Shown here piece after piece: positions 1 to 64,000 of a stretch of 64,000 nt of DNA (the first letter of the stretch is position 1; the number at the start of each line of letters is the position of its first letter). Origin of the DNA: Candidatus Poribacteria bacterium. Its GTDB lineage: Bacteria > Poribacteria > WGA-4E > WGA-3G. Location of the stretch: NCBI GenBank assembly GCA_028821605.1, contig JAPPFM010000050.1, forward strand, positions 130,911 to 194,910, given 5' to 3'. The notes under the pieces were generated by a model. It was not told where the DNA came from and did no database searches. It saw nothing but the letters and a program-made list of their open reading frames with translations. The position numbers and the translations under genes were made by a program.

Positions 1-96
1 AAAAAAATGATTTTTGCAGCAGCATTCGCCAACGTTTCTATTAATTAGATGATCAAGGGAAATCGGGCGTTCTAACTCGGTGTTCGATAAGCGGGT

Positions 97-696
97 TTAA
101 TCATCCGGGAGGAGTTTGAAGGTGCGACGATGAATTTCGGACACACCAAATTGGGCAATTGCTTGTCGATGTTGTGAGGTGGGATAGCCTTTGTGTTTAG
201 GAAATCCGTAGTTTGGATAGGTACGATCAGCTTCAACCATAAGCCGGTCGCGGGTGGTTTTGGCGATAATAGAGGCTGCCGCGATAGAATAACTTCGGCT
301 ATCACCTTTCGGAATTGCCTCTCCCACAATACCTATTGCGGGTAAATTCAAGCCATCAACGAGCAGGTAATCGGGTTGTGGAGTTAGTTTTTCAACCGCT
401 TCCTGCATCGCTAACAGCGTCGCTTGCAGGATATTTAAACGATCAATAATTTGATGATCTGCGGCACCGACACCTACGGACACAGCAACGTCGTGGATTT
501 CGTCAAATAGGCGGGCACGTTGTTTCGGAGACAGCTGCTTTGAATCTTTCAAGCCTTTAATGTCGCAACGAATCGGTAAGATGACTGCAGCGGCAATGAC
601 GGGACCTGCCAGAGCACCTCTGCCCGCCTCGTCAATGCCTGCAATCCGTTTGTATCCGCCTCGTCGGCAAGCAAGCTCAAAAACATTCATCTCCAT
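97..696 (-). CDS. rnhB: Ribonuclease HII
   Basis: Removes RNA from RNA-DNA hybrids and misinserted ribonucleotides from DNA in the cytoplasm. The 199-residue product has the GIDEAGRG signature near residue 20 (catalytic Asp22, Glu23), the LLVDG aspartate near residue 114, the KGDSRSYSIAAASIIAK block and the HKGYPT motif near residue 168. The reading frame stays open upstream into rplS, but the start at 696 leaves only 4 bases after the rplS stop and gives the normal family length; an ATG two codons later (690) is the alternative. It is the last gene of the ffh-rpsP-khpA-trmD-rplS run. Confidence 0.95.
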   Translation of the reverse strand: MEMNVFELACRRGGYKRIAGIDEAGRGALAGPVIAAAVILPIRCDIKGLKDSKQLSPKQRARLFDEIHDVAVSVGVGAADHQIIDRLNILQATLLAMQEAVEKLTPQPDYLLVDGLNLPAIGIVGEAIPKGDSRSYSIAAASIIAKTTRDRLMVEADRTYPNYGFPKHKGYPTSQHRQAIAQFGVSEIHRRTFKLLPDD

Positions 697-700
697 CAGG

Positions 701-1045
701 TTATCTTCTACGTTCCCTAACGCGTGCGGATCTTCCAGTGCGTTCACGCAAGTAATACAATTTCGCGCGTCGGACAGCACCGTATCGCACAACCTCAATG
801 CTCTCAATATTGGGCGAATGGAGTGGGAATGTCCTCTCACTTCCAGCACCGAACGCAACACGTCGAACTGTAAACGTTTCTTTCAATCCACCATGGTGGC
901 GACGAATCACGGTTCCTTCGTAAGCCTGAATTCTTTCCTTTTGCCCTTCGCGGATACGGGTATTCACCTTGACGACATCTCCAGGTCCAAACTCAGGAAT
1001 GTCGCTCTTCATATATTGATTTTCAACAGATTCAATTAAGTTCAT
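701..1045 (-). CDS. rplS: Large ribosomal subunit protein bL19
   Basis: Structural protein of the 50S subunit near the 30S interface. The 114 residues match the family along the whole length: the [16 protein letters not shown] start of the beta-barrel, [10 protein letters not shown], the [22 protein letters not shown] core and the C-terminal [18 protein letters not shown] tail. A strong AGGAGG ribosome binding site lies 9 bases before the ATG. It sits in the usual place between trmD and rnhB, although a small inverted-repeat element separates it from trmD, so it may also have its own promoter in that gap. Confidence 0.97.
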
Positions 1046-1070
1046 CTTATTATTCCTCCTTAATATGAAT

Positions 1071-1162
1071 AGAACTTACGCAGCGTCCTTTGTTGGCGAG
1101 GTTTTAAACCTCGCCAGCAGCGCGCGGGCCGTAGGTACTCATCAATAAATTGCGTAAGTCCT
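1071..1162. repeat. Small inverted-repeat element, family 1 (copy a)
   Basis: A 92-bp element in the trmD-rplS gap. The ends are AGAACTTACGCA and TGCGTAAGTCCT, inverted repeats of each other with one mismatch. The middle holds a perfect 21-base palindrome, GGCGAGGTTTTAAACCTCGCC, at 1095-1115. The same ends recur near 19.3, 36.5, 54.8 and 61.8 kb. No coding capacity, so it looks like a MITE or REP-type element. Confidence 0.8.
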
Positions 1163-1224
1163 AAGAAATATAAGTTCTGCTATATACTTGATATAGATTT
1201 ACAAGCCCCTAAAAAATTTTTAGT

Positions 1225-1953
1225 CTACTCCACCAACCCTGCCGTTTTGAGAATCTCGATATCTTCCTCGCTCAGTTCCATGTTCCGCAGTAGATCTGGA
1301 CGGTGCTTTGCGGTACGTTTGAGTGCCTCTGCATACCGCCACTTATCTATATTCTCATGATGCCCACTCAGAAGCACTTCAGGGACACCCATTCCAGCGA
1401 ATTCAGCGGGTCGAGTATAGTGTGGATGATCCAACAATTCATGACTGAACGAATCAACGTGTGCGGATTCGTAATCGCCGAGGGCACCAGGAAGTACACG
1501 ACCGATCGCATCGATTAAAACGAGTGCAGCGATCTCTCCACCGCTCAACACATAGTCTCCGATAGAGATTTCAGTTTTTACCAATTGGTCACGTACTCGT
1601 TCATCAACGCCTTTGTAACGCCCACACAAAAGAATGAGATGCGTTTCCAAGGAGAGCGATTCCGCCAATCCCTGCGTCAAAGGGACACCCTGCGGGGTCA
1701 GGTAGATAACGTGCGCATTTACCTCCGGGTTCAACGCCGCAATCGCTGCGAAAATAGGCTCCGGTTTCAGAATCATCCCTGCCCCACCGCCATAAGGATA
1801 ATCATCAACGGACTTATGTTTGTCGGTTGCCCAATCTCGTAGGTTATGGAGATTGACGGTGAGTTTATCAGTGTCCTGAACGCGCTTGAGGATGCCCGTC
1901 TCTAACGCCGGTGCGATTATCTCCGGAAACAGGGCAAGAACATCAATTTTCAT
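1225..1953 (-). CDS. trmD: tRNA (guanine-N1)-methyltransferase
   Basis: Methylates G37 of tRNAs with S-adenosylmethionine, preventing frameshifting. The 242-residue protein starts MKIDVLALFPEI, the typical TrmD beginning; the frame extends seven codons further up but this ATG fits the family. The knotted SPOUT fold is visible as DYPYGGGAGMILKPEPI, LILLCGRYKGVDERV and ISIGDYVLSGGEIAALVLID. It follows khpA by 59 bases. RimM, usually encoded between khpA and trmD, is missing here. Confidence 0.96.
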   Translation of the reverse strand: MKIDVLALFPEIIAPALETGILKRVQDTDKLTVNLHNLRDWATDKHKSVDDYPYGGGAGMILKPEPIFAAIAALNPEVNAHVIYLTPQGVPLTQGLAESLSLETHLILLCGRYKGVDERVRDQLVKTEISIGDYVLSGGEIAALVLIDAIGRVLPGALGDYESAHVDSFSHELLDHPHYTRPAEFAGMGVPEVLLSGHHENIDKWRYAEALKRTAKHRPDLLRNMELSEEDIEILKTAGLVE

Positions 1954-2012
1954 CTTAATGTAGGCTGGAAGCAACGCTCTATATTTCAGTCGCTGCAGCC
2001 ACCCTGTCCCTG

Positions 2013-2267
2013 CTACACATCTTCTGACCTGGGGTGTTCAATCAGTTCAAGAATAACCTTTTTATTTGCTTGCAAGCCCGCAGTATAGAGGACGCTTCTT
2101 ATCGCTTTAAGCGTCCGCCCATATCTACCGATGATCTTCCCCAGATCCTCCTCCGTGACAGTCAACTCAATAATAACGACCGTTTCGCCAGTTACTTCTC
2201 GAACCACTACCTGGTCGGGATGATCAACGAGAGATTTTACGATGTATTCAATCAATTCTTTGAACAT
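2013..2267 (-). CDS. khpA: KH-domain RNA-binding protein KhpA
   Basis: A small cytoplasmic RNA-binding protein that in other bacteria pairs with KhpB and affects cell shape, division or small-RNA function. The 84-residue product is a single type-II KH domain with the GKIIGRYGRTLKAIRSVL segment, which carries the RNA-binding GxxG loop (GRYG), after the ELTVTEEDLG strand-turn. Its place between rpsP and trmD is the usual one. It lacks any other domain. Confidence 0.92.
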   Translation of the reverse strand: MFKELIEYIVKSLVDHPDQVVVREVTGETVVIIELTVTEEDLGKIIGRYGRTLKAIRSVLYTAGLQANKKVILELIEHPRSEDV

Positions 2268-2330
2268 AGTTGACTTTCGGGTTTCAGTAGATATAGCTGC
2301 TTACGTTTTCGGAACCTGTCAAAGCGGAAG

Positions 2331-2750
2331 TTATTCTGCCTTTTCAGCAGATTCGGATGCTTCCTCTTGTGTCTCGGTCTCTTCAGAATCACCTGTTTCA
2401 GATTCTGCCTCTTTTGCCTCAGTAGGTTCGGACTCGTCCGCTTCCACGACCTCTTCTGCGATGTCCTGATCCGGCATCGGTTTTCCCAATTTTTCGTACT
2501 CGAATTTCATCAAAATTCCATTTTGACTGAGTAGACGCTTTGCAGTATCAGAGGGTTGCGCGCCCTCTCTCAACCATTTTAGGGTTTTCTCTTCATCAAT
2601 AAAAACATCTGCCGGATCCGTCATAGGATTGTAATGACCGAGGCGTTCCAAAAACACGCCATCCCTCTGGGCACGTGCATCAGCCGCGACGAGTCGATAA
2701 AACGGACGTTTTTTTCTACCGTGTCGTTGTAATCTAATTCTAACTGCCAA
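2331..2750 (-). CDS. rpsP: Small ribosomal subunit protein bS16 with acidic tail
   Basis: A 30S assembly protein. The S16 core ([20 protein letters not shown], then [12 protein letters not shown] and [12 protein letters not shown]) fills the first 85 or so residues. An in-frame ATG exists at 2771, but the Shine-Dalgarno AGGAGG at 2759-2764 lies inside that extension and is spaced 8 bases from a TTG at 2750, which restores the family N-terminus; I take TTG as start. About 50 C-terminal residues are almost all Glu, Ser, Thr and Ala, an acidic low-complexity tail that ordinary bS16 lacks. Confidence 0.93.
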
Positions 2751-2801
2751 AAAAATACCTCCTAATGGCATTCATGCCGCGTTTATGTTTATAAGAAAAG
2801 C

Positions 2802-2817
2802 GAGTCCCTAAGGACTC
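2802..2817 (-). terminator. Hairpin between ffh and rpsP
   Basis: A perfect 6-bp stem (GAGTCC/GGACTC) with a 4-base loop lies just after the ffh stop and is followed on the minus strand by GCTTTTCTT. It may partly terminate or process the transcript between ffh and the ribosomal genes; the T-run is weak. Confidence 0.45.
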
Positions 2818-2825
2818 ACCTATCG

Positions 2826-4217
2826 CTATCTGCGGCGTTTCCGTTTTCGGGGTTTTCTCGCTGCCTTCCGCTTCGGACGAGGAAGTGCACCCATCTTCTG
2901 CCCCATTTGCGGCATTGCCATCGCCGCCTGCTGGTTCAACATACGATTCATCATCTGGAGTTGTGAAACCAGCATATTTATCTGATTCACCGTCGTCCCG
3001 CTACCTTTGGAAATGCGGAGCTTCCGACTCCTATCTAATAACCGAGGGTTCTTTCGTTCCTCAAGCGTCATTGAATGGATGATCGCCTTCGCCGTTTGCA
3101 AATGGCTCTCATCTGGTGTAAGGTTTTTAACCGGCAACTGATTTTTAAAGGGCATCAGATCCATCAATTGATCTAAGGGACCCATATTTTTAAGCTGCTC
3201 CAGTTGCGTGAGGAAATCGTCAAAATCTAACCCTTTTTGTTCTGTAAGTTTACGTTCAAGTTCTTTTGCCTGATCTTCGCTGAAAACTTCTTCCGCTTTT
3301 TCAAGCAACGTTTGGAAATCACCCTGTCCGAGGATGCGCGAAGACATCCGCTCCGGGTGGAACTCCTCTAACGCCGCTGCCTCAATTTTCTCACCGACCC
3401 CGATGAACTTAATCGGTTTCTGCGTGATATGCCGGATCGAAAGTGCTGCACCACCGCGTGCATCGCCATCCATCTTGGTGAGGATAACGCCGTCAATCTC
3501 CAAATCACTGTTGAAATTTTCGGCGACATTTACGGCATCCTGCCCTGTCATCGCATCGACAATAAGCAGGATTTCAGTAGGTTCAACTCGCTCCTTGATT
3601 TGCCGCAGCTCACCCATCAATGTGTCGTCAATGTGCAGGCGACCGGCAGTGTCAATAATAACGCAGTTATGTCCGTGTGCCAAAGCCTCATCAACAGAGG
3701 CCGCCGCGATGTCAACTGGGGAAACATCCGTTCCCATGGAAAACACCGGTGTGTCGGTCTGTTCACCGAGAACCTGAAGCTGCTTAATGGCAGCAGGTCG
3801 GTATACATCCGCAGCAACGAGCAGCGGTTTACGTCCCTCTTTACGGAACCTCAATGCCAGTTTCGCCGCGACCGTCGTTTTACCGGCACCTTGCAACCCA
3901 GCAAGCATCACCACTGTCGGACCGCTCGGCGCAATGTTAATCTTTTCCGCCTTGCTACCCATCAATTGGGTGAGTTCTTCACCAATGATCCGGGCAATCT
4001 GCAGCTCAGGCGTAAGGCTCCCCAGCACCTCTTGACCAAGGGCACGTTCCTTAATTCGGTCTATAAACTCACGCGTGACTTTATAGTTAACGTCCGCTTC
4101 CAGAAAAGCGCGCCGCACCTCACGCAGCGTATCAGAGATATTACTCTCTGTGAGTTTTCCCTGCCCTTTGATTTTTTTCAGGGTGTTTTGTAAGCGATCA
4201 CCTAAACTTTCAAACAT
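2826..4217 (-). CDS. ffh: Signal recognition particle protein Ffh
   Basis: The GTPase of the signal recognition particle; binds 4.5S RNA and signal sequences and delivers ribosomes to FtsY at the membrane. The 463 residues show the N domain, the G domain with GLQGAGKTT (107-115), DTAGRLHIDDTLMGEL and TKMDGDARGGAALSI, and the methionine-rich M domain starting at about residue 330 (MGPLDQLMDLMPF, later MLVSQLQMMNRML). The last 15 residues are a run of Lys and Arg. First gene of the operon, with a consensus promoter upstream. Confidence 0.97.
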   Translation of the reverse strand: MFESLGDRLQNTLKKIKGQGKLTESNISDTLREVRRAFLEADVNYKVTREFIDRIKERALGQEVLGSLTPELQIARIIGEELTQLMGSKAEKINIAPSGPTVVMLAGLQGAGKTTVAAKLALRFRKEGRKPLLVAADVYRPAAIKQLQVLGEQTDTPVFSMGTDVSPVDIAAASVDEALAHGHNCVIIDTAGRLHIDDTLMGELRQIKERVEPTEILLIVDAMTGQDAVNVAENFNSDLEIDGVILTKMDGDARGGAALSIRHITQKPIKFIGVGEKIEAAALEEFHPERMSSRILGQGDFQTLLEKAEEVFSEDQAKELERKLTEQKGLDFDDFLTQLEQLKNMGPLDQLMDLMPFKNQLPVKNLTPDESHLQTAKAIIHSMTLEERKNPRLLDRSRKLRISKGSGTTVNQINMLVSQLQMMNRMLNQQAAMAMPQMGQKMGALPRPKRKAARKPRKRKRRR

Positions 4218-4289
4218 TGTTCCTGCGTCCTTTTTTATAAATCCTGACCGCTAAAATCGCGCAACGATAGATCAGTTCCTAACTATACA

Positions 4290-4318
4290 ATTATAGCAAA
4301 TTTAACCGCTGATGTCAA
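4290..4318 (-). promoter_or_regulatory. Consensus sigma-70 promoter of the ffh operon
   Basis: Read on the minus strand: TTGACA at 4318-4313, a 17-base spacer, and TATAAT at 4295-4290, a perfect match to the housekeeping consensus. The predicted transcript would start near 4283, about 65 bases before the ffh ATG. Confidence 0.85.
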
Positions 4319-4346
4319 ACTTTTTTTGAGAAACCATCAGCGGTTA
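4303..4346. promoter_or_regulatory. 12-bp dyad overlapping the ffh promoter
   Basis: TAACCGCTGATG (4303-4314) and CATCAGCGGTTA (4335-4346) are perfect inverted repeats 20 bases apart. One arm covers part of the -35 hexamer and the spacer; the other lies upstream. The layout fits a repressor operator or looped DNA site; no regulator can be named. Confidence 0.55.
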
Positions 4347-4478
4347 GTAAACCTCACGATCAGGAATTCGTTTCTACAAGAAAGAACACATGATTGAAAA
4401 CCCAAATTACGGAAGAACTGAATAGTTTTGTTTTCTTTGATACTTGACAGGAATCCCTATCTATGGTAAAAATATAAC

Positions 4479-5567
4479 ATGAAAACAACAACCATCAAAC
4501 AGCAGCACCAGAAATTTACACCCTATAACACCTTAACTTTCCTGATCTGTGTCTTAGCCGCATTCTATTGTGGATGCCAAGGTGAAACCTTCAACGTTGA
4601 TATAGGCGACACCGGTTCAGAAATCATAGAGAAATCTGGTGAACTCACAGAGAATGAAGTCTGGGACGGACGTATCTATATCACTGACACGCTCGTTGTG
4701 CCAGAAGGCATCACGCTGACGATCCGAGCGGGAACCATCGTCGGTTTTGAACCGATGGATACACCGAGCCAGATCATCGTGCATGGCGAACTCTATGCTG
4801 AAGGATCACCGGATAGAATGATCGTCTTCGGTTCCTTAGGGAAACTGCGTGAGCGTCAACAAGCACCCGAAGTGGAAACAACCGCTGATCCAATAGCAAC
4901 AGGTTTTACAACGGGCGTAGAAGGATATGCCAACCCCGAACCGCAGAAGACCGTCGCAGCGGATCCTCCAAAAGCTGGCGATTGGGCAGGAATTCAGATC
5001 GAAGCTGGAAGCCCAAACAGTCGCCTAACATATTGCCGCATCCAACATGCGAATGTGGGTATCATAACACGAACAGACGCGGTCCAAATCGAGAGGTGTC
5101 TACTCAGCGAAAACAAAACCGGTGTCCTTTCTGAGAGTACGAATCCCACTATTACCAGCAACGAGTTCAATAGAAACGGCACAGGTTCCCGGTTCCAAGG
5201 AAGCGCGTCGCCAGATGTAGAATACAACGAATTCACGGCTAACAATTACGGAATCATCTGCGAAGACGATTCCCGACCGCGCATTCAGTATAACGTTCTC
5301 CGTGCCAATTACGAGAATGCTATTGCCTGCTATTCCACCTCCTCACCGGAGATAATTTCCAACAATATAACGATGAACGTCGGTTGGGCAGTCTATGATG
5401 GCGGTAGACTCCGAGACAACTTTATTCAGGGGAATAAACAGATTGGACCCAATATCACCGAACTCGGTGTCGGAACACAAAGCGATCAATTTTACGGCGT
5501 AGAGGAAGCATACGAGCCGAGAAACTCTCCGGTAACAGAAGCAGGCGTGCCACGAGAAAATTTCTAA
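4479..5567 (+). CDS. Lipoprotein with right-handed beta-helix
   Basis: Probably exported and lipid-anchored: a hydrophobic stretch (about residues 18-31) ends in a lipobox-like AAFYCGC. The rest is a parallel beta-helix of the NosD/pectate-lyase type, seen as short repeated turns such as IERCLLSENKTGVLS, ITSNEFNRNGTGS, VEYNEFTANNYGI and ISNNITMN between about residues 190 and 300. No catalytic residues can be assigned. Beta-helices of this kind bind or cleave polysaccharides. The UbiA gene begins 15 bases after the stop, so they are probably co-transcribed. A TTGACA lies at 4444-4449, but its -10 is poor. Confidence 0.75.
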   Translation: MKTTTIKQQHQKFTPYNTLTFLICVLAAFYCGCQGETFNVDIGDTGSEIIEKSGELTENEVWDGRIYITDTLVVPEGITLTIRAGTIVGFEPMDTPSQIIVHGELYAEGSPDRMIVFGSLGKLRERQQAPEVETTADPIATGFTTGVEGYANPEPQKTVAADPPKAGDWAGIQIEAGSPNSRLTYCRIQHANVGIITRTDAVQIERCLLSENKTGVLSESTNPTITSNEFNRNGTGSRFQGSASPDVEYNEFTANNYGIICEDDSRPRIQYNVLRANYENAIACYSTSSPEIISNNITMNVGWAVYDGGRLRDNFIQGNKQIGPNITELGVGTQSDQFYGVEEAYEPRNSPVTEAGVPRENF

Positions 5568-5582
5568 CAGGAAATTGATAGA

Positions 5583-6506
5583 ATGGATCGCTTCAAAGCC
5601 TATCTCGACCTCATCCGCTATCCGCTCTTTGCGATTCCGATTGTTGCGACACTCCCCGGCGTACTCATTGCGAGTGAGGGACATCTGACGTGGCGGGTTG
5701 CAGCGGTACTGTTAATCGCACTCTGCGGTTACTTCGCTGGAATGATAAAGAACGACTATTTTCACCACGAAACAGACAAACGGACGAACCCGGAGCGTCC
5801 GCTTCCATCACAACGTCTCACACCGCGGCAAGCAATTGTTCCCGCGAGTATTATCTACGGATTATGTGTCATCGGTGGTTTCTGGCTCAACATCAAAGCA
5901 GGCTTATTGGTGATGGGCTTGGTCGCTATTTCGCATCTCTACAACGCAATTTTCAAAGCGAAGGGTATCTTAGGAAGTCTCACACTACCTTTAGGAATTG
6001 GGTTACTGAGTGTTTTCGGCGCATTAGCTGTGAGTGGTAGCGTTCCACGGTTAGTGTGGTATGCCTTCGCTGCGACAACACTTTACGATCTCGGCACACA
6101 CATTACAACAACGTTCAAAGACATCTCGCGGGACGAACAACTTGGAATCGTGACGACACCGCTCCAGATTGGTATCCGTCCGGCACTCCTGCTCTCAGCG
6201 GTTGCTACCGTCCTTGCTTTTGTTATCGCCTTTTTACCGTATTGGATGGAACCGGAGCTTCAAAAATCTTATATCGTCTGGGTAATCCTGGGCATCATTA
6301 CTACTGTTGGCACCCGTATTTCACTCTATCTTCAACCGAATGAGAAAAACGGGTACTTCGCGCTGAAGGGTTCGATGGTGGGGTCTATTCTCTTTTTTCC
6401 TTGTCTGATCGGTGCGCAGGTGTCGATCGCTATTTCCGCTGCGATCATCGTTCCATTGCTGTTCGTGACACTGCTTTTGTTAAGAACAACGCACCAAGAG
6501 GTATAA
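5583..6506 (+). CDS. UbiA-family prenyltransferase
   Basis: An integral membrane enzyme that transfers a prenyl chain to an aromatic or other acceptor, as in quinone, haem or lipid synthesis. The 307 residues form about eight to nine hydrophobic segments. The first Asp-rich motif is NDYFHHETDKRTNPERPLPS near residue 57, and the second is DISRDEQLG near residue 180; together they bind the Mg-diphosphate. The acceptor cannot be told from sequence, and no ubiquinone or menaquinone genes are next to it. It follows the beta-helix lipoprotein closely. Confidence 0.85.
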   Translation: MDRFKAYLDLIRYPLFAIPIVATLPGVLIASEGHLTWRVAAVLLIALCGYFAGMIKNDYFHHETDKRTNPERPLPSQRLTPRQAIVPASIIYGLCVIGGFWLNIKAGLLVMGLVAISHLYNAIFKAKGILGSLTLPLGIGLLSVFGALAVSGSVPRLVWYAFAATTLYDLGTHITTTFKDISRDEQLGIVTTPLQIGIRPALLLSAVATVLAFVIAFLPYWMEPELQKSYIVWVILGIITTVGTRISLYLQPNEKNGYFALKGSMVGSILFFPCLIGAQVSIAISAAIIVPLLFVTLLLLRTTHQEV

Positions 6507-6520
6507 GTCTAACGTAAGCT

Positions 6521-6541
6521 TGGAGGTTGGGTCGAACGGGA
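6521..6541. repeat. Solo end of family-2 repeat
   Basis: TGGAGGTTGGGTCGAACGGGA closely matches the left end of the longer element at 52645 (GTAGGTTGGGTTGAACGGGA). No partner end lies nearby, so this is probably a remnant. Confidence 0.4.
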
Positions 6542-6648
6542 TATTACTGAAAACTGTATAGAGACGACCTTGTTTCCGAAAAATAAGGTACTCATCGGAA
6601 ACCGATGATTGTGTAACAGGCAATCACAAAGGAGGCGAATTATAAAAA

Positions 6649-8094
6649 ATGAAAAATATTGTTTTACTTATTACGGATACCTTTCGGTATGACAACTTAG
6701 GCGAACGGGCAAGACGACCTATTCGCACACCAAGACTCGACAAATTCGAGACAGAGCGGGCGACTGCTATCGACAAATTCTATATGAGCAGCTTCCCGAC
6801 GGTGCCGCACCGCACAGATATTATGACAGCGACAGTCGGGTGGCCCCACTACCCGTGGCAACCAATCAATCAGAGTGGACGGAACATCACCGCGAGACTC
6901 CTGAGCGAGCAGGGATACGCAACGCAGCTTATCTGTGACACCCCACACCTGTTTAACACACGGTTCCAAGACGCTTTCGATGCGGCTTTCCAACATCGCG
7001 GGCAAGAGGGCGACAAACCGCTTCTTCATCACAACGACGAGATGAAAATCGTTATGCCGAACGAGAAAACACGACCACATCCGTCATATAGAGGACACAC
7101 GCTGCCGAACACGCACCGCTGGACGAACCGCTACTACCAGTATGAGACGGAGACGTTCTCCAGTAGGACCTCCGAGACCACAATTCGATGGTTGGAGGAG
7201 AACCATCGCGCAGGTCCTTTCTTCCTCTGGGTTGACTTCTTTGATCCACATGAACCGTGGGATCCACCTGAATATCTCGTCAAACGCTACGATCCGGATT
7301 ACACGGGTCCGCCGATGCTACATCCGAACTACGGTCTGTCGTCCCTCTTTACGGATGCGGAACTGCACAACCTCTGGGCACACTACGCAGGCGAGTCCGA
7401 ACTCATTGACCGACACATCGGAAACGTTCTGCAGAAAGTGGAAGATTTAGAGTTATGGGACGATACACTCGTCGTTGTGATGTCCGATCACGGGATGTCC
7501 ATCGGCGAACACAGCAGGACGGGTAAATCCAACATCGATCCAGAAGATTCGCGCTACTGGCCCACGTATCCAGAGATTAACCATGAGATGTTCCTAATTG
7601 CAGGTGGAGATATCCCGTGTGGGCAACGTCTCGATCTCATCGCACAACCGATGGATATTATGCCAACCCTCTGTGAATTGGCGGGTGTTAACTTAGATCC
7701 ACCGAAACCGTTCGAGGGACGTTCTTTCGCACAGGCACTCCTCAATGGCGATGCACAACACAGGGAATACGCCGTAACCGGTTGCCATATCGGTGCACCG
7801 GACGGGACCGTGCCGCGCCGGGCGACAACGCCTTTCCTCGTCACGGAACGCTGGGGATACGCGCCTGTCGGTGAATACGGCAGACCGGAACTCTTTGATC
7901 TACCCGCAGACCCCATCGCTGAGAACAACATCGCTGCAGACAACATGGAACTGGTCAAGGAGCTGCATGAAATGTTTATGGCGCATCTTACGGAGCATAA
8001 CGCCCCTGAGAAGTTTCTTGATCTCTGGAAGGAAGAGCCTTCCGGTGACGGTCGCGGTAAGTGGTCGATTGACTATCCAGAGGAAGATGAATAG
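6649..8094 (+). CDS. Sulfatase-fold hydrolase with Thr nucleophile position
   Basis: Alkaline phosphatase/sulfatase superfamily, 481 residues, cytoplasmic (no signal peptide). Metal-site pieces are ITDTFRYDNLG (Asp10), DPHEPWDPP (from 199) and MSDHGMSIGEHSRTGKS (Asp280, His281, Lys293), with EQGYATQ matching the second sulfatase signature GYxT. At the Cys/Ser-x-Pro-x-Arg site, where formylglycine is formed, the protein has TVPHR: Thr51 replaces the modifiable residue. Thr is the nucleophile in the related NPP phosphodiesterases, so a phosphodiesterase, phosphonate-ester hydrolase or inactive sulfatase are all possible. A good GGAGG site precedes the ATG. Confidence 0.8.
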   Translation: MKNIVLLITDTFRYDNLGERARRPIRTPRLDKFETERATAIDKFYMSSFPTVPHRTDIMTATVGWPHYPWQPINQSGRNITARLLSEQGYATQLICDTPHLFNTRFQDAFDAAFQHRGQEGDKPLLHHNDEMKIVMPNEKTRPHPSYRGHTLPNTHRWTNRYYQYETETFSSRTSETTIRWLEENHRAGPFFLWVDFFDPHEPWDPPEYLVKRYDPDYTGPPMLHPNYGLSSLFTDAELHNLWAHYAGESELIDRHIGNVLQKVEDLELWDDTLVVVMSDHGMSIGEHSRTGKSNIDPEDSRYWPTYPEINHEMFLIAGGDIPCGQRLDLIAQPMDIMPTLCELAGVNLDPPKPFEGRSFAQALLNGDAQHREYAVTGCHIGAPDGTVPRRATTPFLVTERWGYAPVGEYGRPELFDLPADPIAENNIAADNMELVKELHEMFMAHLTEHNAPEKFLDLWKEEPSGDGRGKWSIDYPEEDE

Positions 8095-8682
8095 GAAAGT
8101 ATTTAGTCAGTGAACGACCCTCGACCACCGCTGGCGCGGTTTCATGAAAATTCAGAATTTAATTCGGTAATATTGGGTGATAATTATCAGAATCAGGATT
8201 TACAGGATTCAAGGATGAACAGGATAATAATCCTCTGTAATTGATAATCGTCTTTCACAGAATTACCGATTATTTATTGAAACATCATCCAACCTCGCCT
8301 TCTTTTTTGTGGATACTGTTTTCAAACTTGTGGTGAATCGGTTCATATAGTGAGAAGACTTAAAGTAAATTTTACTGGCGATGAGTTGGAAATTCTCTGC
8401 GAGATAGACGATAGGCATGTATACTTGGTATGTACAGATCCATCTTTCAACAGTGAGTGTTACTATAGTTTTTTCATTGATGCCTTCTTTGCATCAAAAA
8501 GCAGGATTACCAATACAGGAAAATAAGTTGTGATTTGTGAGTCAAAATGTGGTACACTAAGCGTAATATACTGCGATGTGATTACTGCCTTGGCATAGAA
8601 ATGACTTGGACGCATTAATACCAAAACAAAAGACGATCAAATCAGAAAGGTGTACAGAGTACAAGGTTATGGAGGTTAGGCA
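8095..8682. other. 588-base gap with a decayed inverted repeat and a possible small ORF
   Basis: The stretch separates the sulfatase-like gene from the restriction-modification genes. At 8161-8190 and about 8235-8272 lie imperfect inverted copies (AATTCGGTAAT...GATAATTATCAG against the reverse of CTGTAATTGATAATCG...AATTACCGATT) around an internal CAGGATTTACAGGATTCAAGG tract. A short ORF follows at 8350-8526. I see no convincing promoter. Confidence 0.45.
8350..8526 (+). CDS. Possible small protein of unknown function
   Basis: A 58-residue frame beginning with GTG (RRLKVNFTGDELEILCE...) and ending TAA at 8524-8526. It reads like ordinary protein, with mixed acidic and hydrophobic residues and three cysteines, and the frame is open further upstream with no ATG. 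There is no clear ribosome binding site. It could be the tail of an older gene rather than a working one, so it is only a candidate. Confidence 0.3.
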   Translation: MRRLKVNFTGDELEILCEIDDRHVYLVCTDPSFNSECYYSFFIDAFFASKSRITNTGK

Positions 8683-9644
8683 TTGGGAGTAAATAAAGAT
8701 AAATCAGATAGATGGAAATCAGATATTGCTAAGTCTGTTGATTTTTACAATAGTTGGTTTTTGCAATCTGCCCCGCAGGTCTTCAAAGAAACGCGGTTAA
8801 AAACGAGCAAGCAAGTTGAACAAGTTCTGAAATGGACAGTTAACCTCACACAACTGAATCCTGAAGTTTTTCGGAAGTATCCAAGCATTTTACCTGTACT
8901 ACGAATGGCAACTTGTCCTCCAATAGCGCGTGATAGATTAATAGGACTCGCTGGAGTTCCGCGTAACCTTGTAACCACTATGGAGGAAAATAAGAGTCTG
9001 CCTCCGCGTATGGAATCTGCACAACTTCAGGAAAACCTAGAGAAAATTGGAAAAGTTATCCTTGAGTTAATTGACTTTGATATTTTGGTTTGGCTTGATC
9101 GAGACGATGAAGGAGAGACGGAAGAAATTCGCCGTGCTGCAACGATTATTGCTGATAGGCTTTGTGGTGCTGAAGCGAACCCGATTCTTAGAAATGCTCA
9201 AGAGAAACGTCAGTTAACATCTATCCAAAGTTGGCTCCAAGAACGCGGTTACACATTTAACGAAGAAGTTAGTAGCAAAAAATTTGACGAACTTTCCCCG
9301 GGCACGTTTGTGTATCATTTTAACGTTCCTGTGCAGCAAGCTGCTGGCAATACGGAGATAAAATGCCTATTGATGTTGTTATTATGCCTCTTACCGCAAA
9401 ACTGGGCGATTTTCCATTGTTGATTGAAGCAAAGTCGGCAGGGGATTTCGCTAATACCAATAAGCGAAGGAAAGAGGAGGCAACCAAAGTTTCTCAATTA
9501 CGTAGCACTTATGGTGACAATATACGTTTTATACTTTTCTTATCCGGTTATTTTGACAGTAATTACTTAAAATATGAAGCGGGTGAAGGGATAGATTGGG
9601 TTTGGGAACATCGTATTGATGACCTCGCAGAATTTGGATTATAA
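8683..9644 (+). pseudogene. XamI-family type II restriction endonuclease, frameshifted
   Basis: Two overlapping frames together cover a XamI-type nuclease (family known to cut GTCGAC). The first begins with TTG at 8683 behind GGAGG and runs to 9423; the second continues from 9363 to 9644. Joining them inside the A4 run at 9360-9363 by adding one A gives continuous GNTEIKMPIDVVIMP, and the second part carries the PD-(D/E)xK core, PIDVVIMP...FPLLIEAKSAGDF. As written the protein loses its catalytic centre. Causes could be a real deletion, phase variation in a short A-run, or an assembly error. The methyltransferase starts 3 bases later. Confidence 0.85.
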
Positions 9645-9647
9645 GAT

Positions 9648-11258
9648 ATGTCTATGGACGAGCAACTTACAAAAATTCATCGAATTGAGGCAGAGCGGTT
9701 AAAGCTTCAGGCTCGATTAAATACGGGAAAACCCCAAGAGGAACGGAATAAATTAGGTCAATTTGCGACTCCACCGAAGTTGGCAATGGACATTGTAGGG
9801 GCCTCAAGGGAATTAATTGGGAATTCCGAAAGGATTCGTTTTCTTGATCCAGCGTTCGGTACAGGAGCATTTTATTTTGCTTTATTGGAATGTTGTTCAG
9901 ATTTACATCTCAATTGGGCACGAGGGTATGAAATAGATCCCCACTATGGAAGTGAGACTATTGAGTTATGGAATGATACAGCACTTGACTTGAGAATTGC
10001 TGATTTTACAAAATCTAACCCACCAAATTTTGAGCAGGATAAAGCCAATTTTCTAATTTGTAACCCGCCTTATTCTAGACACCATCATTTATCCTCTGAT
10101 GAGAAGTTAAGGTTACAGAGACTTGCCAACCAAATAACAGGTATGAGGATAAGTCAGTTATCAGGTTTATACTGCTACTTCATACTTATTTCGCACAGTT
10201 GGTTGGCAGATAATGGCTTGGCTTGTTGGCTTGTACCAAGCGAATTTATGGATGTAAACTACGGTCAGCAACTGAAAAAATATCTGACGACTTGCGTAAG
10301 TTTGTTACGTGTTCATCGCTTTTCACCTAAGGAATTGCAGTTTGGCGACGCTCTTGTTTCTTCATCTGTGATTTGGTTTAGAAAAACTAAACCATCAAAA
10401 AATTGTAAGGTCGAATTTACTTATGGTGGTCCGATAAAGGAACCAAGGAAACGTCGTATTTTGTCTATTGATTCAATGCGAGATATGAGAAAGTGGAATC
10501 ATCTATCTAATGTTGTCCGGGTTTCTAATACTGATGCGATAGATAAATCTACCTCTCTGAAATTATCAGACTTTTTTCAGGTAAGACGCGGTTTAGTAAC
10601 AGGTGCAAACAAATTTTTTCTCCTTTCCTCTGCTAAGGTTTCTAAATATAACCTGCCTACTGAGTTTCTAACACCAGTATTACCAAGTCCTCGATACCTA
10701 TTATCCGATGAAATTCAGGCTGATGATGCAAAAAATCCTATACTGAAACAGCCCCTGTTTTTGTTAAATTGTTCTTTACCAGAGCGCATCATTCAAGTTG
10801 ATTATCCATCACTTTGGGAATATTTGCAATCGGGAATTCAGATGGGAATTCACGAGCGTTATCTGTGTCGGCATCGTTCTCCTTGGTACTCGCAAGAGAA
10901 ACGCGAGCCAACCTTATTTCTCTGTACATATATGGGAAGAGAATCTATCAGAAACCCAAAACCCTTTCGTTTTATTTTAAACCACTCTAAAGCAATCGCT
11001 GCAAACGGATATTTGATGTTATATCCGACCTCTTTTTTGGAAAGGGCATTCCAAAGGGATCCGAGGCTAATTCGTACAGCATGGGAAACTTTAAACGCTA
11101 TCACACCACAGGATTTAGTAAGTGAAGCTCGGGTCTATGGTGATGGGCTCTATAAACTTGAACCTAAAGAATTAGCTAATGTTTCCGTGGGGAACGTATT
11201 TTCAGAACGATTAGGTTTGGAAGAACATCCTACAGTACAACAGATGGAATTTTTATAG
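9648..11258 (+). CDS. Type II DNA adenine methyltransferase (XamI partner)
   Basis: Modifies adenine N6 in the recognition site to protect the host. The 536 residues have LGQFATPPKLA near residue 38, motif I FLDPAFGTGAF (about 64-74) for S-adenosylmethionine, and the catalytic motif IV NPPYSRHH (about 138-145). The C-terminal half is the target-recognition region. It is intact while its nuclease is frameshifted. Composition here is more AT-rich than in the flanking genes, as expected for a mobile restriction system. Confidence 0.88.
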   Translation: MSMDEQLTKIHRIEAERLKLQARLNTGKPQEERNKLGQFATPPKLAMDIVGASRELIGNSERIRFLDPAFGTGAFYFALLECCSDLHLNWARGYEIDPHYGSETIELWNDTALDLRIADFTKSNPPNFEQDKANFLICNPPYSRHHHLSSDEKLRLQRLANQITGMRISQLSGLYCYFILISHSWLADNGLACWLVPSEFMDVNYGQQLKKYLTTCVSLLRVHRFSPKELQFGDALVSSSVIWFRKTKPSKNCKVEFTYGGPIKEPRKRRILSIDSMRDMRKWNHLSNVVRVSNTDAIDKSTSLKLSDFFQVRRGLVTGANKFFLLSSAKVSKYNLPTEFLTPVLPSPRYLLSDEIQADDAKNPILKQPLFLLNCSLPERIIQVDYPSLWEYLQSGIQMGIHERYLCRHRSPWYSQEKREPTLFLCTYMGRESIRNPKPFRFILNHSKAIAANGYLMLYPTSFLERAFQRDPRLIRTAWETLNAITPQDLVSEARVYGDGLYKLEPKELANVSVGNVFSERLGLEEHPTVQQMEFL

Positions 11259-11296
11259 AGATAGACGGGTAGTTATCACGATATTATATATGCTGC

Positions 11297-13090
11297 TTAA
11301 CTGCTGACACCTATTGCTTCAAGTCGTGCAATCTGTTTCACCCACGATTCTCGAATTTCCGGGGAATAGTCGTCAGGGAGTAGGGATTTTCGTGTGCAAT
11401 TCACGAGGGCTTGCAAGGTTTGATAGTGTCGGATCGGTCCAATATTCGGCAGAATGCGATCTTCTACGACAACGATGATTTCATCGAGTGTCAGTTTATC
11501 GTTTTTGAGGAGGCTGGCGGCTTCCAGATCCGAGCGCAGCGATGCGAAACTCGCGGCGGAATAATCCTCAGTTAGTTTTGATAGTTGTTTGATTGCTTCT
11601 TCAGGAAGGGGACTGGGAAGGACTTTGGTAATCGTCCAATGTAGGAACGCCTCGCGGTCCTCGTCCTTTGGGTCAAGCACGGGGATTACCATATCGCCGA
11701 CTCTGCCTTCTCGCCGTAAGTCAGGTGAGAGGTTGTAAATTCGGGCGGTCATCAGAAGCCATGTGATATTGCCGCGGAGTTGCGGGTCCGACATCATTGC
11801 CTGTATCTTTCCTGTCAAACGACGTTCTGTGCTGTGTGCATCCTTCCCGACATCGCCGAATTGCGTATCTGCTTCGTCAACGAAGATGAGCACCTTTACG
11901 AGTGCCATCAGAAGTCGTCGAAGCCGTTCAAACAACACATCTGTCTGTCCAAACCACATGCTCCGAATGTTTTTGAGGACAAGCACAGGAATGTCGAGTT
12001 CACCCGCAAGCCCCTCGAAGATAAAGGTTTTTCCGCTACCGATGGGCCCACAAACGCTCATGCCGGGGATTGCATCGGGACCGGTCGAAGCGATCCGCGG
12101 AATCAACTGTGTCTGCAGAAACGTCACCAGTTTTTGGTTGCCAACGATGTCCTTAAGACTGTGTGCTGGCTTTTTGAACTCTACAACGTCCTCGCCTAAT
12201 TGTCCTTGGATAAATTCAGACACTTTCCCGATAACGTCCTCAGGTTCCAATTTTTCTCCAGAATAACAGGCAGAGAGAAGCAGCTGGCGTAATGCCTGTA
12301 TGGATAAACCGGCTGTGAGCATTGCGAGCTGTGCTTGCGTGCCCCAAAGGTTTAGCGGCTTCTCTACGAGTTGTGGCGTGTTATTAAACCATGAAATGAA
12401 ATGTTGACGCTCCTCCATCCTCGGCGATGGGATTTCGACGGTGATGACCTGTGGCAGTCTGATAATACGGGAGTTCACAAGGCTTGCCGATTCCGTGATG
12501 AAAATGACGGTATCGTTGCCGTTCATGAAACTGGAGTCGGATATCCAATCTTGAACGATGCTGACCCGATGTCTGTCTGGGAGTGACAAGCTCCGAATTT
12601 CACCTTCTGGGAGCAACATTTCTGTTGCTTCAATTAGGATTATCAATTTTTCGGTGAGTAGTTTTTCACTCTGCGCGTTTGTAGATCGGGACAATAGGCA
12701 GAGCTGTCTTAAGAGTTCGAGTGCCAAGGTCGGACTGCCGATTGCATCGTTCATGTACTGCTCAAAAGAGGCCTCAGTTGGGGCGGCGGCATTGAGTGCA
12801 CCTTGCAACGGTCCCCGCCCGCTGCTTGCCTCGATGTCGAGATTGGCATCGGTTGCGCCTCTCCATAGCTCGAAAGCGCGCTTAACTTTTTCACGTTCAC
12901 CTTCTTTGGCGAATCGGATGGGTCCATTGAGTTCATAAACTATCAAAATGAACCCTGGGATGTCCCAGCTGCGGGTTAAAAAGGGGATGAGTGGAATATA
13001 GTCCGTGCTATCTCCGTCGCGTAAAAAAAAGAGATCGTGGATATTTCCAGATAGGACGAGGCTACGGGACGTTCCGGAATTAATGAGCAT
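11297..13090 (-). CDS. AAA+ ATPase encoded downstream of PspA-like protein
   Basis: The 597 residues contain a C-terminal AAA+ domain with Walker A GPIGSGKT (about 347-354), Walker B LIFVDEAD (about 401-408), a sensor-like WLLMTAR and arginine-rich RREGR. The first 300 residues look like a degenerate AAA module: they keep an FITES sensor-like strand and an IPSPRMEERQHFI segment but have no P-loop. Its neighbour is a PspA/IM30 protein, so a role in remodelling membrane-bound PspA filaments, like Vps4 on ESCRT-III, is plausible but inferred. The frame is open upstream from 13090 to the pspA stop without any ATG, GTG or TTG, and the ATG at 13090 has a poor ribosome site, so the start is uncertain. 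Confidence 0.75.
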   Translation of the reverse strand: MLINSGTSRSLVLSGNIHDLFFLRDGDSTDYIPLIPFLTRSWDIPGFILIVYELNGPIRFAKEGEREKVKRAFELWRGATDANLDIEASSGRGPLQGALNAAAPTEASFEQYMNDAIGSPTLALELLRQLCLLSRSTNAQSEKLLTEKLIILIEATEMLLPEGEIRSLSLPDRHRVSIVQDWISDSSFMNGNDTVIFITESASLVNSRIIRLPQVITVEIPSPRMEERQHFISWFNNTPQLVEKPLNLWGTQAQLAMLTAGLSIQALRQLLLSACYSGEKLEPEDVIGKVSEFIQGQLGEDVVEFKKPAHSLKDIVGNQKLVTFLQTQLIPRIASTGPDAIPGMSVCGPIGSGKTFIFEGLAGELDIPVLVLKNIRSMWFGQTDVLFERLRRLLMALVKVLIFVDEADTQFGDVGKDAHSTERRLTGKIQAMMSDPQLRGNITWLLMTARIYNLSPDLRREGRVGDMVIPVLDPKDEDREAFLHWTITKVLPSPLPEEAIKQLSKLTEDYSAASFASLRSDLEAASLLKNDKLTLDEIIVVVEDRILPNIGPIRHYQTLQALVNCTRKSLLPDDYSPEIRESWVKQIARLEAIGVSS

Positions 13091-13201
13091 TCCGGCTTCT
13101 TTCGGAAATGTGTAGTCTGGGCTTTTAACGGCTATGAGTTCTCGCCCCCTTCTGTTTGAGGTGGTAACCTTCGGATGAGGTGCTGCGTTTTTTGTGGTGC
13201 G

Positions 13202-14041
13202 TTATACTGGCAATTCCGAATCGGAATCTGTCTGCTTCTTCGCCTCTGTCTCCGTTTCGGTTTTGGCATCAGTCTGCTGTGCTCCGAAAATCAAGGTGTC
13301 GAATTCATCAGAAGTAGCGGAGGCGCGTGCCGCGGTGAGGAATTCTTCCTCTTCGCTTTTTGAATCGGTTCCAGCCAATTCCTGGGCGACTTTTGAACGC
13401 GCTTTCGCTTTTTCGCGTATTTCGCGCATGCGCGTTAACTCGGCAGAAGTGCCGTCCATACTGATACCAGAGAGCATATCAGCGATTTCCTCTTGTTCTC
13501 GTGCGGTAATTAGATCCGCAACTGCTTCAGATTGTTCGGACTTAATCTTATCCAAATCTCGATGTAGATTCGTAATCTGAAGTTTATGAGATTCAATATC
13601 CGCTTGAGCACCTTCAATCTCATTTTCCAGTTCCGTAATGTTACCGGTTTTCTCCTGCAAATTGGAATTGAAGTCTTGATAAGCGTTGACACATCGCGTG
13701 TATTCACCGTGCTGCTTGATTTCCTCTTGTGTGAGTCCTTCTCCTTGCAGTTCGGCAGCGGTCTGCTGTGCCTTCGCGATTGCTCCTGATTTTAGTTCTT
13801 CGAGTCGTTCGACTTCATCAGTCAGGTTTTTGACCGCGGATCTTTTCTGTTCAACGAGTGCAATCAGCTGACCGATTGCTTGCTTGTAGCGTTGAATATT
13901 CCCCTTCTTGTCGTTGATGATGTCTTCATAAGCCCCTCTGACGGCTTCGGGGTTTTCCATCATTCTATCCGCGGATTCGTGTGCTCGTCCTGTGAGTGTG
14001 TACCAGATAGCCTTGAAAAATCGTGTGAATCCATTTGCCAT
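13202..14041 (-). CDS. PspA/IM30-like membrane-remodelling protein
   Basis: A 279-residue, mostly coiled-coil protein of the PspA/Vipp1/ESCRT-III type, which binds anionic membranes and counters envelope damage. The start MANGFTRFFKAIWYTLTGRA looks like the amphipathic helix alpha-0, followed by long heptad-rich helices (about 30-190) with YKQAIGQLIALVEQKRSAVK and ELENEIEGAQADIESHKLQI. The last 60 residues are acidic and Ser/Thr-rich. A ribosome site AGGAGG precedes the ATG, and a promoter-like pair lies 115 bases up. The AAA+ ATPase gene follows. Confidence 0.8.
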   Translation of the reverse strand: MANGFTRFFKAIWYTLTGRAHESADRMMENPEAVRGAYEDIINDKKGNIQRYKQAIGQLIALVEQKRSAVKNLTDEVERLEELKSGAIAKAQQTAAELQGEGLTQEEIKQHGEYTRCVNAYQDFNSNLQEKTGNITELENEIEGAQADIESHKLQITNLHRDLDKIKSEQSEAVADLITAREQEEIADMLSGISMDGTSAELTRMREIREKAKARSKVAQELAGTDSKSEEEEFLTAARASATSDEFDTLIFGAQQTDAKTETETEAKKQTDSDSELPV

Positions 14042-14155
14042 TTTAGGTCCTCCTGTTGCGCGTTGCAGAAGCGCAACCTTGCTATGTTAGTTTATGAGTG
14101 ATGCCAATGTCCCTTTGCACGGTTCTCCACCACGATGCAAAACTCATCACATCGT

Positions 14156-14184
14156 ATTTTAACATATTTTATCGAAAACTGCAA
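14156..14184 (-). promoter_or_regulatory. Likely promoter of the PspA-AAA genes
   Basis: On the minus strand TTGCAG (14184-14179), a 17-base spacer and TAAAAT (14161-14156) with an extended TGT just before the -10. The -35 is weak; the -10 and spacing are good. Confidence 0.5.
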
Positions 14185-14230
14185 GAAAATTTGCATAACT
14201 CTTAGGGGTATTTAGTTTTAAGTTTTGTTT

Positions 14231-14414
14231 AAGGAAAAGCGCGAGGATACCTCACATGTCCGATATGGAGTGATTCCCGCTGTCATGGCGGTATTTGCGC
14301 AACACCGCAATATCTATATTACGATTGATGGGATATAAGGCTATCACCAAAACCATGCGATACTTCGCCGCAAACCCTAAAGCGGCTATGAAATTTCTCA
14401 AAGCTAATTATTAA
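14231..14414 (+). pseudogene. C-terminal remnant of a DDE transposase
   Basis: Frame A (from 14231) reads KEKREDTSHVRYGVIPAVMAV and frame B (14295-14414) continues LRNTAISILRLMGYKAITKT...FAANPKAAMKFL. An extra T in the run at 14294-14296 separates them. The combined sequence resembles the end of ISAs1-type transposases (REDxSxVRxG...MATLRNxAISLLR). Nothing of the catalytic DDE core remains. Recognition is from memory of the family. Confidence 0.5.
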
Positions 14415-14436
14415 AACTAAATGACCCCAGAAATTC

Positions 14437-14466
14437 TTGACAAGCCTCTCGTAAATTCGGTATAAT
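14437..14466 (+). promoter_or_regulatory. Strong sigma-70 promoter
   Basis: TTGACA at 14437-14442 and TATAAT at 14461-14466, both perfect, with an 18-base spacer. The start would be near 14473, only about 18 bases before the TTG start codon of the next gene. Confidence 0.8.
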
Positions 14467-14490
14467 AGATAGGCGTGGAAGGAGTGCGTT

Positions 14491-14964
14491 TTGAAACAGA
14501 TTATCACACACGTAGATCCAGACCTTGATGCTATCGTCAGTGCATGGATTGCCCAAGATTTTCTCTTCCGAGAGAGTGAATCTGAGGTCTTGTTTGTGAG
14601 TCGCAAGGTTCCTGAAAAACTTATGCTGCATGCCGATTGTGTGGTAGATGTTGGAAACACATATTCTCCTGAAAATTACCGGTTCGATCACAAGCCTCCC
14701 GCATTTCAGAACAGAAATAGCACCTGTGCAACTCGGCTCATTTGGGAATATCTGATTGACATCGGTGTTGATGTTGCACACCTTGAACCTTTGGTACAGA
14801 TAACATATCAAGGTGATACACACCGAAATTCGGAGGCACTCAAACAGAGCCGAATGGATGGACCACATGCGGAATTAGTGAGACTCAAAACGGAACATAA
14901 AGAGACAACAGAGGTCTATCGACAGATGGTTCTCTGGCTAAGGAGCTATACAAAAAACTTATGA
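14491..14964 (+). CDS. Small DHH/MYG1-like protein
   Basis: The 157 residues begin with TTG behind GGAAGGAG. MKQIITHVDPDLDAIVSAWI resembles the first metal-binding motif of DHH phosphoesterases (HxDxDA), and VVDVGNTYSPENYRFDHKP resembles a later metal-site block in DHH and MYG1 proteins. Full members are at least twice as long, so this is either a compact single-domain member or a partial one. Its TGA overlaps the ATG of the next gene by 4 bases (ATGA), indicating translational coupling to the PQQ-propeller gene. Substrate unknown. Confidence 0.6.
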   Translation: MKQIITHVDPDLDAIVSAWIAQDFLFRESESEVLFVSRKVPEKLMLHADCVVDVGNTYSPENYRFDHKPPAFQNRNSTCATRLIWEYLIDIGVDVAHLEPLVQITYQGDTHRNSEALKQSRMDGPHAELVRLKTEHKETTEVYRQMVLWLRSYTKNL

Positions 14965-16280
14965 AACAGCTTACATGTTTATTTATTGCCCTATTTGCTG
15001 TAGCAGTCGTACAGGCGCAATTCGTAAGTGCCGATGAATGGCACCAGTGGCGTGGTGAAAACCGGGAAGGTGTCTGGAACGAAACGGGTATCATTGAAAA
15101 ATTTGAAGGCGAAGAGATTCCACTTCGTTGGCGCGTCCCTATCGGCAGTGGTTATAGCGGACCGAGTGTTGCTGATGGGCGCGTATACGTCACGGACAGA
15201 CTCACGAAACCGAAACAGGTTGAGCGCGTTCATTGTTTCGATTGGGAAACAGGCGAATCACTCTGGTCTTATACCTATGATTGCGTGTATAAAATCGACT
15301 ATACAGCAGGACCGCGTGCAAATGTTACCGTTCATGATGGACTCGCTTATGCGTTAGGGGCGATGGGGCACCTACACTGTTTCGATGCCGTTACCGGTGA
15401 AATCGTATGGAAAAGAGATCTCAATGCCGAATATAATATTCACATGCCGATCTGGGGCATTGCGTGCGCACCCATTGTTGAGGGTGAAAGCCTGATCGTT
15501 CAAATCGGTGGGAAGCCGAACGCCTGTATCGTCGCATTTGATTGGAAAACCGGTGAGGAGAAGTGGAAAGCATTGGATGATAACGCCTCTTATTCGGCAC
15601 CGATCGTCATTACGCAAGCAGGCAAACGTGTCCTAATTTGTTGGACAGGTGCTAACATCGCCGCACTTGACCCACAAACAGGAAAAGTCCACTGGCTCTA
15701 TCCGTTCCCACCGGAAAGCTTTGAGATCGCTATCGCGACACCTATTTTCAATCAGAATGAATTGTTCGTTACGGAGTTCCGTCAAGGGTCTCTGCTCCTG
15801 AAGCTGCCACCGGATAAGTTAGCAGTAGAACTCGGTTGGCATCGCAAGGGAAAAAACGAACAGAACACCGATGCGCTTCAGACGACAATGGCAACACCTG
15901 TCCGAATAGGCGATTACATTTATGGCGTAGATAGTTATGGTGAACTCCGCTGTCTCGACGCAGGAAACGGTGATCGGATTTGGGAAGACCTTACCGCTGT
16001 GCGGAAAGCACGCTGGAGCAACATCCATTTCATCAGTCATCCAGCAGCATCAGATAATAGGGTATGGATGTTCAACGAACATGGCGAACTTCTCATCACA
16101 GAACTTTCTCCTGAAGGACTTAACATTATCAGTCGTGCCAAGTTAATCGAACCGACGCGCGACCAATTGAACCGAAGGGGCGGCGTTACGTGGGCGCATC
16201 CTGCGTTTGCCTATAAACACGTCTTCGCACGAAACGACAATGAACTCGTTTGTGCCAATTTAGCAAAGAACGAAAAATAA
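14961..16280 (+). CDS. Exported PQQ-type beta-propeller protein
   Basis: A 439-residue protein with a signal peptide (MKQLTCLFIALFAVAVVQAQ). The mature part is a beta-propeller of the BamB/PQQ kind, with repeated blades ending in patterns such as CFDWETGESLWSY, CFDAVTGEIVWKRD, AFDWKTGEEKWKAL and ALDPQTGKVHWLY. Such proteins can be dehydrogenase-like or protein-assembly scaffolds; no PQQ or metal ligands can be identified with confidence. A similar protein lies at 19453. The gene overlaps the DHH-like gene and is followed closely by the M16 peptidase. Confidence 0.8.
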   Translation: MKQLTCLFIALFAVAVVQAQFVSADEWHQWRGENREGVWNETGIIEKFEGEEIPLRWRVPIGSGYSGPSVADGRVYVTDRLTKPKQVERVHCFDWETGESLWSYTYDCVYKIDYTAGPRANVTVHDGLAYALGAMGHLHCFDAVTGEIVWKRDLNAEYNIHMPIWGIACAPIVEGESLIVQIGGKPNACIVAFDWKTGEEKWKALDDNASYSAPIVITQAGKRVLICWTGANIAALDPQTGKVHWLYPFPPESFEIAIATPIFNQNELFVTEFRQGSLLLKLPPDKLAVELGWHRKGKNEQNTDALQTTMATPVRIGDYIYGVDSYGELRCLDAGNGDRIWEDLTAVRKARWSNIHFISHPAASDNRVWMFNEHGELLITELSPEGLNIISRAKLIEPTRDQLNRRGGVTWAHPAFAYKHVFARNDNELVCANLAKNEK

Positions 16281-16304
16281 AACTGAACCACGGAGGTTAA
16301 AGTA

Positions 16305-19298
16305 TTGGACACGACTCGGACACCAGAGGTAAATTTACGCCCTGGCGAACAACTTCACGGCTTTGAGGTAAAATCCGTCACACCTATTCATGAATTGCGA
16401 GCAGTAAACATTGAACTAACACATCAGCATAGTGGGGCACGCCTGTTACATCTCTATACAAACGACACGGAAAATCTTTTCTCGATTAATTTCCCCACCC
16501 CGCCATCGGATGATACTGGCGTACCGCATATCCTTGAGCACGCGGTTTTGGCAGGCTCGCACAAATTTCCGGTTAAAGAACCCTTTTTTGAAATGATTAA
16601 GATGAGCATGGCGACATTTATTAACGCCATGACGAGTGCTGATTTTACCTGCTATCCGGTATCAAGCAACGTCAAAAAGGATCTCTTCAACTTAGCGGAA
16701 GTTTACTTTGACGCGGTTTTCCATCCACTATTGACTGAAAATACCTTCAAGCGCGAAGGACATCACCTTGCACCCGTCGATCCAGGGGATCCAACCGGCG
16801 ATTTAAAGATAACGGGTATCGTCTATAACGAGATGAAAGGTGCATTCTCAGATCCTGAGGCTCGGTTATATAGATCAATGATTTGCCAACTCCTTCCCGA
16901 TACGCTTTACGCCTACGAATCGGGCGGTGATCCAGATGCCATCCCAGATTTGACTTATGAGCAGCTCAAAGGGTTCCATGAAACCTATTATCATCCGAGC
17001 AACGGTTATTTTGTCCTCTACGGCGATATTCCAACGAACGATTATCTTGCTTTCCTCGCTGCTAAGTTGGATAGGATCCCCCAAAACGCTGCAAGTACTG
17101 CGCTACGTCCATTGCGACCAGAAGTCACACACCAACCGAAATGGGATGCTCCACGGATTGTAACGGATACCTACCCTGTTGGGGCGGATGAACCGCTTAC
17201 AGAAAAGACGTATCTCATGCTCAGTTGGATCATCGGAGATGCGACTAACCCAGAAGAGGTTGTCTTGGGTCGAATATTGAGTCTCATTCTGCTTGGCAAT
17301 GAAGCTGCACCTCTCCGTAAGGCAATTATTGATTCCAAACTCGGTGCCGACATCGTTTTTTCTGGTGCCAGTTCTATTGGACCCGCAGCCACTTTTTACA
17401 TCGCACTCAAGGGGAGTGAAGCGGATCGCGTTGAAGCGTTTACGCAGCTGGTCAACGACACCCTGACACAGATTGCGGATTCAGAGATTGATAGCGAAAA
17501 GGTAGAAGCAGCATTTCAACAAGCGACTTATCACTATCAAGAAGTCGCATCAATGTTCCCGCTCCGTATGCTCTACCGTGTTATCGAAGGCTGGATATAT
17601 GAAAAAGATCCTGACACCTTCCTGAAGATGGGAGAAAGCCTCACTGATGTCCGTGAGCAGTGGCTGGAAAATCCATCAATTTTCAACCAATTGATCCGAG
17701 AAAGATTTATTGAGAACCCGCATCGCCTGACGAATATCCTATCTCCTGATCAGGATATGCAGGCGAAAACGGATGCCAAACTCGTTGAACGGATGAAAGA
17801 GACGCGGGCGCAGTTGACGGATGAGGAAGTCCAGCGAATTGCCGCTGATGCCGCTGAACTTGAACGTCTTAATGGCGTACCGAATTCACCGGAAGCACTC
17901 GCGAATCTGCCACAACTCCAAGTCAGCGACCTCCCTGAAAAACCGAAACATATTCCCACAACGGTTGAAAATATCGGTGGACAGGTTCTGCTCCGTAGTG
18001 ATGTTTTTGCCAACGGCGTTAATTACCTTGTGCTGAACTTCGATTTGCAGGGGTTGCCGGAGCATCTCTGGACATATCTACCCAGATATACCGATGCTAT
18101 TGGTAAACTGGGTGCTGCTGATATGAATTACGAGGAGATGGCACAACGAACATCAGCGGTCACCGGTGGGATTGGATGCTCACCCGGATTTTCTACATAC
18201 GCGCTCGATCCGAATCGTTTCATGCAGAGCATGTCCTTTCACCTTAAAGCACTCGATGGTAAAACGGACGCTGCGTTGGATGTCCTGCACGATCTACTTT
18301 TCGCTGTGAATCCACGCGACACGGAACGCCTTCGGGACGTGATGGTTCAAGCTGTTGCAGAATACCAGACAGAGATGATCCACGACGGTTCAAGTACCGC
18401 AATTCATCACGCTTCGCGCGGACTCTCATCGAATGCACATCTCGCTGAGATCATCTATGGTCTGCCCCAACTCCGCAATAGTGAAACCTTCCTCAACAAT
18501 TTTGACGAACTTAACACCGAACTTATGGGTCATATAGAACGGATTCGCGATTTTCTGTTAGCACGTGAACGGGTGACCGTCAGCTTCACCGGTTCCGATC
18601 CTGCTTTTGACACAACGCGAACTAAGCTCAGTGAATGGCTTGACGCGATGCGGGACGAACCTGTTACTGCAGAGCCAATAGCGTTCCAGCAGTTTGAGAC
18701 ACCACCGAGAGAGGGATTAGCCGGTCCCATTCAGATTGCACATTGTGCACACGTAATGCCGGCACCGCACTATTCCCATCCGGATTCGACGCTGCTGACG
18801 ATCGGTGCACATCTCATTCGACTGGATTACATACTGAGTGAAATCCGCTTTAAAGGCAACGCTTATGGTGCGAGGTTCAGCTATAGCCCTTATGAGGCAG
18901 TCCTGTGTCAATCCTCGTTTCGCGACCCACACGTCGCACGCACGATCAATGTCTTTGAGCAAACCGTTGACTATGTTAAACAGGTGGAATGGACACAGAC
19001 AGACATAGACCGCGCGATTATCGCTACGGCAAAAGATGGTGAAAGACCGATCCGTCCAAGTTTCGCAGCAAGAGAGGCACTGAGTCAACATCTCGTTGGT
19101 CAGACGCGCGAGATGCGAGAGGAACGCTACGCACAACTCCGACGTGCCACCCCTGCTGAGGTGAAACGCGCATTGCTTCAACTCTTGGAGGAGAATCAAG
19201 ATAAAGCCGCGGTGTGCGCCGTTTCAAGTCGTGAGAAACTGGAAGCTGCGAACAACGAATTGGCGCAACCTCTCGTCATTGAAGATATTTTAAGTTAA
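16305..19298 (+). CDS. PreP-like M16C zinc metallopeptidase
   Basis: A 997-residue member of the presequence-protease branch of M16, which degrades peptides inside a closed chamber. The inverted zinc motif HILEH is at 75-79, followed by the helix around SMATFINAMTSADFTCYPV, and the distal ligand is in GIVYNEMKGAF (about residue 170). Two halves, each of two homologous domains, account for the length. The TTG start at 16305 sits behind GGAGG. No signal peptide, so it is probably cytoplasmic. Only 24 bases separate it from the propeller gene, so probably one transcript. Confidence 0.9.
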   Translation: MDTTRTPEVNLRPGEQLHGFEVKSVTPIHELRAVNIELTHQHSGARLLHLYTNDTENLFSINFPTPPSDDTGVPHILEHAVLAGSHKFPVKEPFFEMIKMSMATFINAMTSADFTCYPVSSNVKKDLFNLAEVYFDAVFHPLLTENTFKREGHHLAPVDPGDPTGDLKITGIVYNEMKGAFSDPEARLYRSMICQLLPDTLYAYESGGDPDAIPDLTYEQLKGFHETYYHPSNGYFVLYGDIPTNDYLAFLAAKLDRIPQNAASTALRPLRPEVTHQPKWDAPRIVTDTYPVGADEPLTEKTYLMLSWIIGDATNPEEVVLGRILSLILLGNEAAPLRKAIIDSKLGADIVFSGASSIGPAATFYIALKGSEADRVEAFTQLVNDTLTQIADSEIDSEKVEAAFQQATYHYQEVASMFPLRMLYRVIEGWIYEKDPDTFLKMGESLTDVREQWLENPSIFNQLIRERFIENPHRLTNILSPDQDMQAKTDAKLVERMKETRAQLTDEEVQRIAADAAELERLNGVPNSPEALANLPQLQVSDLPEKPKHIPTTVENIGGQVLLRSDVFANGVNYLVLNFDLQGLPEHLWTYLPRYTDAIGKLGAADMNYEEMAQRTSAVTGGIGCSPGFSTYALDPNRFMQSMSFHLKALDGKTDAALDVLHDLLFAVNPRDTERLRDVMVQAVAEYQTEMIHDGSSTAIHHASRGLSSNAHLAEIIYGLPQLRNSETFLNNFDELNTELMGHIERIRDFLLARERVTVSFTGSDPAFDTTRTKLSEWLDAMRDEPVTAEPIAFQQFETPPREGLAGPIQIAHCAHVMPAPHYSHPDSTLLTIGAHLIRLDYILSEIRFKGNAYGARFSYSPYEAVLCQSSFRDPHVARTINVFEQTVDYVKQVEWTQTDIDRAIIATAKDGERPIRPSFAAREALSQHLVGQTREMREERYAQLRRATPAEVKRALLQLLEENQDKAAVCAVSSREKLEAANNELAQPLVIEDILS

Positions 19299-19338
19299 AC
19301 CTATGTTTACTTAGATATACACCTACCCTTACAGTAAC

Positions 19339-19429
19339 TGAACTTACGCAGCCCTCTTTGCTGGCGAGGTTTTAAACCTCGCCAGCAGTGGGTGGACCTT
19401 AAAGTTTACCAAAAACTTGCGTAAGTCCT
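19339..19429. repeat. Small inverted-repeat element, family 1 (copy b)
   Basis: 91 bp with ends TGAACTTACGCA and TGCGTAAGTCCT around the palindrome GGCGAGGTTTTAAACCTCGCC. It is very close to the copy at 61.8 kb, sharing CAGCCCTCTTTGCTGGCGAGG. It lies between the peptidase and the next propeller gene. Confidence 0.8.
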
Positions 19430-19452
19430 AAGTAAAATGAAAGGAATGAAAG

Positions 19453-20775
19453 ATGAAAAGAATTGCAATTTTGACGATTTGTATCTTTGCTTTAGCAGCG
19501 GTTGTGGTGCTTGCCTCACAGCCAGTCGGTTTTGAGAAAAACTGGCATCATTGGCGCGGACCGCATGCTACGGGTGCCGCTGTCGATGCTAACCCTCCGA
19601 CGACATGGAGTGAAACCGAAAACATCCGTTGGAAAATCGCTATCCCCGGGACCGGACATGCTGCACCAATTATCTGGGAGGACAAAATCTTCATCCAGAC
19701 GGCTATTGAGGTTAAGGCAAACGAGTCTGAGGGGGATGATAATCCATTCGGCGGCTTCTTCGGAGGAAATAAGGAGCCACTGTATAAATTTGACCTTCTC
19801 GCCATCAATCGGAGCGATGGAAGTATTCTTTGGCAGAAGACGCTTCGAGAAATACAACCGCATGAAGGAACGCACGGGGATGCCACTTACGCTTCAAACT
19901 CGCCGGTCACTGATGGTGAGTACATCTACGCCTATTTCGGTTCACGCGGACTCTACTGTGTGGATATGATGGGCAATGTGAAGTGGGAAAAAGACATCGG
20001 CACAATGTATAAAAGGAACACTTTCGGCGAAGGAAGTTCGCCTGCCCTCTACGGTGATATACTCGTTATTTTACAGGACCACGAAGGAGATTCCTTCATC
20101 ACCGCTCTCAATAAGCGGACAGGGGATGTCCTATGGAAGACCAACCGCAACGAAAGAACGACTTGGTCTTCGCCTCTTGTTGTGGAGCACGATGGAAAAG
20201 CACAAGTGATTACGACAGGTACGAATCGTGTTCGCAGTTACGATTTGGAGACGGGAAAACTGTTATGGGATGGCGATGGTTTGACTGCTAACAGTATCCC
20301 TTCACCTGTTGCTGCTGAAGGGTTTGTTTATCTTATGAGTGGTTTTCGTGGTAGCGAGTTTAAGGCAGTTTACCTTGCTAAGGCAAATGGTGATATTACC
20401 GATTCTGGCGCAATTGCCTGGGAATATAATCGGGATACACCGTACGTACCATCACCCCTCCTCTATAAGGATGCAATCTATTTCTTGAAAGAGAACAGAG
20501 GCATCCTCTCCGCGTTCAATATCAAAACGGGAGAAGCACACTATGGACCTAAGCGGTTACAAGGCGTTTCGGGTGTCTATGCGTCTATTGTTGGAGCAGG
20601 GGATCGCGTCTACATCGCTGGGCGGAACGGTGTCGTCAATGTTCTCCAGCACGGTCCTGAATTTAGCATCATAGCGGAAAACACACTGGATGATAGTTTC
20701 AACGCATCACCAGCGATTGTCGGTTCAGAATTATATCTCCGTGGCGGTCAGTATCTCTACTGCATTGCGGAGTAA
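19453..20775 (+). CDS. Exported PQQ-type beta-propeller protein
   Basis: The 440-residue protein starts with a signal peptide (MKRIAILTICIFALAAVVVLA). The mature part carries HWRGPHATG near residue 36, as in many outer-membrane PQQ-like proteins of planctomycetes and relatives, and propeller blades such as AINRSDGSILWQKTL, ALNKRTGDVLWKTN, SYDLETGKLLWDGD and AFNIKTGEAHYGP. Function unknown beyond the fold. It is a distant paralog of the protein at 14961, separated by the peptidase and an inverted-repeat element. Confidence 0.8.
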   Translation: MKRIAILTICIFALAAVVVLASQPVGFEKNWHHWRGPHATGAAVDANPPTTWSETENIRWKIAIPGTGHAAPIIWEDKIFIQTAIEVKANESEGDDNPFGGFFGGNKEPLYKFDLLAINRSDGSILWQKTLREIQPHEGTHGDATYASNSPVTDGEYIYAYFGSRGLYCVDMMGNVKWEKDIGTMYKRNTFGEGSSPALYGDILVILQDHEGDSFITALNKRTGDVLWKTNRNERTTWSSPLVVEHDGKAQVITTGTNRVRSYDLETGKLLWDGDGLTANSIPSPVAAEGFVYLMSGFRGSEFKAVYLAKANGDITDSGAIAWEYNRDTPYVPSPLLYKDAIYFLKENRGILSAFNIKTGEAHYGPKRLQGVSGVYASIVGAGDRVYIAGRNGVVNVLQHGPEFSIIAENTLDDSFNASPAIVGSELYLRGGQYLYCIAE

Positions 20776-21054
20776 TTAGTTATTAGTTGTCAGTCGTCAG
20801 TTGTCAGTTACAAGAGAACTTTGTTATAGTAAAATCCGAAAATAAGTTTACAGTTCGTTAGGGACAAGCACCCTACTGCCGCTGGTGAGGGAGCTTTTGC
20901 TTGGTGTGTTTTTGCTTGGGTATTTCTGCGTATTGCTTGGGTGTTTCTGCGGATTTCCCTAGTATCCTCGCCATTGTGTGGTGTATAGGTAATTACAGAA
21001 TCTACTATAAACAAAAACCTCTTAACTGACGACTGACAACTGATAGCCTATTAT
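20776..21054. repeat. Compound inverted repeat after the propeller gene
   Basis: The gap is bounded by inverted copies: TTGTCAGTCGTCAGTTGTCAG (near 20790-20812) and CTGACGACTGACAACTGA (near 21024-21042). Inside is GGTGAGG...CCTCGCC (20884-20972) enclosing a tandem tract with GCTTGGGTATTTCTGCGTAT and GCTTGGGTGTTTCTGCGGAT. The tract recurs at 36553-36618. Both flanking genes point into the gap, so it may also act as a transcription boundary. Confidence 0.6.
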
Positions 21055-21801
21055 CTAATACGTTGCTCTTCCGCCGCTGACATCGTAGCACTGTCCTGTT
21101 ACAAAACTTGCCTCGTCCGATGCTAAGAAATTCACCACAGCGGCGACTTCCTCCGGTTTTCCAACGCGTCCCAACGGAATCTTACCCACCATATAATCGA
21201 TGGTTGATTGTGCCATACCTTCCAATATCGGTGTTTCGATGACAGCTGGAGACACCGCATTCACGCGGATGTTGTAGTCCGTTACCTCCTTAGCGAGTGC
21301 CTTCGTTAGACAGATGACCCCTGCTTTAGAAACGGAATATGGGATGAGCGTCGGATTACCCTCCTTGCCAGCGATCGAGGCGATGTTCACAATCCTGCCG
21401 TAGTCCTGTGCGATCATTGGAGCAATCACTGCTTTACAGCAGAGAAAAACACCTGTCAGGTTCACACCTATCACGCTGTCCCAATCCGCCTCTTCTAAGT
21501 CCGTCAATGGAAGTGTGCGTCCTGCAATCCCCGCATTGTTGACGAGAATGTCAACACGACCAAAGGTGGAAATAACCTTTTCGACAGCAGCGTTGACATC
21601 GGTGAATACGGAAACATCTGCCTGAACGGGCAGTGCTTTGCGCCCAGTAGATTCAATCTCCTGCGCGACCGTTTCGGCTGCCTCCATGTTTAAATCCATG
21701 ATAGCGACATTCGCGCCTGCGTTTGCCAGTCTGAGGGCAATTGCTTTACCGATACCTTGTCCTGCGCCTGTCACAATCGCAATTTTATCCGTTAGATTCA
21801 T
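21055..21801 (-). CDS. Short-chain dehydrogenase/reductase (FabG-like)
   Basis: The 248-residue classical SDR has TGAGQGIGKA near residue 12 (NAD(P) binding), NNAG near residue 90, the catalytic Ser in NIASIAGKEG, YSVSK (Tyr-x-x-x-Lys) and the usual SDEASFVTGQCYDVSGG end. An acidic residue after the second strand (IMDLNME) suggests NAD preference. The start at 21801 has AGGAGG and overlaps the preceding AhpD-like frame by 17 bases, showing translational coupling. The substrate could be any hydroxyacyl or sugar alcohol; not decided by sequence. Confidence 0.88.
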   Translation of the reverse strand: MNLTDKIAIVTGAGQGIGKAIALRLANAGANVAIMDLNMEAAETVAQEIESTGRKALPVQADVSVFTDVNAAVEKVISTFGRVDILVNNAGIAGRTLPLTDLEEADWDSVIGVNLTGVFLCCKAVIAPMIAQDYGRIVNIASIAGKEGNPTLIPYSVSKAGVICLTKALAKEVTDYNIRVNAVSPAVIETPILEGMAQSTIDYMVGKIPLGRVGKPEEVAAVVNFLASDEASFVTGQCYDVSGGRATY

Positions 21802-22357
21802 TAAAATCCCTCCTGAGTTCCAAAAAATCGTCCAATTTAACACCGAACGCATCCGCTACCCGATTGATGTAACTGAAAAAACCAACGACCTCTACAATAG
21901 CGAAGAGTGCCTCGTCGGTGAGTCCGTAGCTGCGGAGATGTTCAAGGTCTGCTGGTGTAACAGTCGCTGCTGCTTTTGTTACTTTAACAGCAAATTCAAG
22001 GATCGCTTTTGTGGTCTCGTCAATATCAGCCTTGTGAAAATCCGTTACAATCTGTGCAATTTGCGCATCTGTGAATTGTGCCCGCAACTCATCGGCGTGT
22101 GCGATTATTCAGTAGTGGCATTCGTTCACTTTCGAGACAACAGTGGCGATCATTTCCCGTTGCATTCGACTCAGCGGCGAGTCCTCGTCAAACATTATCG
22201 CTATGTAGAGTTCAATGAACGGGCGCATGCTTTTTGGTCGTACGCTGAGAAGTTTGACGATATTGTAAACTTGTCCTGCCCGGGCAGTTGCAGCGTCGTA
22301 TTCCTCTTTCACGATGCCGGTTGCTTCGGCTTCATCTACAGTGCGAATCCATGCCAT
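21785..22357 (-). CDS. AhpD/carboxymuconolactone-decarboxylase-like protein with in-frame TGA, candidate selenoprotein
   Basis: The frame reads through a TGA at 22111-22109. Before it is REMIATVVSKVNECHY and after it IIAHADELR, so the motif is C-H-Y-TGA-I-I-A-H. The AhpD/peroxidase-related family has C-x-x-C-x-x-x-H here, so the TGA takes exactly the place of the second redox Cys (residue 83 of 190). Selenocysteine is known at that site in AhpD-like proteins of other bacteria. A possible bacterial SECIS hairpin (22096-22080, stem GCCG/CGG-G-C, loop ATGAGTTG) begins 12 bases past the TGA. The alternative is a nonsense mutation or base-call error. Start at 22357 behind GGAGAG, right after the upstream stop. 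Middle gene of three. Confidence 0.72.
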
Positions 22358-22358
22358 T

Positions 22359-23588
22359 TTACTCTCCAATCACGACGCCGTATTCACCGACAACCGCGCC
22401 TTTATGTCCCGTCTGGTAGTGTAGATGTCTTTCACCGACGATAGGTTGTGTGCTTTGTACTTCCACTGTGCCTCGGACTTTCCCCATCGCGCCTTCATCC
22501 ATATCAACACAACAAAAAGGCTTAATTTGGCGATGCACTTGCCGCTTAATTTCCCCTTGTCGGTTGCGGACGATAACGTTGACAAGTGCGTCTGCTTCGC
22601 CAACATTAAGGAATCGGAACCAGTCCCAAGCGCCGCCAGCAATTTCAGGAAAAAAGAGTCGTATCCCAACCTGCCCTCCCTCCACCGATGCTCCGGGGAG
22701 GTCGACAATGGCTGTTCCACTGTGCATGTGTCGTTCGGCGACAACTGGCTGATCGCTACGGACCTCTACGGAGGAATTTACATTAATGTCGTCTATAGGA
22801 GGTGTCCAACACTGAAAAGGTCTCAGTCCGTCGAATTTTTTTGTCCATGTGGCTTGCGCGTTGTCATCTTTACGTGCGACCATCGTCACTTCCGCTTCTT
22901 CTGTTCCAACGTTGACGATCACGACCCAATCTTGCCATGCGGGTCCGACCTCTGGGAAAAAGAGTGTACGGGGCGCGTCTGAAATCACTTGTCCGAACTG
23001 CCCGACACATGTCTTTCCTCCTTGATAGTGGAGATGGCGTTCACCAACAATGGGTTGTGAACTTTGCATCTCAACTGTGCCGGTGACGTTCCCCATAACA
23101 CCCTCGTTGAGATCCCAACAACAGAGAGGATCTATAACGTGGTGTCGCTGCCTGAGTACATCGCCATTTCTGTTTCGGACAGTGATGTTGACGTGCGCAT
23201 CCGCTTCACCGACGTTTAGAACCCGAAACCAATCGTGGGCACCAGAAACTAATTCTGGGAAGAAGAGTCGTTGTCCGACTGTTTCATACTCTTCAGCTGC
23301 CCCGACAAAATCAAGGACATTCGTACCTTGGTGCATGTGCCGTTCTGCCACAATCGGTTCATCCGCAGTGAACTGCATAGAGGAGTTCTCTTTAATCTCC
23401 TCAACGTTTGGTATCCAGGACTCGAAGGAACTTATCGTTTTTTCCGCGGACCAAGTCGGTTGTCCGTTACGGGCATGTCTCGCTATCGCAGTTACACGGG
23501 TATCTTCAGTACCCACGTTCGTAACTTGGACCCAGTCTTGCCATTGGGGTCCTACTTCTGGAAAATAAAGGGTCGTTGCTCCTGGCAT
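22359..23588 (-). CDS. Four-repeat beta-rich protein of unknown function
   Basis: I do not recognise a named family. The 409 residues are four tandem units of about 100 residues starting near 1, 107, 207 and 310. They alternate in type: units 1 and 3 have FPEVGPxWQDWV and PIVAERHMH or PVVAERHMH, units 2 and 4 have LFFPE...DWFRxLNVGEADA and PIVGERHLHYQ. Each looks like a beta-sandwich. There is no signal peptide although the style is that of a surface protein. It heads the operon with the AhpD-like and SDR genes (spacing under 2 bases to the next start), so it may act with a redox enzyme. Confidence 0.7.
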   Translation of the reverse strand: MPGATTLYFPEVGPQWQDWVQVTNVGTEDTRVTAIARHARNGQPTWSAEKTISSFESWIPNVEEIKENSSMQFTADEPIVAERHMHQGTNVLDFVGAAEEYETVGQRLFFPELVSGAHDWFRVLNVGEADAHVNITVRNRNGDVLRQRHHVIDPLCCWDLNEGVMGNVTGTVEMQSSQPIVGERHLHYQGGKTCVGQFGQVISDAPRTLFFPEVGPAWQDWVVIVNVGTEEAEVTMVARKDDNAQATWTKKFDGLRPFQCWTPPIDDINVNSSVEVRSDQPVVAERHMHSGTAIVDLPGASVEGGQVGIRLFFPEIAGGAWDWFRFLNVGEADALVNVIVRNRQGEIKRQVHRQIKPFCCVDMDEGAMGKVRGTVEVQSTQPIVGERHLHYQTGHKGAVVGEYGVVIGE

Positions 23589-23835
23589 TGGTGCCTCCTA
23601 TTTAAATTTAAAGCCTTTTTTATTACGATACATACTCGCAACGTGTGATTACGAGAAATTAAGAACGTCATGATGAAGATTACTGTTACTATTTTAACTT
23701 GCATTTATTTATATTTTCCACTACAATTTCGGTCAATGCCATTTAGTTCACACCTAACGTTAGGAAATTTGCCCTTCTGCAAAGATTGGACGACGACACA
23801 TCGCTAAATGGCTTTCATAATTTGAGGAGAAAACA

Positions 23836-24123
23836 ATGGCAGCAAAAAAACTTTCAGATGCCGAAATCCAGGAAAACCTTGAACAACTCAAGGGTTGGAC
23901 AGTGGAAGACGGTAAGCTACACAAGGAATACCAGTTTGATACCTTCGTTACAGCGTTCGGTTTTATGACACAACTCGCCTTAATTGCGGAATCCATGAAT
24001 CACCACCCCGAATGGTTCAACGTCTATAACCGTGTGACAATTGATTTAATGACGCACGATGCTGGTGGCATCAGCGAATTAGATTTTCAATGGGCAAAGC
24101 ACGCCGATTCAATTAGCGGTTAA
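23836..24123 (+). CDS. phhB: Pterin-4-alpha-carbinolamine dehydratase
   Basis: Recycles the 4a-hydroxy-tetrahydrobiopterin formed by aromatic amino acid hydroxylases. The 95-residue protein covers the family: NHHPEWFNVYNRVTIDL holds the substrate His pair and Trp, and MTHDAGGISELDFQWAKHAD closes the fold. A GGAG site precedes the ATG. No phenylalanine hydroxylase gene is near, so its partner is elsewhere or it acts in another pathway, such as molybdopterin-type pterins. Confidence 0.93.
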   Translation: MAAKKLSDAEIQENLEQLKGWTVEDGKLHKEYQFDTFVTAFGFMTQLALIAESMNHHPEWFNVYNRVTIDLMTHDAGGISELDFQWAKHADSISG

Positions 24124-24171
24124 TCCAGTTACCTATAGATGGAAATGACACAACCGGCATTGGAGAGACGT

Positions 24172-25110
24172 ATGAAAGTCTTAATTGGAAGTCGACAAGC
24201 ACCAGAGATTGAGGGGATGTTGTCAGATGTCCCACCGGATGTTGAGGTTCGCTTTTTACCACAAGGTGAATCCTTGCGTGAACACATCGCTGATGTTGAT
24301 ATTTTGTTTGGACACCTTGGCGAAGATGCGATACCGGAAGCGACTGCGCTGCGTTGGGTGCATCAACCACACGCGGGTGTTGAAGGATTTATGTATCCTG
24401 CTTTCAAAGCAAGCGAGATCATACTCACCAACTGTCGTGGCTTGTACGGCACCCAGATTGCAGAACACGCTTTCGCCTTACTTTTGTCCATCACTCGGCG
24501 GATTCCCGACCAATTGGAATTTATGAAGACGAAGCATTGGGAGCGCGTTCCATGTGTCGAACTGGCGGGTATGACAATGGGTATCCTCGGATTGGGTGGC
24601 ATCGGACGGGCAATTGCGACACGTGCACAGGCATTTGAATTTAACATCATTGCTGCTGATATAGAACCGATTGACAAACCTGATACCGTGTCAGAACTCT
24701 TCGGTTTAGATGAATTGATGGCGTTTCTTGCGAAGTCCAACATCCTTATGGTATGTTGCCCAAGCACACCTGAAACACATAAACTCCTGTCGGACGCCCA
24801 GTTCAATCAGATGCCTGATGATAGTTACGTTGTGAATGTTAGTCGTGGTAAAGTCGTTGATGAGGAAGCACTCGTCGCCGCGCTTCGGAATGGGAAAGTA
24901 GCAGGGGCAGGGTTGGATGTGACCTATACGGAACCGTGTCCGCCGGAAAACCCTCTGTGGGAACAGGAGAACGTAATCTTAACTTCACACAGCGCGGGGT
25001 CTTCGCAGCACATTCGGAGACGCGCTATGCAACTTTTTATTGATAATTTACATCGTTACGTGGAAGGTAAGCCTTTAGTCAACGTCGTTGATAAACAGAA
25101 GGGATACTAA
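24172..25110 (+). CDS. D-2-hydroxyacid dehydrogenase family protein
   Basis: NAD(P)-dependent oxidoreductase of the D-isomer hydroxyacid family, 312 residues. The Rossmann motif is LGLGGIGRAIATRA near residue 145, followed by CPSTPETHKLL, NVSRGKVVDEEAL (Arg of the active site) and the late HSAGSSQH (His-Ser in place of the usual His-x-Ala). The frame is open 11 codons further up, but the ATG at 24172 has GGAGAG in front and fits the family. It stands before a Gfo/Idh/MocA gene with a 25-base gap, probably one transcript for sugar-acid use. Substrate unknown. Confidence 0.87.
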   Translation: MKVLIGSRQAPEIEGMLSDVPPDVEVRFLPQGESLREHIADVDILFGHLGEDAIPEATALRWVHQPHAGVEGFMYPAFKASEIILTNCRGLYGTQIAEHAFALLLSITRRIPDQLEFMKTKHWERVPCVELAGMTMGILGLGGIGRAIATRAQAFEFNIIAADIEPIDKPDTVSELFGLDELMAFLAKSNILMVCCPSTPETHKLLSDAQFNQMPDDSYVVNVSRGKVVDEEALVAALRNGKVAGAGLDVTYTEPCPPENPLWEQENVILTSHSAGSSQHIRRRAMQLFIDNLHRYVEGKPLVNVVDKQKGY

Positions 25111-25135
25111 ATCAGAATACAGAAATGGAGAGAAA

Positions 25136-26209
25136 ATGAGTCAGAAAACATATCGCGCCGCTGCCATCGGACATACGGGTGCTGGCAACTTCGGACATGG
25201 ACTCCATACCCCATATAAAGATATAGAGAACGTCGAATTCATCGCTGTCTCCGATCCGGATGAGGCTGGCAGGGAGAAGGCAGCGACAGAGGCGGGTGCT
25301 TCGCGCAGCTACGCTGATTATCGGGATATGCTTGAGAAAGAGGATCTTGACATTGTAAGTGTCTGTCCTCGCTGGACATCGGAACATGTCGATATGGTAA
25401 CCGCTTGTCTTGAGGCGGGATGCAGCGTCTATTCCGAGAAACCGATGACGAGTACGCTCGCGGACGGTGATAAGATCGTTGAGACCGCGAAAGCAAACGG
25501 TTTAAAGGTTGCTGTGGCGCATCAGGCGGTCTACCTTCCCGCGACGCATGCCATCAAACAGATGCTTGACGATGGCAAGATTGGCACGATCCAAGCCATC
25601 TACGCCAGTGGTAAGCAGGATCATCGCGGTGGTGGTGAGGATATGATTGTCCTCGGTACCCATACGTTTAATATGATGCGTTTCTTCGTCGGTGATGTCG
25701 CATGGATGCAGTCACACGTCACAACAAACGGCAAAGAGATTGCTTACGGTGACGACCATAAACCGACAGAACCTGTGGGACCCGTCGCGGGTGATTGCAT
25801 TAACAGTTACTTCGCTTTCAAAAGCGGTGTTTCTGGCTTCTTCGAGTCCCGGAGGGATCAGGCTGGCTCAGGCAGATACGGTATGGAGATTGTCGGCAGT
25901 GAAGGTATTTTCTCGCTTCGTGGTGACGTTGCGAATCGGCTCATGGTCTACCCGCATCCGGTGCTGGTGCCTGCAAATCCAGAGCAGCAGTGGGAGGCAA
26001 TGGATTTAGACCAAACGCCTTTCTCTCAAGGCAATGAACTCGCTATCCGAGATCTTATTGACGCGATTGAAAATGACCGGAAACCGATTTCTGCCGCTGA
26101 AGACGCTGTCGCTGCATTAGAAATGATTCTCGGTGCTTACGAATCACAATTGTCTGGCGGACGTGTCCCTTTCCCGATTGCGAACCGCGAGCATCCGTTA
26201 AGCAGATAA
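25136..26209 (+). CDS. Gfo/Idh/MocA-family oxidoreductase
   Basis: 357 residues with an N-terminal Rossmann fold (AAAIGHTGAGNFG, where the usual GxGxxG is GHTGAGNFG), the YSEKPM segment carrying the catalytic-site Lys near residue 100, and a C-terminal alpha/beta domain with GTHTFNMMRFFVGD. Family members oxidise or reduce sugars and inositols with NAD(P). The start with GGAGAG at 25136 is preferred over the upstream ATG inside the previous gene. It ends before a strong terminator. Confidence 0.87.
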   Translation: MSQKTYRAAAIGHTGAGNFGHGLHTPYKDIENVEFIAVSDPDEAGREKAATEAGASRSYADYRDMLEKEDLDIVSVCPRWTSEHVDMVTACLEAGCSVYSEKPMTSTLADGDKIVETAKANGLKVAVAHQAVYLPATHAIKQMLDDGKIGTIQAIYASGKQDHRGGGEDMIVLGTHTFNMMRFFVGDVAWMQSHVTTNGKEIAYGDDHKPTEPVGPVAGDCINSYFAFKSGVSGFFESRRDQAGSGRYGMEIVGSEGIFSLRGDVANRLMVYPHPVLVPANPEQQWEAMDLDQTPFSQGNELAIRDLIDAIENDRKPISAAEDAVAALEMILGAYESQLSGGRVPFPIANREHPLSR

Positions 26210-26230
26210 AATTAGAACCGATATATGTTT

Positions 26231-26260
26231 GGCGAGGTCTTGGTGCCTCGCCATTTTTTT
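26231..26260. terminator. Bidirectional-looking terminator
   Basis: GGCGAGG (26231-26237), an 8-base loop, CCTCGCC (26246-26252), then ATTTTTTT. A strong rho-independent signal for the plus-strand oxidoreductase. On the minus strand the stem is the same but the T-run is missing. It sits between convergent genes. Confidence 0.85.
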
Positions 26261-26975
26261 ATGCAGGTATCGTCTTCCGAACACCATTTTCATAGCGCAC
26301 CTGATAATCGGTATCCGGCACGTCCATTGCCCGGACGGCAAGTTCGCCGAATGTAATCAGCGGCTCAGAAAGTAGTAGGAGTTCATCGAGCGATTCGGTC
26401 GGTGTTTTGTCCGTTGTGTCCAGCACAATCTTGCGTCCACTCTGGGTAAACAGCGATTTATCAATCTCCTCTTGAAACAGGCGATTCAGCGTCGGAATAT
26501 CGGCTTCCTTGATGATCTGGTATTCGTGTGGATCTGTTTTCATCCGTTCCTTAATCGCCGTGTCGCTGGCGGTGACGTGGATCATCACGACATCCGGCAA
26601 TCGTGCTTCAATAACTTGCGTTTCATAGCCGCGCTGCGCATTGATATGATACTTAGAATAATACGTGCTTTCTGGGTTATCCCCATAGAAGGATGAGTAA
26701 ACGAGCTCCTCAATGTGCCACCCTGCGATGAGTGTGTTCGGATAGTTTTTTATCACCTCAACGTGATACTGAAGCTGCATGCGTTGCATCCGCTCTTTCA
26801 CATCGTCTGGAAAGTCTATATAGGCGGCTCTCGATTCTGGACTGAGCGTTGAATCGGGAATCGTGAAGTGATCGTCGACGTGAACTCTCAATTTCCGATG
26901 TTGATAATAGTCCGTCATCAGGTTTACTAACGTCGATTTTCCAGCATATTCGATGCCGACAAAAATACATCTCAT
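26259..26975 (-). CDS. P-loop nucleoside/nucleotide kinase-like protein
   Basis: 238 residues starting MRCIFVGIEYAGKSTLVNL, a Walker A (GIEYAGKST) at about 7-15. The DDHFTIP acidic stretch follows, and a late VMIHVTASDTAIKERM resembles the lid region of thymidylate-kinase-type enzymes. Substrate unknown; a nucleoside, sugar or small molecule kinase is likely. The gene has its own consensus-like promoter (27037-27065) and points toward the terminator at 26231. Confidence 0.7.
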   Translation of the reverse strand: MRCIFVGIEYAGKSTLVNLMTDYYQHRKLRVHVDDHFTIPDSTLSPESRAAYIDFPDDVKERMQRMQLQYHVEVIKNYPNTLIAGWHIEELVYSSFYGDNPESTYYSKYHINAQRGYETQVIEARLPDVVMIHVTASDTAIKERMKTDPHEYQIIKEADIPTLNRLFQEEIDKSLFTQSGRKIVLDTTDKTPTESLDELLLLSEPLITFGELAVRAMDVPDTDYQVRYENGVRKTIPA

Positions 26976-27036
26976 AAAAAAGACCTCGCTATTGAATTGG
27001 AGTAAATGAACAGTGCTCTACCACAGTGTGTCCTTA

Positions 27037-27065
27037 TATCTATCACGAAACAGGAAAAGTGTCAA
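27037..27065 (-). promoter_or_regulatory. Promoter of the P-loop kinase gene
   Basis: On the minus strand TTGACA (27065-27060), 17 bases, TAGATA (27042-27037), with TG right before the -10 hexamer (TGATAGATA). The -35 is perfect, the -10 fair. Confidence 0.65.
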
Positions 27066-27216
27066 GCGTCAGGACTATTTACTATTTAGTTTTACGAGTT
27101 ATCATTGAATGAGTTTAACTGCGAGTTTAGGTCTGGCAGCGAACTCTCATAGTGCTTTTTATATCTTTGTGCGTCCTGTGAATCGTAAGATGGAGATGGC
27201 TGCGTTGCGTAAGGAG

Positions 27217-28359
27217 TTACATCAATTCAACAAAAACTTCGTTTGCGAGGAAGAGTCCGCGGGATGTGAGCCGGAGATGGGTGGGGGTACGTTCCAGCAG
27301 CTGCAAATCCATCCATTTTTTGACGATGTTACCAAAGGCAACTTCAATTTCTTCACCGAATCGGTCTTGATAGGTTTCAAACGAGATGCCTTCGCGTTTC
27401 CGAAGCGCGAGCATGAGCGTTTCCGCTTTCTCAGCAGGTCCGGTGAGATGTTCGGCATCGGCGATAGGTTTGTTGCGTTGGGAGAGTGCATCAATATAAG
27501 GCGCGATGCCTCGAATGTTAGTATAACGCACGCCGTTGACATATCCACACGCACCGGCACCGAGTCCGATACACGACTGGTTGTTCCAATAGACGAGGTT
27601 GTGTCTCGCGAGGTGATTCAGTTTGGCGAAGTTACAGATTTCGTAATGCGTGTACCCGTGGGCGGTGAGCGTCTCAATCGTGTATTGGAACATATCGGCT
27701 TCGGTGTCCTCGGTTGGGAGGCGGAGTTCACCGGCTTGCCACCATTCATAAAACGGGGTTTCCTCCTCCATGACGAGGTTATATGCTGAGATGTGGTTGG
27801 GTTCCAGAGAGATGACTTCGTTGAGGGTATGATGCCATGCTTCCATCGTTTGGTCGGGCAGTGCGAAGATGAGGTCGATGTTGATGTTATCGAAACGGTG
27901 TTCGCTGGCGAGGTGGTAACTCTGGAGGAATTCGTCAACACTGTGGATTCTGCCTAACTGTTGCAAGGTTTCGTCTTGCATGGCTTGTAGCCCGAAACTG
28001 AGGCGATTCACACCGTTGTCTTGCATCACGTTGAGTTTCTCGCTATCAACGGTACCGGGATTACATTCTACGGTGATCTCCGCATTCGGCGTTAGTTGGA
28101 AATATTCATGTATATCGGTGAATAACTGCGCTAAGGCGTTAGCAGAAAGGATAGAAGGTGTGCCACCGCCAATGAAAATCGTTTGTAGTGGGTCGGTATC
28201 TGGGGCGTAAAGTGCTATCTCTGTACGGAGTGCTTGTAGATATGCCTTCGCTTGTTCCTTGTGGAAGGTGTAGGTATTGAAGGCGCAATAGTAGCATTTC
28301 GTCGCGCAGAATGGGATGTGGATGTATATGGAAGTGGCGGTTTTATGCGGATGATTCAT
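27217..28359 (-). CDS. hemW: Haem chaperone HemW-like radical SAM protein
   Basis: 380 residues. The radical-SAM cluster motif is CATKCYYC (residues about 18-25), and the first part reads YIHIPFCATKCYYCAF as in HemW, where the fourth Cys of HemN (C-x-C) is replaced. GGGTPS near residue 62 and the later NLVYWNNQSCIGLGAGA are typical. HemW delivers haem to acceptors; the true coproporphyrinogen oxidase HemN is longer. The first 59 codons of the longest frame lie inside the next gene and do not fit; the ATG at 28359 overlaps the dehydrogenase stop by 17 bases. Confidence 0.9.
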   Translation of the reverse strand: MNHPHKTATSIYIHIPFCATKCYYCAFNTYTFHKEQAKAYLQALRTEIALYAPDTDPLQTIFIGGGTPSILSANALAQLFTDIHEYFQLTPNAEITVECNPGTVDSEKLNVMQDNGVNRLSFGLQAMQDETLQQLGRIHSVDEFLQSYHLASEHRFDNINIDLIFALPDQTMEAWHHTLNEVISLEPNHISAYNLVMEEETPFYEWWQAGELRLPTEDTEADMFQYTIETLTAHGYTHYEICNFAKLNHLARHNLVYWNNQSCIGLGAGACGYVNGVRYTNIRGIAPYIDALSQRNKPIADAEHLTGPAEKAETLMLALRKREGISFETYQDRFGEEIEVAFGNIVKKWMDLQLLERTPTHLRLTSRGLFLANEVFVELM

Positions 28360-29464
28360 GGGGAGTGTCAAATTCGAGTCCGATTCGGATTGCTGAGCCT
28401 GTGTCGGCGTAAGAGAACGCTTCGTTGATGTCGCTGAACGGGAAGGTATCGGAGATGATTTTGTGGAACGGATACCTGTCGCGTGTGCGGCTGAGGAAGT
28501 CGAGTGCACGTGGGATAACCCACGGCTCATAGACAATCACGCCGCGAATCGCTTTGCTACAACGGACGATGTTGCCGGGATCAATCTCTGTCGGGAATCC
28601 GAGATTGATGTTTCCGATCCAGAGATAGCGTCCACCCCAACGGAGCATCTCCACCCCTTCAGCAAGGACACGCGGCGATCCAACAAACTCAGCGACGAGG
28701 TCTGCCCCGATGCCTCCCGTCTCGTCAAGTACGTATTCAACCCTTGATTTCATGTCGATTTCATCGACATTGAGAGTCTCATCGGCACCGAATTCCTTTG
28801 CGAGTGCGAGGCGTGCAGGCAGTCGGTCCAGAACAATGATTCTCCCCGCTCCCATCTCACGTGCAACTGCGGTTGCGTAGAGTCCGAGTCCACCGGCACC
28901 TTGGATCACCACGGTATCACCGAGTGTGATACCGATCTGGTTGAGTCCGTAAATGACTTCGGACAAAGCGCAGTTGATGGGCGATACGAGCGCGTCTGAG
29001 AGTTCGTCGGGGACCTTGAACACCCAATGTCCCGGTTTCATGTAGTAGTATTCGCCATAGGCACCGTGGAAATGAGGCGGATGCTCGCTGGAGACCCCGA
29101 GCCAATCGCGATAGCGATTGGGACATCCCGGTTTTCCGTTGAGGCACATCCAGCAGCGTTGGCACGGCTTGAAATAGGAGTAGGCGATGCGGTCGCCTTC
29201 AGTGAGCGATTGTCCGGTGCTGTCCGTTGTGATGTTGTGTCCCATCGCTTCAATCGTCCCGATCATCTCGTGTCCTAACACTTGCGGGATACCGCTCTCG
29301 ATTTTGGGTCCGTGTCCGCGCCAAAAGTGTAAATCGGAGCCGCAGATGTTCGCCATGCGGATGCGCACCAGTAGGTCGTCAGGTGTGACGGACGGGATGG
29401 GATATTCCCGGAATTCCATCGGTGTTTGCGCTTGCGTGAAGATCGCAACTTTTCCTGTTTTCAT
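28343..29464 (-). CDS. Zinc-dependent medium-chain alcohol dehydrogenase
   Basis: 373 residues. Catalytic zinc ligands lie in CGSDLHFWRG (Cys near residue 41) and GHEMIGTIE (near 65), and the structural zinc lobe is CQRCWMCLNGKPGCPNRY (near residue 96). The NAD fold has GAGGLGLYATAVA. It resembles sorbitol/threonine dehydrogenases; the substrate is not decided. The start at 29464 follows AAGGAAA and is followed by the family's KVAIFTQ. Its end overlaps hemW, so both are likely on one transcript. Confidence 0.88.
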   Translation of the reverse strand: MKTGKVAIFTQAQTPMEFREYPIPSVTPDDLLVRIRMANICGSDLHFWRGHGPKIESGIPQVLGHEMIGTIEAMGHNITTDSTGQSLTEGDRIAYSYFKPCQRCWMCLNGKPGCPNRYRDWLGVSSEHPPHFHGAYGEYYYMKPGHWVFKVPDELSDALVSPINCALSEVIYGLNQIGITLGDTVVIQGAGGLGLYATAVAREMGAGRIIVLDRLPARLALAKEFGADETLNVDEIDMKSRVEYVLDETGGIGADLVAEFVGSPRVLAEGVEMLRWGGRYLWIGNINLGFPTEIDPGNIVRCSKAIRGVIVYEPWVIPRALDFLSRTRDRYPFHKIISDTFPFSDINEAFSYADTGSAIRIGLEFDTPHESSA

Positions 29465-29629
29465 TTTTTTGATTTTCCTTGCGGAATACTGACGTAGGTT
29501 TAGTAGGTATGTTCCTTTCAAAAAATCTGAAGAAATACCCAAACAAAAACCCCTTCATTTCAGGTTTGCTGGCTTACCGAAGACAAGACTCTTTAAATTT
29601 TCCTTTGATGAGGGACTTTTTTTCAAGAA

Positions 29630-29953
29630 CTAAACAGCGACGACTCGTTGTTGTCCCTTCCTATTTTCTGAAGGAATAATGCGGATTTCAATATCGCGAT
29701 TCAATTGGTTCAGAAACGTCAACAACCTTTCTACACTATAATGGTTAAACTTTCCCTGTTTTAGCCGGGAGATCTCAGGCTGCTTCACGCCTAAAATCTT
29801 TGCCGCTTCAGCCTGGGTTAACTTGCGATCTTCTATAATCTGGAACACCTCAAATCCAAGCTTCGCTTTAAGAAATAGTTCCTCTGCGTCTGGCAAGTCT
29901 AAATCCTTAAAGACATTGCCTGAGCTCTTTTCAAATTTAATCCTCTTGCTCAT
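29630..29953 (-). CDS. XRE-family antitoxin (HigA type)
   Basis: 107 residues with a helix-turn-helix near residues 45-68 (KLTQAEAAKILGVKQPEISRLKQG). The first 30 residues (GNVFKDLDLPDAEELFLKAK) are typical of this small antitoxin group, and it ends in a short basic tail. Its ATG overlaps the toxin stop by 17 bases. With a frameshifted toxin it may act only as a repressor. A paralog lies at 30444. Confidence 0.85.
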   Translation of the reverse strand: MSKRIKFEKSSGNVFKDLDLPDAEELFLKAKLGFEVFQIIEDRKLTQAEAAKILGVKQPEISRLKQGKFNHYSVERLLTFLNQLNRDIEIRIIPSENRKGQQRVVAV

Positions 29954-30310
29954 AATTTTCCTCCAGTTCTTGTGCCATTTTGAGGCGTCTCTTGATAAGG
30001 TCTACCTCTTTCTTGGGAGTTTTAATTCCGCGCTTCGATTTTTTTTGAAAACAATGTAGCACGTAAACTCGCTTTCCAATTTTCACAGCATATACGGCGC
30101 GATAAGTATCGGTCCGATAATCTGATCGTATCTCAAAAACCCCTGAGCCAACGCCTTTAAATGGTTTAGCTGCTGGAGACATACTTCCAGCTTGGACAAT
30201 AAATAAAGCGTCCCAATATCTTTTTGGACAGGCTGCGGAAATTCCTTCAGTTTTGCCTTAGAATCTCCGATCCATACGGCTTCTCTTAAGTTTACTCTCT
30301 CATGATCCAT
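29937..30310 (-). pseudogene. HigB/Gp49-type toxin, frameshifted
   Basis: Two frames make one RelE-superfamily mRNA-cutting toxin. The first, from 30310, reads WIGDSKAKLKEFPQPVQKDIG; the second continues DALFIVQAGS...KPFKGVGSGVFEIRSDYR to the stop at 29937. They join if one G is added to the GGG at 30214-30212 (IGDALF). As written the N-terminal half ends in a wrong frame. A real deletion, an assembly slip or translational frameshifting would all explain it. The upstream promoter ends at the start codon, so the start itself is uncertain. Confidence 0.72.
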
Positions 30311-30315
30311 AATAT

Positions 30316-30345
30316 ATTATAACCAAATGGATATAATTTTTTCAA
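30316..30345 (-). promoter_or_regulatory. Promoter of the HigBA-type pair
   Basis: On the minus strand TTGAAA (30345-30340), 18 bases, TATAAT (30321-30316), followed at once by the ATG at 30310. Transcripts would be leaderless or start within the ORF. Confidence 0.6.
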
Positions 30346-30443
30346 GGATAACGATATCCACGAACAGAACGATTTAGTTTTCGGTTTTGATTTTGGTTTC
30401 CGTTTTCCTTGCGGCTCGGTGAGGTGGATATGGAGTTTGATGT

Positions 30444-30779
30444 TCAGACAGCTGTCGAAATGTTAATCTCGGCGGGAGGTGTGTCTTCAGGTCTCTCTCG
30501 GACAACAATTTCAATATCACGATCCAATTTTCTGAGCAGTCCAAATAGGCGTTCAATCGAAAAGTCGTCGAGCCTTCCGTTTAAAAGTGCCGTGATTTCG
30601 GACTTACTCATATCCAACTGCTTAGCTGCCTTACCATGTTTAAGTTTTCTTTCGGCTATAATATCATAGATTATTCCGGCAAGACGAGCTTTCGCGAGGT
30701 ACTCCTCTGGATTGGGAATTTCTAAATCTTTGAATACATTACCGCTACCGATTTCGTATTCGATTTTTCCGTTAGTCAT
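30444..30779 (-). CDS. XRE-family antitoxin, paralog without a toxin
   Basis: 111 residues from the ATG at 30779 (MTNGKIEYEIGSGNVFKDLE); the longer frame to 30893 crosses a repeat and is not needed. The middle KHGKAAKQLDMSKSEITALLNG is the helix-turn-helix. It matches the antitoxin at 29630 in layout (GNVFKDLxxPxxEE, DRDIEI). No toxin frame lies directly before it, where a 21-base palindrome stands instead, so it is an orphan. Confidence 0.75.
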   Translation of the reverse strand: MTNGKIEYEIGSGNVFKDLEIPNPEEYLAKARLAGIIYDIIAERKLKHGKAAKQLDMSKSEITALLNGRLDDFSIERLFGLLRKLDRDIEIVVRERPEDTPPAEINISTAV

Positions 30780-30796
30780 TTTTCTTCTCCTTAACC

Positions 30797-30817
30797 GGCG
30801 AGGTTGAAAACCTCGCC
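30797..30817. repeat. Intergenic palindrome
   Basis: GGCGAGGTTGAAAACCTCGCC, the same palindrome seen in family-1 elements but without their ends. It lies between the orphan antitoxin and the lipoprotein gene. Confidence 0.7.
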
Positions 30818-30852
30818 AGCGATAGGAAACGGCAAAAAGCAAAGTTGCAGTG

Positions 30853-31251
30853 TTAGTACTCATCGAAATTGACGACTTTCCATTTTCCATCAATCTGTTC
30901 GGTGTTGATAACTACATTTCGGGTGTGCGTCGTCGTGCCTCGGATTTTGATAGTGAGTTTGTAGTTAAACAACACGTGTGTTTCCTGTTCTTCTTTGCCA
31001 ATAGGTTCGTATTCGATGTTCGGCATCTCATCAATTTGTTGATCTTGCGACCGTACTTCACTGACACGCGCGATTTCATCCTCCAGTTTTTCTGCGGCGA
31101 GTCCGTGGCTGAGTTGTAGTGCCGCCGCTTGGTCTGCGCGCTGGTAATAATTATAGATGAAGTCCTCGCTGACTGCCTGCGGCGTGTTTCTGTTTGAACA
31201 TGCCAGTACTAACAGGATAAGCAGGAGGAGGTATCGTGTTTTAATTATCAC
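30853..31251 (-). CDS. Small lipoprotein, unknown function
   Basis: 132 residues. A hydrophobic signal (YLLLLILLVLAC) ends in a lipobox with Cys near residue 18, so it is probably anchored in a membrane. The mature part resembles a small NTF2-like or cystatin-like fold (ETHVLFNYKLTIKI, then NTEQIDGKWKVVNFDEY), which is suggestive only. The start is GTG at 31251, sharing one base with the stop of the preceding gene (TAGTG), so the two are translationally coupled. Confidence 0.7.
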   Translation of the reverse strand: MIIKTRYLLLLILLVLACSNRNTPQAVSEDFIYNYYQRADQAAALQLSHGLAAEKLEDEIARVSEVRSQDQQIDEMPNIEYEPIGKEEQETHVLFNYKLTIKIRGTTTHTRNVVINTEQIDGKWKVVNFDEY

Positions 31252-32561
31252 TATTTTTTTCTCGCGCGGATCATCGCAACATTGAAGATACGGCGTTCAT
31301 AGCCGTGCGCGGGACTGTTCGCAACTCGTCCCAATGCCCAGAGTGTTGAAGAACTGCCGCCATCGAAGTTGATGGCGTGTTTGATGCCGAGTTCGCTGAA
31401 AAACTTGCCCATATCGTAAAGCGTCATTCCCATACTGTATCCGGGTTGTCTGCCATCAACAGCAATGAGGAAGAGTTTTTCGTCGTTGAATCCTAAGGCA
31501 CTACGCGGGTGACGAGACGCGCCGTTACGATGACTCCGTGCGCTGCGACCTCCTGATTGCCCGAATTGGAGAAGTTCAGGTTCAACCTCTCCATCTCGGA
31601 CGAGTCGTAGGTTCCCGCCGATTCCTTGCTGAACGCTTTGCCATTTTTTAGGTGTGAGGGCAATTTCCAGTGTGCCTGCTGTAGATTTGGTTATTTTGTT
31701 TGCCCAATCGCGTGCCAAACGGGGTTCAATCGCAAGGACAACACCATCGGATGGAATGGTGCTGTTGCCCCGCGGATTAACAGCGGTGACAACGAATCTA
31801 CTGGTGTATTTTCCCGTAAGTGGAAGTTTGATTTGCCTGAGCGTGAACTCGTAGCATCGGCGTGTCAGCGTTCTGCGTCCAAAACGGGGTGTAAACAGCA
31901 CAACAGGGCATACGGAATCACAGATTTGATTCACCGCGTCAATTGGAAGCACATCGCCAGCGATCCGGAGTTTACCATTGAGTTTCACCGCATCCAAGAG
32001 GAACTCTCCGTCAGGCGTTACGCCGAAACTCGTTTCACCCCATGCGGATGGTGGTGAATACCCCCATCTGTCAAGGCGTATCGGAATAGTGACGAGTTCA
32101 CCGTTTTGAATGTGCAGATTGAACATCATACCGCCACGTCCCCGGTTATCCTCGCGGATACCGAAACTTCCATTGACACCGGCGAAGGACAGTTCTTTTC
32201 TTTTCGTGAGCCGCCTCGTGGCATCGGTGACGGTTTCGCGTCCTAAAATCTGGTTGTTAGAAAGCGCAACAGCGAATTGGAGGTTTTCCGCCGTGCGATC
32301 CATCTCTGCGATATAAACCGCTGCACCGCCTATCCACCAATAACGGAGCAGTCGAAATCCGTCACGCCATTTGTCGCTTTGGAGTTTATCGCGCCTGTTG
32401 ACGGTGTCCGGAAGTATCTCTCGATTTTGGCTATTGGTGGCACCGATACGGAAAAACCGATTTTCTCGTGCGCGCAGCGCGCTAATCACTAAAATAAAAA
32501 GCAGGATAAGCACGCATACCGTAATGAGTCTTGTGAGGTAAGGTCTGTTTTCAGTCATCAT
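31251..32561 (-). CDS. Phosphodiester glycosidase family protein (NAGPA-like)
   Basis: 436 residues with one N-terminal membrane helix (LITVCVLILLFILVISAL), then an exported domain. Family signs are SFAGVNGSFG, and at the end HPRSALGFNDEKLFLIAVDG and INFDGGSSSTLWALGR, the NAGPA/DUF2233 core that removes a sugar from phosphodiesters, for instance uncovering phosphate groups on glycans. The enzyme probably works in the periplasm or outside. It is followed by the small lipoprotein with a one-base overlap, suggesting a functional pair. Confidence 0.8.
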   Translation of the reverse strand: MMTENRPYLTRLITVCVLILLFILVISALRARENRFFRIGATNSQNREILPDTVNRRDKLQSDKWRDGFRLLRYWWIGGAAVYIAEMDRTAENLQFAVALSNNQILGRETVTDATRRLTKRKELSFAGVNGSFGIREDNRGRGGMMFNLHIQNGELVTIPIRLDRWGYSPPSAWGETSFGVTPDGEFLLDAVKLNGKLRIAGDVLPIDAVNQICDSVCPVVLFTPRFGRRTLTRRCYEFTLRQIKLPLTGKYTSRFVVTAVNPRGNSTIPSDGVVLAIEPRLARDWANKITKSTAGTLEIALTPKKWQSVQQGIGGNLRLVRDGEVEPELLQFGQSGGRSARSHRNGASRHPRSALGFNDEKLFLIAVDGRQPGYSMGMTLYDMGKFFSELGIKHAINFDGGSSSTLWALGRVANSPAHGYERRIFNVAMIRARKK

Positions 32562-32611
32562 TTTTTGTGTTTTTTAATTTATATTAGGAACATCAGGTCT
32601 TAGCGTTGCAA

Positions 32612-33721
32612 CTACAAGACACTGCTTGCCTTTAAACCGATGCCGGTAAGGATTGACACCACTTGGTCCCCAGTGGTTATGATTCCTTCTCCTTTAAACT
32701 TTTGATACGCGCGAACGACCACAGCGGAGGTTGGTTCAACGTAAATCCCTTTGGCGGCAAGCGTTTCCAGTCCTGCTTTGATGTCTGTATCGTCAACGGT
32801 AGTAAATGCGCCGTTTGTCGAGCGAAGTGCCTCCAAAATGTTGTCGCCTCGGATGGGAAGTTCGGCAGTGATGCCTTCAGCAAGCGTTTCTCCAGTTTGT
32901 GCCATTCTTGAGATAGATGATGTGTCTTCAGTGTATGCGTTGTAAATCGGACAGCAGACATCGGGCTGAACACCGAGCAGTCTCGGTATGTCTTTGATGA
33001 TACCTTGTGCATTTAATTCTCGGAATCCGACGAAGAGTCCTAAATAGATACTTCCGAATCCGACGGGACAAATAACGTGTGTTGGGGCACGCCATCCGAG
33101 TTGTTCAACGATTTCATACGCCAGTGTTTTTGTGCCTTCTAAGAAAAACGGGTGCCAATTGTGGGATGCATAGCAGGTCGTTTCCGCTGCGAGTTTGACT
33201 GCTTCTGTTGTTGCCATGCGGTTTCCCGGCACCAATTTCAGTTCGGCACCGTAGGCAGAAATCTGTTTTAGCTTGCCTTTTGAGGTAGACTCAGGGCAGT
33301 AGATGGTGCAGTGAATGCCTGCCCTCGCGCTGTAGGCGGCGATTGCTGCGCCCGCGTTGCCCGATGAATCCTCAACAACGTTCTCAACCCCAAGTGCTTT
33401 GAGGTGCGTGAGCAGGACAGATGCCCCCCTGTCCTTATAGGAACCAGTCGGACACAAGTAATCCAATTTTACGAAGTGTTCAGGCTCGTCAACGTCAAGC
33501 GGAACGAGAGGTGTCATGCCTTCGCCGAGCGTGACAATCTTTGTCTCTGCGTCAATCGGCAGTGCCTCGCGATACCGCCAGAGCGACATCGCCGCTGGTA
33601 CCTGTGCGTTCGGCAAGATACGTGAATCCGCAATAAGGTTTAGCGCGCTGCCGCAATCGCACTTATAGCGCAACGGCGAGATTTTATAGGTTTTGCTACA
33701 TTTGGTACATAGATAATTCAT
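32612..33721 (-). CDS. thrC: Threonine synthase-like PLP enzyme
   Basis: 369 residues of fold type II. A small zinc-ribbon start has CTKC and KCDCG. The PLP lysine lies in TGSYKDRGA near residue 97, the cofactor-phosphate loop is VICPVGFGSIYLG, and SSGNAGAAIAAYSARAG is the substrate motif. Threonine synthase is the most likely role: it converts O-phosphohomoserine to threonine. Cystathionine beta-synthase-type homologs are similar. LysC of the same pathway lies at 51247 in the window, though not adjacent. Confidence 0.82.
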   Translation of the reverse strand: MNYLCTKCSKTYKISPLRYKCDCGSALNLIADSRILPNAQVPAAMSLWRYREALPIDAETKIVTLGEGMTPLVPLDVDEPEHFVKLDYLCPTGSYKDRGASVLLTHLKALGVENVVEDSSGNAGAAIAAYSARAGIHCTIYCPESTSKGKLKQISAYGAELKLVPGNRMATTEAVKLAAETTCYASHNWHPFFLEGTKTLAYEIVEQLGWRAPTHVICPVGFGSIYLGLFVGFRELNAQGIIKDIPRLLGVQPDVCCPIYNAYTEDTSSISRMAQTGETLAEGITAELPIRGDNILEALRSTNGAFTTVDDTDIKAGLETLAAKGIYVEPTSAVVVRAYQKFKGEGIITTGDQVVSILTGIGLKASSVL

Positions 33722-33807
33722 TATTAGTTTTCAGTAGACGGGGTTTGAAGCCTTGCCTACGAAGATTGGGAAACCAGACGAAAATGGAAAACTAAACTTA
33801 ATTTCGC

Positions 33808-34491
33808 TTACTCGTCATCTGTCTTGAGTTGTCCCCAAATTGTCGCCAATTTCGATGTCGCATCAACGGCTTGTGGGATGCCGAACGGACTGTCTGGATC
33901 GAAATTCTCCGGTGGCTCAATAATGCTGAACCAGACCCGATTAATCCAAATCGGTCCCTTTCCGTGAGAGGAGAATCGGAAGTCCGAACCATTTGCGCGG
34001 TTCTCAAAGCGACCGTCTTTAATTTCCCATATATGGACGAGCCATTTATCCGTTCCACCCAGTTTTATGGCAAGAAATGCGCCATCACCTGCGCCACGGA
34101 ACGCGCCGCCAACGGGACCGACACCGTTACTATCGTATTGGCAGTTGATCTGCGGTGCTTCGTTGGAATCGAAATACTCCATGACGATCCACGCCTTATG
34201 ATCCCCACCAAACAAAAACGAATCATCAATTTTGAAGTACATGTGATTGTGTCCGGGACCGTTATAGGGCCAAGGGTTCTCTAAACAGTCAATACCACCT
34301 TGGACATCGGGTTCCGTCACACCATCTGCCTGCTCGCTTTGGGTTAATAAAACCCCATCGCTTTTCTTCCCAAGGTCTACCCAAATGAAGTTTTCACCCT
34401 CTTCGGGTTCCTCGGCTGCGAATGTGCCTACTGCGATCAGTATGCACTGAATCAATATCAGTGTTGTTGCCCATTGGATACGTTGTAACAT
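33808..34491 (-). CDS. Secreted protein with C-terminal KLATIWG motif
   Basis: 227 residues with a signal peptide (TTLILIQCILIAVGTFAAEEP). The body has many Trp, Gly and Asp (GHNHMYFKIDDSFLFGG, IWEIKDGRF, HGKGPIWINRVWF), suggesting a carbohydrate-binding beta-sandwich. The last residues read DATSKLATIWGQLKTDDE. A closely similar ending occurs on the secreted protein at 61017 (KLATTWGNLKQF), so it may be a sorting or attachment tag. No catalytic motif is visible. Function unknown. Confidence 0.7.
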   Translation of the reverse strand: MLQRIQWATTLILIQCILIAVGTFAAEEPEEGENFIWVDLGKKSDGVLLTQSEQADGVTEPDVQGGIDCLENPWPYNGPGHNHMYFKIDDSFLFGGDHKAWIVMEYFDSNEAPQINCQYDSNGVGPVGGAFRGAGDGAFLAIKLGGTDKWLVHIWEIKDGRFENRANGSDFRFSSHGKGPIWINRVWFSIIEPPENFDPDSPFGIPQAVDATSKLATIWGQLKTDDE

Positions 34492-34667
34492 TATTACCTC
34501 CTTAAATTTTGCGTTAAAGTTACCCCGTTTATCACCTTAACAATCAAAAAAGTTTATGGTTTGAGGGTGTGGTTATTTTCCACTCCACTATTTAAGAGGA
34601 TGAGATGTCCATAGTAAGCCAATAGTTTTGTTTTGAATCTTCCGCGCGAAAATGAACGATATAAATG

Positions 34668-36485
34668 CTATTTTAAAATAAGCATCCGTCTTGTTTGCTG
34701 GAAAGATGGCGTTACCAATTGGTAAAAATAAACACCACTTGCGACGGGTTCACCCAAGGTATTACGTCCGTCCCAATAGGCAGCACGTTCTCGATTCTGA
34801 TAGAAGCCTGCCGACTGATAGCCGAGCGAAAGCGTTCGGATAAGTTCGCCTGTTGTATCGTAAATGAATAACGACACCGGACCGGCTTCTGAGAGACGAT
34901 AAGGGATCCACGTTTCAGGGTTAAAGGGGTTCGGATAGTTCTGCAACAAGAAACTCTGCTTCGGTGTGCCGATGTTAGTAAGCCTGACCGATAGCACCGC
35001 GTTTGCGAGATTGGTGGCATTCACTGTAAAATTAAACTTTTCTGAGACGATGTTGCCCTGGGTATCGGTGACAACCAACTCCAGCCTATCACCAACTTCA
35101 ACAACACTACGATAGTTGAGATCAGCAGTGGCAGTGGCAAAATAATTGCTACGCACCTGAGTTTTCATGACAGCCTTTGTCCGGTGGTTTCGGACTGTGA
35201 CAAGATAATCGTCAAACTGCTGGATACCTTCTAAATATCCGCTAACAACAAACGCCCACGTCTGATAGGGTATTTTTGCGAGCGGTGCTGCGGGCACCTG
35301 CGTCTGATTCGTCCATCCTGTTCCGGTGAAGACAATATCGCGTGCGGTTGGTAGATTGACGATGTACCCTTTTGCCCCTTCAATTGAAAAACCGTCGTCG
35401 GGTGCGTTTGGTGTCCATGCCACATACTGCTGGTTTGCGGCATCAAGCGTAATGACGGTTGTTGCCCCTGTCTTGAGTGCGAGTGAGCGTGCTGTCATGT
35501 GGATAGTCGGTTTCAAGGGCACAGACAGCATGTTCAAACCTGTAGAAAGGTGCATAGAGAAAATATTGCCGAAACCTTCTCCAGTTGGTTGTGTTTTAGG
35601 TCTACCGACGAAACCGTGTCTACGTCCATCTGGTAGGTCATAATACCCGATAATACTTCCATCCTGATTAACATTTCGGACGACGGTGCTAACACTGCCT
35701 GGGAACCGCACTTCATAGAGAACGCCATCTGGCAGGAGGATATAGGACCGCAGAATATCATTTACAGCTTTGGCTCTGAAGCCGATAAGACCGAGATCGG
35801 TGATGGTGTTCACAAATAGGAATTCAAGATTCGGCATCTCTGGAAGATCAATAGTGGTGAAATTGCCGTCGGGGTGACGTATGAACCCGTGAAACATTCC
35901 ATCGGCATCCACGTAGCTGCCGACGACAGCCCCTGCGGCGTTGACAAAATCCCCATAAGTGTTGACTGCGCCAGGGAATGTAATTATCAGCTCCCCTGAG
36001 AAGGCGTGGCTGACTCCCGCTGCATCGACGATATTACCGCTCAGTGCCCCCGTTTCGTCACTAAGACCATAGATGTTGGTTTCGGCTGCACCGGGAAAAT
36101 CGTATTGCTGCAGTTCGCCACCTTCTAAGATAACGCCGTGGTAAATGTCATCGGGACCTTTATAATGTCCGGCTGCTTTTCCAGCGTTGTCGAGTGCATA
36201 GAAATAGGTATTCAGGGACCCTGGAAAGTCGTAGGTTTTAAAAACACCGTCTATCAACGTGAAGCCGATAGTTTTCTCGCCATCAGGGCTCCGGGTGTTC
36301 CCTGCGTAGTCTCCAAAGTCGTTGCTTGCAGCCACCTCAAGAAAATCAACACCGGGAACTTCGATGGTCTCAAAGATATAATCTGCAATCGGTGTATCGG
36401 TACTAACTTGTGCAACGGTGTCCGCTATGAAGCAGATGGTTAGACATATAGACAAAATAAGTGCTATTTTTATGTAGTGATTCAT
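34668..36485 (-). CDS. Secreted HAF-repeat protein with C-terminal FlgD/T9SS-like domain
   Basis: 605 residues. Start: MNHYIKIALILSICLTICFIADTVAQ, a signal peptide; the frame runs 33 codons further up but has no ribosome site there. One unit of about 270 residues with HAF-type repeats (YALDNAGKAAGHYKG, AVVGSYVDADGMFHGF, SIIGYYDLPDGRRHGF) is followed by a beta-rich linker and a C-terminal module LLQNYPNPFNPETWIPYRL...YWDGRNTLGEPVASGVYFYQL...RRMLILK. Such ends resemble FlgD-type Ig and type IX secretion domains and would carry the protein outside. It is a one-unit paralog of the larger neighbour at 36988. Confidence 0.8.
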   Translation of the reverse strand: MNHYIKIALILSICLTICFIADTVAQVSTDTPIADYIFETIEVPGVDFLEVAASNDFGDYAGNTRSPDGEKTIGFTLIDGVFKTYDFPGSLNTYFYALDNAGKAAGHYKGPDDIYHGVILEGGELQQYDFPGAAETNIYGLSDETGALSGNIVDAAGVSHAFSGELIITFPGAVNTYGDFVNAAGAVVGSYVDADGMFHGFIRHPDGNFTTIDLPEMPNLEFLFVNTITDLGLIGFRAKAVNDILRSYILLPDGVLYEVRFPGSVSTVVRNVNQDGSIIGYYDLPDGRRHGFVGRPKTQPTGEGFGNIFSMHLSTGLNMLSVPLKPTIHMTARSLALKTGATTVITLDAANQQYVAWTPNAPDDGFSIEGAKGYIVNLPTARDIVFTGTGWTNQTQVPAAPLAKIPYQTWAFVVSGYLEGIQQFDDYLVTVRNHRTKAVMKTQVRSNYFATATADLNYRSVVEVGDRLELVVTDTQGNIVSEKFNFTVNATNLANAVLSVRLTNIGTPKQSFLLQNYPNPFNPETWIPYRLSEAGPVSLFIYDTTGELIRTLSLGYQSAGFYQNRERAAYWDGRNTLGEPVASGVYFYQLVTPSFQQTRRMLILK

Positions 36486-36523
36486 CATTATCCTTTTTTT
36501 AACGTGCGTTCGGAAACCGTCAC

Positions 36524-36681
36524 AGAACTTACGCAGCTCCGTTGCTGGCGAGGTGTTTTTGCTTGGAGTGTTTTGCTTGGGCATTTCTGCGTATTGCTTG
36601 GGTGTTTCTGCGGATTTCCTCTAGAAACCTCGCCAGCGGCGTGTGGAATGTCCGTAGCTATCAGAAAATTGCGTAAGTCCT
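36524..36681. repeat. Small inverted-repeat element, family 1, with nested tract (copy c)
   Basis: Ends AGAACTTACGCA and TGCGTAAGTCCT. Here the GGCGAGGT...GAAACCTCGCC palindrome is opened at its centre by about 70 bases with repeated GCTTGGGCATTTCTGCGTAT and GCTTGGGTGTTTCTGCGGAT. The same tract lies within GGTGAGG...CCTCGCC at 20884-20972. Confidence 0.8.
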
Positions 36682-36874
36682 ACGTCAGTAGACGGTCTTT
36701 GTTTAAATGAGCTATCCAAACCGATACTAAAAAGAATTAATTCTCTGGGAATATTATAGCATTTTTCTGTGATATTGACTACTTTTTATTTCTAAAGAAT
36801 AAGCGGATTGTTGCTTACAGCATGGGAAGGGTTCGACAGATTGGAATTTGTACGTCCGCAGACCCAAAAAGGTA

Positions 36875-36895
36875 GGCGCGGTTTGAAACCGCGCC
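36875..36895. repeat. Perfect palindrome
   Basis: GGCGCGGTTTGAAACCGCGCC: 10-base arms around one base. It resembles the GGCGAGGTTT palindromes in layout but has a different stem, and lacks the AGGACTTACGCA ends. It lies 92 bases past the stop of the gene at 36988. Confidence 0.65.
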
Positions 36896-36987
36896 AGATC
36901 TTAAACAAAACCTTTTTTCGCTCAAGGAATGTCACAGTTGCACGGATAGTACAACCGTAACACCTGTGAGTTCCATACGGATGGACC

Positions 36988-39900
36988 CTACTTTACAATG
37001 ACGAGTCGCCGTGTTTGCTGGAAGGAAGGTGTTGTCAACTGGTAAAAATAGATACCACTCGCAACGCGTTCGCCGAGGGCATTACGACCATCCCAATACG
37101 CAGCACGTCCTTGACTATTGTAAAATCCTGCGGCTTGGAAACCGAGCGAAAGCGTGCGAACCAACTGACCGGTTGTATCGTAAATGGAGACCGATACAGA
37201 AGTGTCTTCTGAGAGTTGATAGGGAATCCAGGTCTCCGGATTAAACGGGTTCGGGTAGTTCTGCAACAACTGATTCTGCGTCGGTTGACCGATGCCGTCA
37301 AGATTGACAGACAAAACAGCGTTTGCCAAGTCCTCAGGGGTCACTTTAAAAGCGAGGGTCTGTAATTCAGCGTTTCCACCTGGACCGATAACGCGCAACT
37401 CAACCACATCTCCAACTCGAATGACGCTCCGCCGCGTCAAGTCGGCAGTTGCAGCAGCGAAGTAATCGCCTTGCACGGAGGTGGTTACCATGCTGTTTGT
37501 TCTCAGATTACGCACGATGATTTGGTAACCGTCAAACGTAGATTTACCTTCCAAGCGTCCACTGACAACGAATGCCCACGCTTCTGTGGATATGGCGGAA
37601 GGTGCAGCAGCCCCTTCCGCTTGATCTGTCCAGGGTGCCCCGACGAAAGCAAAGTTACGTGTCTCTGGGACATTGACGACATAGCCTTGCCCACCTTCAA
37701 TTGTAAATCCGTCATTGGGTGCGCTTGGTGTCCATGCGACGAAACGTTGGCTTGGTGCGTCAAGCATGATGATAGTTGTTGCACCTGTTATCGCGGCAAG
37801 ACTCTTAGCAGTCATGGGTGTTGGAGGTGCCAACGGCACAGAAATCATGTTCAACCCTTTAGACAGCGTAACGGTGGAAAAGTTGCCAAAATGAGTGCTC
37901 TCCGTCTCATCAACAGGTCGAGCAATGAACCCGTGCCTGCGTCCGTCCGCTGAGTCGTAGTGTCCGACGATAGAACCGTCCTGATTGATATTCCAACCCT
38001 CCGTGCTCACGCTGCCCGGAAACCGCAATTCCCACATATTGAGGAGGGTGCCGACGTAGGTGCGTGGAATATCACTTACCGCTTTGGATCGGGCAACAAC
38101 AGTCCCTGCGTCACTGAAACCGTGGAGAAAAAAATACTCATTTGGTGCTTTTGGAGGAGTGGCAGATAAAAACCGACCATCCAAGCCATACGCATATGCA
38201 TGATATGTGCCTTCAGCATCTATGTAGCTACCCACAATATTGCCTACCCTGTTCACAAAATCGGCATAAGTTGCCGTTGCCCCGGGGTACTCAACGATTT
38301 TGTCTCCTGAGAATCCACGGCGCACGCCAGAGGCATCTATAAAATTACCTGTCAGTGCGCCTGTGGCATCACTAATACCGTATATCTCCGTTTCAACAGA
38401 ATCTGGGAAGTTGTATTCCCGCAACTCACCATTTTCTAAGACGACACCGTGGAACAGCCCCTCGCTATCCTCGTAGTGTCCGGCGGCGTTCCCATTATTA
38501 CCCAGTGCAAAGAAATACGTATTCTGTGAGCTGGGGAAATCATACGTCGTAAAAACACCATCAATCAGCGTGAAGCCGACTATTTTTTTACCATCAGGAC
38601 TCCGCGTGTTCCCAGCATAATCCCCAAAATCGTTACTCGCCGTCAACTCTAAAAACTCTACACCTGGAACATCAATACTCTCAAATGTATAATCGGTGCT
38701 GGCGGGTCTGAGAGTCTGTTTATTGTTGACTGGTGCAGCAGGTCTGGCAATGAACCCGTGTCTGCGTCCATCTGCTGAGTCGTAGTGTCCGACGATAGAA
38801 CCGTCCTGATTGATATTCCAACCTTCCGTGCTCACGCTGCCCGGAAACTGCAATTCCCGCATATTGAGGCCGTAGCCGACGTAGGTGCGTGGGACATCAC
38901 CCACCGTTTTGGATCGGGCAACGACCCTCACTGCATCATTGAGACCGTGGAGAAAAAAATACTCATTTGGTGCTTCTGGAGGGGTGATAGAGGCAAATCT
39001 ACCATCCAAGCCATACGTATACGCATAATATGTGCCTTCAGCATCTACGTAGCTGCCCACAATATTGCCTACACCGTTCGCAAAATCGGCATAAGTTTCT
39101 AATGCCCCAGGGAACTCAAGGATTGTGTCCCCTGAGAAACCCCGGCGAACACCAGAAGTATCTACAAAACTACCCGTCAGTGCTCCCGTCGAATCACTAT
39201 ACCCGTATATCTCCGTTTCGACGGCATCTGGAAAGTCGTATTGCCGCAACTCACCATTTTCTAAGATAACACCGTGAAAAAGACCATCGCTATCCTCGTA
39301 GTGTCCGGCAGCGACCCCATTATTACCCAGCGCATAGAAATAGGTGCCTTGCGAGTCGGGAAAATCGTAGGTCGTAAAAACGCCATCTATGAGCGTAAAG
39401 GCGACATCTTTTTCACCATCAGGCCCCCGCATGTTGCCGGCGTAATCCTGAAAGTCGCTACTCGCCGTCACTGCTAAAAAATCTACTCCCGGGACATCAA
39501 TACTCTCAAAAGTATAGCTGAGGTCAGGAGGTGGTCGCACGGCACTCGCCTGCGCGGGTCTTGCGATAAATCCGTGTCTACGTCCATCTGCTGTGTCGTA
39601 GTGTCCAACGACAGAGCCGTCCTGATTGACATTCCAGCCTTCCGTGCTAACGGCACCCGGAACCTTAAATTCTTGTAGAGCGACGGGGTTGCCGACAAAG
39701 GTGCGCGGGACACCATCCACCGCTTTCGCTCTGCCAACGGCAACCAGTGCATCGTTGATACCGTGCAGAAAAAAGTATTCCATATTTGGTATTTCTGGAA
39801 TACCCAGAGTTGCAAAACTACCTCCAGGTCCACGCAGGTATGCATGATATGCACCTTCAGTATCTACGTAACTACCCACGATATTGCCCAGTCCGCTCAC

Positions 39901-40440
39901 AAAATCGGCGTAAGTTTCCGATGCCCCAGGGAACTCAACGATTGTCTCTCCTGAGAATCCACGACGAACACCAGACGCATCTGTAAAATTTCCCGTCAGT
40001 GCACCGGTTGAATCACTATATCCGTAGATCTCCGTTTCGACAGAATTCGGAAAATCGTATTGACGCAACTCCCCATTTTCTAAGATGACACCATGGAAAA
40101 GCCCCTCGCTATTTTCGTAATGGCCCGCAGCTATTCCATTATTACCCAGTGCATAGAAATAAGTGTTCTGTGAGTCGGGGAAATCGTATGTCGTATAAAC
40201 GCCGTCAATGAGTGTAAAAGCGACGAATTTTTCACCATCGGCACTCGGCGTATAACCTGCGTAATCCTCAAAATCGCTACTCGCTGCCAACCCCAAAAAA
40301 TCTACACCGGGAACGTCGATCGTCTCGAATGTATAGTTGTCGCTGACTTGTGCGGCGGTGTTCCTTAGGAAAAAGAAATTGAGGCAGACGAACAATGTAA
40401 ATGTGTAAAACAAAAAATTGGTTTTAATATGAGTATGCAT
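36988..40440 (-). CDS. Large secreted HAF-repeat protein, three tandem units
   Basis: 1150 residues with an N-terminal signal (TNFLFYTFTLFVCLNFFFL). Three near-identical units of about 273 residues begin with YTFE(T/S)IDVPGV near residues 36, 307 and 581. Each has YDFPDSQNTYFYALGNNG, EDSxGLFHGVILENGELR, TGALTGNFxDASGVRRGFSG and VVGHYDTADGRRHGFIARP, a HAF-type repeat that probably forms a propeller or solenoid. The C-terminal module is LLQNYPNPFNPETWIPYQL...RRLVIVK, as at 34668. The unit repeats are also visible in the DNA (about 820 bases), so copy number may vary by recombination. Adhesion or glycan binding is possible; function unknown. Confidence 0.8.
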   Translation of the reverse strand: MHTHIKTNFLFYTFTLFVCLNFFFLRNTAAQVSDNYTFETIDVPGVDFLGLAASSDFEDYAGYTPSADGEKFVAFTLIDGVYTTYDFPDSQNTYFYALGNNGIAAGHYENSEGLFHGVILENGELRQYDFPNSVETEIYGYSDSTGALTGNFTDASGVRRGFSGETIVEFPGASETYADFVSGLGNIVGSYVDTEGAYHAYLRGPGGSFATLGIPEIPNMEYFFLHGINDALVAVGRAKAVDGVPRTFVGNPVALQEFKVPGAVSTEGWNVNQDGSVVGHYDTADGRRHGFIARPAQASAVRPPPDLSYTFESIDVPGVDFLAVTASSDFQDYAGNMRGPDGEKDVAFTLIDGVFTTYDFPDSQGTYFYALGNNGVAAGHYEDSDGLFHGVILENGELRQYDFPDAVETEIYGYSDSTGALTGSFVDTSGVRRGFSGDTILEFPGALETYADFANGVGNIVGSYVDAEGTYYAYTYGLDGRFASITPPEAPNEYFFLHGLNDAVRVVARSKTVGDVPRTYVGYGLNMRELQFPGSVSTEGWNINQDGSIVGHYDSADGRRHGFIARPAAPVNNKQTLRPASTDYTFESIDVPGVEFLELTASNDFGDYAGNTRSPDGKKIVGFTLIDGVFTTYDFPSSQNTYFFALGNNGNAAGHYEDSEGLFHGVVLENGELREYNFPDSVETEIYGISDATGALTGNFIDASGVRRGFSGDKIVEYPGATATYADFVNRVGNIVGSYIDAEGTYHAYAYGLDGRFLSATPPKAPNEYFFLHGFSDAGTVVARSKAVSDIPRTYVGTLLNMWELRFPGSVSTEGWNINQDGSIVGHYDSADGRRHGFIARPVDETESTHFGNFSTVTLSKGLNMISVPLAPPTPMTAKSLAAITGATTIIMLDAPSQRFVAWTPSAPNDGFTIEGGQGYVVNVPETRNFAFVGAPWTDQAEGAAAPSAISTEAWAFVVSGRLEGKSTFDGYQIIVRNLRTNSMVTTSVQGDYFAAATADLTRRSVIRVGDVVELRVIGPGGNAELQTLAFKVTPEDLANAVLSVNLDGIGQPTQNQLLQNYPNPFNPETWIPYQLSEDTSVSVSIYDTTGQLVRTLSLGFQAAGFYNSQGRAAYWDGRNALGERVASGIYFYQLTTPSFQQTRRLVIVK

Positions 40441-40741
40441 AACGAAAACCTTTCTTAAAGTATTTTATTCAAAAATAAAAAATAGTATGTCAGATACCCC
40501 GTTCTGCGGGCCAATACGTGTCGTTGGCGTATCGCAAGTTTGCATTCAGCAATACGCTAAAAGCGCGAAATAGATATCCTTCAGTAATCCCGAATCATGG
40601 ATCTAACCATTTTTATCCACTTCCTCAGACACCATGTTACAGATTTCAGGAGTCTATGTCAAACATTATTGCGTAAGTCCTAATTTTATCAAACTTCATT
40701 CAACTATCTTAACATTTCCTTCTTCTCCGGCGGCGCGAAAG
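40441..40741. other. 301-base gap with a solo family-1 end
   Basis: TGCGTAAGTCCT stands alone at 40670-40681. A weak hairpin (GGCGTATCGC...GCAATACGCT) lies near 40533-40560. No gene seen. Confidence 0.55.
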
Positions 40742-41743
40742 TTATTCATCCCAAGGCAATGGCACACCTAACCGTTCGCTGACGGCGCGTGCGGATTCCT
40801 GTTCCGCCTCCCCATAACGGATACCTTCACGGCGATGCTGTTCTGTGCGTTCTACTTCAATTGCCCCGGGTAGCAGTGCCTTGTCTGTTCCCGGCATCGG
40901 TTCATAAGTTTCGCGGACATCATGCACCATCCGATCAACCTCTGCGTGGAAGACATCAAGTGGCACAACGGATTCAATGTCTATGGCAAGCACCATACCG
41001 CCCTGTGGAGGTTTCCATTTTGCGGTGTCTTCTGGTGGTGCTTCGGTGAAACCTGTGAGTCCGCCACCGAGCAGATGTGCCACAGCAGTATAGCCGATAC
41101 TCTTGAAGAAAGCAGCAGGGACCATCGAAAGCAGGGCATCAAATTCGGGACCGCGTTGGTAATCCGCCATGATACAGGTAGCGGCATCCAGCACGACCGG
41201 CGGCTCTTCAGCAGAAGGGATGGCGAAACAGATAGGCGGATTGCCGTAGTAGCCGAGTTGCGGTTTAGGGTCTTGGTTTCCAGCGTTCCCGTGGTTCCGG
41301 GATCCCTGTACCGAAAAACCGATGCATCCAGCTTCGTTACACATACGTGCGTAATGCCCTGCGGATCCGTAGTGCCCAATGTAGCGGACGAGTCCCATTC
41401 CAATGCCCACTTCCTTCGCTTTAGCGATGGCGTGTTCGGTCGCGCGAACCATCGGGAGATAGCCGAGTGTGCCGTTTCCGTCAAGCACAACAGCAGTCGG
41501 TGTTTCATGGATGACGCGGATATTCGGACGCGGATTGAGACCTCCGCTTTCAAAGCCTCTACAATACCTGTTAACGGTTTGAGTACCGTGACTGCGGACC
41601 CCTCGTAAGTCGGAATTGACAAGTAAGCGGCTGATGAGTGCGGCGTGTTCGTATGTGAGACCTGCTTTCTCAAAGCAAGCGGTAGAGAAGTTGAGGAGCC
41701 GTTCCTCATTGACTAAGACGAAAGTTTCTGGTGGCCTGTTCAT
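40742..41743 (-). CDS. Ldh2/malate-dehydrogenase-family oxidoreductase (copy 1)
   Basis: 333 residues of the NAD(P)-dependent Ldh2/ureidoglycolate/sulfolactate dehydrogenase family, unrelated to ordinary lactate dehydrogenases. Family signs are SRLLVNSDLRGVRSHG near residue 42, VRYIGHYGSAGHYA (the His-containing substrate loop) and YGNPPICFAIPS. The protein is almost identical to the gene just upstream (41777), with only scattered substitutions. A tandem duplication with 33 bases between the copies. The product acts on a small 2-hydroxyacid; which one is not decided. Confidence 0.87.
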   Translation of the reverse strand: MNRPPETFVLVNEERLLNFSTACFEKAGLTYEHAALISRLLVNSDLRGVRSHGTQTVNRYCRGFESGGLNPRPNIRVIHETPTAVVLDGNGTLGYLPMVRATEHAIAKAKEVGIGMGLVRYIGHYGSAGHYARMCNEAGCIGFSVQGSRNHGNAGNQDPKPQLGYYGNPPICFAIPSAEEPPVVLDAATCIMADYQRGPEFDALLSMVPAAFFKSIGYTAVAHLLGGGLTGFTEAPPEDTAKWKPPQGGMVLAIDIESVVPLDVFHAEVDRMVHDVRETYEPMPGTDKALLPGAIEVERTEQHRREGIRYGEAEQESARAVSERLGVPLPWDE

Positions 41744-41776
41744 TTTTTAGTTCCATTTCCTATAAGCGTGTGAAAG

Positions 41777-42781
41777 TTACTCGTCCCAAGGCAATGGCAC
41801 GCCCAACCTCTCACTGACCCCGCGTGCAGATTCCTGTTCCATTTCCCCGTAACGGATGCCTTCACGGCGATGTTGTTCTGTGCGTTCCGTTTCGATCGCT
41901 CCGGGTAGTAATGCTCTGTCTGTTCCCGGCATCGGTTCATAAGTTTCACGGACATCATGTACCATGCGATCGACTTCAGCGTTGAAAATAGCAGTTGGCA
42001 CAACGGATTCGATGTCTATGGCAAGCACCATACCCCCCATACCTCCACCACTCCATTTTGCGGTGTCTTCGGATGGTGGTTCGGTGAAGCCTGTTAAGGC
42101 ACCGCCGAGTAGACTTGCCACGGCAGTGTAGCCGATACTCTTAAAGAAAGCCGCTGGGATGACTGAAAGTAAGGTGTCGAAATCAGGACCGCGCTGGTAG
42201 TCTGCCATAATACAGGTTGCTGCGTCGAGGACAACTGGCGGCTCCTCACCAGAGGGGATAGCAAAGCAGATGGGCGGGTTGCCGTAGTAGCCGAGCTGCG
42301 GTTTGGAGTCTTGGTTTCCAGCGTTGCCCTGGTTCTGATACCCCTGTACTGAAAAACCGATGCAACCGGCTTCGTTACATAAGCGTGCGTAGTGTCCTGC
42401 CGATCCGTAGTGCCCAATATAACGAACCAGTCCCATCCCGATGCCTACTTCTTTGGCTTTGGCGATGGCGTGTTCGGTGGCGCGCACCATCGGAAGATAA
42501 CCGAGTGTGCCGTTGCCATCAAGCACGACAGCAGTCGGTGTCTCATGAATGATTCGGATATCTGGATTGGGGTTGAAACTTCCGTTTTCAAAGCCGCCAC
42601 AATATCCGTTAACGGTTCGAGTGCCGTGACTCCGAACCCCTCTTAGGTCAGAATTAACAAGTAGGCGGCTGATGAGTGCGGCGTGCTCGTGTGTGATGCC
42701 GGCTTTCTCGAAGCAGGCAGTGCTGAAATTAAGAAGCCGTTCTTCGTCTACGTGGACGAAATCTTCTGGCGGTCGATTCAT
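41777..42781 (-). CDS. Ldh2/malate-dehydrogenase-family oxidoreductase (copy 2)
   Basis: 334 residues, start MNRPPEDFVHVDEERLL with GAAGGAGAAAAC before the ATG; the longer frame upstream lacks support. It shares almost all residues with copy 1, differing near the C-terminal third (TAKWSGGGMGGM against TAKWKPPQGGM). Both keep the same catalytic blocks. The promoter at 42888-42916 should drive both genes. Duplicated enzyme genes may reflect dosage or divergence in substrate. Confidence 0.87.
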   Translation of the reverse strand: MNRPPEDFVHVDEERLLNFSTACFEKAGITHEHAALISRLLVNSDLRGVRSHGTRTVNGYCGGFENGSFNPNPDIRIIHETPTAVVLDGNGTLGYLPMVRATEHAIAKAKEVGIGMGLVRYIGHYGSAGHYARLCNEAGCIGFSVQGYQNQGNAGNQDSKPQLGYYGNPPICFAIPSGEEPPVVLDAATCIMADYQRGPDFDTLLSVIPAAFFKSIGYTAVASLLGGALTGFTEPPSEDTAKWSGGGMGGMVLAIDIESVVPTAIFNAEVDRMVHDVRETYEPMPGTDRALLPGAIETERTEQHRREGIRYGEMEQESARGVSERLGVPLPWDE

Positions 42782-43106
42782 GTTTTCTCCTTCCTTGATT
42801 GGGGAATCCTGTATCGAAATCTGGCAAGTTTCCGTTTCACGCGGACTTTGTTCAACAAGATTGCATTTATACGGGAGCCTGTAAATAAATATAGCACAAA
42901 AGTTGTGGTCTGTCACGTTTTTTCTAAAAAAAGGGAATAGATTTCGTATTTGTGGAAATGCTGATGTGTTCTGTCCGTTTGTTGCGGCTGTCCGATAACC
43001 TCTTCCCAAAAAATGCAATGGGGTGTTGGTGGATTACCGGTGAGGTCGGGAGCAGGAGGAAATTAAAAGGCGAGGTTAGAAAACCTCGCCAGCAGAGTAG
43101 AAAAAA
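42782..43106. other. 325-base gap with a promoter and palindrome
   Basis: Holds the promoter at 42888-42916 and GGCGAGGTTAGAAAACCTCGCC at 43069-43090, the same palindrome family as at 30797. Nothing coding. Confidence 0.6.
42888..42916 (-). promoter_or_regulatory. Promoter of the Ldh2-type pair
   Basis: On the minus strand GTGACA (42916-42911), 17 bases, TATATT (42893-42888). It lies about 107 bases before the ATG of copy 2. Confidence 0.6.
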
Positions 43107-44282
43107 CTAAAACGGATCAATCTGTTTATGAAATTGCTTTTTGCCATTTTTGATGGTAAAAATTACAGCACTTTTGATTGGGTGGCGGTTCTCGTCATAA
43201 CTGGCGATGTCGGTCGCACCGATGTAGTTCTCCGTTGCTGCTATCTGTGCCCTGATAGCCTCACCGTCAAAACTCCCCGCTCTCTCAATGGCTGCTAACA
43301 TTACTTTTGTTGCATCATAACTGACAGCGTGTCCTCCGAGTGGTAACTCCCCGTATTCAGCTTGGTAGGCCTCTACAAATGCTTTCCCAATTGGTTTATC
43401 GGTTGCAGCAGAAAAATGTCCACTGAAGAAACTACCTTCAATCTCAGCATCCGCATTGTCCAATAGAATCGAATTGTCCCATGTATCTGTGCCGAGAAGG
43501 AGTGTCGGTTCGCCTGCGGCGTTGAGAAGCGGAAGAGATTTCGCTTGTTGTGTGATGGGCCCGATTTGGTAAACCCACCCTGCGATAAAAAGAGCTTCAG
43601 GGGCTGCTGCTGCGATGCGGGTCAATTGTTCAGTGAAATCTGTGTCCACAATTTCATAGAACTCTCTGGCAGCAATTGTGCCACCAGCAGCAGTAAAATT
43701 GGTAACAAAGAATTCGGAGATACCCTCGGAATAGATTTCACCACTTTGCGTGAGGAGTGCGACAGAAGTCAGTCCAAGTTCCGTCCTGGCAAACTTTGCC
43801 ATGACTGCCCCTTGATACGCGTCTGTAAAGGCTGCCATGAAAACAAAATTGCTTGAGTCCGTTAGTGTCGGATTCGTTGCCGTTGTGGTAATCATGGGTA
43901 AACTGTGTTCTGTTGCGAGTGCCCCTATCGGAATCGCATGGGCGGAGCGGTTAGGGCCCACAAGCGCGATAACGCCATCGTCAAGGATCATTCTTGAGGC
44001 GACTTCAACAGCGGCTTCGGGGGTAGGAATTCCGACTTCCGTTACCAATTCAATAGGCACACCGAGTAAACCGCCAGTTGCATTAATTTCTGCCACGGCT
44101 ATCTTGGCACCGTTTGGATAGGTCACCCGGCTCCCCGAGGCGAGGAAGCCAATTTTAACGGTATCAATGGTCTCTGGAGCAACACCTTTTTCGGGGGTAA
44201 CCACTTTTGGGATCCTATCACATCCCGTGAATGTCCCTATCAGTGCAAGCACCCCAACAATAGTTAACAATATATTTCTCAT
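43107..44282 (-). CDS. ABC-transporter substrate-binding lipoprotein (LivJ-like)
   Basis: 391 residues. The N-terminus is a lipoprotein signal (MRNILLTIVGVLALIGTFTGC). The mature part is a branched-chain amino acid/amide-type binding protein, type I fold: VKIGFLASGSRVTYPNGAKIAVAEINATGG, then GPNRSAHAIPIGALATEH and MITTTATNPTLTDSSN. No permease or ATPase gene lies beside it, so its transporter partners are elsewhere or it acts as a sensor. Ligand unknown. Confidence 0.87.
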   Translation of the reverse strand: MRNILLTIVGVLALIGTFTGCDRIPKVVTPEKGVAPETIDTVKIGFLASGSRVTYPNGAKIAVAEINATGGLLGVPIELVTEVGIPTPEAAVEVASRMILDDGVIALVGPNRSAHAIPIGALATEHSLPMITTTATNPTLTDSSNFVFMAAFTDAYQGAVMAKFARTELGLTSVALLTQSGEIYSEGISEFFVTNFTAAGGTIAAREFYEIVDTDFTEQLTRIAAAAPEALFIAGWVYQIGPITQQAKSLPLLNAAGEPTLLLGTDTWDNSILLDNADAEIEGSFFSGHFSAATDKPIGKAFVEAYQAEYGELPLGGHAVSYDATKVMLAAIERAGSFDGEAIRAQIAATENYIGATDIASYDENRHPIKSAVIFTIKNGKKQFHKQIDPF

Positions 44283-44593
44283 CTTTTTCCTTTTTGCTTG
44301 TATTATTCAAAGGTTTTTGATAAAGTGCATAAAAAATAAAACGTTCATAATCAATACCTTCGCCAAAAATGGGCGATTCTTCATAAATCAACCTAAGTTG
44401 CTACCTACGTAGTAGGAACGCTTAGATTCTGATACGACTTGTAGCATAGGAAATCGTTGGTCTCCTGTGCCTTGAATGTATTATCTTTTAATTTTGCGAA
44501 ATAAGCAAGCGATTTCTATGAAATGGCTATCGACTATCGGTAGTCGGTAAGAGGTCTTTGGTTAAATCAGACCTGTTTTTAACGTTATCTACT
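44283..44593. other. 311-base divergent gap
   Basis: Lies between the leftward lipoprotein and the rightward sulfotransferase. A short hairpin CGACTATCGGTAGTCG (44531-44546) stands before the sulfotransferase start. No gene, no clear promoter. Confidence 0.45.
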
Positions 44594-45352
44594 ATGGAAA
44601 ATTTAATCACGGTAATTGGACGCGGTCATTCTGGGACGCGTGCTATTTCGCATACGTTATACGCCAGTGGCGTTTTCATGGGGAGTCAACTGAACCCCTC
44701 CGGCGATAAGATTCCGCCACACGCGATGTATGATGCCTGCCGAGTGATGGCGCAATATGTCAAGTGGCAGGGCGGGCTGTCATGGGATTTTGAGCCACTG
44801 TTTACCATGCCGATTGACCCAGAGTTTAAGCGACTCATCAACACCTATCTTGAAGATGTACTGACAAATCCAGCACCCCACAAAGGCTGGAAAATCCCAG
44901 AGACGACGCTCGTCTATCCGTGGATAATTCGGATGTTTCCAGACATAAAGTTCATCCACTGGATTCGTGATCCACGGGATGGCATTCGGGGCAGCCACAA
45001 AACGGACGATCTTCGAGATTTCGGGGTTGTCTACTGTGAAACGAACGATATCTATGAAAGACGGGCAATCTCGTGGATCTATCAATATAAACTCATGCAA
45101 GCGACACCGATGCCCAAAAATGTTATTCAGATTCGTTTTGAAGATTTTGTTTTGGATCAGGAACGGGTGCTCAAGCAGCTTGAGGCATTCTTGGGTATTC
45201 CATTAGGTAGGATTGTCGTGCGTCCTGACGCAGTGGCACGTTGGAAAAAGGACCTCGCAGAATTAGAACCGGGCGCGTCTTTACCACAATACGAATTTGA
45301 GTTTTTGAAAAAAGCAATCGTTGAAAACGGTTATCCGTTAACAGCAACGTAA
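44594..45352 (+). CDS. Sulfotransferase-family protein
   Basis: 252 residues from ATG at 44594 (MENLITVIGRGHSGTRAI). The P-loop-like GRGHSGTRAISHTL binds the 5'-phosphosulfate part of PAPS, and FIHWIRDPRDGIRGSH is the 3'-phosphate motif with the family Arg and Ser. A member would move sulfate to a sugar or small molecule. The usual catalytic His is not obvious. The Gfo/Idh/MocA gene follows by 18 bases, so one transcript. A distant P-loop kinase is an alternative. Confidence 0.72.
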   Translation: MENLITVIGRGHSGTRAISHTLYASGVFMGSQLNPSGDKIPPHAMYDACRVMAQYVKWQGGLSWDFEPLFTMPIDPEFKRLINTYLEDVLTNPAPHKGWKIPETTLVYPWIIRMFPDIKFIHWIRDPRDGIRGSHKTDDLRDFGVVYCETNDIYERRAISWIYQYKLMQATPMPKNVIQIRFEDFVLDQERVLKQLEAFLGIPLGRIVVRPDAVARWKKDLAELEPGASLPQYEFEFLKKAIVENGYPLTAT

Positions 45353-45370
45353 ACAGCGAAAGGAACTATT

Positions 45371-46390
45371 ATGTCAACGACTTATCGTGTGGGACTTGTC
45401 GGAACAGGTGGCATCGCTAACGCCCACGGCAACGCGTGTCAACAAGCACCGAGTGCGGAATTGGCGGCGATCTGTGATGTGTCGGAAGATGCCTTAGCCA
45501 GATTCGGTGAACGATTTGACGTGGATCCTGAAAATCAGTATCTCTCTTTAGCAGAGATGTTAGACGCTGAGAACTTGGACATCGCTATTATCTGTACGTG
45601 GGGTGCGTTCCACGCTGAGGTCGGTATTCAGCTTGCTGAATCGCAGCAAGTCAAGGCGATTCTGTGTGAGAAACCGTTCACGTCAACGGCTGCGGAGGCG
45701 GAAGCGTTCGTTGGTGCAGCACAGGAGAACGGTGTTCTGGTGGCGGAAGCGTTTAAGTTCCGGCATCATCCGATGCACCTCAAGGCGAAGGCGTTAATCG
45801 ATTCAGGGGCAATCGGGGAGTTTAAGGCACTCCGAAGCACTTTCTGCACAGGTGGCGGTGGTGGTGGACCCGAGACTCGTAAGCCTGAAGCGAATTGGCG
45901 GTTTAACAAAGCGAAAGGCGGGGGCAGTATCTACGATTTGGCGTGTTACAATATCCACCATGCGCGATTCATGTTTGGTGCTGAACCGGTTCGCGTATCA
46001 GGAATGTCTCAAGCAGGATTAGAAGTGGACGATGGTTCCTACCTACTGTTAGTATTTCCCGGTGAACGGATTGCCCAGATTTCTACCGGCTTTAATTGCG
46101 CTGGTGGGCAGTACGCCGAAATGGCTGGGTTGGGTGGTATGCTTAGGATTGAAACCGCATGGAACAATGAGAACTCAGCAGTCAGCATTGAGCTTACCAC
46201 ACGAGAGGGCAAAGAAGTCATTGATTTTGAACCGTGTTTCCAGTTCGCATTACAATTGGAGCATCTATGCGAAGTTTTAGCGACTGGCAAACCGCACCGC
46301 ATCTCACCGGAGAGCTGCGTGAATCAGATGCGTGTCATTGATGCCGCGTTTGAAGCGATGGCGACCGGACGGACAGTTGAGCTAGGCTAA
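45371..46390 (+). CDS. Gfo/Idh/MocA-family oxidoreductase
   Basis: 339 residues: YRVGLVGTGGIANAHG (Rossmann loop GTGGIA) at the start, AILCEKPFTSTAAEAEAFV near residue 95 with the EKP site, and SIYDLACYNIHHARFMFGAEP around residue 190, where the family places its Asp/His pair. Acts on a sugar or cyclitol with NAD(P). A ribosome site GAAAGGAAC precedes the ATG. It shares a transcript with the sulfotransferase, suggesting work on a sulfated sugar, which is inference. Confidence 0.88.
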   Translation: MSTTYRVGLVGTGGIANAHGNACQQAPSAELAAICDVSEDALARFGERFDVDPENQYLSLAEMLDAENLDIAIICTWGAFHAEVGIQLAESQQVKAILCEKPFTSTAAEAEAFVGAAQENGVLVAEAFKFRHHPMHLKAKALIDSGAIGEFKALRSTFCTGGGGGGPETRKPEANWRFNKAKGGGSIYDLACYNIHHARFMFGAEPVRVSGMSQAGLEVDDGSYLLLVFPGERIAQISTGFNCAGGQYAEMAGLGGMLRIETAWNNENSAVSIELTTREGKEVIDFEPCFQFALQLEHLCEVLATGKPHRISPESCVNQMRVIDAAFEAMATGRTVELG

Positions 46391-46420
46391 CAGTCGAAAA
46401 AATCCGAAGTTGGAAGGACG

Positions 46421-46485
46421 TGGATGGAAGCATGGAAGACTGGAAGATTGGATCCCATCCTTCCTCCCTTCCATACTTCCATCCA
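46421..46485. repeat. Imperfect hairpin after the oxidoreductase
   Basis: TGGATGGAAGCATGGAAG (46421-46438) pairs loosely with CTTCCATACTTCCATCCA (46468-46485). It is rich in GGAAG units. The arms enclose 29 bases. It sits just before the HAD gene and could act as an attenuator or a repeat. Confidence 0.5.
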
Positions 46486-46499
46486 AGGATAATTAATTT

Positions 46500-47198
46500 A
46501 TGGCGAATTTTGTAGCGACGAAAGCACTTACTTTTGACCTGTTCGGCACAATTTTGGATTTAGGTGGTAGCCTCACGCCGTTCATTAGCAAGTCCCTGGA
46601 TGCTCATGCTGCAGCTGATGTATCTGCCGATGAATTTTGGGAACAGTGGCGTTACAGGCAGCGAATTGAGCAGTATCAGGATACGATTATGATGCTCGGA
46701 CATAGCGGCTATCTGGAGACGGTGCGGCGCGCACTGCACTACACGCTGAGGCGCAATAGTATTGATGTTTTGCCTGATACGGTGAAAGAGTTTATGCGCG
46801 GATGGGAGCAGCTTTCGCCGTTTCCAGAAGTTTTGGCTGCACTCTCGCGACTGCAATCTCGATATCAATTGGTAGTCTTGTCCAATGGGGATCCAGCGTT
46901 TTTGGATTATCTTGTTAGAGAACGCGTTGCGTGGGAGTTTGACGGTGTGATTTCAGTTACATCGGTGGGTGCTTTTAAACCACATCCGGCAGTCTACCGT
47001 GCGGCTGCGGGAGAATTGGGGCTTGAGGTCAACGAATGTCTTATGGTATCAGCAAATTCATTTGACATCATGGGGGCAAGGGCGTGCGGCTATAGGGGCG
47101 CGTTTGTGAATCGTTATAAACTCCCGTATGAGGATACGCCGTATCAACCCGATGTAACAGTACGCGATTTTACGGAGTTGGCTGAGGCGTTGTTATGA
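46500..47198 (+). CDS. HAD-superfamily hydrolase, haloacid-dehalogenase type
   Basis: 232 residues: ALTFDLFGTILDLGG is motif I of the haloacid dehalogenase subgroup (the DxFGT type), with the nucleophile Asp near residue 13. LVVLSNGDPAFL is motif II, SVGAFKPHPAVYRAA has the Lys of motif III, and MVSANSFDIMGARACG is motif IV (Ser/Asp). The small cap fits phosphatases or dehalogenases of small acids. Its stop region overlaps the minus-strand gene that ends at 47193. Confidence 0.87.
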   Translation: MANFVATKALTFDLFGTILDLGGSLTPFISKSLDAHAAADVSADEFWEQWRYRQRIEQYQDTIMMLGHSGYLETVRRALHYTLRRNSIDVLPDTVKEFMRGWEQLSPFPEVLAALSRLQSRYQLVVLSNGDPAFLDYLVRERVAWEFDGVISVTSVGAFKPHPAVYRAAAGELGLEVNECLMVSANSFDIMGARACGYRGAFVNRYKLPYEDTPYQPDVTVRDFTELAEALL

Positions 47199-47753
47199 GA
47201 GGGTACTGTTTTCAGGACTAATTTTGGGTTTTCGTCTTGCCCACGATGTGCTTAACAGCGATACGGATGGAGAAACCGGCAGCTGCCCCGGCGAGAACCA
47301 GTTTCCTGAATAATTGCTTCCATTATCTGTGAGCTGTGTAACTTTTTGGCTTATCAGATCGATTTTGAAAATTTGTGAATTGCTACCAACGACCCCTTCT
47401 GTGTAGATAAGTTCACCACCAGAGGTTGACCAAGCCGGTCTGCTTGCGATGAAAGACCCAATCCGTCTGAGGTGGCTTCCATCTCGGTTAACAGTGAATA
47501 TGGACTGTCGCTTTTCGGCGGGCCGAAACCAAGCAAAAGCAATCTTATCATCGACTGGGGAATAGGCAGGTTGAAACATTCGCGGGAAATCATCTGGGAA
47601 GAGTGTTTCCTGCTTATCGGCCTCTAAGTTGATAAACCGGATTTGGCGGCTTGCCCAGTGAACTTCATCTGCAACCACAAAAGCGATTTCTGTGCCATCC
47701 GATGACCAACTTGGATATCCACAACGGGACAGAGCAGCCCGAAAATGAGGCAA
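47193..47753 (-). pseudogene. TolB/PD40-type propeller fragment
   Basis: 186 residues starting mid-blade: YPSWSSDGTEIAFV, PAYSPVDDKIAFAW, RPAWSTSGGELIYTE are PD40-type repeats, enough for only three or four blades instead of six. A signal-peptide-like start (MKRQDILISFASFSG) is readable in another frame just upstream near 47780. The end reads LPVSPSVSLLSTSWARRKPK, which is like the C-terminal tag of secreted proteins here. It is probably the tail of a damaged secreted propeller. Confidence 0.45.
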
Positions 47754-47820
47754 AAGAGATGAGGATGTCTTGTCGTTTCATGAGAAAACCCTCTTAATGA
47801 TTTGTGTTTACATGTGGAAT

Positions 47821-48657
47821 CTACGACCAGACGAACACTTCACCATCGTCCGGAGAATACCCGATAAAGACTGCCAAGACTATTCGCGCACGCGTGCCTT
47901 GCACGGGTGGCACTTCGTGGATACAGCGCGTGTTGAAAAAATAGAGATCCCCTTGATTCAAATCGACTTGGTAGTTTTCCACGCCGTTTTCAGCGGCATA
48001 CTTGTCAAAAGTTTCCTCGGCGATATGGGGTTGAATTTCCTCTGACCAGAGACACCGATGCAGGATGGCTTGCGTGCCTTTTCCATTTTCGTCTGCGTTT
48101 TGGACACATAGCACACCTGCAAACTGGTGCTCAAAGCGATAAACTTCATAATCGGTGCGTTGCTCACGGTACTTGACATGATCGATGTGTGGCTTGTAGC
48201 TATGGGTTTCATAGTGGACGCGGAAAATGGCGGGACCGTAACGTGAGCCGTCCGGTTCGCGCGCTGTCTTTACTTCTTTACCCGGGGAAAGCGCAGTGAG
48301 GGAATCATAGATAAGACCAACAGGGTTATCAAATCCGTCAAACAGGAATTTGAAGAGATGTTCTGTCTCCTTGGCATGTGCCAAGAATTTCGCTTTATCG
48401 CTGCCACGATTGCCAAGACTGGTGCCGATGTCAATACGAGTGCGTTTGTCGGGAGAGTTGATGTCGGCTTCATCGCGCATCAAGCCCATATTTGTGAACC
48501 GATGAATCAGTCCTTCGCATTGAGCAGGTGAATAGGCATCCCGAAGAATGATGGCGGGTACTTCGGCTTGGGAGAGGGAATAGATCGGGTCGCTGTACGT
48601 TTTACAAACCGTTTCAAGGTCAGGCTCTGCAGGGAGCCAGTTCTTTTGGGCGTGCAT
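47821..48657 (-). CDS. 2-oxoglutarate/Fe(II) oxygenase-like protein
   Basis: 278 residues with a jelly-roll core: FRVHYETHSYKPHIDHVKYR holds the His-x-Asp of the iron site (HID), and the distal His and Arg are in NTRCIHEVPPVQGTRARIVLAVF. The family hydroxylates small molecules or peptides. GGAGG lies before the ATG at 48657; the upstream frame is not supported. The AAA-nuclease gene ends only 19 bases earlier, so they share a transcript. Substrate unknown. Confidence 0.78.
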   Translation of the reverse strand: MHAQKNWLPAEPDLETVCKTYSDPIYSLSQAEVPAIILRDAYSPAQCEGLIHRFTNMGLMRDEADINSPDKRTRIDIGTSLGNRGSDKAKFLAHAKETEHLFKFLFDGFDNPVGLIYDSLTALSPGKEVKTAREPDGSRYGPAIFRVHYETHSYKPHIDHVKYREQRTDYEVYRFEHQFAGVLCVQNADENGKGTQAILHRCLWSEEIQPHIAEETFDKYAAENGVENYQVDLNQGDLYFFNTRCIHEVPPVQGTRARIVLAVFIGYSPDDGEVFVWS

Positions 48658-48676
48658 GGTAACCTCCGTCGTCCTA

Positions 48677-50314
48677 TTAAGAGAACCGTGATTCAGACTG
48701 AACCTCTGAAGGGCGTTTTTGCACAACAGGAATAACATAACTCCGAATGGTCAGTCCATCCAAGGTATCTGTTTCTAATTGTGGCTTGGGGTTTTCTCGA
48801 TGATCGAAGACGATATAGTAGCCTTCCGTTGCCCCTTCGGACTTCAGGTATGCGGCGAGCTGGTGCTTTCCTACCTGATAGTGTCGTTCGTTTCGCCATA
48901 CTTTTGTTTCGATGATGTATTGCTGTCTGTTGTGTGAGATAATAATATCTGCTCTGCCTCTACCGGTTGGAACTTCTAACCGCATTGTAGCGTGTACAAT
49001 TTTGACGAACTCATCAAGATAAGCGAAAAGAAGGTATTGTCCGACGAATTCTTTCGGTGTATCGGGGACCTGTAATATTCTGAAGCCAGCGCGTACGATA
49101 AAATTGTTGAAGTTGTTGATGAGTGTATGCATCTGAATCCGGCCGGTTGATGTGATGTATCCTGTAAAGTCAATGGTACCCTCTTCTGGGAAGTATTGGT
49201 CTTCAAGTCCATTGATGAGAGGTCTAAGGGCTTGGATGATGCAATGGAGATAGATAGGATTGAGGATATGGCACATTCCGTCTTCTCCCCTTGCAATGAT
49301 ACCGTAAGTGGCGAGTTCACTAACGATTTCGTCATGTAGCGTGAAACTAATGCTGCTGCCATAAAAAGCGATTCGCATAAGCATTTTTTCAAAGCGCGGG
49401 TTCCTGCGGATGTTTGTAATAAGATGTTCAATGTTGGTATTTCTTTCTTCGATTAGCTCGGTATATGCTTGTGAGAAGTGGTGCATCTGAATGGTGTTGG
49501 TTTTGGGTATGTCAAGTTCTGCTGTAAGAATCTGGGCACACCTGTTAACAAGAAAGGGTTGTCCTGCGGTCTGTTTATGAAGTAAGTCAATTACTTCCGG
49601 TGCGAAGGCTTGTCCGACTTCTTCGGTATACTGTGAGAGGAGTTCGCGCACTTGCGCCGCGGTGAAGTTTGGTAATGTGAATTCATCTTGTATGTTGAAA
49701 GGTGAGATTGATCGATCATAGTTCAATTGCGTAATGTTCTTAACGCCGATGATTCCGACACTATATGGAGAACGGGTATCGCGCCCGGTGAGGTATATCC
49801 GGCGGAGCGTATGCAGAAAATCGCTGACAGTGGCTTGCGGGATACCGTCAAATTCGTCAATAATAAGAACAAGTCGCGGAGGTAGAGATGTAGAGAGTTC
49901 GTCCCTCAACAAACGTGGAAGCTGCCTAAAGAAACGCCGCATTGCAACATGATCGCTAATGTTTGTGTCATCTAAAAATTGCATCAGTCGTTGAGATGGC
50001 ATGATCTGCTGCCGCTCAAAAACAGTCTCAATTTCCTCACGGATATCCTCAAAGATGTCGGTATAAAAAGTATCCGGGGCGCGATTTTTATAGTCCTCAA
50101 AATTAAGTTGGATTGGAAAATAGGCACTTTCGTTTTTCGCGAGTACCTTGAGAACTTCCTGGAAGAACGTGGTTTTGCCGCTCTGTCGCGGGGCGAAGAG
50201 CACGATGTATCGTCCCTGTTTAACGCGGTTAATGTAATCAGCAAGTTCCTCGCTGCGCGAAACGACATAGTGATCCTTGGAATTGACGGGACCTTGCGTT
50301 CCGAATTCTCTCAC
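48677..50314 (-). CDS. AAA-type ATPase fused to a PD-(D/E)xK nuclease domain
   Basis: 545 residues. The P-loop APRQSGKTTF is near residue 42, and Walker B VLIIDEFDG is near residue 150, as in the AAA_35-type STAND-like group. After a helical middle, the C-terminus has VPTGRGRADIIISHNRQQYIIETKV (Asp near 467, Glu/Lys near 480), a PDDEXK_9-type nuclease core. Such proteins are common in accessory regions of uncultured bacteria, possibly a defence or regulatory ATPase; the role is not known. Downstream is the oxygenase gene. Confidence 0.75.
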   Translation of the reverse strand: MREFGTQGPVNSKDHYVVSRSEELADYINRVKQGRYIVLFAPRQSGKTTFFQEVLKVLAKNESAYFPIQLNFEDYKNRAPDTFYTDIFEDIREEIETVFERQQIMPSQRLMQFLDDTNISDHVAMRRFFRQLPRLLRDELSTSLPPRLVLIIDEFDGIPQATVSDFLHTLRRIYLTGRDTRSPYSVGIIGVKNITQLNYDRSISPFNIQDEFTLPNFTAAQVRELLSQYTEEVGQAFAPEVIDLLHKQTAGQPFLVNRCAQILTAELDIPKTNTIQMHHFSQAYTELIEERNTNIEHLITNIRRNPRFEKMLMRIAFYGSSISFTLHDEIVSELATYGIIARGEDGMCHILNPIYLHCIIQALRPLINGLEDQYFPEEGTIDFTGYITSTGRIQMHTLINNFNNFIVRAGFRILQVPDTPKEFVGQYLLFAYLDEFVKIVHATMRLEVPTGRGRADIIISHNRQQYIIETKVWRNERHYQVGKHQLAAYLKSEGATEGYYIVFDHRENPKPQLETDTLDGLTIRSYVIPVVQKRPSEVQSESRFS

Positions 50315-50395
50315 TGTTTTTCTCCTGCTTTTTCTCGAAAACTATCAACGAAAAAAGCGGCAACTCTCAAGTTGACTGCCGATCCACAGCCGCAA

Positions 50396-51235
50396 TCAGA
50401 ATCTCGGATTGAAGAGATAATCGTAATCATCTATTTTTTGAGCAGCGAAGTCAATGAAATCAGCATTGTGGTCAAGATCGCTGTTTTCAAAAGCGGCTTC
50501 ACACCCAGTTTTATACTTCAGTCGCCGGTTGGATTTGAGCCAATGGACGCGATAAATCAACGCTATCATGTGGCGAGGTTTGTCGGATGGGTTGGGGACA
50601 CCGCGATGCCACAGTCGCATATCTCGAATCAGGACGCTTCCCTTTTTCGCATTTCCACGGGTAGGAGGACAGATTTTACGGCGTGCTTCTTCTTGTTCTT
50701 CATCTATATGGCGTTCGCCCACCTCAAGATGCGAGCCGGGCCAAATTTCTACACTCCCATTTTCCTCTGTTGTATTCTGTGGCGAAATATTAACAACGAC
50801 TTCCGTTGTTGGATGTGCGACCTTTTGGTCTGGCCACAGGTGAGCACCGTCTCTGTGGAGCGGTTGTGTTGTGCTACCCGGGCAGTTCGTGTTGCCGTTG
50901 TAAAAGTTATTATAAAGCCCTGGACCGAGCAGCTCCTTCGTTACTTGGATAACATAGGGGTTCGCGACGACATCTCTGAAGATGTATGGCGCGAACGGTG
51001 GGGGTCCCTGCTGGAGATGCCCTTTAAGCCTGCCTGCGCCACCCCATTTTTCCGCATTAATAAGGATTTGCGAATCGGCATCCATCCGTTCGCGAAGAAT
51101 GTCCAGGTGTTCGTGGCTAACGACGTTTTCTAAGATCACATAACCATCAACGCGAATCGCCTTGATGGCTTGTTCTACATGGGCATCTGTCAGTTTTCCT
51201 GCTGCTAATTCTTTCGGTTGAACGGTTATTTCCAT
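50396..51235 (-). CDS. Phytanoyl-CoA dioxygenase (PhyH) family protein
   Basis: 279 residues. QPLHRDGAHLWPD has the His-x-Asp iron site, and MRLWHRGVPNPSDKPRHMIAL the second His and the Arg for 2-oxoglutarate. The family is expanded in Poribacteria-type genomes; substrates are diverse (lipids, taurine-like, halogenated). Here the gene starts 11 bases after lysC, so the two are co-transcribed. A relative at 52893 lies on the other side of lysC. Confidence 0.85.
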   Translation of the reverse strand: MEITVQPKELAAGKLTDAHVEQAIKAIRVDGYVILENVVSHEHLDILRERMDADSQILINAEKWGGAGRLKGHLQQGPPPFAPYIFRDVVANPYVIQVTKELLGPGLYNNFYNGNTNCPGSTTQPLHRDGAHLWPDQKVAHPTTEVVVNISPQNTTEENGSVEIWPGSHLEVGERHIDEEQEEARRKICPPTRGNAKKGSVLIRDMRLWHRGVPNPSDKPRHMIALIYRVHWLKSNRRLKYKTGCEAAFENSDLDHNADFIDFAAQKIDDYDYLFNPRF

Positions 51236-51246
51236 AATGTTTTCCT

Positions 51247-52599
51247 TTAGCCAAAAAAGTCAGCATAAAGTGCTTGAACAGCAGTCTCCATATCTGCGGA
51301 TTTTATGCCGAACATCATACTCACTTCGTTGGAACCTTGGTTAATCATTTCAATGTTGACCTCCGCTCCAGCTAACGCGCCTGTAGCACGCGAGGCGATG
51401 CCGACAGTGTGGCGCATCCCCTCACCGACAACCATGATGAGTGCCAGTCCGCGTTCTACAGAAATATCTTCGGGAGCAAGCGTCTGCCGAATCTCTTCGA
51501 CAATCCTTTTCTCTTTCTGCACCGATAGGTTTTCTTCGCGGATAATGACTGACATATTATCAATGCCAGAGGGGACGTGTTCAAAAGAGATTTCTTCCGC
51601 TTCCAAAATCTGCAACAACCGCCGACCGAATCCAATCTGACGGTTCATCAAGTATTTGCTAAGGTAGATACAACAGACATCTTCCATTGCAGCGATACCG
51701 ACAACCGGAATATCTGTTGACTTACGGCTTGGCACAATACGGGTGCCATCTGCTTTCGGATTATTCGTATTTCGGATGTTAACAGGCACCTGTGCGCGGT
51801 AGACGGGTTCAAGTGCTTCATCGTGAAATACGGAAAACCCTGCGTAAGAAAGTTCGCGCATCTCGCGGTAGGTGAGTTCGGTAATCGGTGCTGGGTCTTT
51901 GACAATAGAGGGGTTCGCCGCGAATACGGAATCAACATCGGTAAAGTTTTCATAGACCTCTGCACGAACAGCACTGGCGAGAATAGCACCTGTGATGTCT
52001 GAACCGCCGCGCGAGAAAGTAACAACGTTGCCCTGTTTCGAGTAACCGAAGAAACCGGGAAAAATGGTGATACCGGGGCGTTCATGTAAATCCCGCAAGC
52101 GGTTGTAGGCTTCCGGTAGCACTTGCGCGTTGCCGGGTTCGTCGGAAAGCAATAAACCTGCGTCCTTCGGATTTACATAGTGGGCATCTACACCGCGTGC
52201 CTGTAGGACTTGTGCAACGAGGCGCGCGCAGTTGTCTTCACCGCCTGCCTTCATTGTGTCCATATAAAGATCAGCATCAGTTGTGCCATTTTCAAGACGT
52301 TCTGTTAAATCGAGAGCAATAGGCTCAGCAGTCTCGGCAGGGAGTCCTAATTCAGCAGCGATGCTTCGATAACGTTCAATCGCCTCAGCACATTCCGAAG
52401 CACCGAGTTTTCCAGCGAGGCGTTGTGATGCGGCAGCAATGAGTAAATCTGTTACTTTGATGTCCTGGCTATGTCGTTTCCCAGGAGCAGAAACAACGAT
52501 GAGACGGCGTTCCGGGTCAGCAGTGATGATGTCACAAACCTGACGCACTTGTTCCGCTGACGCGAGGGAGCTTCCGCCAAACTTTGATACTTTTAACAA
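51247..52599 (-). CDS. lysC: Aspartate kinase
   Basis: Phosphorylates aspartate at the start of lysine, threonine and methionine synthesis. 450 residues. KFGGSSLAS at the start binds phosphate, GGSDITGAILA binds ATP and Asp, and FTDVDSVFAANP completes the site. The C-terminal 150 residues are two ACT domains (VERGLALIMVVGEGMRHTVG, EVNIEMINQGSNEVSMMFG) for feedback by lysine or threonine. Its transcript continues into the PhyH gene. Confidence 0.94.
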   Translation of the reverse strand: MLKVSKFGGSSLASAEQVRQVCDIITADPERRLIVVSAPGKRHSQDIKVTDLLIAAASQRLAGKLGASECAEAIERYRSIAAELGLPAETAEPIALDLTERLENGTTDADLYMDTMKAGGEDNCARLVAQVLQARGVDAHYVNPKDAGLLLSDEPGNAQVLPEAYNRLRDLHERPGITIFPGFFGYSKQGNVVTFSRGGSDITGAILASAVRAEVYENFTDVDSVFAANPSIVKDPAPITELTYREMRELSYAGFSVFHDEALEPVYRAQVPVNIRNTNNPKADGTRIVPSRKSTDIPVVGIAAMEDVCCIYLSKYLMNRQIGFGRRLLQILEAEEISFEHVPSGIDNMSVIIREENLSVQKEKRIVEEIRQTLAPEDISVERGLALIMVVGEGMRHTVGIASRATGALAGAEVNIEMINQGSNEVSMMFGIKSADMETAVQALYADFFG

Positions 52600-52644
52600 T
52601 CGATCTCCTCCAATTTTTCTGTTATTTAGTCAAATAGTTTAGCA

Positions 52645-52877
52645 CGTAGGTTGGGTTGAACGGGAATCTACAAAAAACCAAAATAGAAAATGATCTTCAA
52701 ACCTCGTCGAGAAACCTAAAATCATCGAAAAACGAGTGAAACCCAACACCCTATCATGCTTACAGCGTTTGAATTGTTGGGTTTCGCTATACCTCTTTTA
52801 ACGAACGCGTCATGGAAAAGCAGAATTCCCCGTCTAAACTAACGGTCCTGGTTATTTACCGCTCAACCCAACCTACG
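52645..52877. repeat. Inverted-repeat element, family 2 (copy a)
   Basis: 233 bp with ends CGTAGGTTGGGTTGAACGG and CCGCTCAACCCAACCTACG, nearly perfect inverted repeats. Inside are shorter partners (GAAACCCAAC, GTTGGGTTTCGC). The copy at 62139-62374 has almost the same ends and internal motif but a different middle. Confidence 0.8.
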
Positions 52878-52892
52878 AAATACTACAGTCTA

Positions 52893-53612
52893 CTATTTTT
52901 TCAGGTGTGAGACGTGTGTTCCTTCAGCTGGCTCAAACCTTTGTGAATTTTCACCCATGTAATGACATATAAAACTCCGCCGCCACCGGTTATATGTTTT
53001 ATTTTTGTAGGAACCGTGAATAACCTTGCCATCAAAGAAGAGCGTGTCGCCGGGTGACATGTCAATTCCCAATTCTTCAACGTTTTCCGGTTTGACGACT
53101 TGTACGTTAGTAAACGAAATAGCTGTGTCCGCTGTTTCAACATGGAGTAGCCCATATTGATGGGAACGTGGGATCAGTACCATGCGTCCAACATCTTCGT
53201 CCGATGTGTCTAATGCGACCCAAACACCAATGAGCGGATCTATTGTGATGTACTGTTCGTCTTGGTGTAGTGCTTGACCTCGTGCACCGGGCGGTTTGAA
53301 GTAGAGCATTGTTTGTAAAAGCACTGGCGTATCATCAATCAGTTGCTCCGTAACGGTAAGCAGGTTGGTATCCGCTGCCCATTCTTGGGTTAATTCGTCC
53401 CAGTTGTGCATATTAATCATGCGCGGGAATTGATGATTTGGATCATCGGCGTAGTCGGTTGTGCCGCCGGAGTCACCGGGCTTTGGACCTTCTGCGCGAC
53501 GTTTCATGTAATGTTCACGCATTGACGTTACTGTGGCTGTACTAAAGAGATTGGGAACTACTACGAAACCTTGTTCTTTATAATGGTCTCGCTGTTGAGG
53601 CGTTAAGGGCAT
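52893..53612 (-). CDS. Phytanoyl-CoA dioxygenase (PhyH) family protein
   Basis: 239 residues from ATG at 53612 (MPLTPQQRDHYKEQGFVVV), the typical PhyH N-terminus; the much longer frame to 53873 overlaps the divergent gene and is not used. LHQDEQYITI has the His-x-Asp pair, DGKVIHGSYKN the distal His, and NRWRRSFICHYMG the Arg. It has a consensus promoter (53674-53702) and lies back-to-back with the ThuA-like gene. Substrate unknown. Confidence 0.85.
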   Translation of the reverse strand: MPLTPQQRDHYKEQGFVVVPNLFSTATVTSMREHYMKRRAEGPKPGDSGGTTDYADDPNHQFPRMINMHNWDELTQEWAADTNLLTVTEQLIDDTPVLLQTMLYFKPPGARGQALHQDEQYITIDPLIGVWVALDTSDEDVGRMVLIPRSHQYGLLHVETADTAISFTNVQVVKPENVEELGIDMSPGDTLFFDGKVIHGSYKNKTYNRWRRSFICHYMGENSQRFEPAEGTHVSHLKK

Positions 53613-53673
53613 GAACGAGTTCTCCCGTAGGTTGCTGGGCCGTTTTGTATAACGTTTTTGAGTCTGTCTTTTA

Positions 53674-53702
53674 ATTTTATGGTAATTTCGGGTATTTGTC
53701 AA
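53674..53702 (-). promoter_or_regulatory. Promoter of the PhyH gene
   Basis: On the minus strand TTGACA (53702-53697), 17 bases, TAAAAT (53679-53674). Ends about 62 bases before the ATG at 53612. Confidence 0.7.
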
Positions 53703-53816
53703 AGTTTTTTCTGTATGCGTACAAAACGTTAATTCTTCGTAAATAGATTCAACGTGACTTTCTGAGGAAACTGTGCTATACTTGTGCAAAATTTTATTTA
53801 TGGAGTTTAAATTTTG

Positions 53817-54752
53817 ATGAAAAACGAATGGGTTGTTTACGAAGGAAACGAAGGTCCTGGAAAGGGCAAGCATATTGTTCTGGTCAGTGGCGACGAAGAG
53901 TATCGTTCCGAAGAAGCATTACCGATGTTGGGGAAAGTGTTAGCCACACACCACGGATTTACATGCACGGTGCTATTTGCCATTGATCCGGACACAGGTG
54001 AAATTGATCCGGAGGTCCAAACCAATATTCCGGGACTCCACCATTTAGAATCAGCGGATATGATGGTATTGTTCACGCGTTTCCGTGAGCTACCCGATGA
54101 ACAGATGAAGTACGTCGTTGATTATACGAATGCTGGCAAACCCGTGATGGGACTTCGCACAGCGACGCACGCTTTCAGTTATAGCCGTGACCTTGAGAGT
54201 CCGTATGCAAAATACAGTTTTAACAGTGAGAGTTTTGAGGGTGGATATGGCAGGCAGGTGCTTGGCGAGACATGGGTCAACCACCACGGACATCACGGTA
54301 AAGAGAGCGCGCGCGGTGTGATTGACGAAGCGATGCAGGACCACCCGATTCTCAAAGGTGTTGATGATGTTTGGGGTCCGTCTGATGTCTACGGCATTAA
54401 TGATTTGACGGGCGATTCTCAAGTGCTTGTCCATGGACAGGTATTGGTCGGTATGGAACCGACAGATGCACCAAAACCCGACACCATCACCATGCCGATG
54501 GTGTGGATTAAAACCTATACCGGCGATGAAGGGAACACCTCACGCGTCTTGAACACGACGATGGGTGCCTCTGTCGATTTGGAGAGCGAAGGACTCCGTC
54601 GCCTTCTTGTCAACGGCTGTTATTGGTGTATGGGGATAGAGGACGCAATTTCCGATAAAAGCGTTGTCGATTATGTCGGCGATTATGCACCGACGTTCTT
54701 CGGTTTCGGCACCTTTACAAAGGGTGTCCGTCCGGAAGATCATGCGTTGTAA
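53817..54752 (+). CDS. ThuA-like domain protein
   Basis: 311 residues; ATG at 53817 after GGAG (the TTG one codon up gives a longer frame). The fold is a class-I glutamine-amidotransferase-like ThuA domain: KHIVLVSGDEEYRSEEALPML at the start, MMVLFTRFRELPDEQMKYVVDYTNAGKPVMGLRTATHAF in the middle and HHGHHGKESARG, with a GNTSRVLNTTMGAS strand near the end. Often linked to sugar metabolism; the exact reaction is not known. Divergent from the PhyH gene, with a modest -10 (TATACT, 53777-53782). Confidence 0.75.
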   Translation: MKNEWVVYEGNEGPGKGKHIVLVSGDEEYRSEEALPMLGKVLATHHGFTCTVLFAIDPDTGEIDPEVQTNIPGLHHLESADMMVLFTRFRELPDEQMKYVVDYTNAGKPVMGLRTATHAFSYSRDLESPYAKYSFNSESFEGGYGRQVLGETWVNHHGHHGKESARGVIDEAMQDHPILKGVDDVWGPSDVYGINDLTGDSQVLVHGQVLVGMEPTDAPKPDTITMPMVWIKTYTGDEGNTSRVLNTTMGASVDLESEGLRRLLVNGCYWCMGIEDAISDKSVVDYVGDYAPTFFGFGTFTKGVRPEDHAL

Positions 54753-54794
54753 GAATTAGGAAATTTCTCGTGCCTTGCTTGTTATTTTTTATAT

Positions 54795-54913
54795 AGGACT
54801 TACGCATTCCCTCTTAAAGTCCCCCTGATAAGGCGGATTTAGGGGGTTTAAATACGGAAATTACCGATTTTTGTGTCTGAATGTCTGATATTTTCTCAAT
54901 TTGCGTAAGTCCT
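54795..54913. repeat. Small inverted-repeat element, family 1 (copy d)
   Basis: 119 bp with perfect 12-base inverted ends AGGACTTACGCA and TGCGTAAGTCCT. The middle is different from the other copies (CCCCCTGATAAGGCGG, GATTTAGGGGG), so only the ends are shared. Confidence 0.85.
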
Positions 54914-54977
54914 GTTATGGATAGAAGTGAGGCACGTATTATGTTGGGTTTTTCTTCCGTTGAGTCGCACTATGTTT

Positions 54978-54995
54978 GATAGATATCAATCTATC
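54978..54995. promoter_or_regulatory. Palindrome before the ABC exporter
   Basis: GATAGAT-ATCA-ATCTATC, a 7-base dyad ending 21 bases before the ATG. It could be a repressor site or a small hairpin in the leader. Confidence 0.45.
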
Positions 54996-55016
54996 TAAAG
55001 TGTAAGGAGCGTATCC

Positions 55017-56825
55017 ATGGAAAGTACGAATGTCTTGCGTCGACTCATAGCGATTTTCTGGGTATTAGGGATCGTCTTGCGCAGACATTTTTTCTTGGCT
55101 ACGTCTATGATCTTCACGGCTTTGATTTTAAGTCTTGAACCGGTTGCGAGCCTATACATTTTTAGTAAAGTTGTTGACCGGTCGGTTGACTATGTTCAAG
55201 GAACAGCAACACTTAGAGAGGTTGGTCTTGTGTTTGGGCTGCAAGGGGGTCTCTTTGCGGTGCAGCGGATTATTACGCCGCTTCGGGATTGGCTTGGCGG
55301 TATCCTGTCGAACCATCTCCTGAATGATATTACGATGGATCTGATGGAAAAGACCTCAAAGCTGCCCTATATTTCGCTTGAATCCGAGGAGATTTATAAT
55401 AATTTGGAAATGGCGAACGGCACAAAGGACCGGATCCCACAAATCTTTACGGCGACTATTAATTTAGGCAGCAATTTCGTCATGTTTGGCTCAATGTTCG
55501 TGTTACTGAGTCAGTTAAGCCCTTGGTTAGCGGTAGCCGTCGTTGCGATTATGCTCCCATATATTCTTTTAGATCAACACATTATCAAACAGAGTTGGGA
55601 ACTGACCGAGAGGTTGTCAATTCTCCGAAGAAAGATGGGTTTTTTATCAGGGATCTGGTCGGGTAGAGGGAGCTGTAGAGAACTCCGTATTTGGAATGCA
55701 AGGCATTGGCTTTTTGAAAAATACAGCGAAGTTTTTAGGACTTGGTTCACCGCGGAACGCCGCCAAAGTCTTAAACGAATGGTTTATCAAATTTCAGGTG
55801 GATTGTGTATGGCAGCGGGTTTTGTGCTTGTGCTGTTCATGACTTTGCAATCGATTGAGGCTGGCACGGTGACCGTCGGTATGATAGCCATGTACATTCA
55901 GGCTGTTAACAGCACGCAGGGCACCGCGTATCGGGTTTTTGTTGGGGTTTCTTCGCTGTTTGAGCATGGATTGTATGTATTGAGCATCCGAAGGGTGCTG
56001 AAAATGGAAGTCCCCGTGGAAGCAAGCGAAAGCAGTACCTCACAAATGCCCGATCTTCTGAAGAACGGAAAAATGCCGACAATTACTTTTCAAGGGGTTT
56101 CGTTTAAGTATCCGGGATCCGATGCGTTCGCTGTCAAAGATATCAACTTGGAGTTGCAGCCGGGCAAGATGACAGCACTTGTTGGTGAGAATGCTGCCGG
56201 TAAAAGCACAATCGCGAAAATGGCAGTCGGATTATATCCACCAACGGAAGGGAAAATCCTCGTTAATGGGGTTCCGCTTTCTTCCGAGAACACTGCAGAA
56301 TGGTTCAAACATACGAAAGTCTTATTTCAAGATTCGAGCCAGTATGCCTTGACGCTTGCTGAGAATGTGCTACTCGGTCAAGGCTCTAATAGGGATGTCG
56401 TGCGAGTTTTGGACGAGGCGGGTTTTGCGCCATCCGCGGAAATTGATGCGAATACGCTTTCTGAGATTTTATCAAAAGAGTTTGGTAGCACGGAGCTTTC
56501 CGGCGGACAATGGAAAAAAGTTGGGCTTGCCAGGGCATTGGCAAAGCAAGGGAATTTCTTCATGCTCGACGAACCCTCGGCTGCGCTTGATCCGAGAGCA
56601 GAATATGAATTGTTCATGAAACTAAAGGAAATGATGTCTGGTGTGACGACGCTTTTCGTTACGCACCGATTAGCGGCAACCATCAACGCCGATTGGATTA
56701 TTGTATTAAACAATGGCAAGATAACAGAGCAAGGGCAGCATGAACAGTTGATGAAAACTGATGGCCTTTATGCGCAACTCTTCAATCTTCAAGCCAGTTT
56801 GATGCAGGATGCGACTTGGAAATGA
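55017..56825 (+). CDS. ABC exporter, permease-ATPase fusion
   Basis: 602 residues. The N-terminal half has about six membrane helices (FFLATSMIFTALILSL, then LAVAVVAIMLPYILL and CMAAGFVLVLFM). The ATPase follows: Walker A GENAAGKST (about 390), the ABC signature LSGGQ (about 493), and Walker B FFMLDEPSAALDP (about 514), with an H-loop His in TLFVTHRLA. A half-size exporter that dimerises; substrates may be lipids, peptides or toxins. AAGGAGC precedes the ATG. It stands alone, so its substrate cannot be guessed from context. Confidence 0.9.
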   Translation: MESTNVLRRLIAIFWVLGIVLRRHFFLATSMIFTALILSLEPVASLYIFSKVVDRSVDYVQGTATLREVGLVFGLQGGLFAVQRIITPLRDWLGGILSNHLLNDITMDLMEKTSKLPYISLESEEIYNNLEMANGTKDRIPQIFTATINLGSNFVMFGSMFVLLSQLSPWLAVAVVAIMLPYILLDQHIIKQSWELTERLSILRRKMGFLSGIWSGRGSCRELRIWNARHWLFEKYSEVFRTWFTAERRQSLKRMVYQISGGLCMAAGFVLVLFMTLQSIEAGTVTVGMIAMYIQAVNSTQGTAYRVFVGVSSLFEHGLYVLSIRRVLKMEVPVEASESSTSQMPDLLKNGKMPTITFQGVSFKYPGSDAFAVKDINLELQPGKMTALVGENAAGKSTIAKMAVGLYPPTEGKILVNGVPLSSENTAEWFKHTKVLFQDSSQYALTLAENVLLGQGSNRDVVRVLDEAGFAPSAEIDANTLSEILSKEFGSTELSGGQWKKVGLARALAKQGNFFMLDEPSAALDPRAEYELFMKLKEMMSGVTTLFVTHRLAATINADWIIVLNNGKITEQGQHEQLMKTDGLYAQLFNLQASLMQDATWK

Positions 56826-57058
56826 ATCTATTACTGGAACGGCTCCCTAACGACTTATGAAAATGGCTGAAAATCTCATGGAAGAAGCCGAATCTGCTGC
56901 GTCAGGTTGAGCTTCGCTAACACTGGCTCGCGGGGATGAATTACCAGTTATCCTTGTCGCTCTGTAAGATGTGAAAGGATTTGTTTAACAATCTCAAGTT
57001 TTTAGGCTTGGGCCAGATCCATGTGTTTCGTGCGAATATAAAACCGACGGCGTGCTTA

Positions 57059-57316
57059 TCAGATCCGCCTATCGTACTCACCATGTTTTCCGATCCAGAC
57101 CCAAGTTAAAATACCCTCGTGTTCAATTGCCAATACTCGATAGTCATCATTAACTCTTGCGGACCAATAAGTGCCTTGCTGAGTCTTCTTTAACATGAGC
57201 GAAGGATGGTCAGGGTTTTGCTTTAGGAGTTCAAATTGCTTGTCTGCGCGTCTTTGAATGTCTCGTGGAAGTCTGTGATAATAATCCCAAAACTTACGGG
57301 TTGTCTTATAAATCAA
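57059..57316 (-). CDS. RelE/ParE-superfamily toxin
   Basis: 85 residues: MIYKTTRKFWDYYHRLPRDIQRRADKQFELL at the start and KKTQQGTYWSARVNDDYRVLAI with VWIGKHGEYDRRI at the end, the RelE-type mRNA endonuclease or gyrase-poison fold. Its start overlaps the antitoxin stop by 11 bases, the usual coupling. Target unknown. Confidence 0.83.
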   Translation of the reverse strand: MIYKTTRKFWDYYHRLPRDIQRRADKQFELLKQNPDHPSLMLKKTQQGTYWSARVNDDYRVLAIEHEGILTWVWIGKHGEYDRRI

Positions 57317-57671
57317 TAACCCTTCCAGCCTTTATCTCTTTGAGTGCCTCCTCGTGTAGATGATCCAGTTTTCCGGCTTTTATATCCTCTTCGAGTTGTT
57401 TATCCCAAGCCTCCTCGCGAGCCTCTAAGGCTTCACGAAGTCGTGCTGTGAGGCGTTTCAACAGTTCTGTTTTTGTTTGTCCTTCACACTCGACTTCTGG
57501 AACATCCGGAATCCATCCGCGCCATCCGGTAGACTTTTTTGTTACATGGGCAGTGTAGGTTTCTTCAAAGACGGAATCTACTATTTTAATAGACTGAGGT
57601 TCCTGTGTGTGTTCAACGGATCTTTTGGACACATCATCAGTAGCAATCTGTTCATTTGTGATACGTGTCAT
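57306..57671 (-). CDS. Antitoxin-like protein with a HicB-type middle
   Basis: 121 residues. The middle (TAHVTKKSTGWRGWIPDVPEVECEGQTKTELL) looks like a HicB-type RNase-H-like fold, while the end (LDHLHEEALKEIKAGRVIDL) resembles the toxin-wrapping tail of RelB/Phd-type antitoxins. The first 35 residues are unique. The toxin is RelE-type, not HicA, so this looks like a hybrid antitoxin. ATG at 57671; promoter at 57789-57817. Confidence 0.68.
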   Translation of the reverse strand: MTRITNEQIATDDVSKRSVEHTQEPQSIKIVDSVFEETYTAHVTKKSTGWRGWIPDVPEVECEGQTKTELLKRLTARLREALEAREEAWDKQLEEDIKAGKLDHLHEEALKEIKAGRVIDL

Positions 57672-57788
57672 ATATGTTCACCCCCAACATGGAGCGATCT
57701 TTACTTGCTATCAACATGGAATCACTTGCGATTGAACTCAGCACTTGGTGCAAGCGGAGGTAAATCCGCTACCCCGCAAGTTGTATAT

Positions 57789-57817
57789 AATATACCACTT
57801 GTTGCCAGCAAAGTCAA
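57789..57817 (-). promoter_or_regulatory. Promoter of the toxin-antitoxin pair
   Basis: On the minus strand TTGACT (57817-57812), 17 bases, TATATT (57794-57789). About 118 bases before the antitoxin ATG. Confidence 0.65.
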
Positions 57818-57948
57818 ACTTTTTCTATTGAGATGCTTTCTGAAAAATTCAAACGGGAAGAGGAAAACTGGCAGTCTTGCTACGTTTTTTGTCCGCGCTA
57901 CTACTGATGTCGGTTCAACGTTTAGGACGATGCGTGATGTGGTGTTAC

Positions 57949-60945
57949 CTATTTTTCTGCAAGCGAGATGTGAAATATCCCGCGATCTTTGATAGCACTA
58001 TACAACTTATCGTTAATGACAGCAAGAGCAGCAGTCTCACCGAGTACTTCCGAAGAAACTTGTTTCCATTGATTACCGGTATCCAAGCGATAGATGCCAA
58101 CATTGCCAGCACCATAGATCGTGGTACCATCCACAGCGAATCTGTCTATAATGGGACGCGTCCCCGCACTATCGGTTAGCACGCGCCAGTGTGCGCCAGT
58201 TTCCGAACTCAACACACCTTCGTCTGTTGCGACATAAACTGTTGAATCAGCAAAGATTATCTCCGTGAAATGGGTAAAGTGAAACGGTAGGCTTGGTGTA
58301 ACATCTCTCCAGCTGCTCCCGCTATCAAACGACTGAAACAGCTTACCATCGCGTTTCCCGACGTAGATAGTTTCTCCCGAAACCGCTAATTTGAGATCCT
58401 GGCTGTCGTTGTTATAAGACTCTTGGCTCATGTCTGTTAGTCCTGTGCTTATCCACTCCGGGGCACCAAGTCTCCACTTAAAAAGCGTACGTCTGTGCTC
58501 AGCGTAGAACACATCGTTACAGACTACGATCATTCTGGTTTTCCCGTCCTTCCCACGTATAGGAGGTGGAAGGATTGATACGACTGCGTGATGTTCTTTT
58601 TCAGAACCCTCAGATAAGTGAGTCTTTTTCGCTGCCTCGCTATCTGCTCGTAATTTACGAGATAATGCTTTATCATCAGAAGCCGGTATGCTTTGAACGG
58701 GACTGCGTATATTGCCATCTATAGATACGCGAGAAATTTGCAAATTGTTAGTTTCAGGTGAGATAAGATAAAGATTATTGTCATCAACTACCAATTCTGA
58801 ATTAAAGGAGTGGGAGATACGCGCGCTTTCCGGTTTTGATGATTCGGTCGTAATTGTAGTCACCTGCCCAGTAAACCTCTGGGTAATTGAGATCTTTTTC
58901 CAAGACGCACCTTCGTCAGTTGATTGATATACCGCATAACCATTATGTGCGTATAATCTATCGTTGAACGTAACTAAATCCTTCAACCTTGTCCCCGCCA
59001 TCCCATCTATAAGTAACTGCCACGATTTTCCGCCATCAGTTGTGCGACGAATCCCAAACGGACTAACTTTGTAAAACGTCGTCTCGCTTACAGCCACAAC
59101 TGGAAGACTATCGATCATGAACAGATTCCCATCTCCTGAAAGCTCTGTCCAGGTTTGTCCGTTATCTGTTGAACGATGGCGGCGGCTGGCAGTTGACGCG
59201 AAGAGCACTTCACCAATAGCCAAAATCTTCATGCCAGATGGTATGTATCGATCGTAAGATTTATAACTGGGTGTTATTTCCGTCCATGATGCTCCTAAGT
59301 TAGCCGAATGGAAAATTTTGAGGGTATGCGACTCATTTCTTGGCACTTCTTGTTCTACCGTTATTGGCGTGAATCCCAACAGATCGGGTCCTGTCCCAAT
59401 ATAGAGATTATTCTCAGACACCGCCAAGGAGTAAATGGCTCTTGATGTCTCCACCGGCAACTTTTTCCAAGTGCCTGAATCGAGACGATAGAGACCGCGC
59501 CCTGTACCAGCAAACACTGTTGTCCCAACAGTAGCCACTGCAGAAATACTGTCACCTGTCAATCCATCGTTAAAAGGACTCCATTGTGCCCCACTGTCTG
59601 TAGATTGAAAAATCCCTTCATCCCTAAGCGCAAGATACATCACGGAACGTGCTTTCGGGCTGCGCGTTTGTGCTTCATCCGTGATGATGAAACCAACAGC
59701 GTGTCCCTTTGGTCTGGGACCAATCGTCCTCCATGTTTCACCGCCATTATCCGAAGTAAATATTTCATCGGTGGATACTATGTAAAGGGTCCCCCTATGC
59801 TCTGCCATCGGCATTAGCGATGGACCAATTGGAATCTCCGTGTTGATGTGTGTCCACGCCGTCGCATCTGCTCCTAATTTGTATATTCCTGTCGGAGCAA
59901 CAGCATAGACGTTCCCTTCAGATGTAGCGAAGATATCGCGGACCTGTCCCCCTGGTGGTGCGATGCCCTGCGTCCACTGCGAAGTGGAAAACTTGGCGGA
60001 GTCCTCCAATGTAGCAGATGTTGCGGTAGTTGTAGAGATCTGTGTGCCAGTTCCGCTGCTTTTACCTGCAGCAGCCTGTCCAACTCGGTTTCGCACAGCT
60101 GGTTTCACCGCAATATCGAGAATGATAGGTGTATCGATAATTTCAATGGTAGGTTCGGATTGTGCTTCAAAACTGTATGGCTTCTGAAAACGCGCAAGGT
60201 ATTGGTTGCTCGCACCGAGCAACAGTATAACTAAAACGACAGCAGTTCCAAAAGCCGCCCACGGTAACAAAGGTTTACCAACCGGAGGCGATATCGGTTT
60301 CATATTAGCCACTTCCTGCATGATACGCTCAGTTACTTGAGCAGGGAATGGGATGCTCCCAAGTGTTTCGCGAACCAAAAGTTCTTCCTGCTGTTCCTGT
60401 AAACGCTCGCGTCCTCGGCGAAGTCGACTCTTAATCGTATTCACCGATACCCCTAAGAGTTTCCCAATCTCCTTCGCCGTCATCTCTCCGAGATAGTGGA
60501 GCGTTACCACTGTGCGCTCACTCTCCGGCAGTTTTGCCAGAAGTTTTTTGACGAGTTCATGGCGATGTTCGGTGCTCTCTGTCAGTCGTTGTTCCGATAC
60601 GTAATGTGTGTAAGAAGATTCTTCGATTTCTTCCACAGGCGTGTCCTCCAACGATTGCATCACAGATTTGCTCTTTATGTTCTTTTGAAGCCATTTAAGG
60701 CAGAGTCGATTGGCGATGACATACATCCATCCGGAGAACTGCTTCGGATTCCTGAGCTGCGCAAGATTCTTATATACTTGAAGGAAAGTATCTTGCGTAA
60801 TCTCTTCGGCAACGTGAAAATCGCCAACTTTTCGCCACGCAAGCGCGTGAATACCTTTCTGGTGCTTTTGAACTAAGGCATTAAACGCTGCGTCATCACC
60901 GGACAAGATTTTACGAATCAGTTGAACATCGTCTTTTGTTTTCAT
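57949..60945 (-). CDS. ECF sigma factor fused to membrane helix and BNR-type propeller
   Basis: 998 residues. Residues 1-85 are sigma region 2 (DDAAFNALVQKHQKGIHALAW, AEEITQDTFLQVYKNL), and 130-185 are region 4 (LPESERTVVTLHYLGEMTAKE, GVSVNTIKSRLRRGRERL). One membrane helix follows (WAAFGTAVVLVILLLGA, about 229-245), then a low-complexity linker and about 650 residues with Asp-box blades (TSDNGGETW, STDSGAQW, STDNGQTW, TTDGGKSW, STDEGASW, SFDSGSSW). So the sigma domain is anchored and the propeller is outside, a one-protein sensor. The start at 60945 has GGAG 7 bases up; the frame is open to 61041 but overlaps the gene before. Cleavage or shedding would be needed to free the sigma part; inferred. 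Confidence 0.85.
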   Translation of the reverse strand: MKTKDDVQLIRKILSGDDAAFNALVQKHQKGIHALAWRKVGDFHVAEEITQDTFLQVYKNLAQLRNPKQFSGWMYVIANRLCLKWLQKNIKSKSVMQSLEDTPVEEIEESSYTHYVSEQRLTESTEHRHELVKKLLAKLPESERTVVTLHYLGEMTAKEIGKLLGVSVNTIKSRLRRGRERLQEQQEELLVRETLGSIPFPAQVTERIMQEVANMKPISPPVGKPLLPWAAFGTAVVLVILLLGASNQYLARFQKPYSFEAQSEPTIEIIDTPIILDIAVKPAVRNRVGQAAAGKSSGTGTQISTTTATSATLEDSAKFSTSQWTQGIAPPGGQVRDIFATSEGNVYAVAPTGIYKLGADATAWTHINTEIPIGPSLMPMAEHRGTLYIVSTDEIFTSDNGGETWRTIGPRPKGHAVGFIITDEAQTRSPKARSVMYLALRDEGIFQSTDSGAQWSPFNDGLTGDSISAVATVGTTVFAGTGRGLYRLDSGTWKKLPVETSRAIYSLAVSENNLYIGTGPDLLGFTPITVEQEVPRNESHTLKIFHSANLGASWTEITPSYKSYDRYIPSGMKILAIGEVLFASTASRRHRSTDNGQTWTELSGDGNLFMIDSLPVVAVSETTFYKVSPFGIRRTTDGGKSWQLLIDGMAGTRLKDLVTFNDRLYAHNGYAVYQSTDEGASWKKISITQRFTGQVTTITTESSKPESARISHSFNSELVVDDNNLYLISPETNNLQISRVSIDGNIRSPVQSIPASDDKALSRKLRADSEAAKKTHLSEGSEKEHHAVVSILPPPIRGKDGKTRMIVVCNDVFYAEHRRTLFKWRLGAPEWISTGLTDMSQESYNNDSQDLKLAVSGETIYVGKRDGKLFQSFDSGSSWRDVTPSLPFHFTHFTEIIFADSTVYVATDEGVLSSETGAHWRVLTDSAGTRPIIDRFAVDGTTIYGAGNVGIYRLDTGNQWKQVSSEVLGETAALAVINDKLYSAIKDRGIFHISLAEK

Positions 60946-61016
60946 CAGCATACTCCGTGATTGATGAATGGATTGAATTAGCGTTAGTGTGAATTCGACA
61001 TCTACAGGATATTTCG

Positions 61017-61766
61017 CTAAAACTGCTTCAAGTTTCCCCAAGTGGTCGCAAGTTTTGTTCTCGGTGTTACAGATTTTGGAATATCGTCCCCGGTGGTGAT
61101 GCGAAGGTTATCAAAAAGCACGGAGTAATTTGAGACCCCGAAACCGACTTTACCCTTCGGATAGTCAGGAAACTCGATCCCATCTCCAAAATTTTTCGCT
61201 TCTAAAATTACGGGTCCGAGAACTTGCTTGCCATTAATCCAAAAAGTTAAGAGTTTTCCATGAACGCTCAACTTCAGGTGAGACCAACTTTTCACGTCTA
61301 AAGAGCGATAAGGTTTCTCTTCATAGTGCAGAAAAGCATTTTGATTGATCAAGCGACCACCAAAACAGCGAGCCATGGATTCAGGTTCGGGGATCGGTGT
61401 GTCCCCAATTGTACAGAGGACTCCCCATGTCTGATCTCTTTTGTCCTGATGAATCCGCGAGGCGATCACAATATGGGCAGGTCCATGTTTTTGGAGCGGC
61501 TTAACGTCAACCTCAATATCGTAATCCTGCCACTCTTCATCCCCGATGACAAATAAACGCGTCACACGCTGATCACCAATTATTAAAGACTCAAGTTGCC
61601 CGCGAACAATTTTCAAAGAATGGAACCCGTCAGGCCCAATGTTTAATATTTTCAGTTCGTGCCACTGGTCTATAATATCTCTATCATCAAAAGTTTCCAG
61701 CAACACCTCTGCCCCTGCGGAACAGGTTAGGATAAATATGCCCAATCCAATGCTTAAGGCTTTCAT
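61017..61766 (-). CDS. Secreted LamG/DUF1080-like protein with KLATTWG end
   Basis: 249 residues with a signal peptide (MKALSIGLGIFILTCSAGA). The body is a concanavalin-like beta-sandwich: LETFDDRDIIDQWHEL, YDIEVDVKPLQKHGPAHIVIASRI, LKLSVHGKLLTFWINGKQV and GKVGFGVSNYSVLFDNLRI. It probably binds a glycan. The end is VTPRTKLATTWGNLKQF, matching the end of the protein at 33808. It stands 71 bases before the sigma-propeller gene and may be co-transcribed with it. Confidence 0.78.
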   Translation of the reverse strand: MKALSIGLGIFILTCSAGAEVLLETFDDRDIIDQWHELKILNIGPDGFHSLKIVRGQLESLIIGDQRVTRLFVIGDEEWQDYDIEVDVKPLQKHGPAHIVIASRIHQDKRDQTWGVLCTIGDTPIPEPESMARCFGGRLINQNAFLHYEEKPYRSLDVKSWSHLKLSVHGKLLTFWINGKQVLGPVILEAKNFGDGIEFPDYPKGKVGFGVSNYSVLFDNLRITTGDDIPKSVTPRTKLATTWGNLKQF

Positions 61767-61828
61767 GATGTTACTCCATTCTAATATAATCTTTGTTTTA
61801 TTTTCAACTCATGTTACTTGAGCTTTTT

Positions 61829-61914
61829 TATGCAGCCCTCTTTGCTGGCGAGGTTTTAAACCTCGTCCAGCAGTGGGCGGACCTTAAGGATTACCAGAAA
61901 CTTGCGTAAGTCCT
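61829..61914. repeat. Small inverted-repeat element, family 1, with flanking direct repeats (copy e)
   Basis: About 86 bp; right end TGCGTAAGTCCT, left end worn (TTATGCAGCCCTC). Flanks are direct copies: ACTCATGTTACTTGAGC near 61807 and ACTCATGTTACTCGAGC near 61915, about 24 bases long in all, like a long target duplication. Confidence 0.75.
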
Positions 61915-62101
61915 ACTCATGTTACTCGAGCCCTTTTATAATTAAAGATACTATTTTGAGAGGGAAAGGGTGCATAACTTACAAAAAAATAACAAAAACT
62001 TAAATTTTTATCTCATAGGACTTACAATTAGCCAAACCGCGGTAGTGTTTTAAGCAAGGCTTACGCTAATTCCGCGCTTCTGGTGTTTGCTTAGACAGCA
62101 C

Positions 62102-62405
62102 CATAGGTGTCAATTTTAGAAAAAACGCATCATAGCATCGTAGGTTGGGTTGAGCGGAGCCGAGAAAACTGATACGGATACACCAACCACTTTTACCACT
62201 CTACACCGTTCTATCAATCAAGGAGATAGCGAAACCCAACGCAAACTACCACCATGTTTGTAGTAAAGAACGTTGGGTTTCGCTGGGTTTCTCTACGCCT
62301 ATGAGGGTATATCAGGTGTGATGTATTTTGAAATATCTACCTTCGATTTCCAACACCGCTCAACCCAACCTACGAGAGCACGGAAAACCTAAATTGACAC
62401 CTATG
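62102..62405. repeat. Nested inverted-repeat element containing family-2 copy b
   Basis: Outer arms CATAGGTGTCAATTTTAG (62102-62119) and CTAAATTGACACCTATG (62389-62405) are inverted copies. Inside is a family-2 element at 62139-62374 with ends CGTAGGTTGGGTTGAGCGG and CCGCTCAACCCAACCTACG. Outside are direct repeats GGTGTTTGCTTAGACAGCAC (62082-62101) and GGGGTTTGCTTAGACGGCAC (62405-62424). Confidence 0.75.
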
Positions 62406-62498
62406 GGGTTTGCTTAGACGGCACATAGAGAAGCATGTGGCGCGTAAGCCTCACAATATCAATGAAACAGAATAGCCAAAAGGGTCTATCACTTTGTC

Positions 62499-62582
62499 CT
62501 ATAGAGAAGCGGACGAAGACCTCACCTTGGCGCGTTCGATTTGTTCCTTACTGCGTTCAATCTCCGCTTTGGTGCGTTCAAT
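62499..62582 (-). other. Short coiled-coil reading frame after the next ORF
   Basis: A 27-codon open frame reads IERTKAEIERSKEQIERAKV then RSSSASL, with three near-repeats of an IERxK(A/E) heptad. It lies directly at the stop of the gene at 62578 in another frame. It probably belonged to the C-terminus of that protein before a frameshift. Confidence 0.4.
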
Positions 62583-63066
62583 TAATTTCTACCAGCTTGT
62601 CGATGTAAGCCGCTTTATACGTTTCCCAGTCATCTGTCGGTGGAATATCAAGAACTCCTGACTGCCACAGATTCGGATTGTCTTCCAGCAATGCCAAAGC
62701 ATGCCGATGTAACAGGGTGGACGCATACTCGTAGAAGTTTCCTATGATGATGCCTCTCTCCAAAAGCAGCTGAAGCCACTCTGCTCGTGGATACCTTGCA
62801 TCTATCTCACTTATTGTGAGGTTACTGCTATAACTTTCAGTTTCTATACCGGTGCCCTTGCGCGATACGCTTACTTCGGTTTTTGCGTGTCCCCTATTGT
62901 AATCCGCATCTAACTCCTTCATCAGTTCTTGGGCATTTTGGGAACCGATATATTTCTTGTCACTGGACCGCATACTCGGTGATATAATTTCAAGTTCAGT
63001 GGTTGTCATTGAAGATGTACCGGATACCGAACGTACACAGAACCGCATACTCAAAGTACTTTCCAT
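62578..63066 (-). CDS. Protein of unknown function, possibly frameshifted at its end
   Basis: 162 residues that I do not recognise. The first third is polar and Ser/Thr/Met-rich; the rest has helical stretches (YPRAEWLQLLLERGIIIGNFYEYASTLLHR, split here only for description) and ends in DKLVEIN. Immediately after the stop, another frame gives a strong coiled-coil (IERTKAEIERSKEQIERAKV), so a small indel near 62582 may have removed a tail. There is AGGAG before the ATG. It might be a component of an effector or a membrane-linked coiled-coil protein; nothing supports a specific role. Confidence 0.45.
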   Translation of the reverse strand: MESTLSMRFCVRSVSGTSSMTTTELEIISPSMRSSDKKYIGSQNAQELMKELDADYNRGHAKTEVSVSRKGTGIETESYSSNLTISEIDARYPRAEWLQLLLERGIIIGNFYEYASTLLHRHALALLEDNPNLWQSGVLDIPPTDDWETYKAAYIDKLVEIN

Positions 63067-63213
63067 TCTTAGTATCTCCTTTTAATTCAGAGGCGTTATG
63101 TTGCCTCGTGTTTGAAGTCTAACCTTTGAACAATATGCGTCTATATTTTTAAGACGCTTTTTAAATGTTACCGGTAATTCGACTATCATTAACATACTGA
63201 GTCGGACTTGGCA

Positions 63214-63999
63214 TCAAATATCGGAACGGAAGAATTTCAGAAATGCCACGGTCGTCAATACCACAGCAAAGAAGCAAAGCAGCAGCACATCTACCGCCGA
63301 TTGACGGAATGTCTCTCCTAAGGTTGGGGTTTCTAAAGATGAGGGCTGCCTGATTTTGACGATGTCTCTCTCTGGGTGGAACGTTCTCATGTTAGCATGA
63401 TCTACAATTTTACTGAACACATCCGTATGAAGCGCATCATAGTAACGCTCACCTGCTTGAAAGTAGGCATTTCTCTTTCGTTTTCCAGTTTGTGTTAAAT
63501 TTGTAGCGAGATAGGTTAGAGAGGATGTCGGTGTGATTCGTGAAAGCGTTTCACCGACCTGCTCTTGACGCTTTTTTTCACGCTGATAGTTTCGATCTAT
63601 TTCATCAGTGTGCTCTCTGAATTTCTGCCGAAATTCCTCTTCGAGAGGTTTCATCTGTTCATCCACCTCGTCTCCGCTTGCGAACTTTTCTTCTAAGGAA
63701 GGTTGTGGACGATCCTTCCAGACTTCTTTGTGTATTTCCCTTTTTTTCTCTTCAAGTTCTGCGTTGAAATTCTCACGGAGAGCCGTCTTTTCCAGATAGA
63801 CACTCTGTGATGTTCGCGTTGGCGCGATAAATTTCGCTGCGATAAATCCGACGCGCGGCGTAATCAGCACGGCAAATACCCAAACCGTAAAGGCGACGAT
63901 GAGTGCAGTCTTGGAATTATCTAAGTAGGTTGAAATGACTGTCCCTACCGCAAAGAAGACCGCAATATAGAGCAGCGAGGCGAGAGTTAGACTGAACAC
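63214..63999 (-). CDS. ABC-2-type permease, partial (cut by window end)
   Basis: 261 residues from a frame that runs to the window edge; the true start is beyond it. Membrane helices are seen near the first residues (LTLASLLYIAVFFAVGTVIS), next (ALIVAFTVWVFAVLITP) and at the end (VDVLLLCFFAVVLTTVAFL). Between lies a long charged, probably coiled periplasmic loop (EEKKREIHKEVWKDR, EEEFRQKFREHTDEIDR), as in the DUF3526 group of ABC-2 permeases. An ATPase is expected upstream, outside the window. Substrate unknown. Confidence 0.7.
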   Translation of the reverse strand: MFSLTLASLLYIAVFFAVGTVISTYLDNSKTALIVAFTVWVFAVLITPRVGFIAAKFIAPTRTSQSVYLEKTALRENFNAELEEKKREIHKEVWKDRPQPSLEEKFASGDEVDEQMKPLEEEFRQKFREHTDEIDRNYQREKKRQEQVGETLSRITPTSSLTYLATNLTQTGKRKRNAYFQAGERYYDALHTDVFSKIVDHANMRTFHPERDIVKIRQPSSLETPTLGETFRQSAVDVLLLCFFAVVLTTVAFLKFFRSDI

Positions 64000-64000
64000 A

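What the first reader, a model, noticed from the sequence alone, without database searches (positions are those of the whole stretch)
21785..22357. AhpD-like peroxidase with TGA at the second redox Cys: candidate selenoprotein
Seen: one frame, no shift, only a TGA splits it, and the residues around it are C-H-Y-TGA-I-I-A-H. Known: AhpD and peroxidase-related enzymes have C-x-x-C-x-x-x-H here, and AhpD-like selenoproteins are known. The chance that a random stop falls on this residue is small. A possible SECIS-like hairpin (22096-22080) begins 12 bases after the TGA, with its apical loop (22092-22085) starting 17 bases after it, in the usual bacterial range. If true, this phylum makes selenocysteine and uses it in a peroxidase in an operon with a novel repeat protein and an SDR.
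Basis: partly seen in the sequence, partly recalled or inferred. Interest (0 to 1): 0.82.

Follow-up and report, generated by a model that had tools for sequence, protein, structure and literature searches.

The report
Selenocysteine AhpD-like protein in Poribacteria
The stop codon in the middle of this antioxidant-type gene from a sponge-associated bacterium is real and is read as selenocysteine: the genome has the full selenocysteine machinery, about 44 related genes keep the codon, and the RNA hairpin that recodes it is conserved, although this kind of selenoprotein was already known from other bacteria.

Summary
Window 22357-21785 (- strand) is one open frame of 190 codons. It is split only by TGA at 22111-22109, exactly at the second redox Cys of a TIGR01926 peroxidase-related (AhpD-like) protein.

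The genome, a Poribacteria MAG, encodes tRNA-Sec (UCA), SelB next to it, SelA, and a SelD that is itself a selenoprotein. All about 44 Poribacteria homologues at >=54% identity carry TGA here and none carries Cys. Codons after the TGA are under the same purifying selection as those before it. More distant homologues in other phyla have either TGA or Cys at the site.

The supported SECIS is 22091-22085 / loop 22084-22079 / 22078-22072. Its loop starts 25 nt after the UGA and contains GG, and its stem shows compensatory changes.

AhpD-like CxxU selenoproteins of this same family have been known since 2005, so this is a new member of a known kind. No paper in the searched library links Poribacteria with selenoproteins.

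Extras: the gene sits in a conserved repeat-protein/AhpD/SDR cluster; six congeneric genomes carry different deletion scars of it; and the genome has at least five other UGA-containing peroxiredoxin/thioredoxin-fold genes. Peroxidase or redox-adaptor function is inferred, not shown.

The parts
21785..22357 (-). CDS of the AhpD-like (TIGR01926) selenoprotein, 190 aa, ATG 22357-22355, TAA 21787-21785
22109..22111 (-). in-frame TGA, Sec83, at the second Cys of the CxxC motif
   Evidence: TGA in all readable Poribacteria homologues; Cys in solved family members and in L102-L104
22072..22091 (-). SECIS hairpin: 5' arm 22091-22085 (UGAGUUG), loop 22084-22079 (CGGGCA), 3' arm 22078-22072 (CAAUUCA)
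   Evidence: covariation counts, independent RNAalifold consensus, single-sequence folds
22118..22120 (-). Cys80 codon, partner of Sec83
   Evidence: invariant in alignment of 29 homologues
22154..22156 (-). Glu68 codon, counterpart of AhpD Glu118
   Evidence: invariant; E-x11-C-x2-U-x3-H spacing
22097..22099 (-). His87 codon, counterpart of AhpD His137
   Evidence: invariant
22359..23588 (-). upstream gene, 409-aa repeat protein without Pfam or NCBIfam match; its stop lies 1 base before the AhpD start
21055..21801 (-). downstream SDR oxidoreductase (FabG-like), overlaps the end of the selenoprotein gene by 17 bases; Shine-Dalgarno-like AGGAGG at 21814-21809

Best explanation
This is a genuine selenoprotein gene. 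It encodes a cytosolic-type, all-helical AhpD-like (TIGR01926, 'peroxidase-related') thiol oxidoreductase whose C-terminal redox Cys is Sec. SelB with Sec-tRNA(UCA) bound to a hairpin 18-37 nt after UGA83 decodes the UGA as Sec. Inferred mechanism: Glu68/Tyr82/His87 form the AhpD proton relay. The Sec83 selenolate attacks a hydroperoxide (or an oxidised partner) and becomes a selenenic acid. Cys80 resolves it to a selenylsulfide, which a thiol reductant reduces. Shown: the gene, the machinery, the conserved UGA and SECIS, and the catalytic residues. Inferred: actual Sec insertion, the substrate, the reductant, and any link to the repeat protein and SDR next to it.
For: tRNA-Sec 78.1 bits with anticodon TCA; SelB 352.9 bits on the same contig, 287 bases from tRNA-Sec; SelA 600 bits; SelD 358.6 bits with its own in-frame TGA. 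About 44 Poribacteria homologues all have TGA. Third-position bias is the same before and after the TGA, 0.69 against 0.68 of differences, so both parts are translated in one frame. SECIS covariation: 16 both-sided cells against 3.8 shuffled, 0/500 shuffles as high. E68, C80, U83 and H87 are invariant across 29 homologues and match AhpD Glu118, Cys130, Cys133, His137 (PMC3141380). Homologues with true Cys exist in other phyla. The best solved-structure matches are 2pfx, 3c1l, 2prr and 6k40, all peroxidase-related/AhpD. The genome has further UGA-containing Prx/Trx-fold genes.
Against: There are no protein data. Three MAGs of at least 94% completeness that hold the gene (G024, G030, G033) lack a tRNA-Sec hit. 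However, each has SelB and a UGA-containing SelD, and two have SelA, so assembly gaps are likelier than loss of the trait. One distant relative (G067) carries extra in-frame stops. Peroxidase activity is not demonstrated for the close family in anything read here.
Confidence: 0.93

Rival explanations
1. The TGA is a sequencing or assembly error, or the gene is a pseudogene.
For: Single MAG; one distant relative with several stops and six congeners with deleted copies show that the gene does decay in some lineages.
Against: The same TGA is in about 44 independently assembled Poribacteria genomes, purifying selection continues after it, and the SECIS covaries.
Confidence: 0.01
2. TGA is reassigned genome-wide (for example to Trp) or is read through by a near-cognate tRNA without a SECIS.
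For: An open frame under another code would look alike.
Against: A scan of the window finds no other convincing TGA-split gene. The site is Cys, not Trp, in homologues. The complete Sec machinery and a covarying SECIS are present.
Confidence: 0.01
3. Selenol dehalogenase: the fold and the reactive C-terminal chalcogen serve reductive dehalogenation, as in the AhpD-fold debrominase Bmp8, here on halogenated compounds of the sponge host.
For: Bmp8 (6ohi, 6ohj) is a structural and profile match (Foldseek E 6e-4; hmmsearch 5e-7). The C82A mutant chain 6ohj scores 6.2 bits lower, so Bmp8's mutated Cys falls in a strongly conserved column. Many Poribacteria are sponge symbionts, and halogenated-compound turnover is reported in a sponge microbiome (PMC6081418).
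Against: Bmp8 is only about 18% identical and ranks well below the peroxidase-related group at 30-36%. There is no substrate evidence. The same Sec family occurs in other phyla, whose ways of life were not examined.
Confidence: 0.06
4. The UGA acts as a selenium-dependent regulatory stop: without selenium, translation ends after 82 residues, and translation of the overlapping SDR, coupled to read-through, falls.
For: The SDR start overlaps the end of the selenoprotein gene by 17 bases in the window, and the gene pair is conserved.
Against: The SDR has its own AGGAGG. In many relatives it starts 5-30 bases after the selenoprotein's matched end. Deleted copies keep only the SDR's ribosome-binding end. 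The full protein is conserved as an enzyme.
Confidence: 0.04

Closest known systems
AhpD-like selenoprotein family, COG2128/TIGR01926, motif CxxU (Sargasso Sea 2005, PMC1088965; GOS 2008, PMC2398784; review PMC13188914)
   Same: Same family model (158.9 bits to TIGR01926), Sec at the same second redox position (CxxU), bacterial SECIS after the UGA
   Different: Described mainly from metagenomes. Here it is in Poribacteria, in a conserved repeat-protein/AhpD/SDR cluster, with a phylum-wide SECIS alignment; I found no paper tying Poribacteria to selenoproteins
NF041238 alkylhydroperoxidase-related (seleno)protein, CFYUT motif
   Same: AhpD fold, CxxU
   Different: 80.2 bits, below its cut-off of 175; different length and motif (CHYUI here): not a member
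Peroxidase-related proteins of solved structure (2pfx, 3c1l, 2prr, 2oyo, 6k40)
   Same: Closest solved relatives, about 30-36% identical, same N-x-C-x-Y-C-x-x-x-H site
   Different: Cys where this protein has Sec
Mycobacterium tuberculosis AhpD (1gu9, 1knc)
   Same: E-x11-C-x2-C-x3-H catalytic layout (PMC3141380)
   Different: Distant (11-14% identity), active site at the C-terminal end, His instead of Tyr between the two cysteines
Debrominase Bmp8 (6ohi)
   Same: AhpD fold with a conserved Cys motif
   Different: About 18% identical, thiol not selenol, a lead only

Membership tests
AhpD-like selenoprotein (TIGR01926, CxxU) | whole-protein match to TIGR01926 above the curated cut-off | tested here: met
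   158.9 bits against 81.8
AhpD-like selenoprotein (TIGR01926, CxxU) | in-frame TGA at the second Cys, with Cys homologues elsewhere | tested here: met
AhpD-like selenoprotein (TIGR01926, CxxU) | bacterial SECIS just downstream, small apical loop with G | tested here: met
   stem 22091-22085/22078-22072, loop CGGGCA; covariation
AhpD-like selenoprotein (TIGR01926, CxxU) | SelA, SelB, SelD and tRNA-Sec in the genome | tested here: met
AhpD-like selenoprotein (TIGR01926, CxxU) | Sec present in the protein | not testable with these tools
   needs mass spectrometry or 75Se labelling
AhpD alkylhydroperoxidase (enzyme activity) | E-x11-C-x2-C/U-x3-H catalytic set | tested here: met
   E68, C80, U83, H87 invariant in 29 homologues; residue roles from PMC3141380
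AhpD alkylhydroperoxidase (enzyme activity) | peroxidase or AhpC-reducing activity | not testable with these tools
   needs assay
NF041238 CFYUT selenoprotein | score above curated cut-off | tested here: not met
   80.2 against 175 bits
Bmp8-type debrominase | reductive debromination activity | not testable with these tools
   only a distant fold and profile match

The most novel reading that the evidence does not exclude
The Sec enzyme is a selenol-based dehalogenase, or another selenol-specific detoxifier of host metabolites, rather than a peroxidase: a bacterial analogue of deiodinase chemistry on the AhpD fold, kept by sponge symbionts in a cluster with an SDR and lost where not needed.
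Probability: 0.05. Interest if true: 0.8.

Novelty: new member of a known kind. Interest (0 to 1): 0.42.

Why it matters
It adds Poribacteria, a largely sponge-associated and uncultured phylum, to the organisms with strong genomic evidence for making selenocysteine, apparently for a whole set of peroxiredoxin-like enzymes. It shows a Sec gene that standard annotation would cut into an 82-residue stub and a fragment. It also gives a natural series of TGA, Cys and deleted forms in which to ask why Sec is kept at this site.

Tried and rejected
Other TGA-split genes in the window: none convincing; the top hit at 27787 lies antisense to a long, conserved-looking ORF. Papers on Bmp8 and on tetrabromopyrrole debrominase: none held. 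A search for a paper linking Poribacteria with selenoproteins found none, and the selenium/selenocysteine co-mentions listed were not about it as far as titles and abstract openings show. Structure model: mean pLDDT 76.8, with a weak N-terminus and C-terminal end; used only for fold assignment, and the large rmsd (about 9 A) to the best matches shows the chain ends are unreliable. No Sec/Cys tree was built, so the number of Sec-to-Cys switches is unknown.

Full report
What was claimed. A frame on the minus strand (22357-21785) is split only by TGA at the second redox Cys of an AhpD-like protein, with a SECIS-like hairpin after it.

The frame. Translation with TGA as a residue gives 190 residues with one TGA, codon 83 at 22111-22109, in the context CHY-U-IIAH. 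Pfam gives CMD (44.1 bits, cut-off 23). NCBIfam gives TIGR01926 peroxidase-related enzyme, 158.9 bits against a cut-off of 81.8, covering residues 2-174, so the match runs straight across the TGA.

Machinery. The window lies in a 6.0-Mb MAG, 98% complete. Named relatives at 59-96% identity are all Candidatus Poribacteria; one further 23% match is an alphaproteobacterium. The genome has tRNA-Sec (78.1 bits, anticodon TCA), SelB on the same contig 287 bases away (352.9 bits), SelA (600 bits) and SelD (358.6 bits), which itself has an in-frame TGA in the motif CAGU. tRNA-Sec is nearly universal among the related genomes. A few gene-bearing MAGs lack a tRNA-Sec hit. The three most complete of them still have SelB and a UGA-containing SelD, which points to assembly gaps.

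Conservation. In 289 genomes, about 44 Poribacteria homologues at 54-99% identity were found. Every one has a TGA inside the frame and none is a plain Cys version. For the 64 loci read base by base, the TGA is always at this codon; the two collections overlap, so this is about 35 distinct genomes. Codon-position bias of differences is the same upstream (0.17/0.14/0.69) and downstream (0.20/0.12/0.68) of the TGA. Outside the phylum, among the strongest matches, both TGA and no-stop forms occur; the loci examined (L098-L101 TGA, L102-L104 Cys) have TGA or Cys exactly at this column.

SECIS. Single-sequence folds, the RNAalifold consensus and pair counting agree on a 7-bp stem at columns 30-36/43-49. 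In the window this is 22091-22085 / loop CGGGCA 22084-22079 / 22078-22072. 97.2% of cells pair, against 25-40% when the partner is slid. Pair 33:46 appears as GC, AU, GU, CG and UG; pair 34:45 as UA, CG and UG; pair 30:49 once changes on both sides (UA to GC). The loop begins 25 nt after the UGA and carries G, the feature described for bacterial SECIS elements (PMC1088965).

Mechanism. The layout E68-x11-C80-x-Y82-U83-x3-H87 matches the five-residue relay of AhpD (Glu118, Cys130, His132, Cys133, His137) and of P. aeruginosa PA0269 (Glu36, Cys48, Tyr50, Cys51, His55) (PMC3141380). E68, C80, U/C83 and H87 are invariant in 29 homologues and Y82 nearly so. The nearest solved structures are the 'peroxidase-related' proteins 2pfx, 3c1l, 2prr and 6k40. 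I infer that Sec83 is the attacking residue and Cys80 the resolving one. Substrate and reductant are unknown.

Neighbourhood. An uncharacterised repeat protein (stop 1 base before the start) and a FabG-like SDR (overlapping the end by 17 bases) flank the gene in nearly all of the Poribacteria loci of the closer families that were examined; the more distant L070 and L082-L084 do not show this arrangement. In six congeneric genomes (L089-L094) the repeat protein and the SDR remain, and only a scar of the AhpD gene lies between them. The end-points differ between genomes, and the part kept always includes the ribosome-binding stretch of the SDR. The differing end-points suggest several independent losses; this was not tested on a tree. 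tRNA-Sec is still present in those six genomes.

Wider selenoproteome. A search with AhpC-TSA found six UGA-containing domains in five other genes of this genome, each with the UGA at the active-site position (for example FTGG-U-TAELC, YRGGW-U-PFC). One gene has two Prx domains and two UGA codons. These were found in passing and their UGA conservation was not tested.

Known or new. AhpD-like CxxU selenoproteins of COG2128/TIGR01926 were reported in 2005 (PMC1088965), found to be abundant in GOS (PMC2398784) and are listed in a 2026 review (PMC13188914). The family is therefore known. I found no paper linking Poribacteria to selenoproteins in the library, but subscription journals are missing from it. 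Verdict: a real selenoprotein, a new member of a known kind, with a corrected SECIS.

Noticed in passing
L089-L094 (between the repeat protein and the SDR): Six congeneric genomes have lost the selenoprotein gene through deletions with different end-points. Short in-place scars remain, and the SDR's ribosome-binding end is always kept.
   Followed up: partly
L110/L114 (G000:C2:244890-245708), L111, L113, L117, L118: Five further peroxiredoxin/thioredoxin-fold genes with in-frame TGA at the active-site position. One is a double-domain gene with two TGA codons.
   Followed up: partly
L020 (G000:C30:71300-72223): SelD of this genome is itself a UGA-containing selenoprotein (CAGU).
   Followed up: yes
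window 22359-23588 (-): 409-aa protein of internal repeats with no Pfam or NCBIfam match, conserved at 73-94% in Poribacteria directly upstream of the selenoprotein.
   Followed up: partly
G024, G030, G033, G034, G052, G057: MAGs with the TGA gene but no tRNA-Sec hit. Three are at least 94% complete and keep SelB and SelD, so assembly gaps are probable.
   Followed up: yes
L097 (G067, 2720-3205): A distant relative with an extra TAG inside the SECIS 3' arm and a second TGA, so probably a decaying copy.
   Followed up: no
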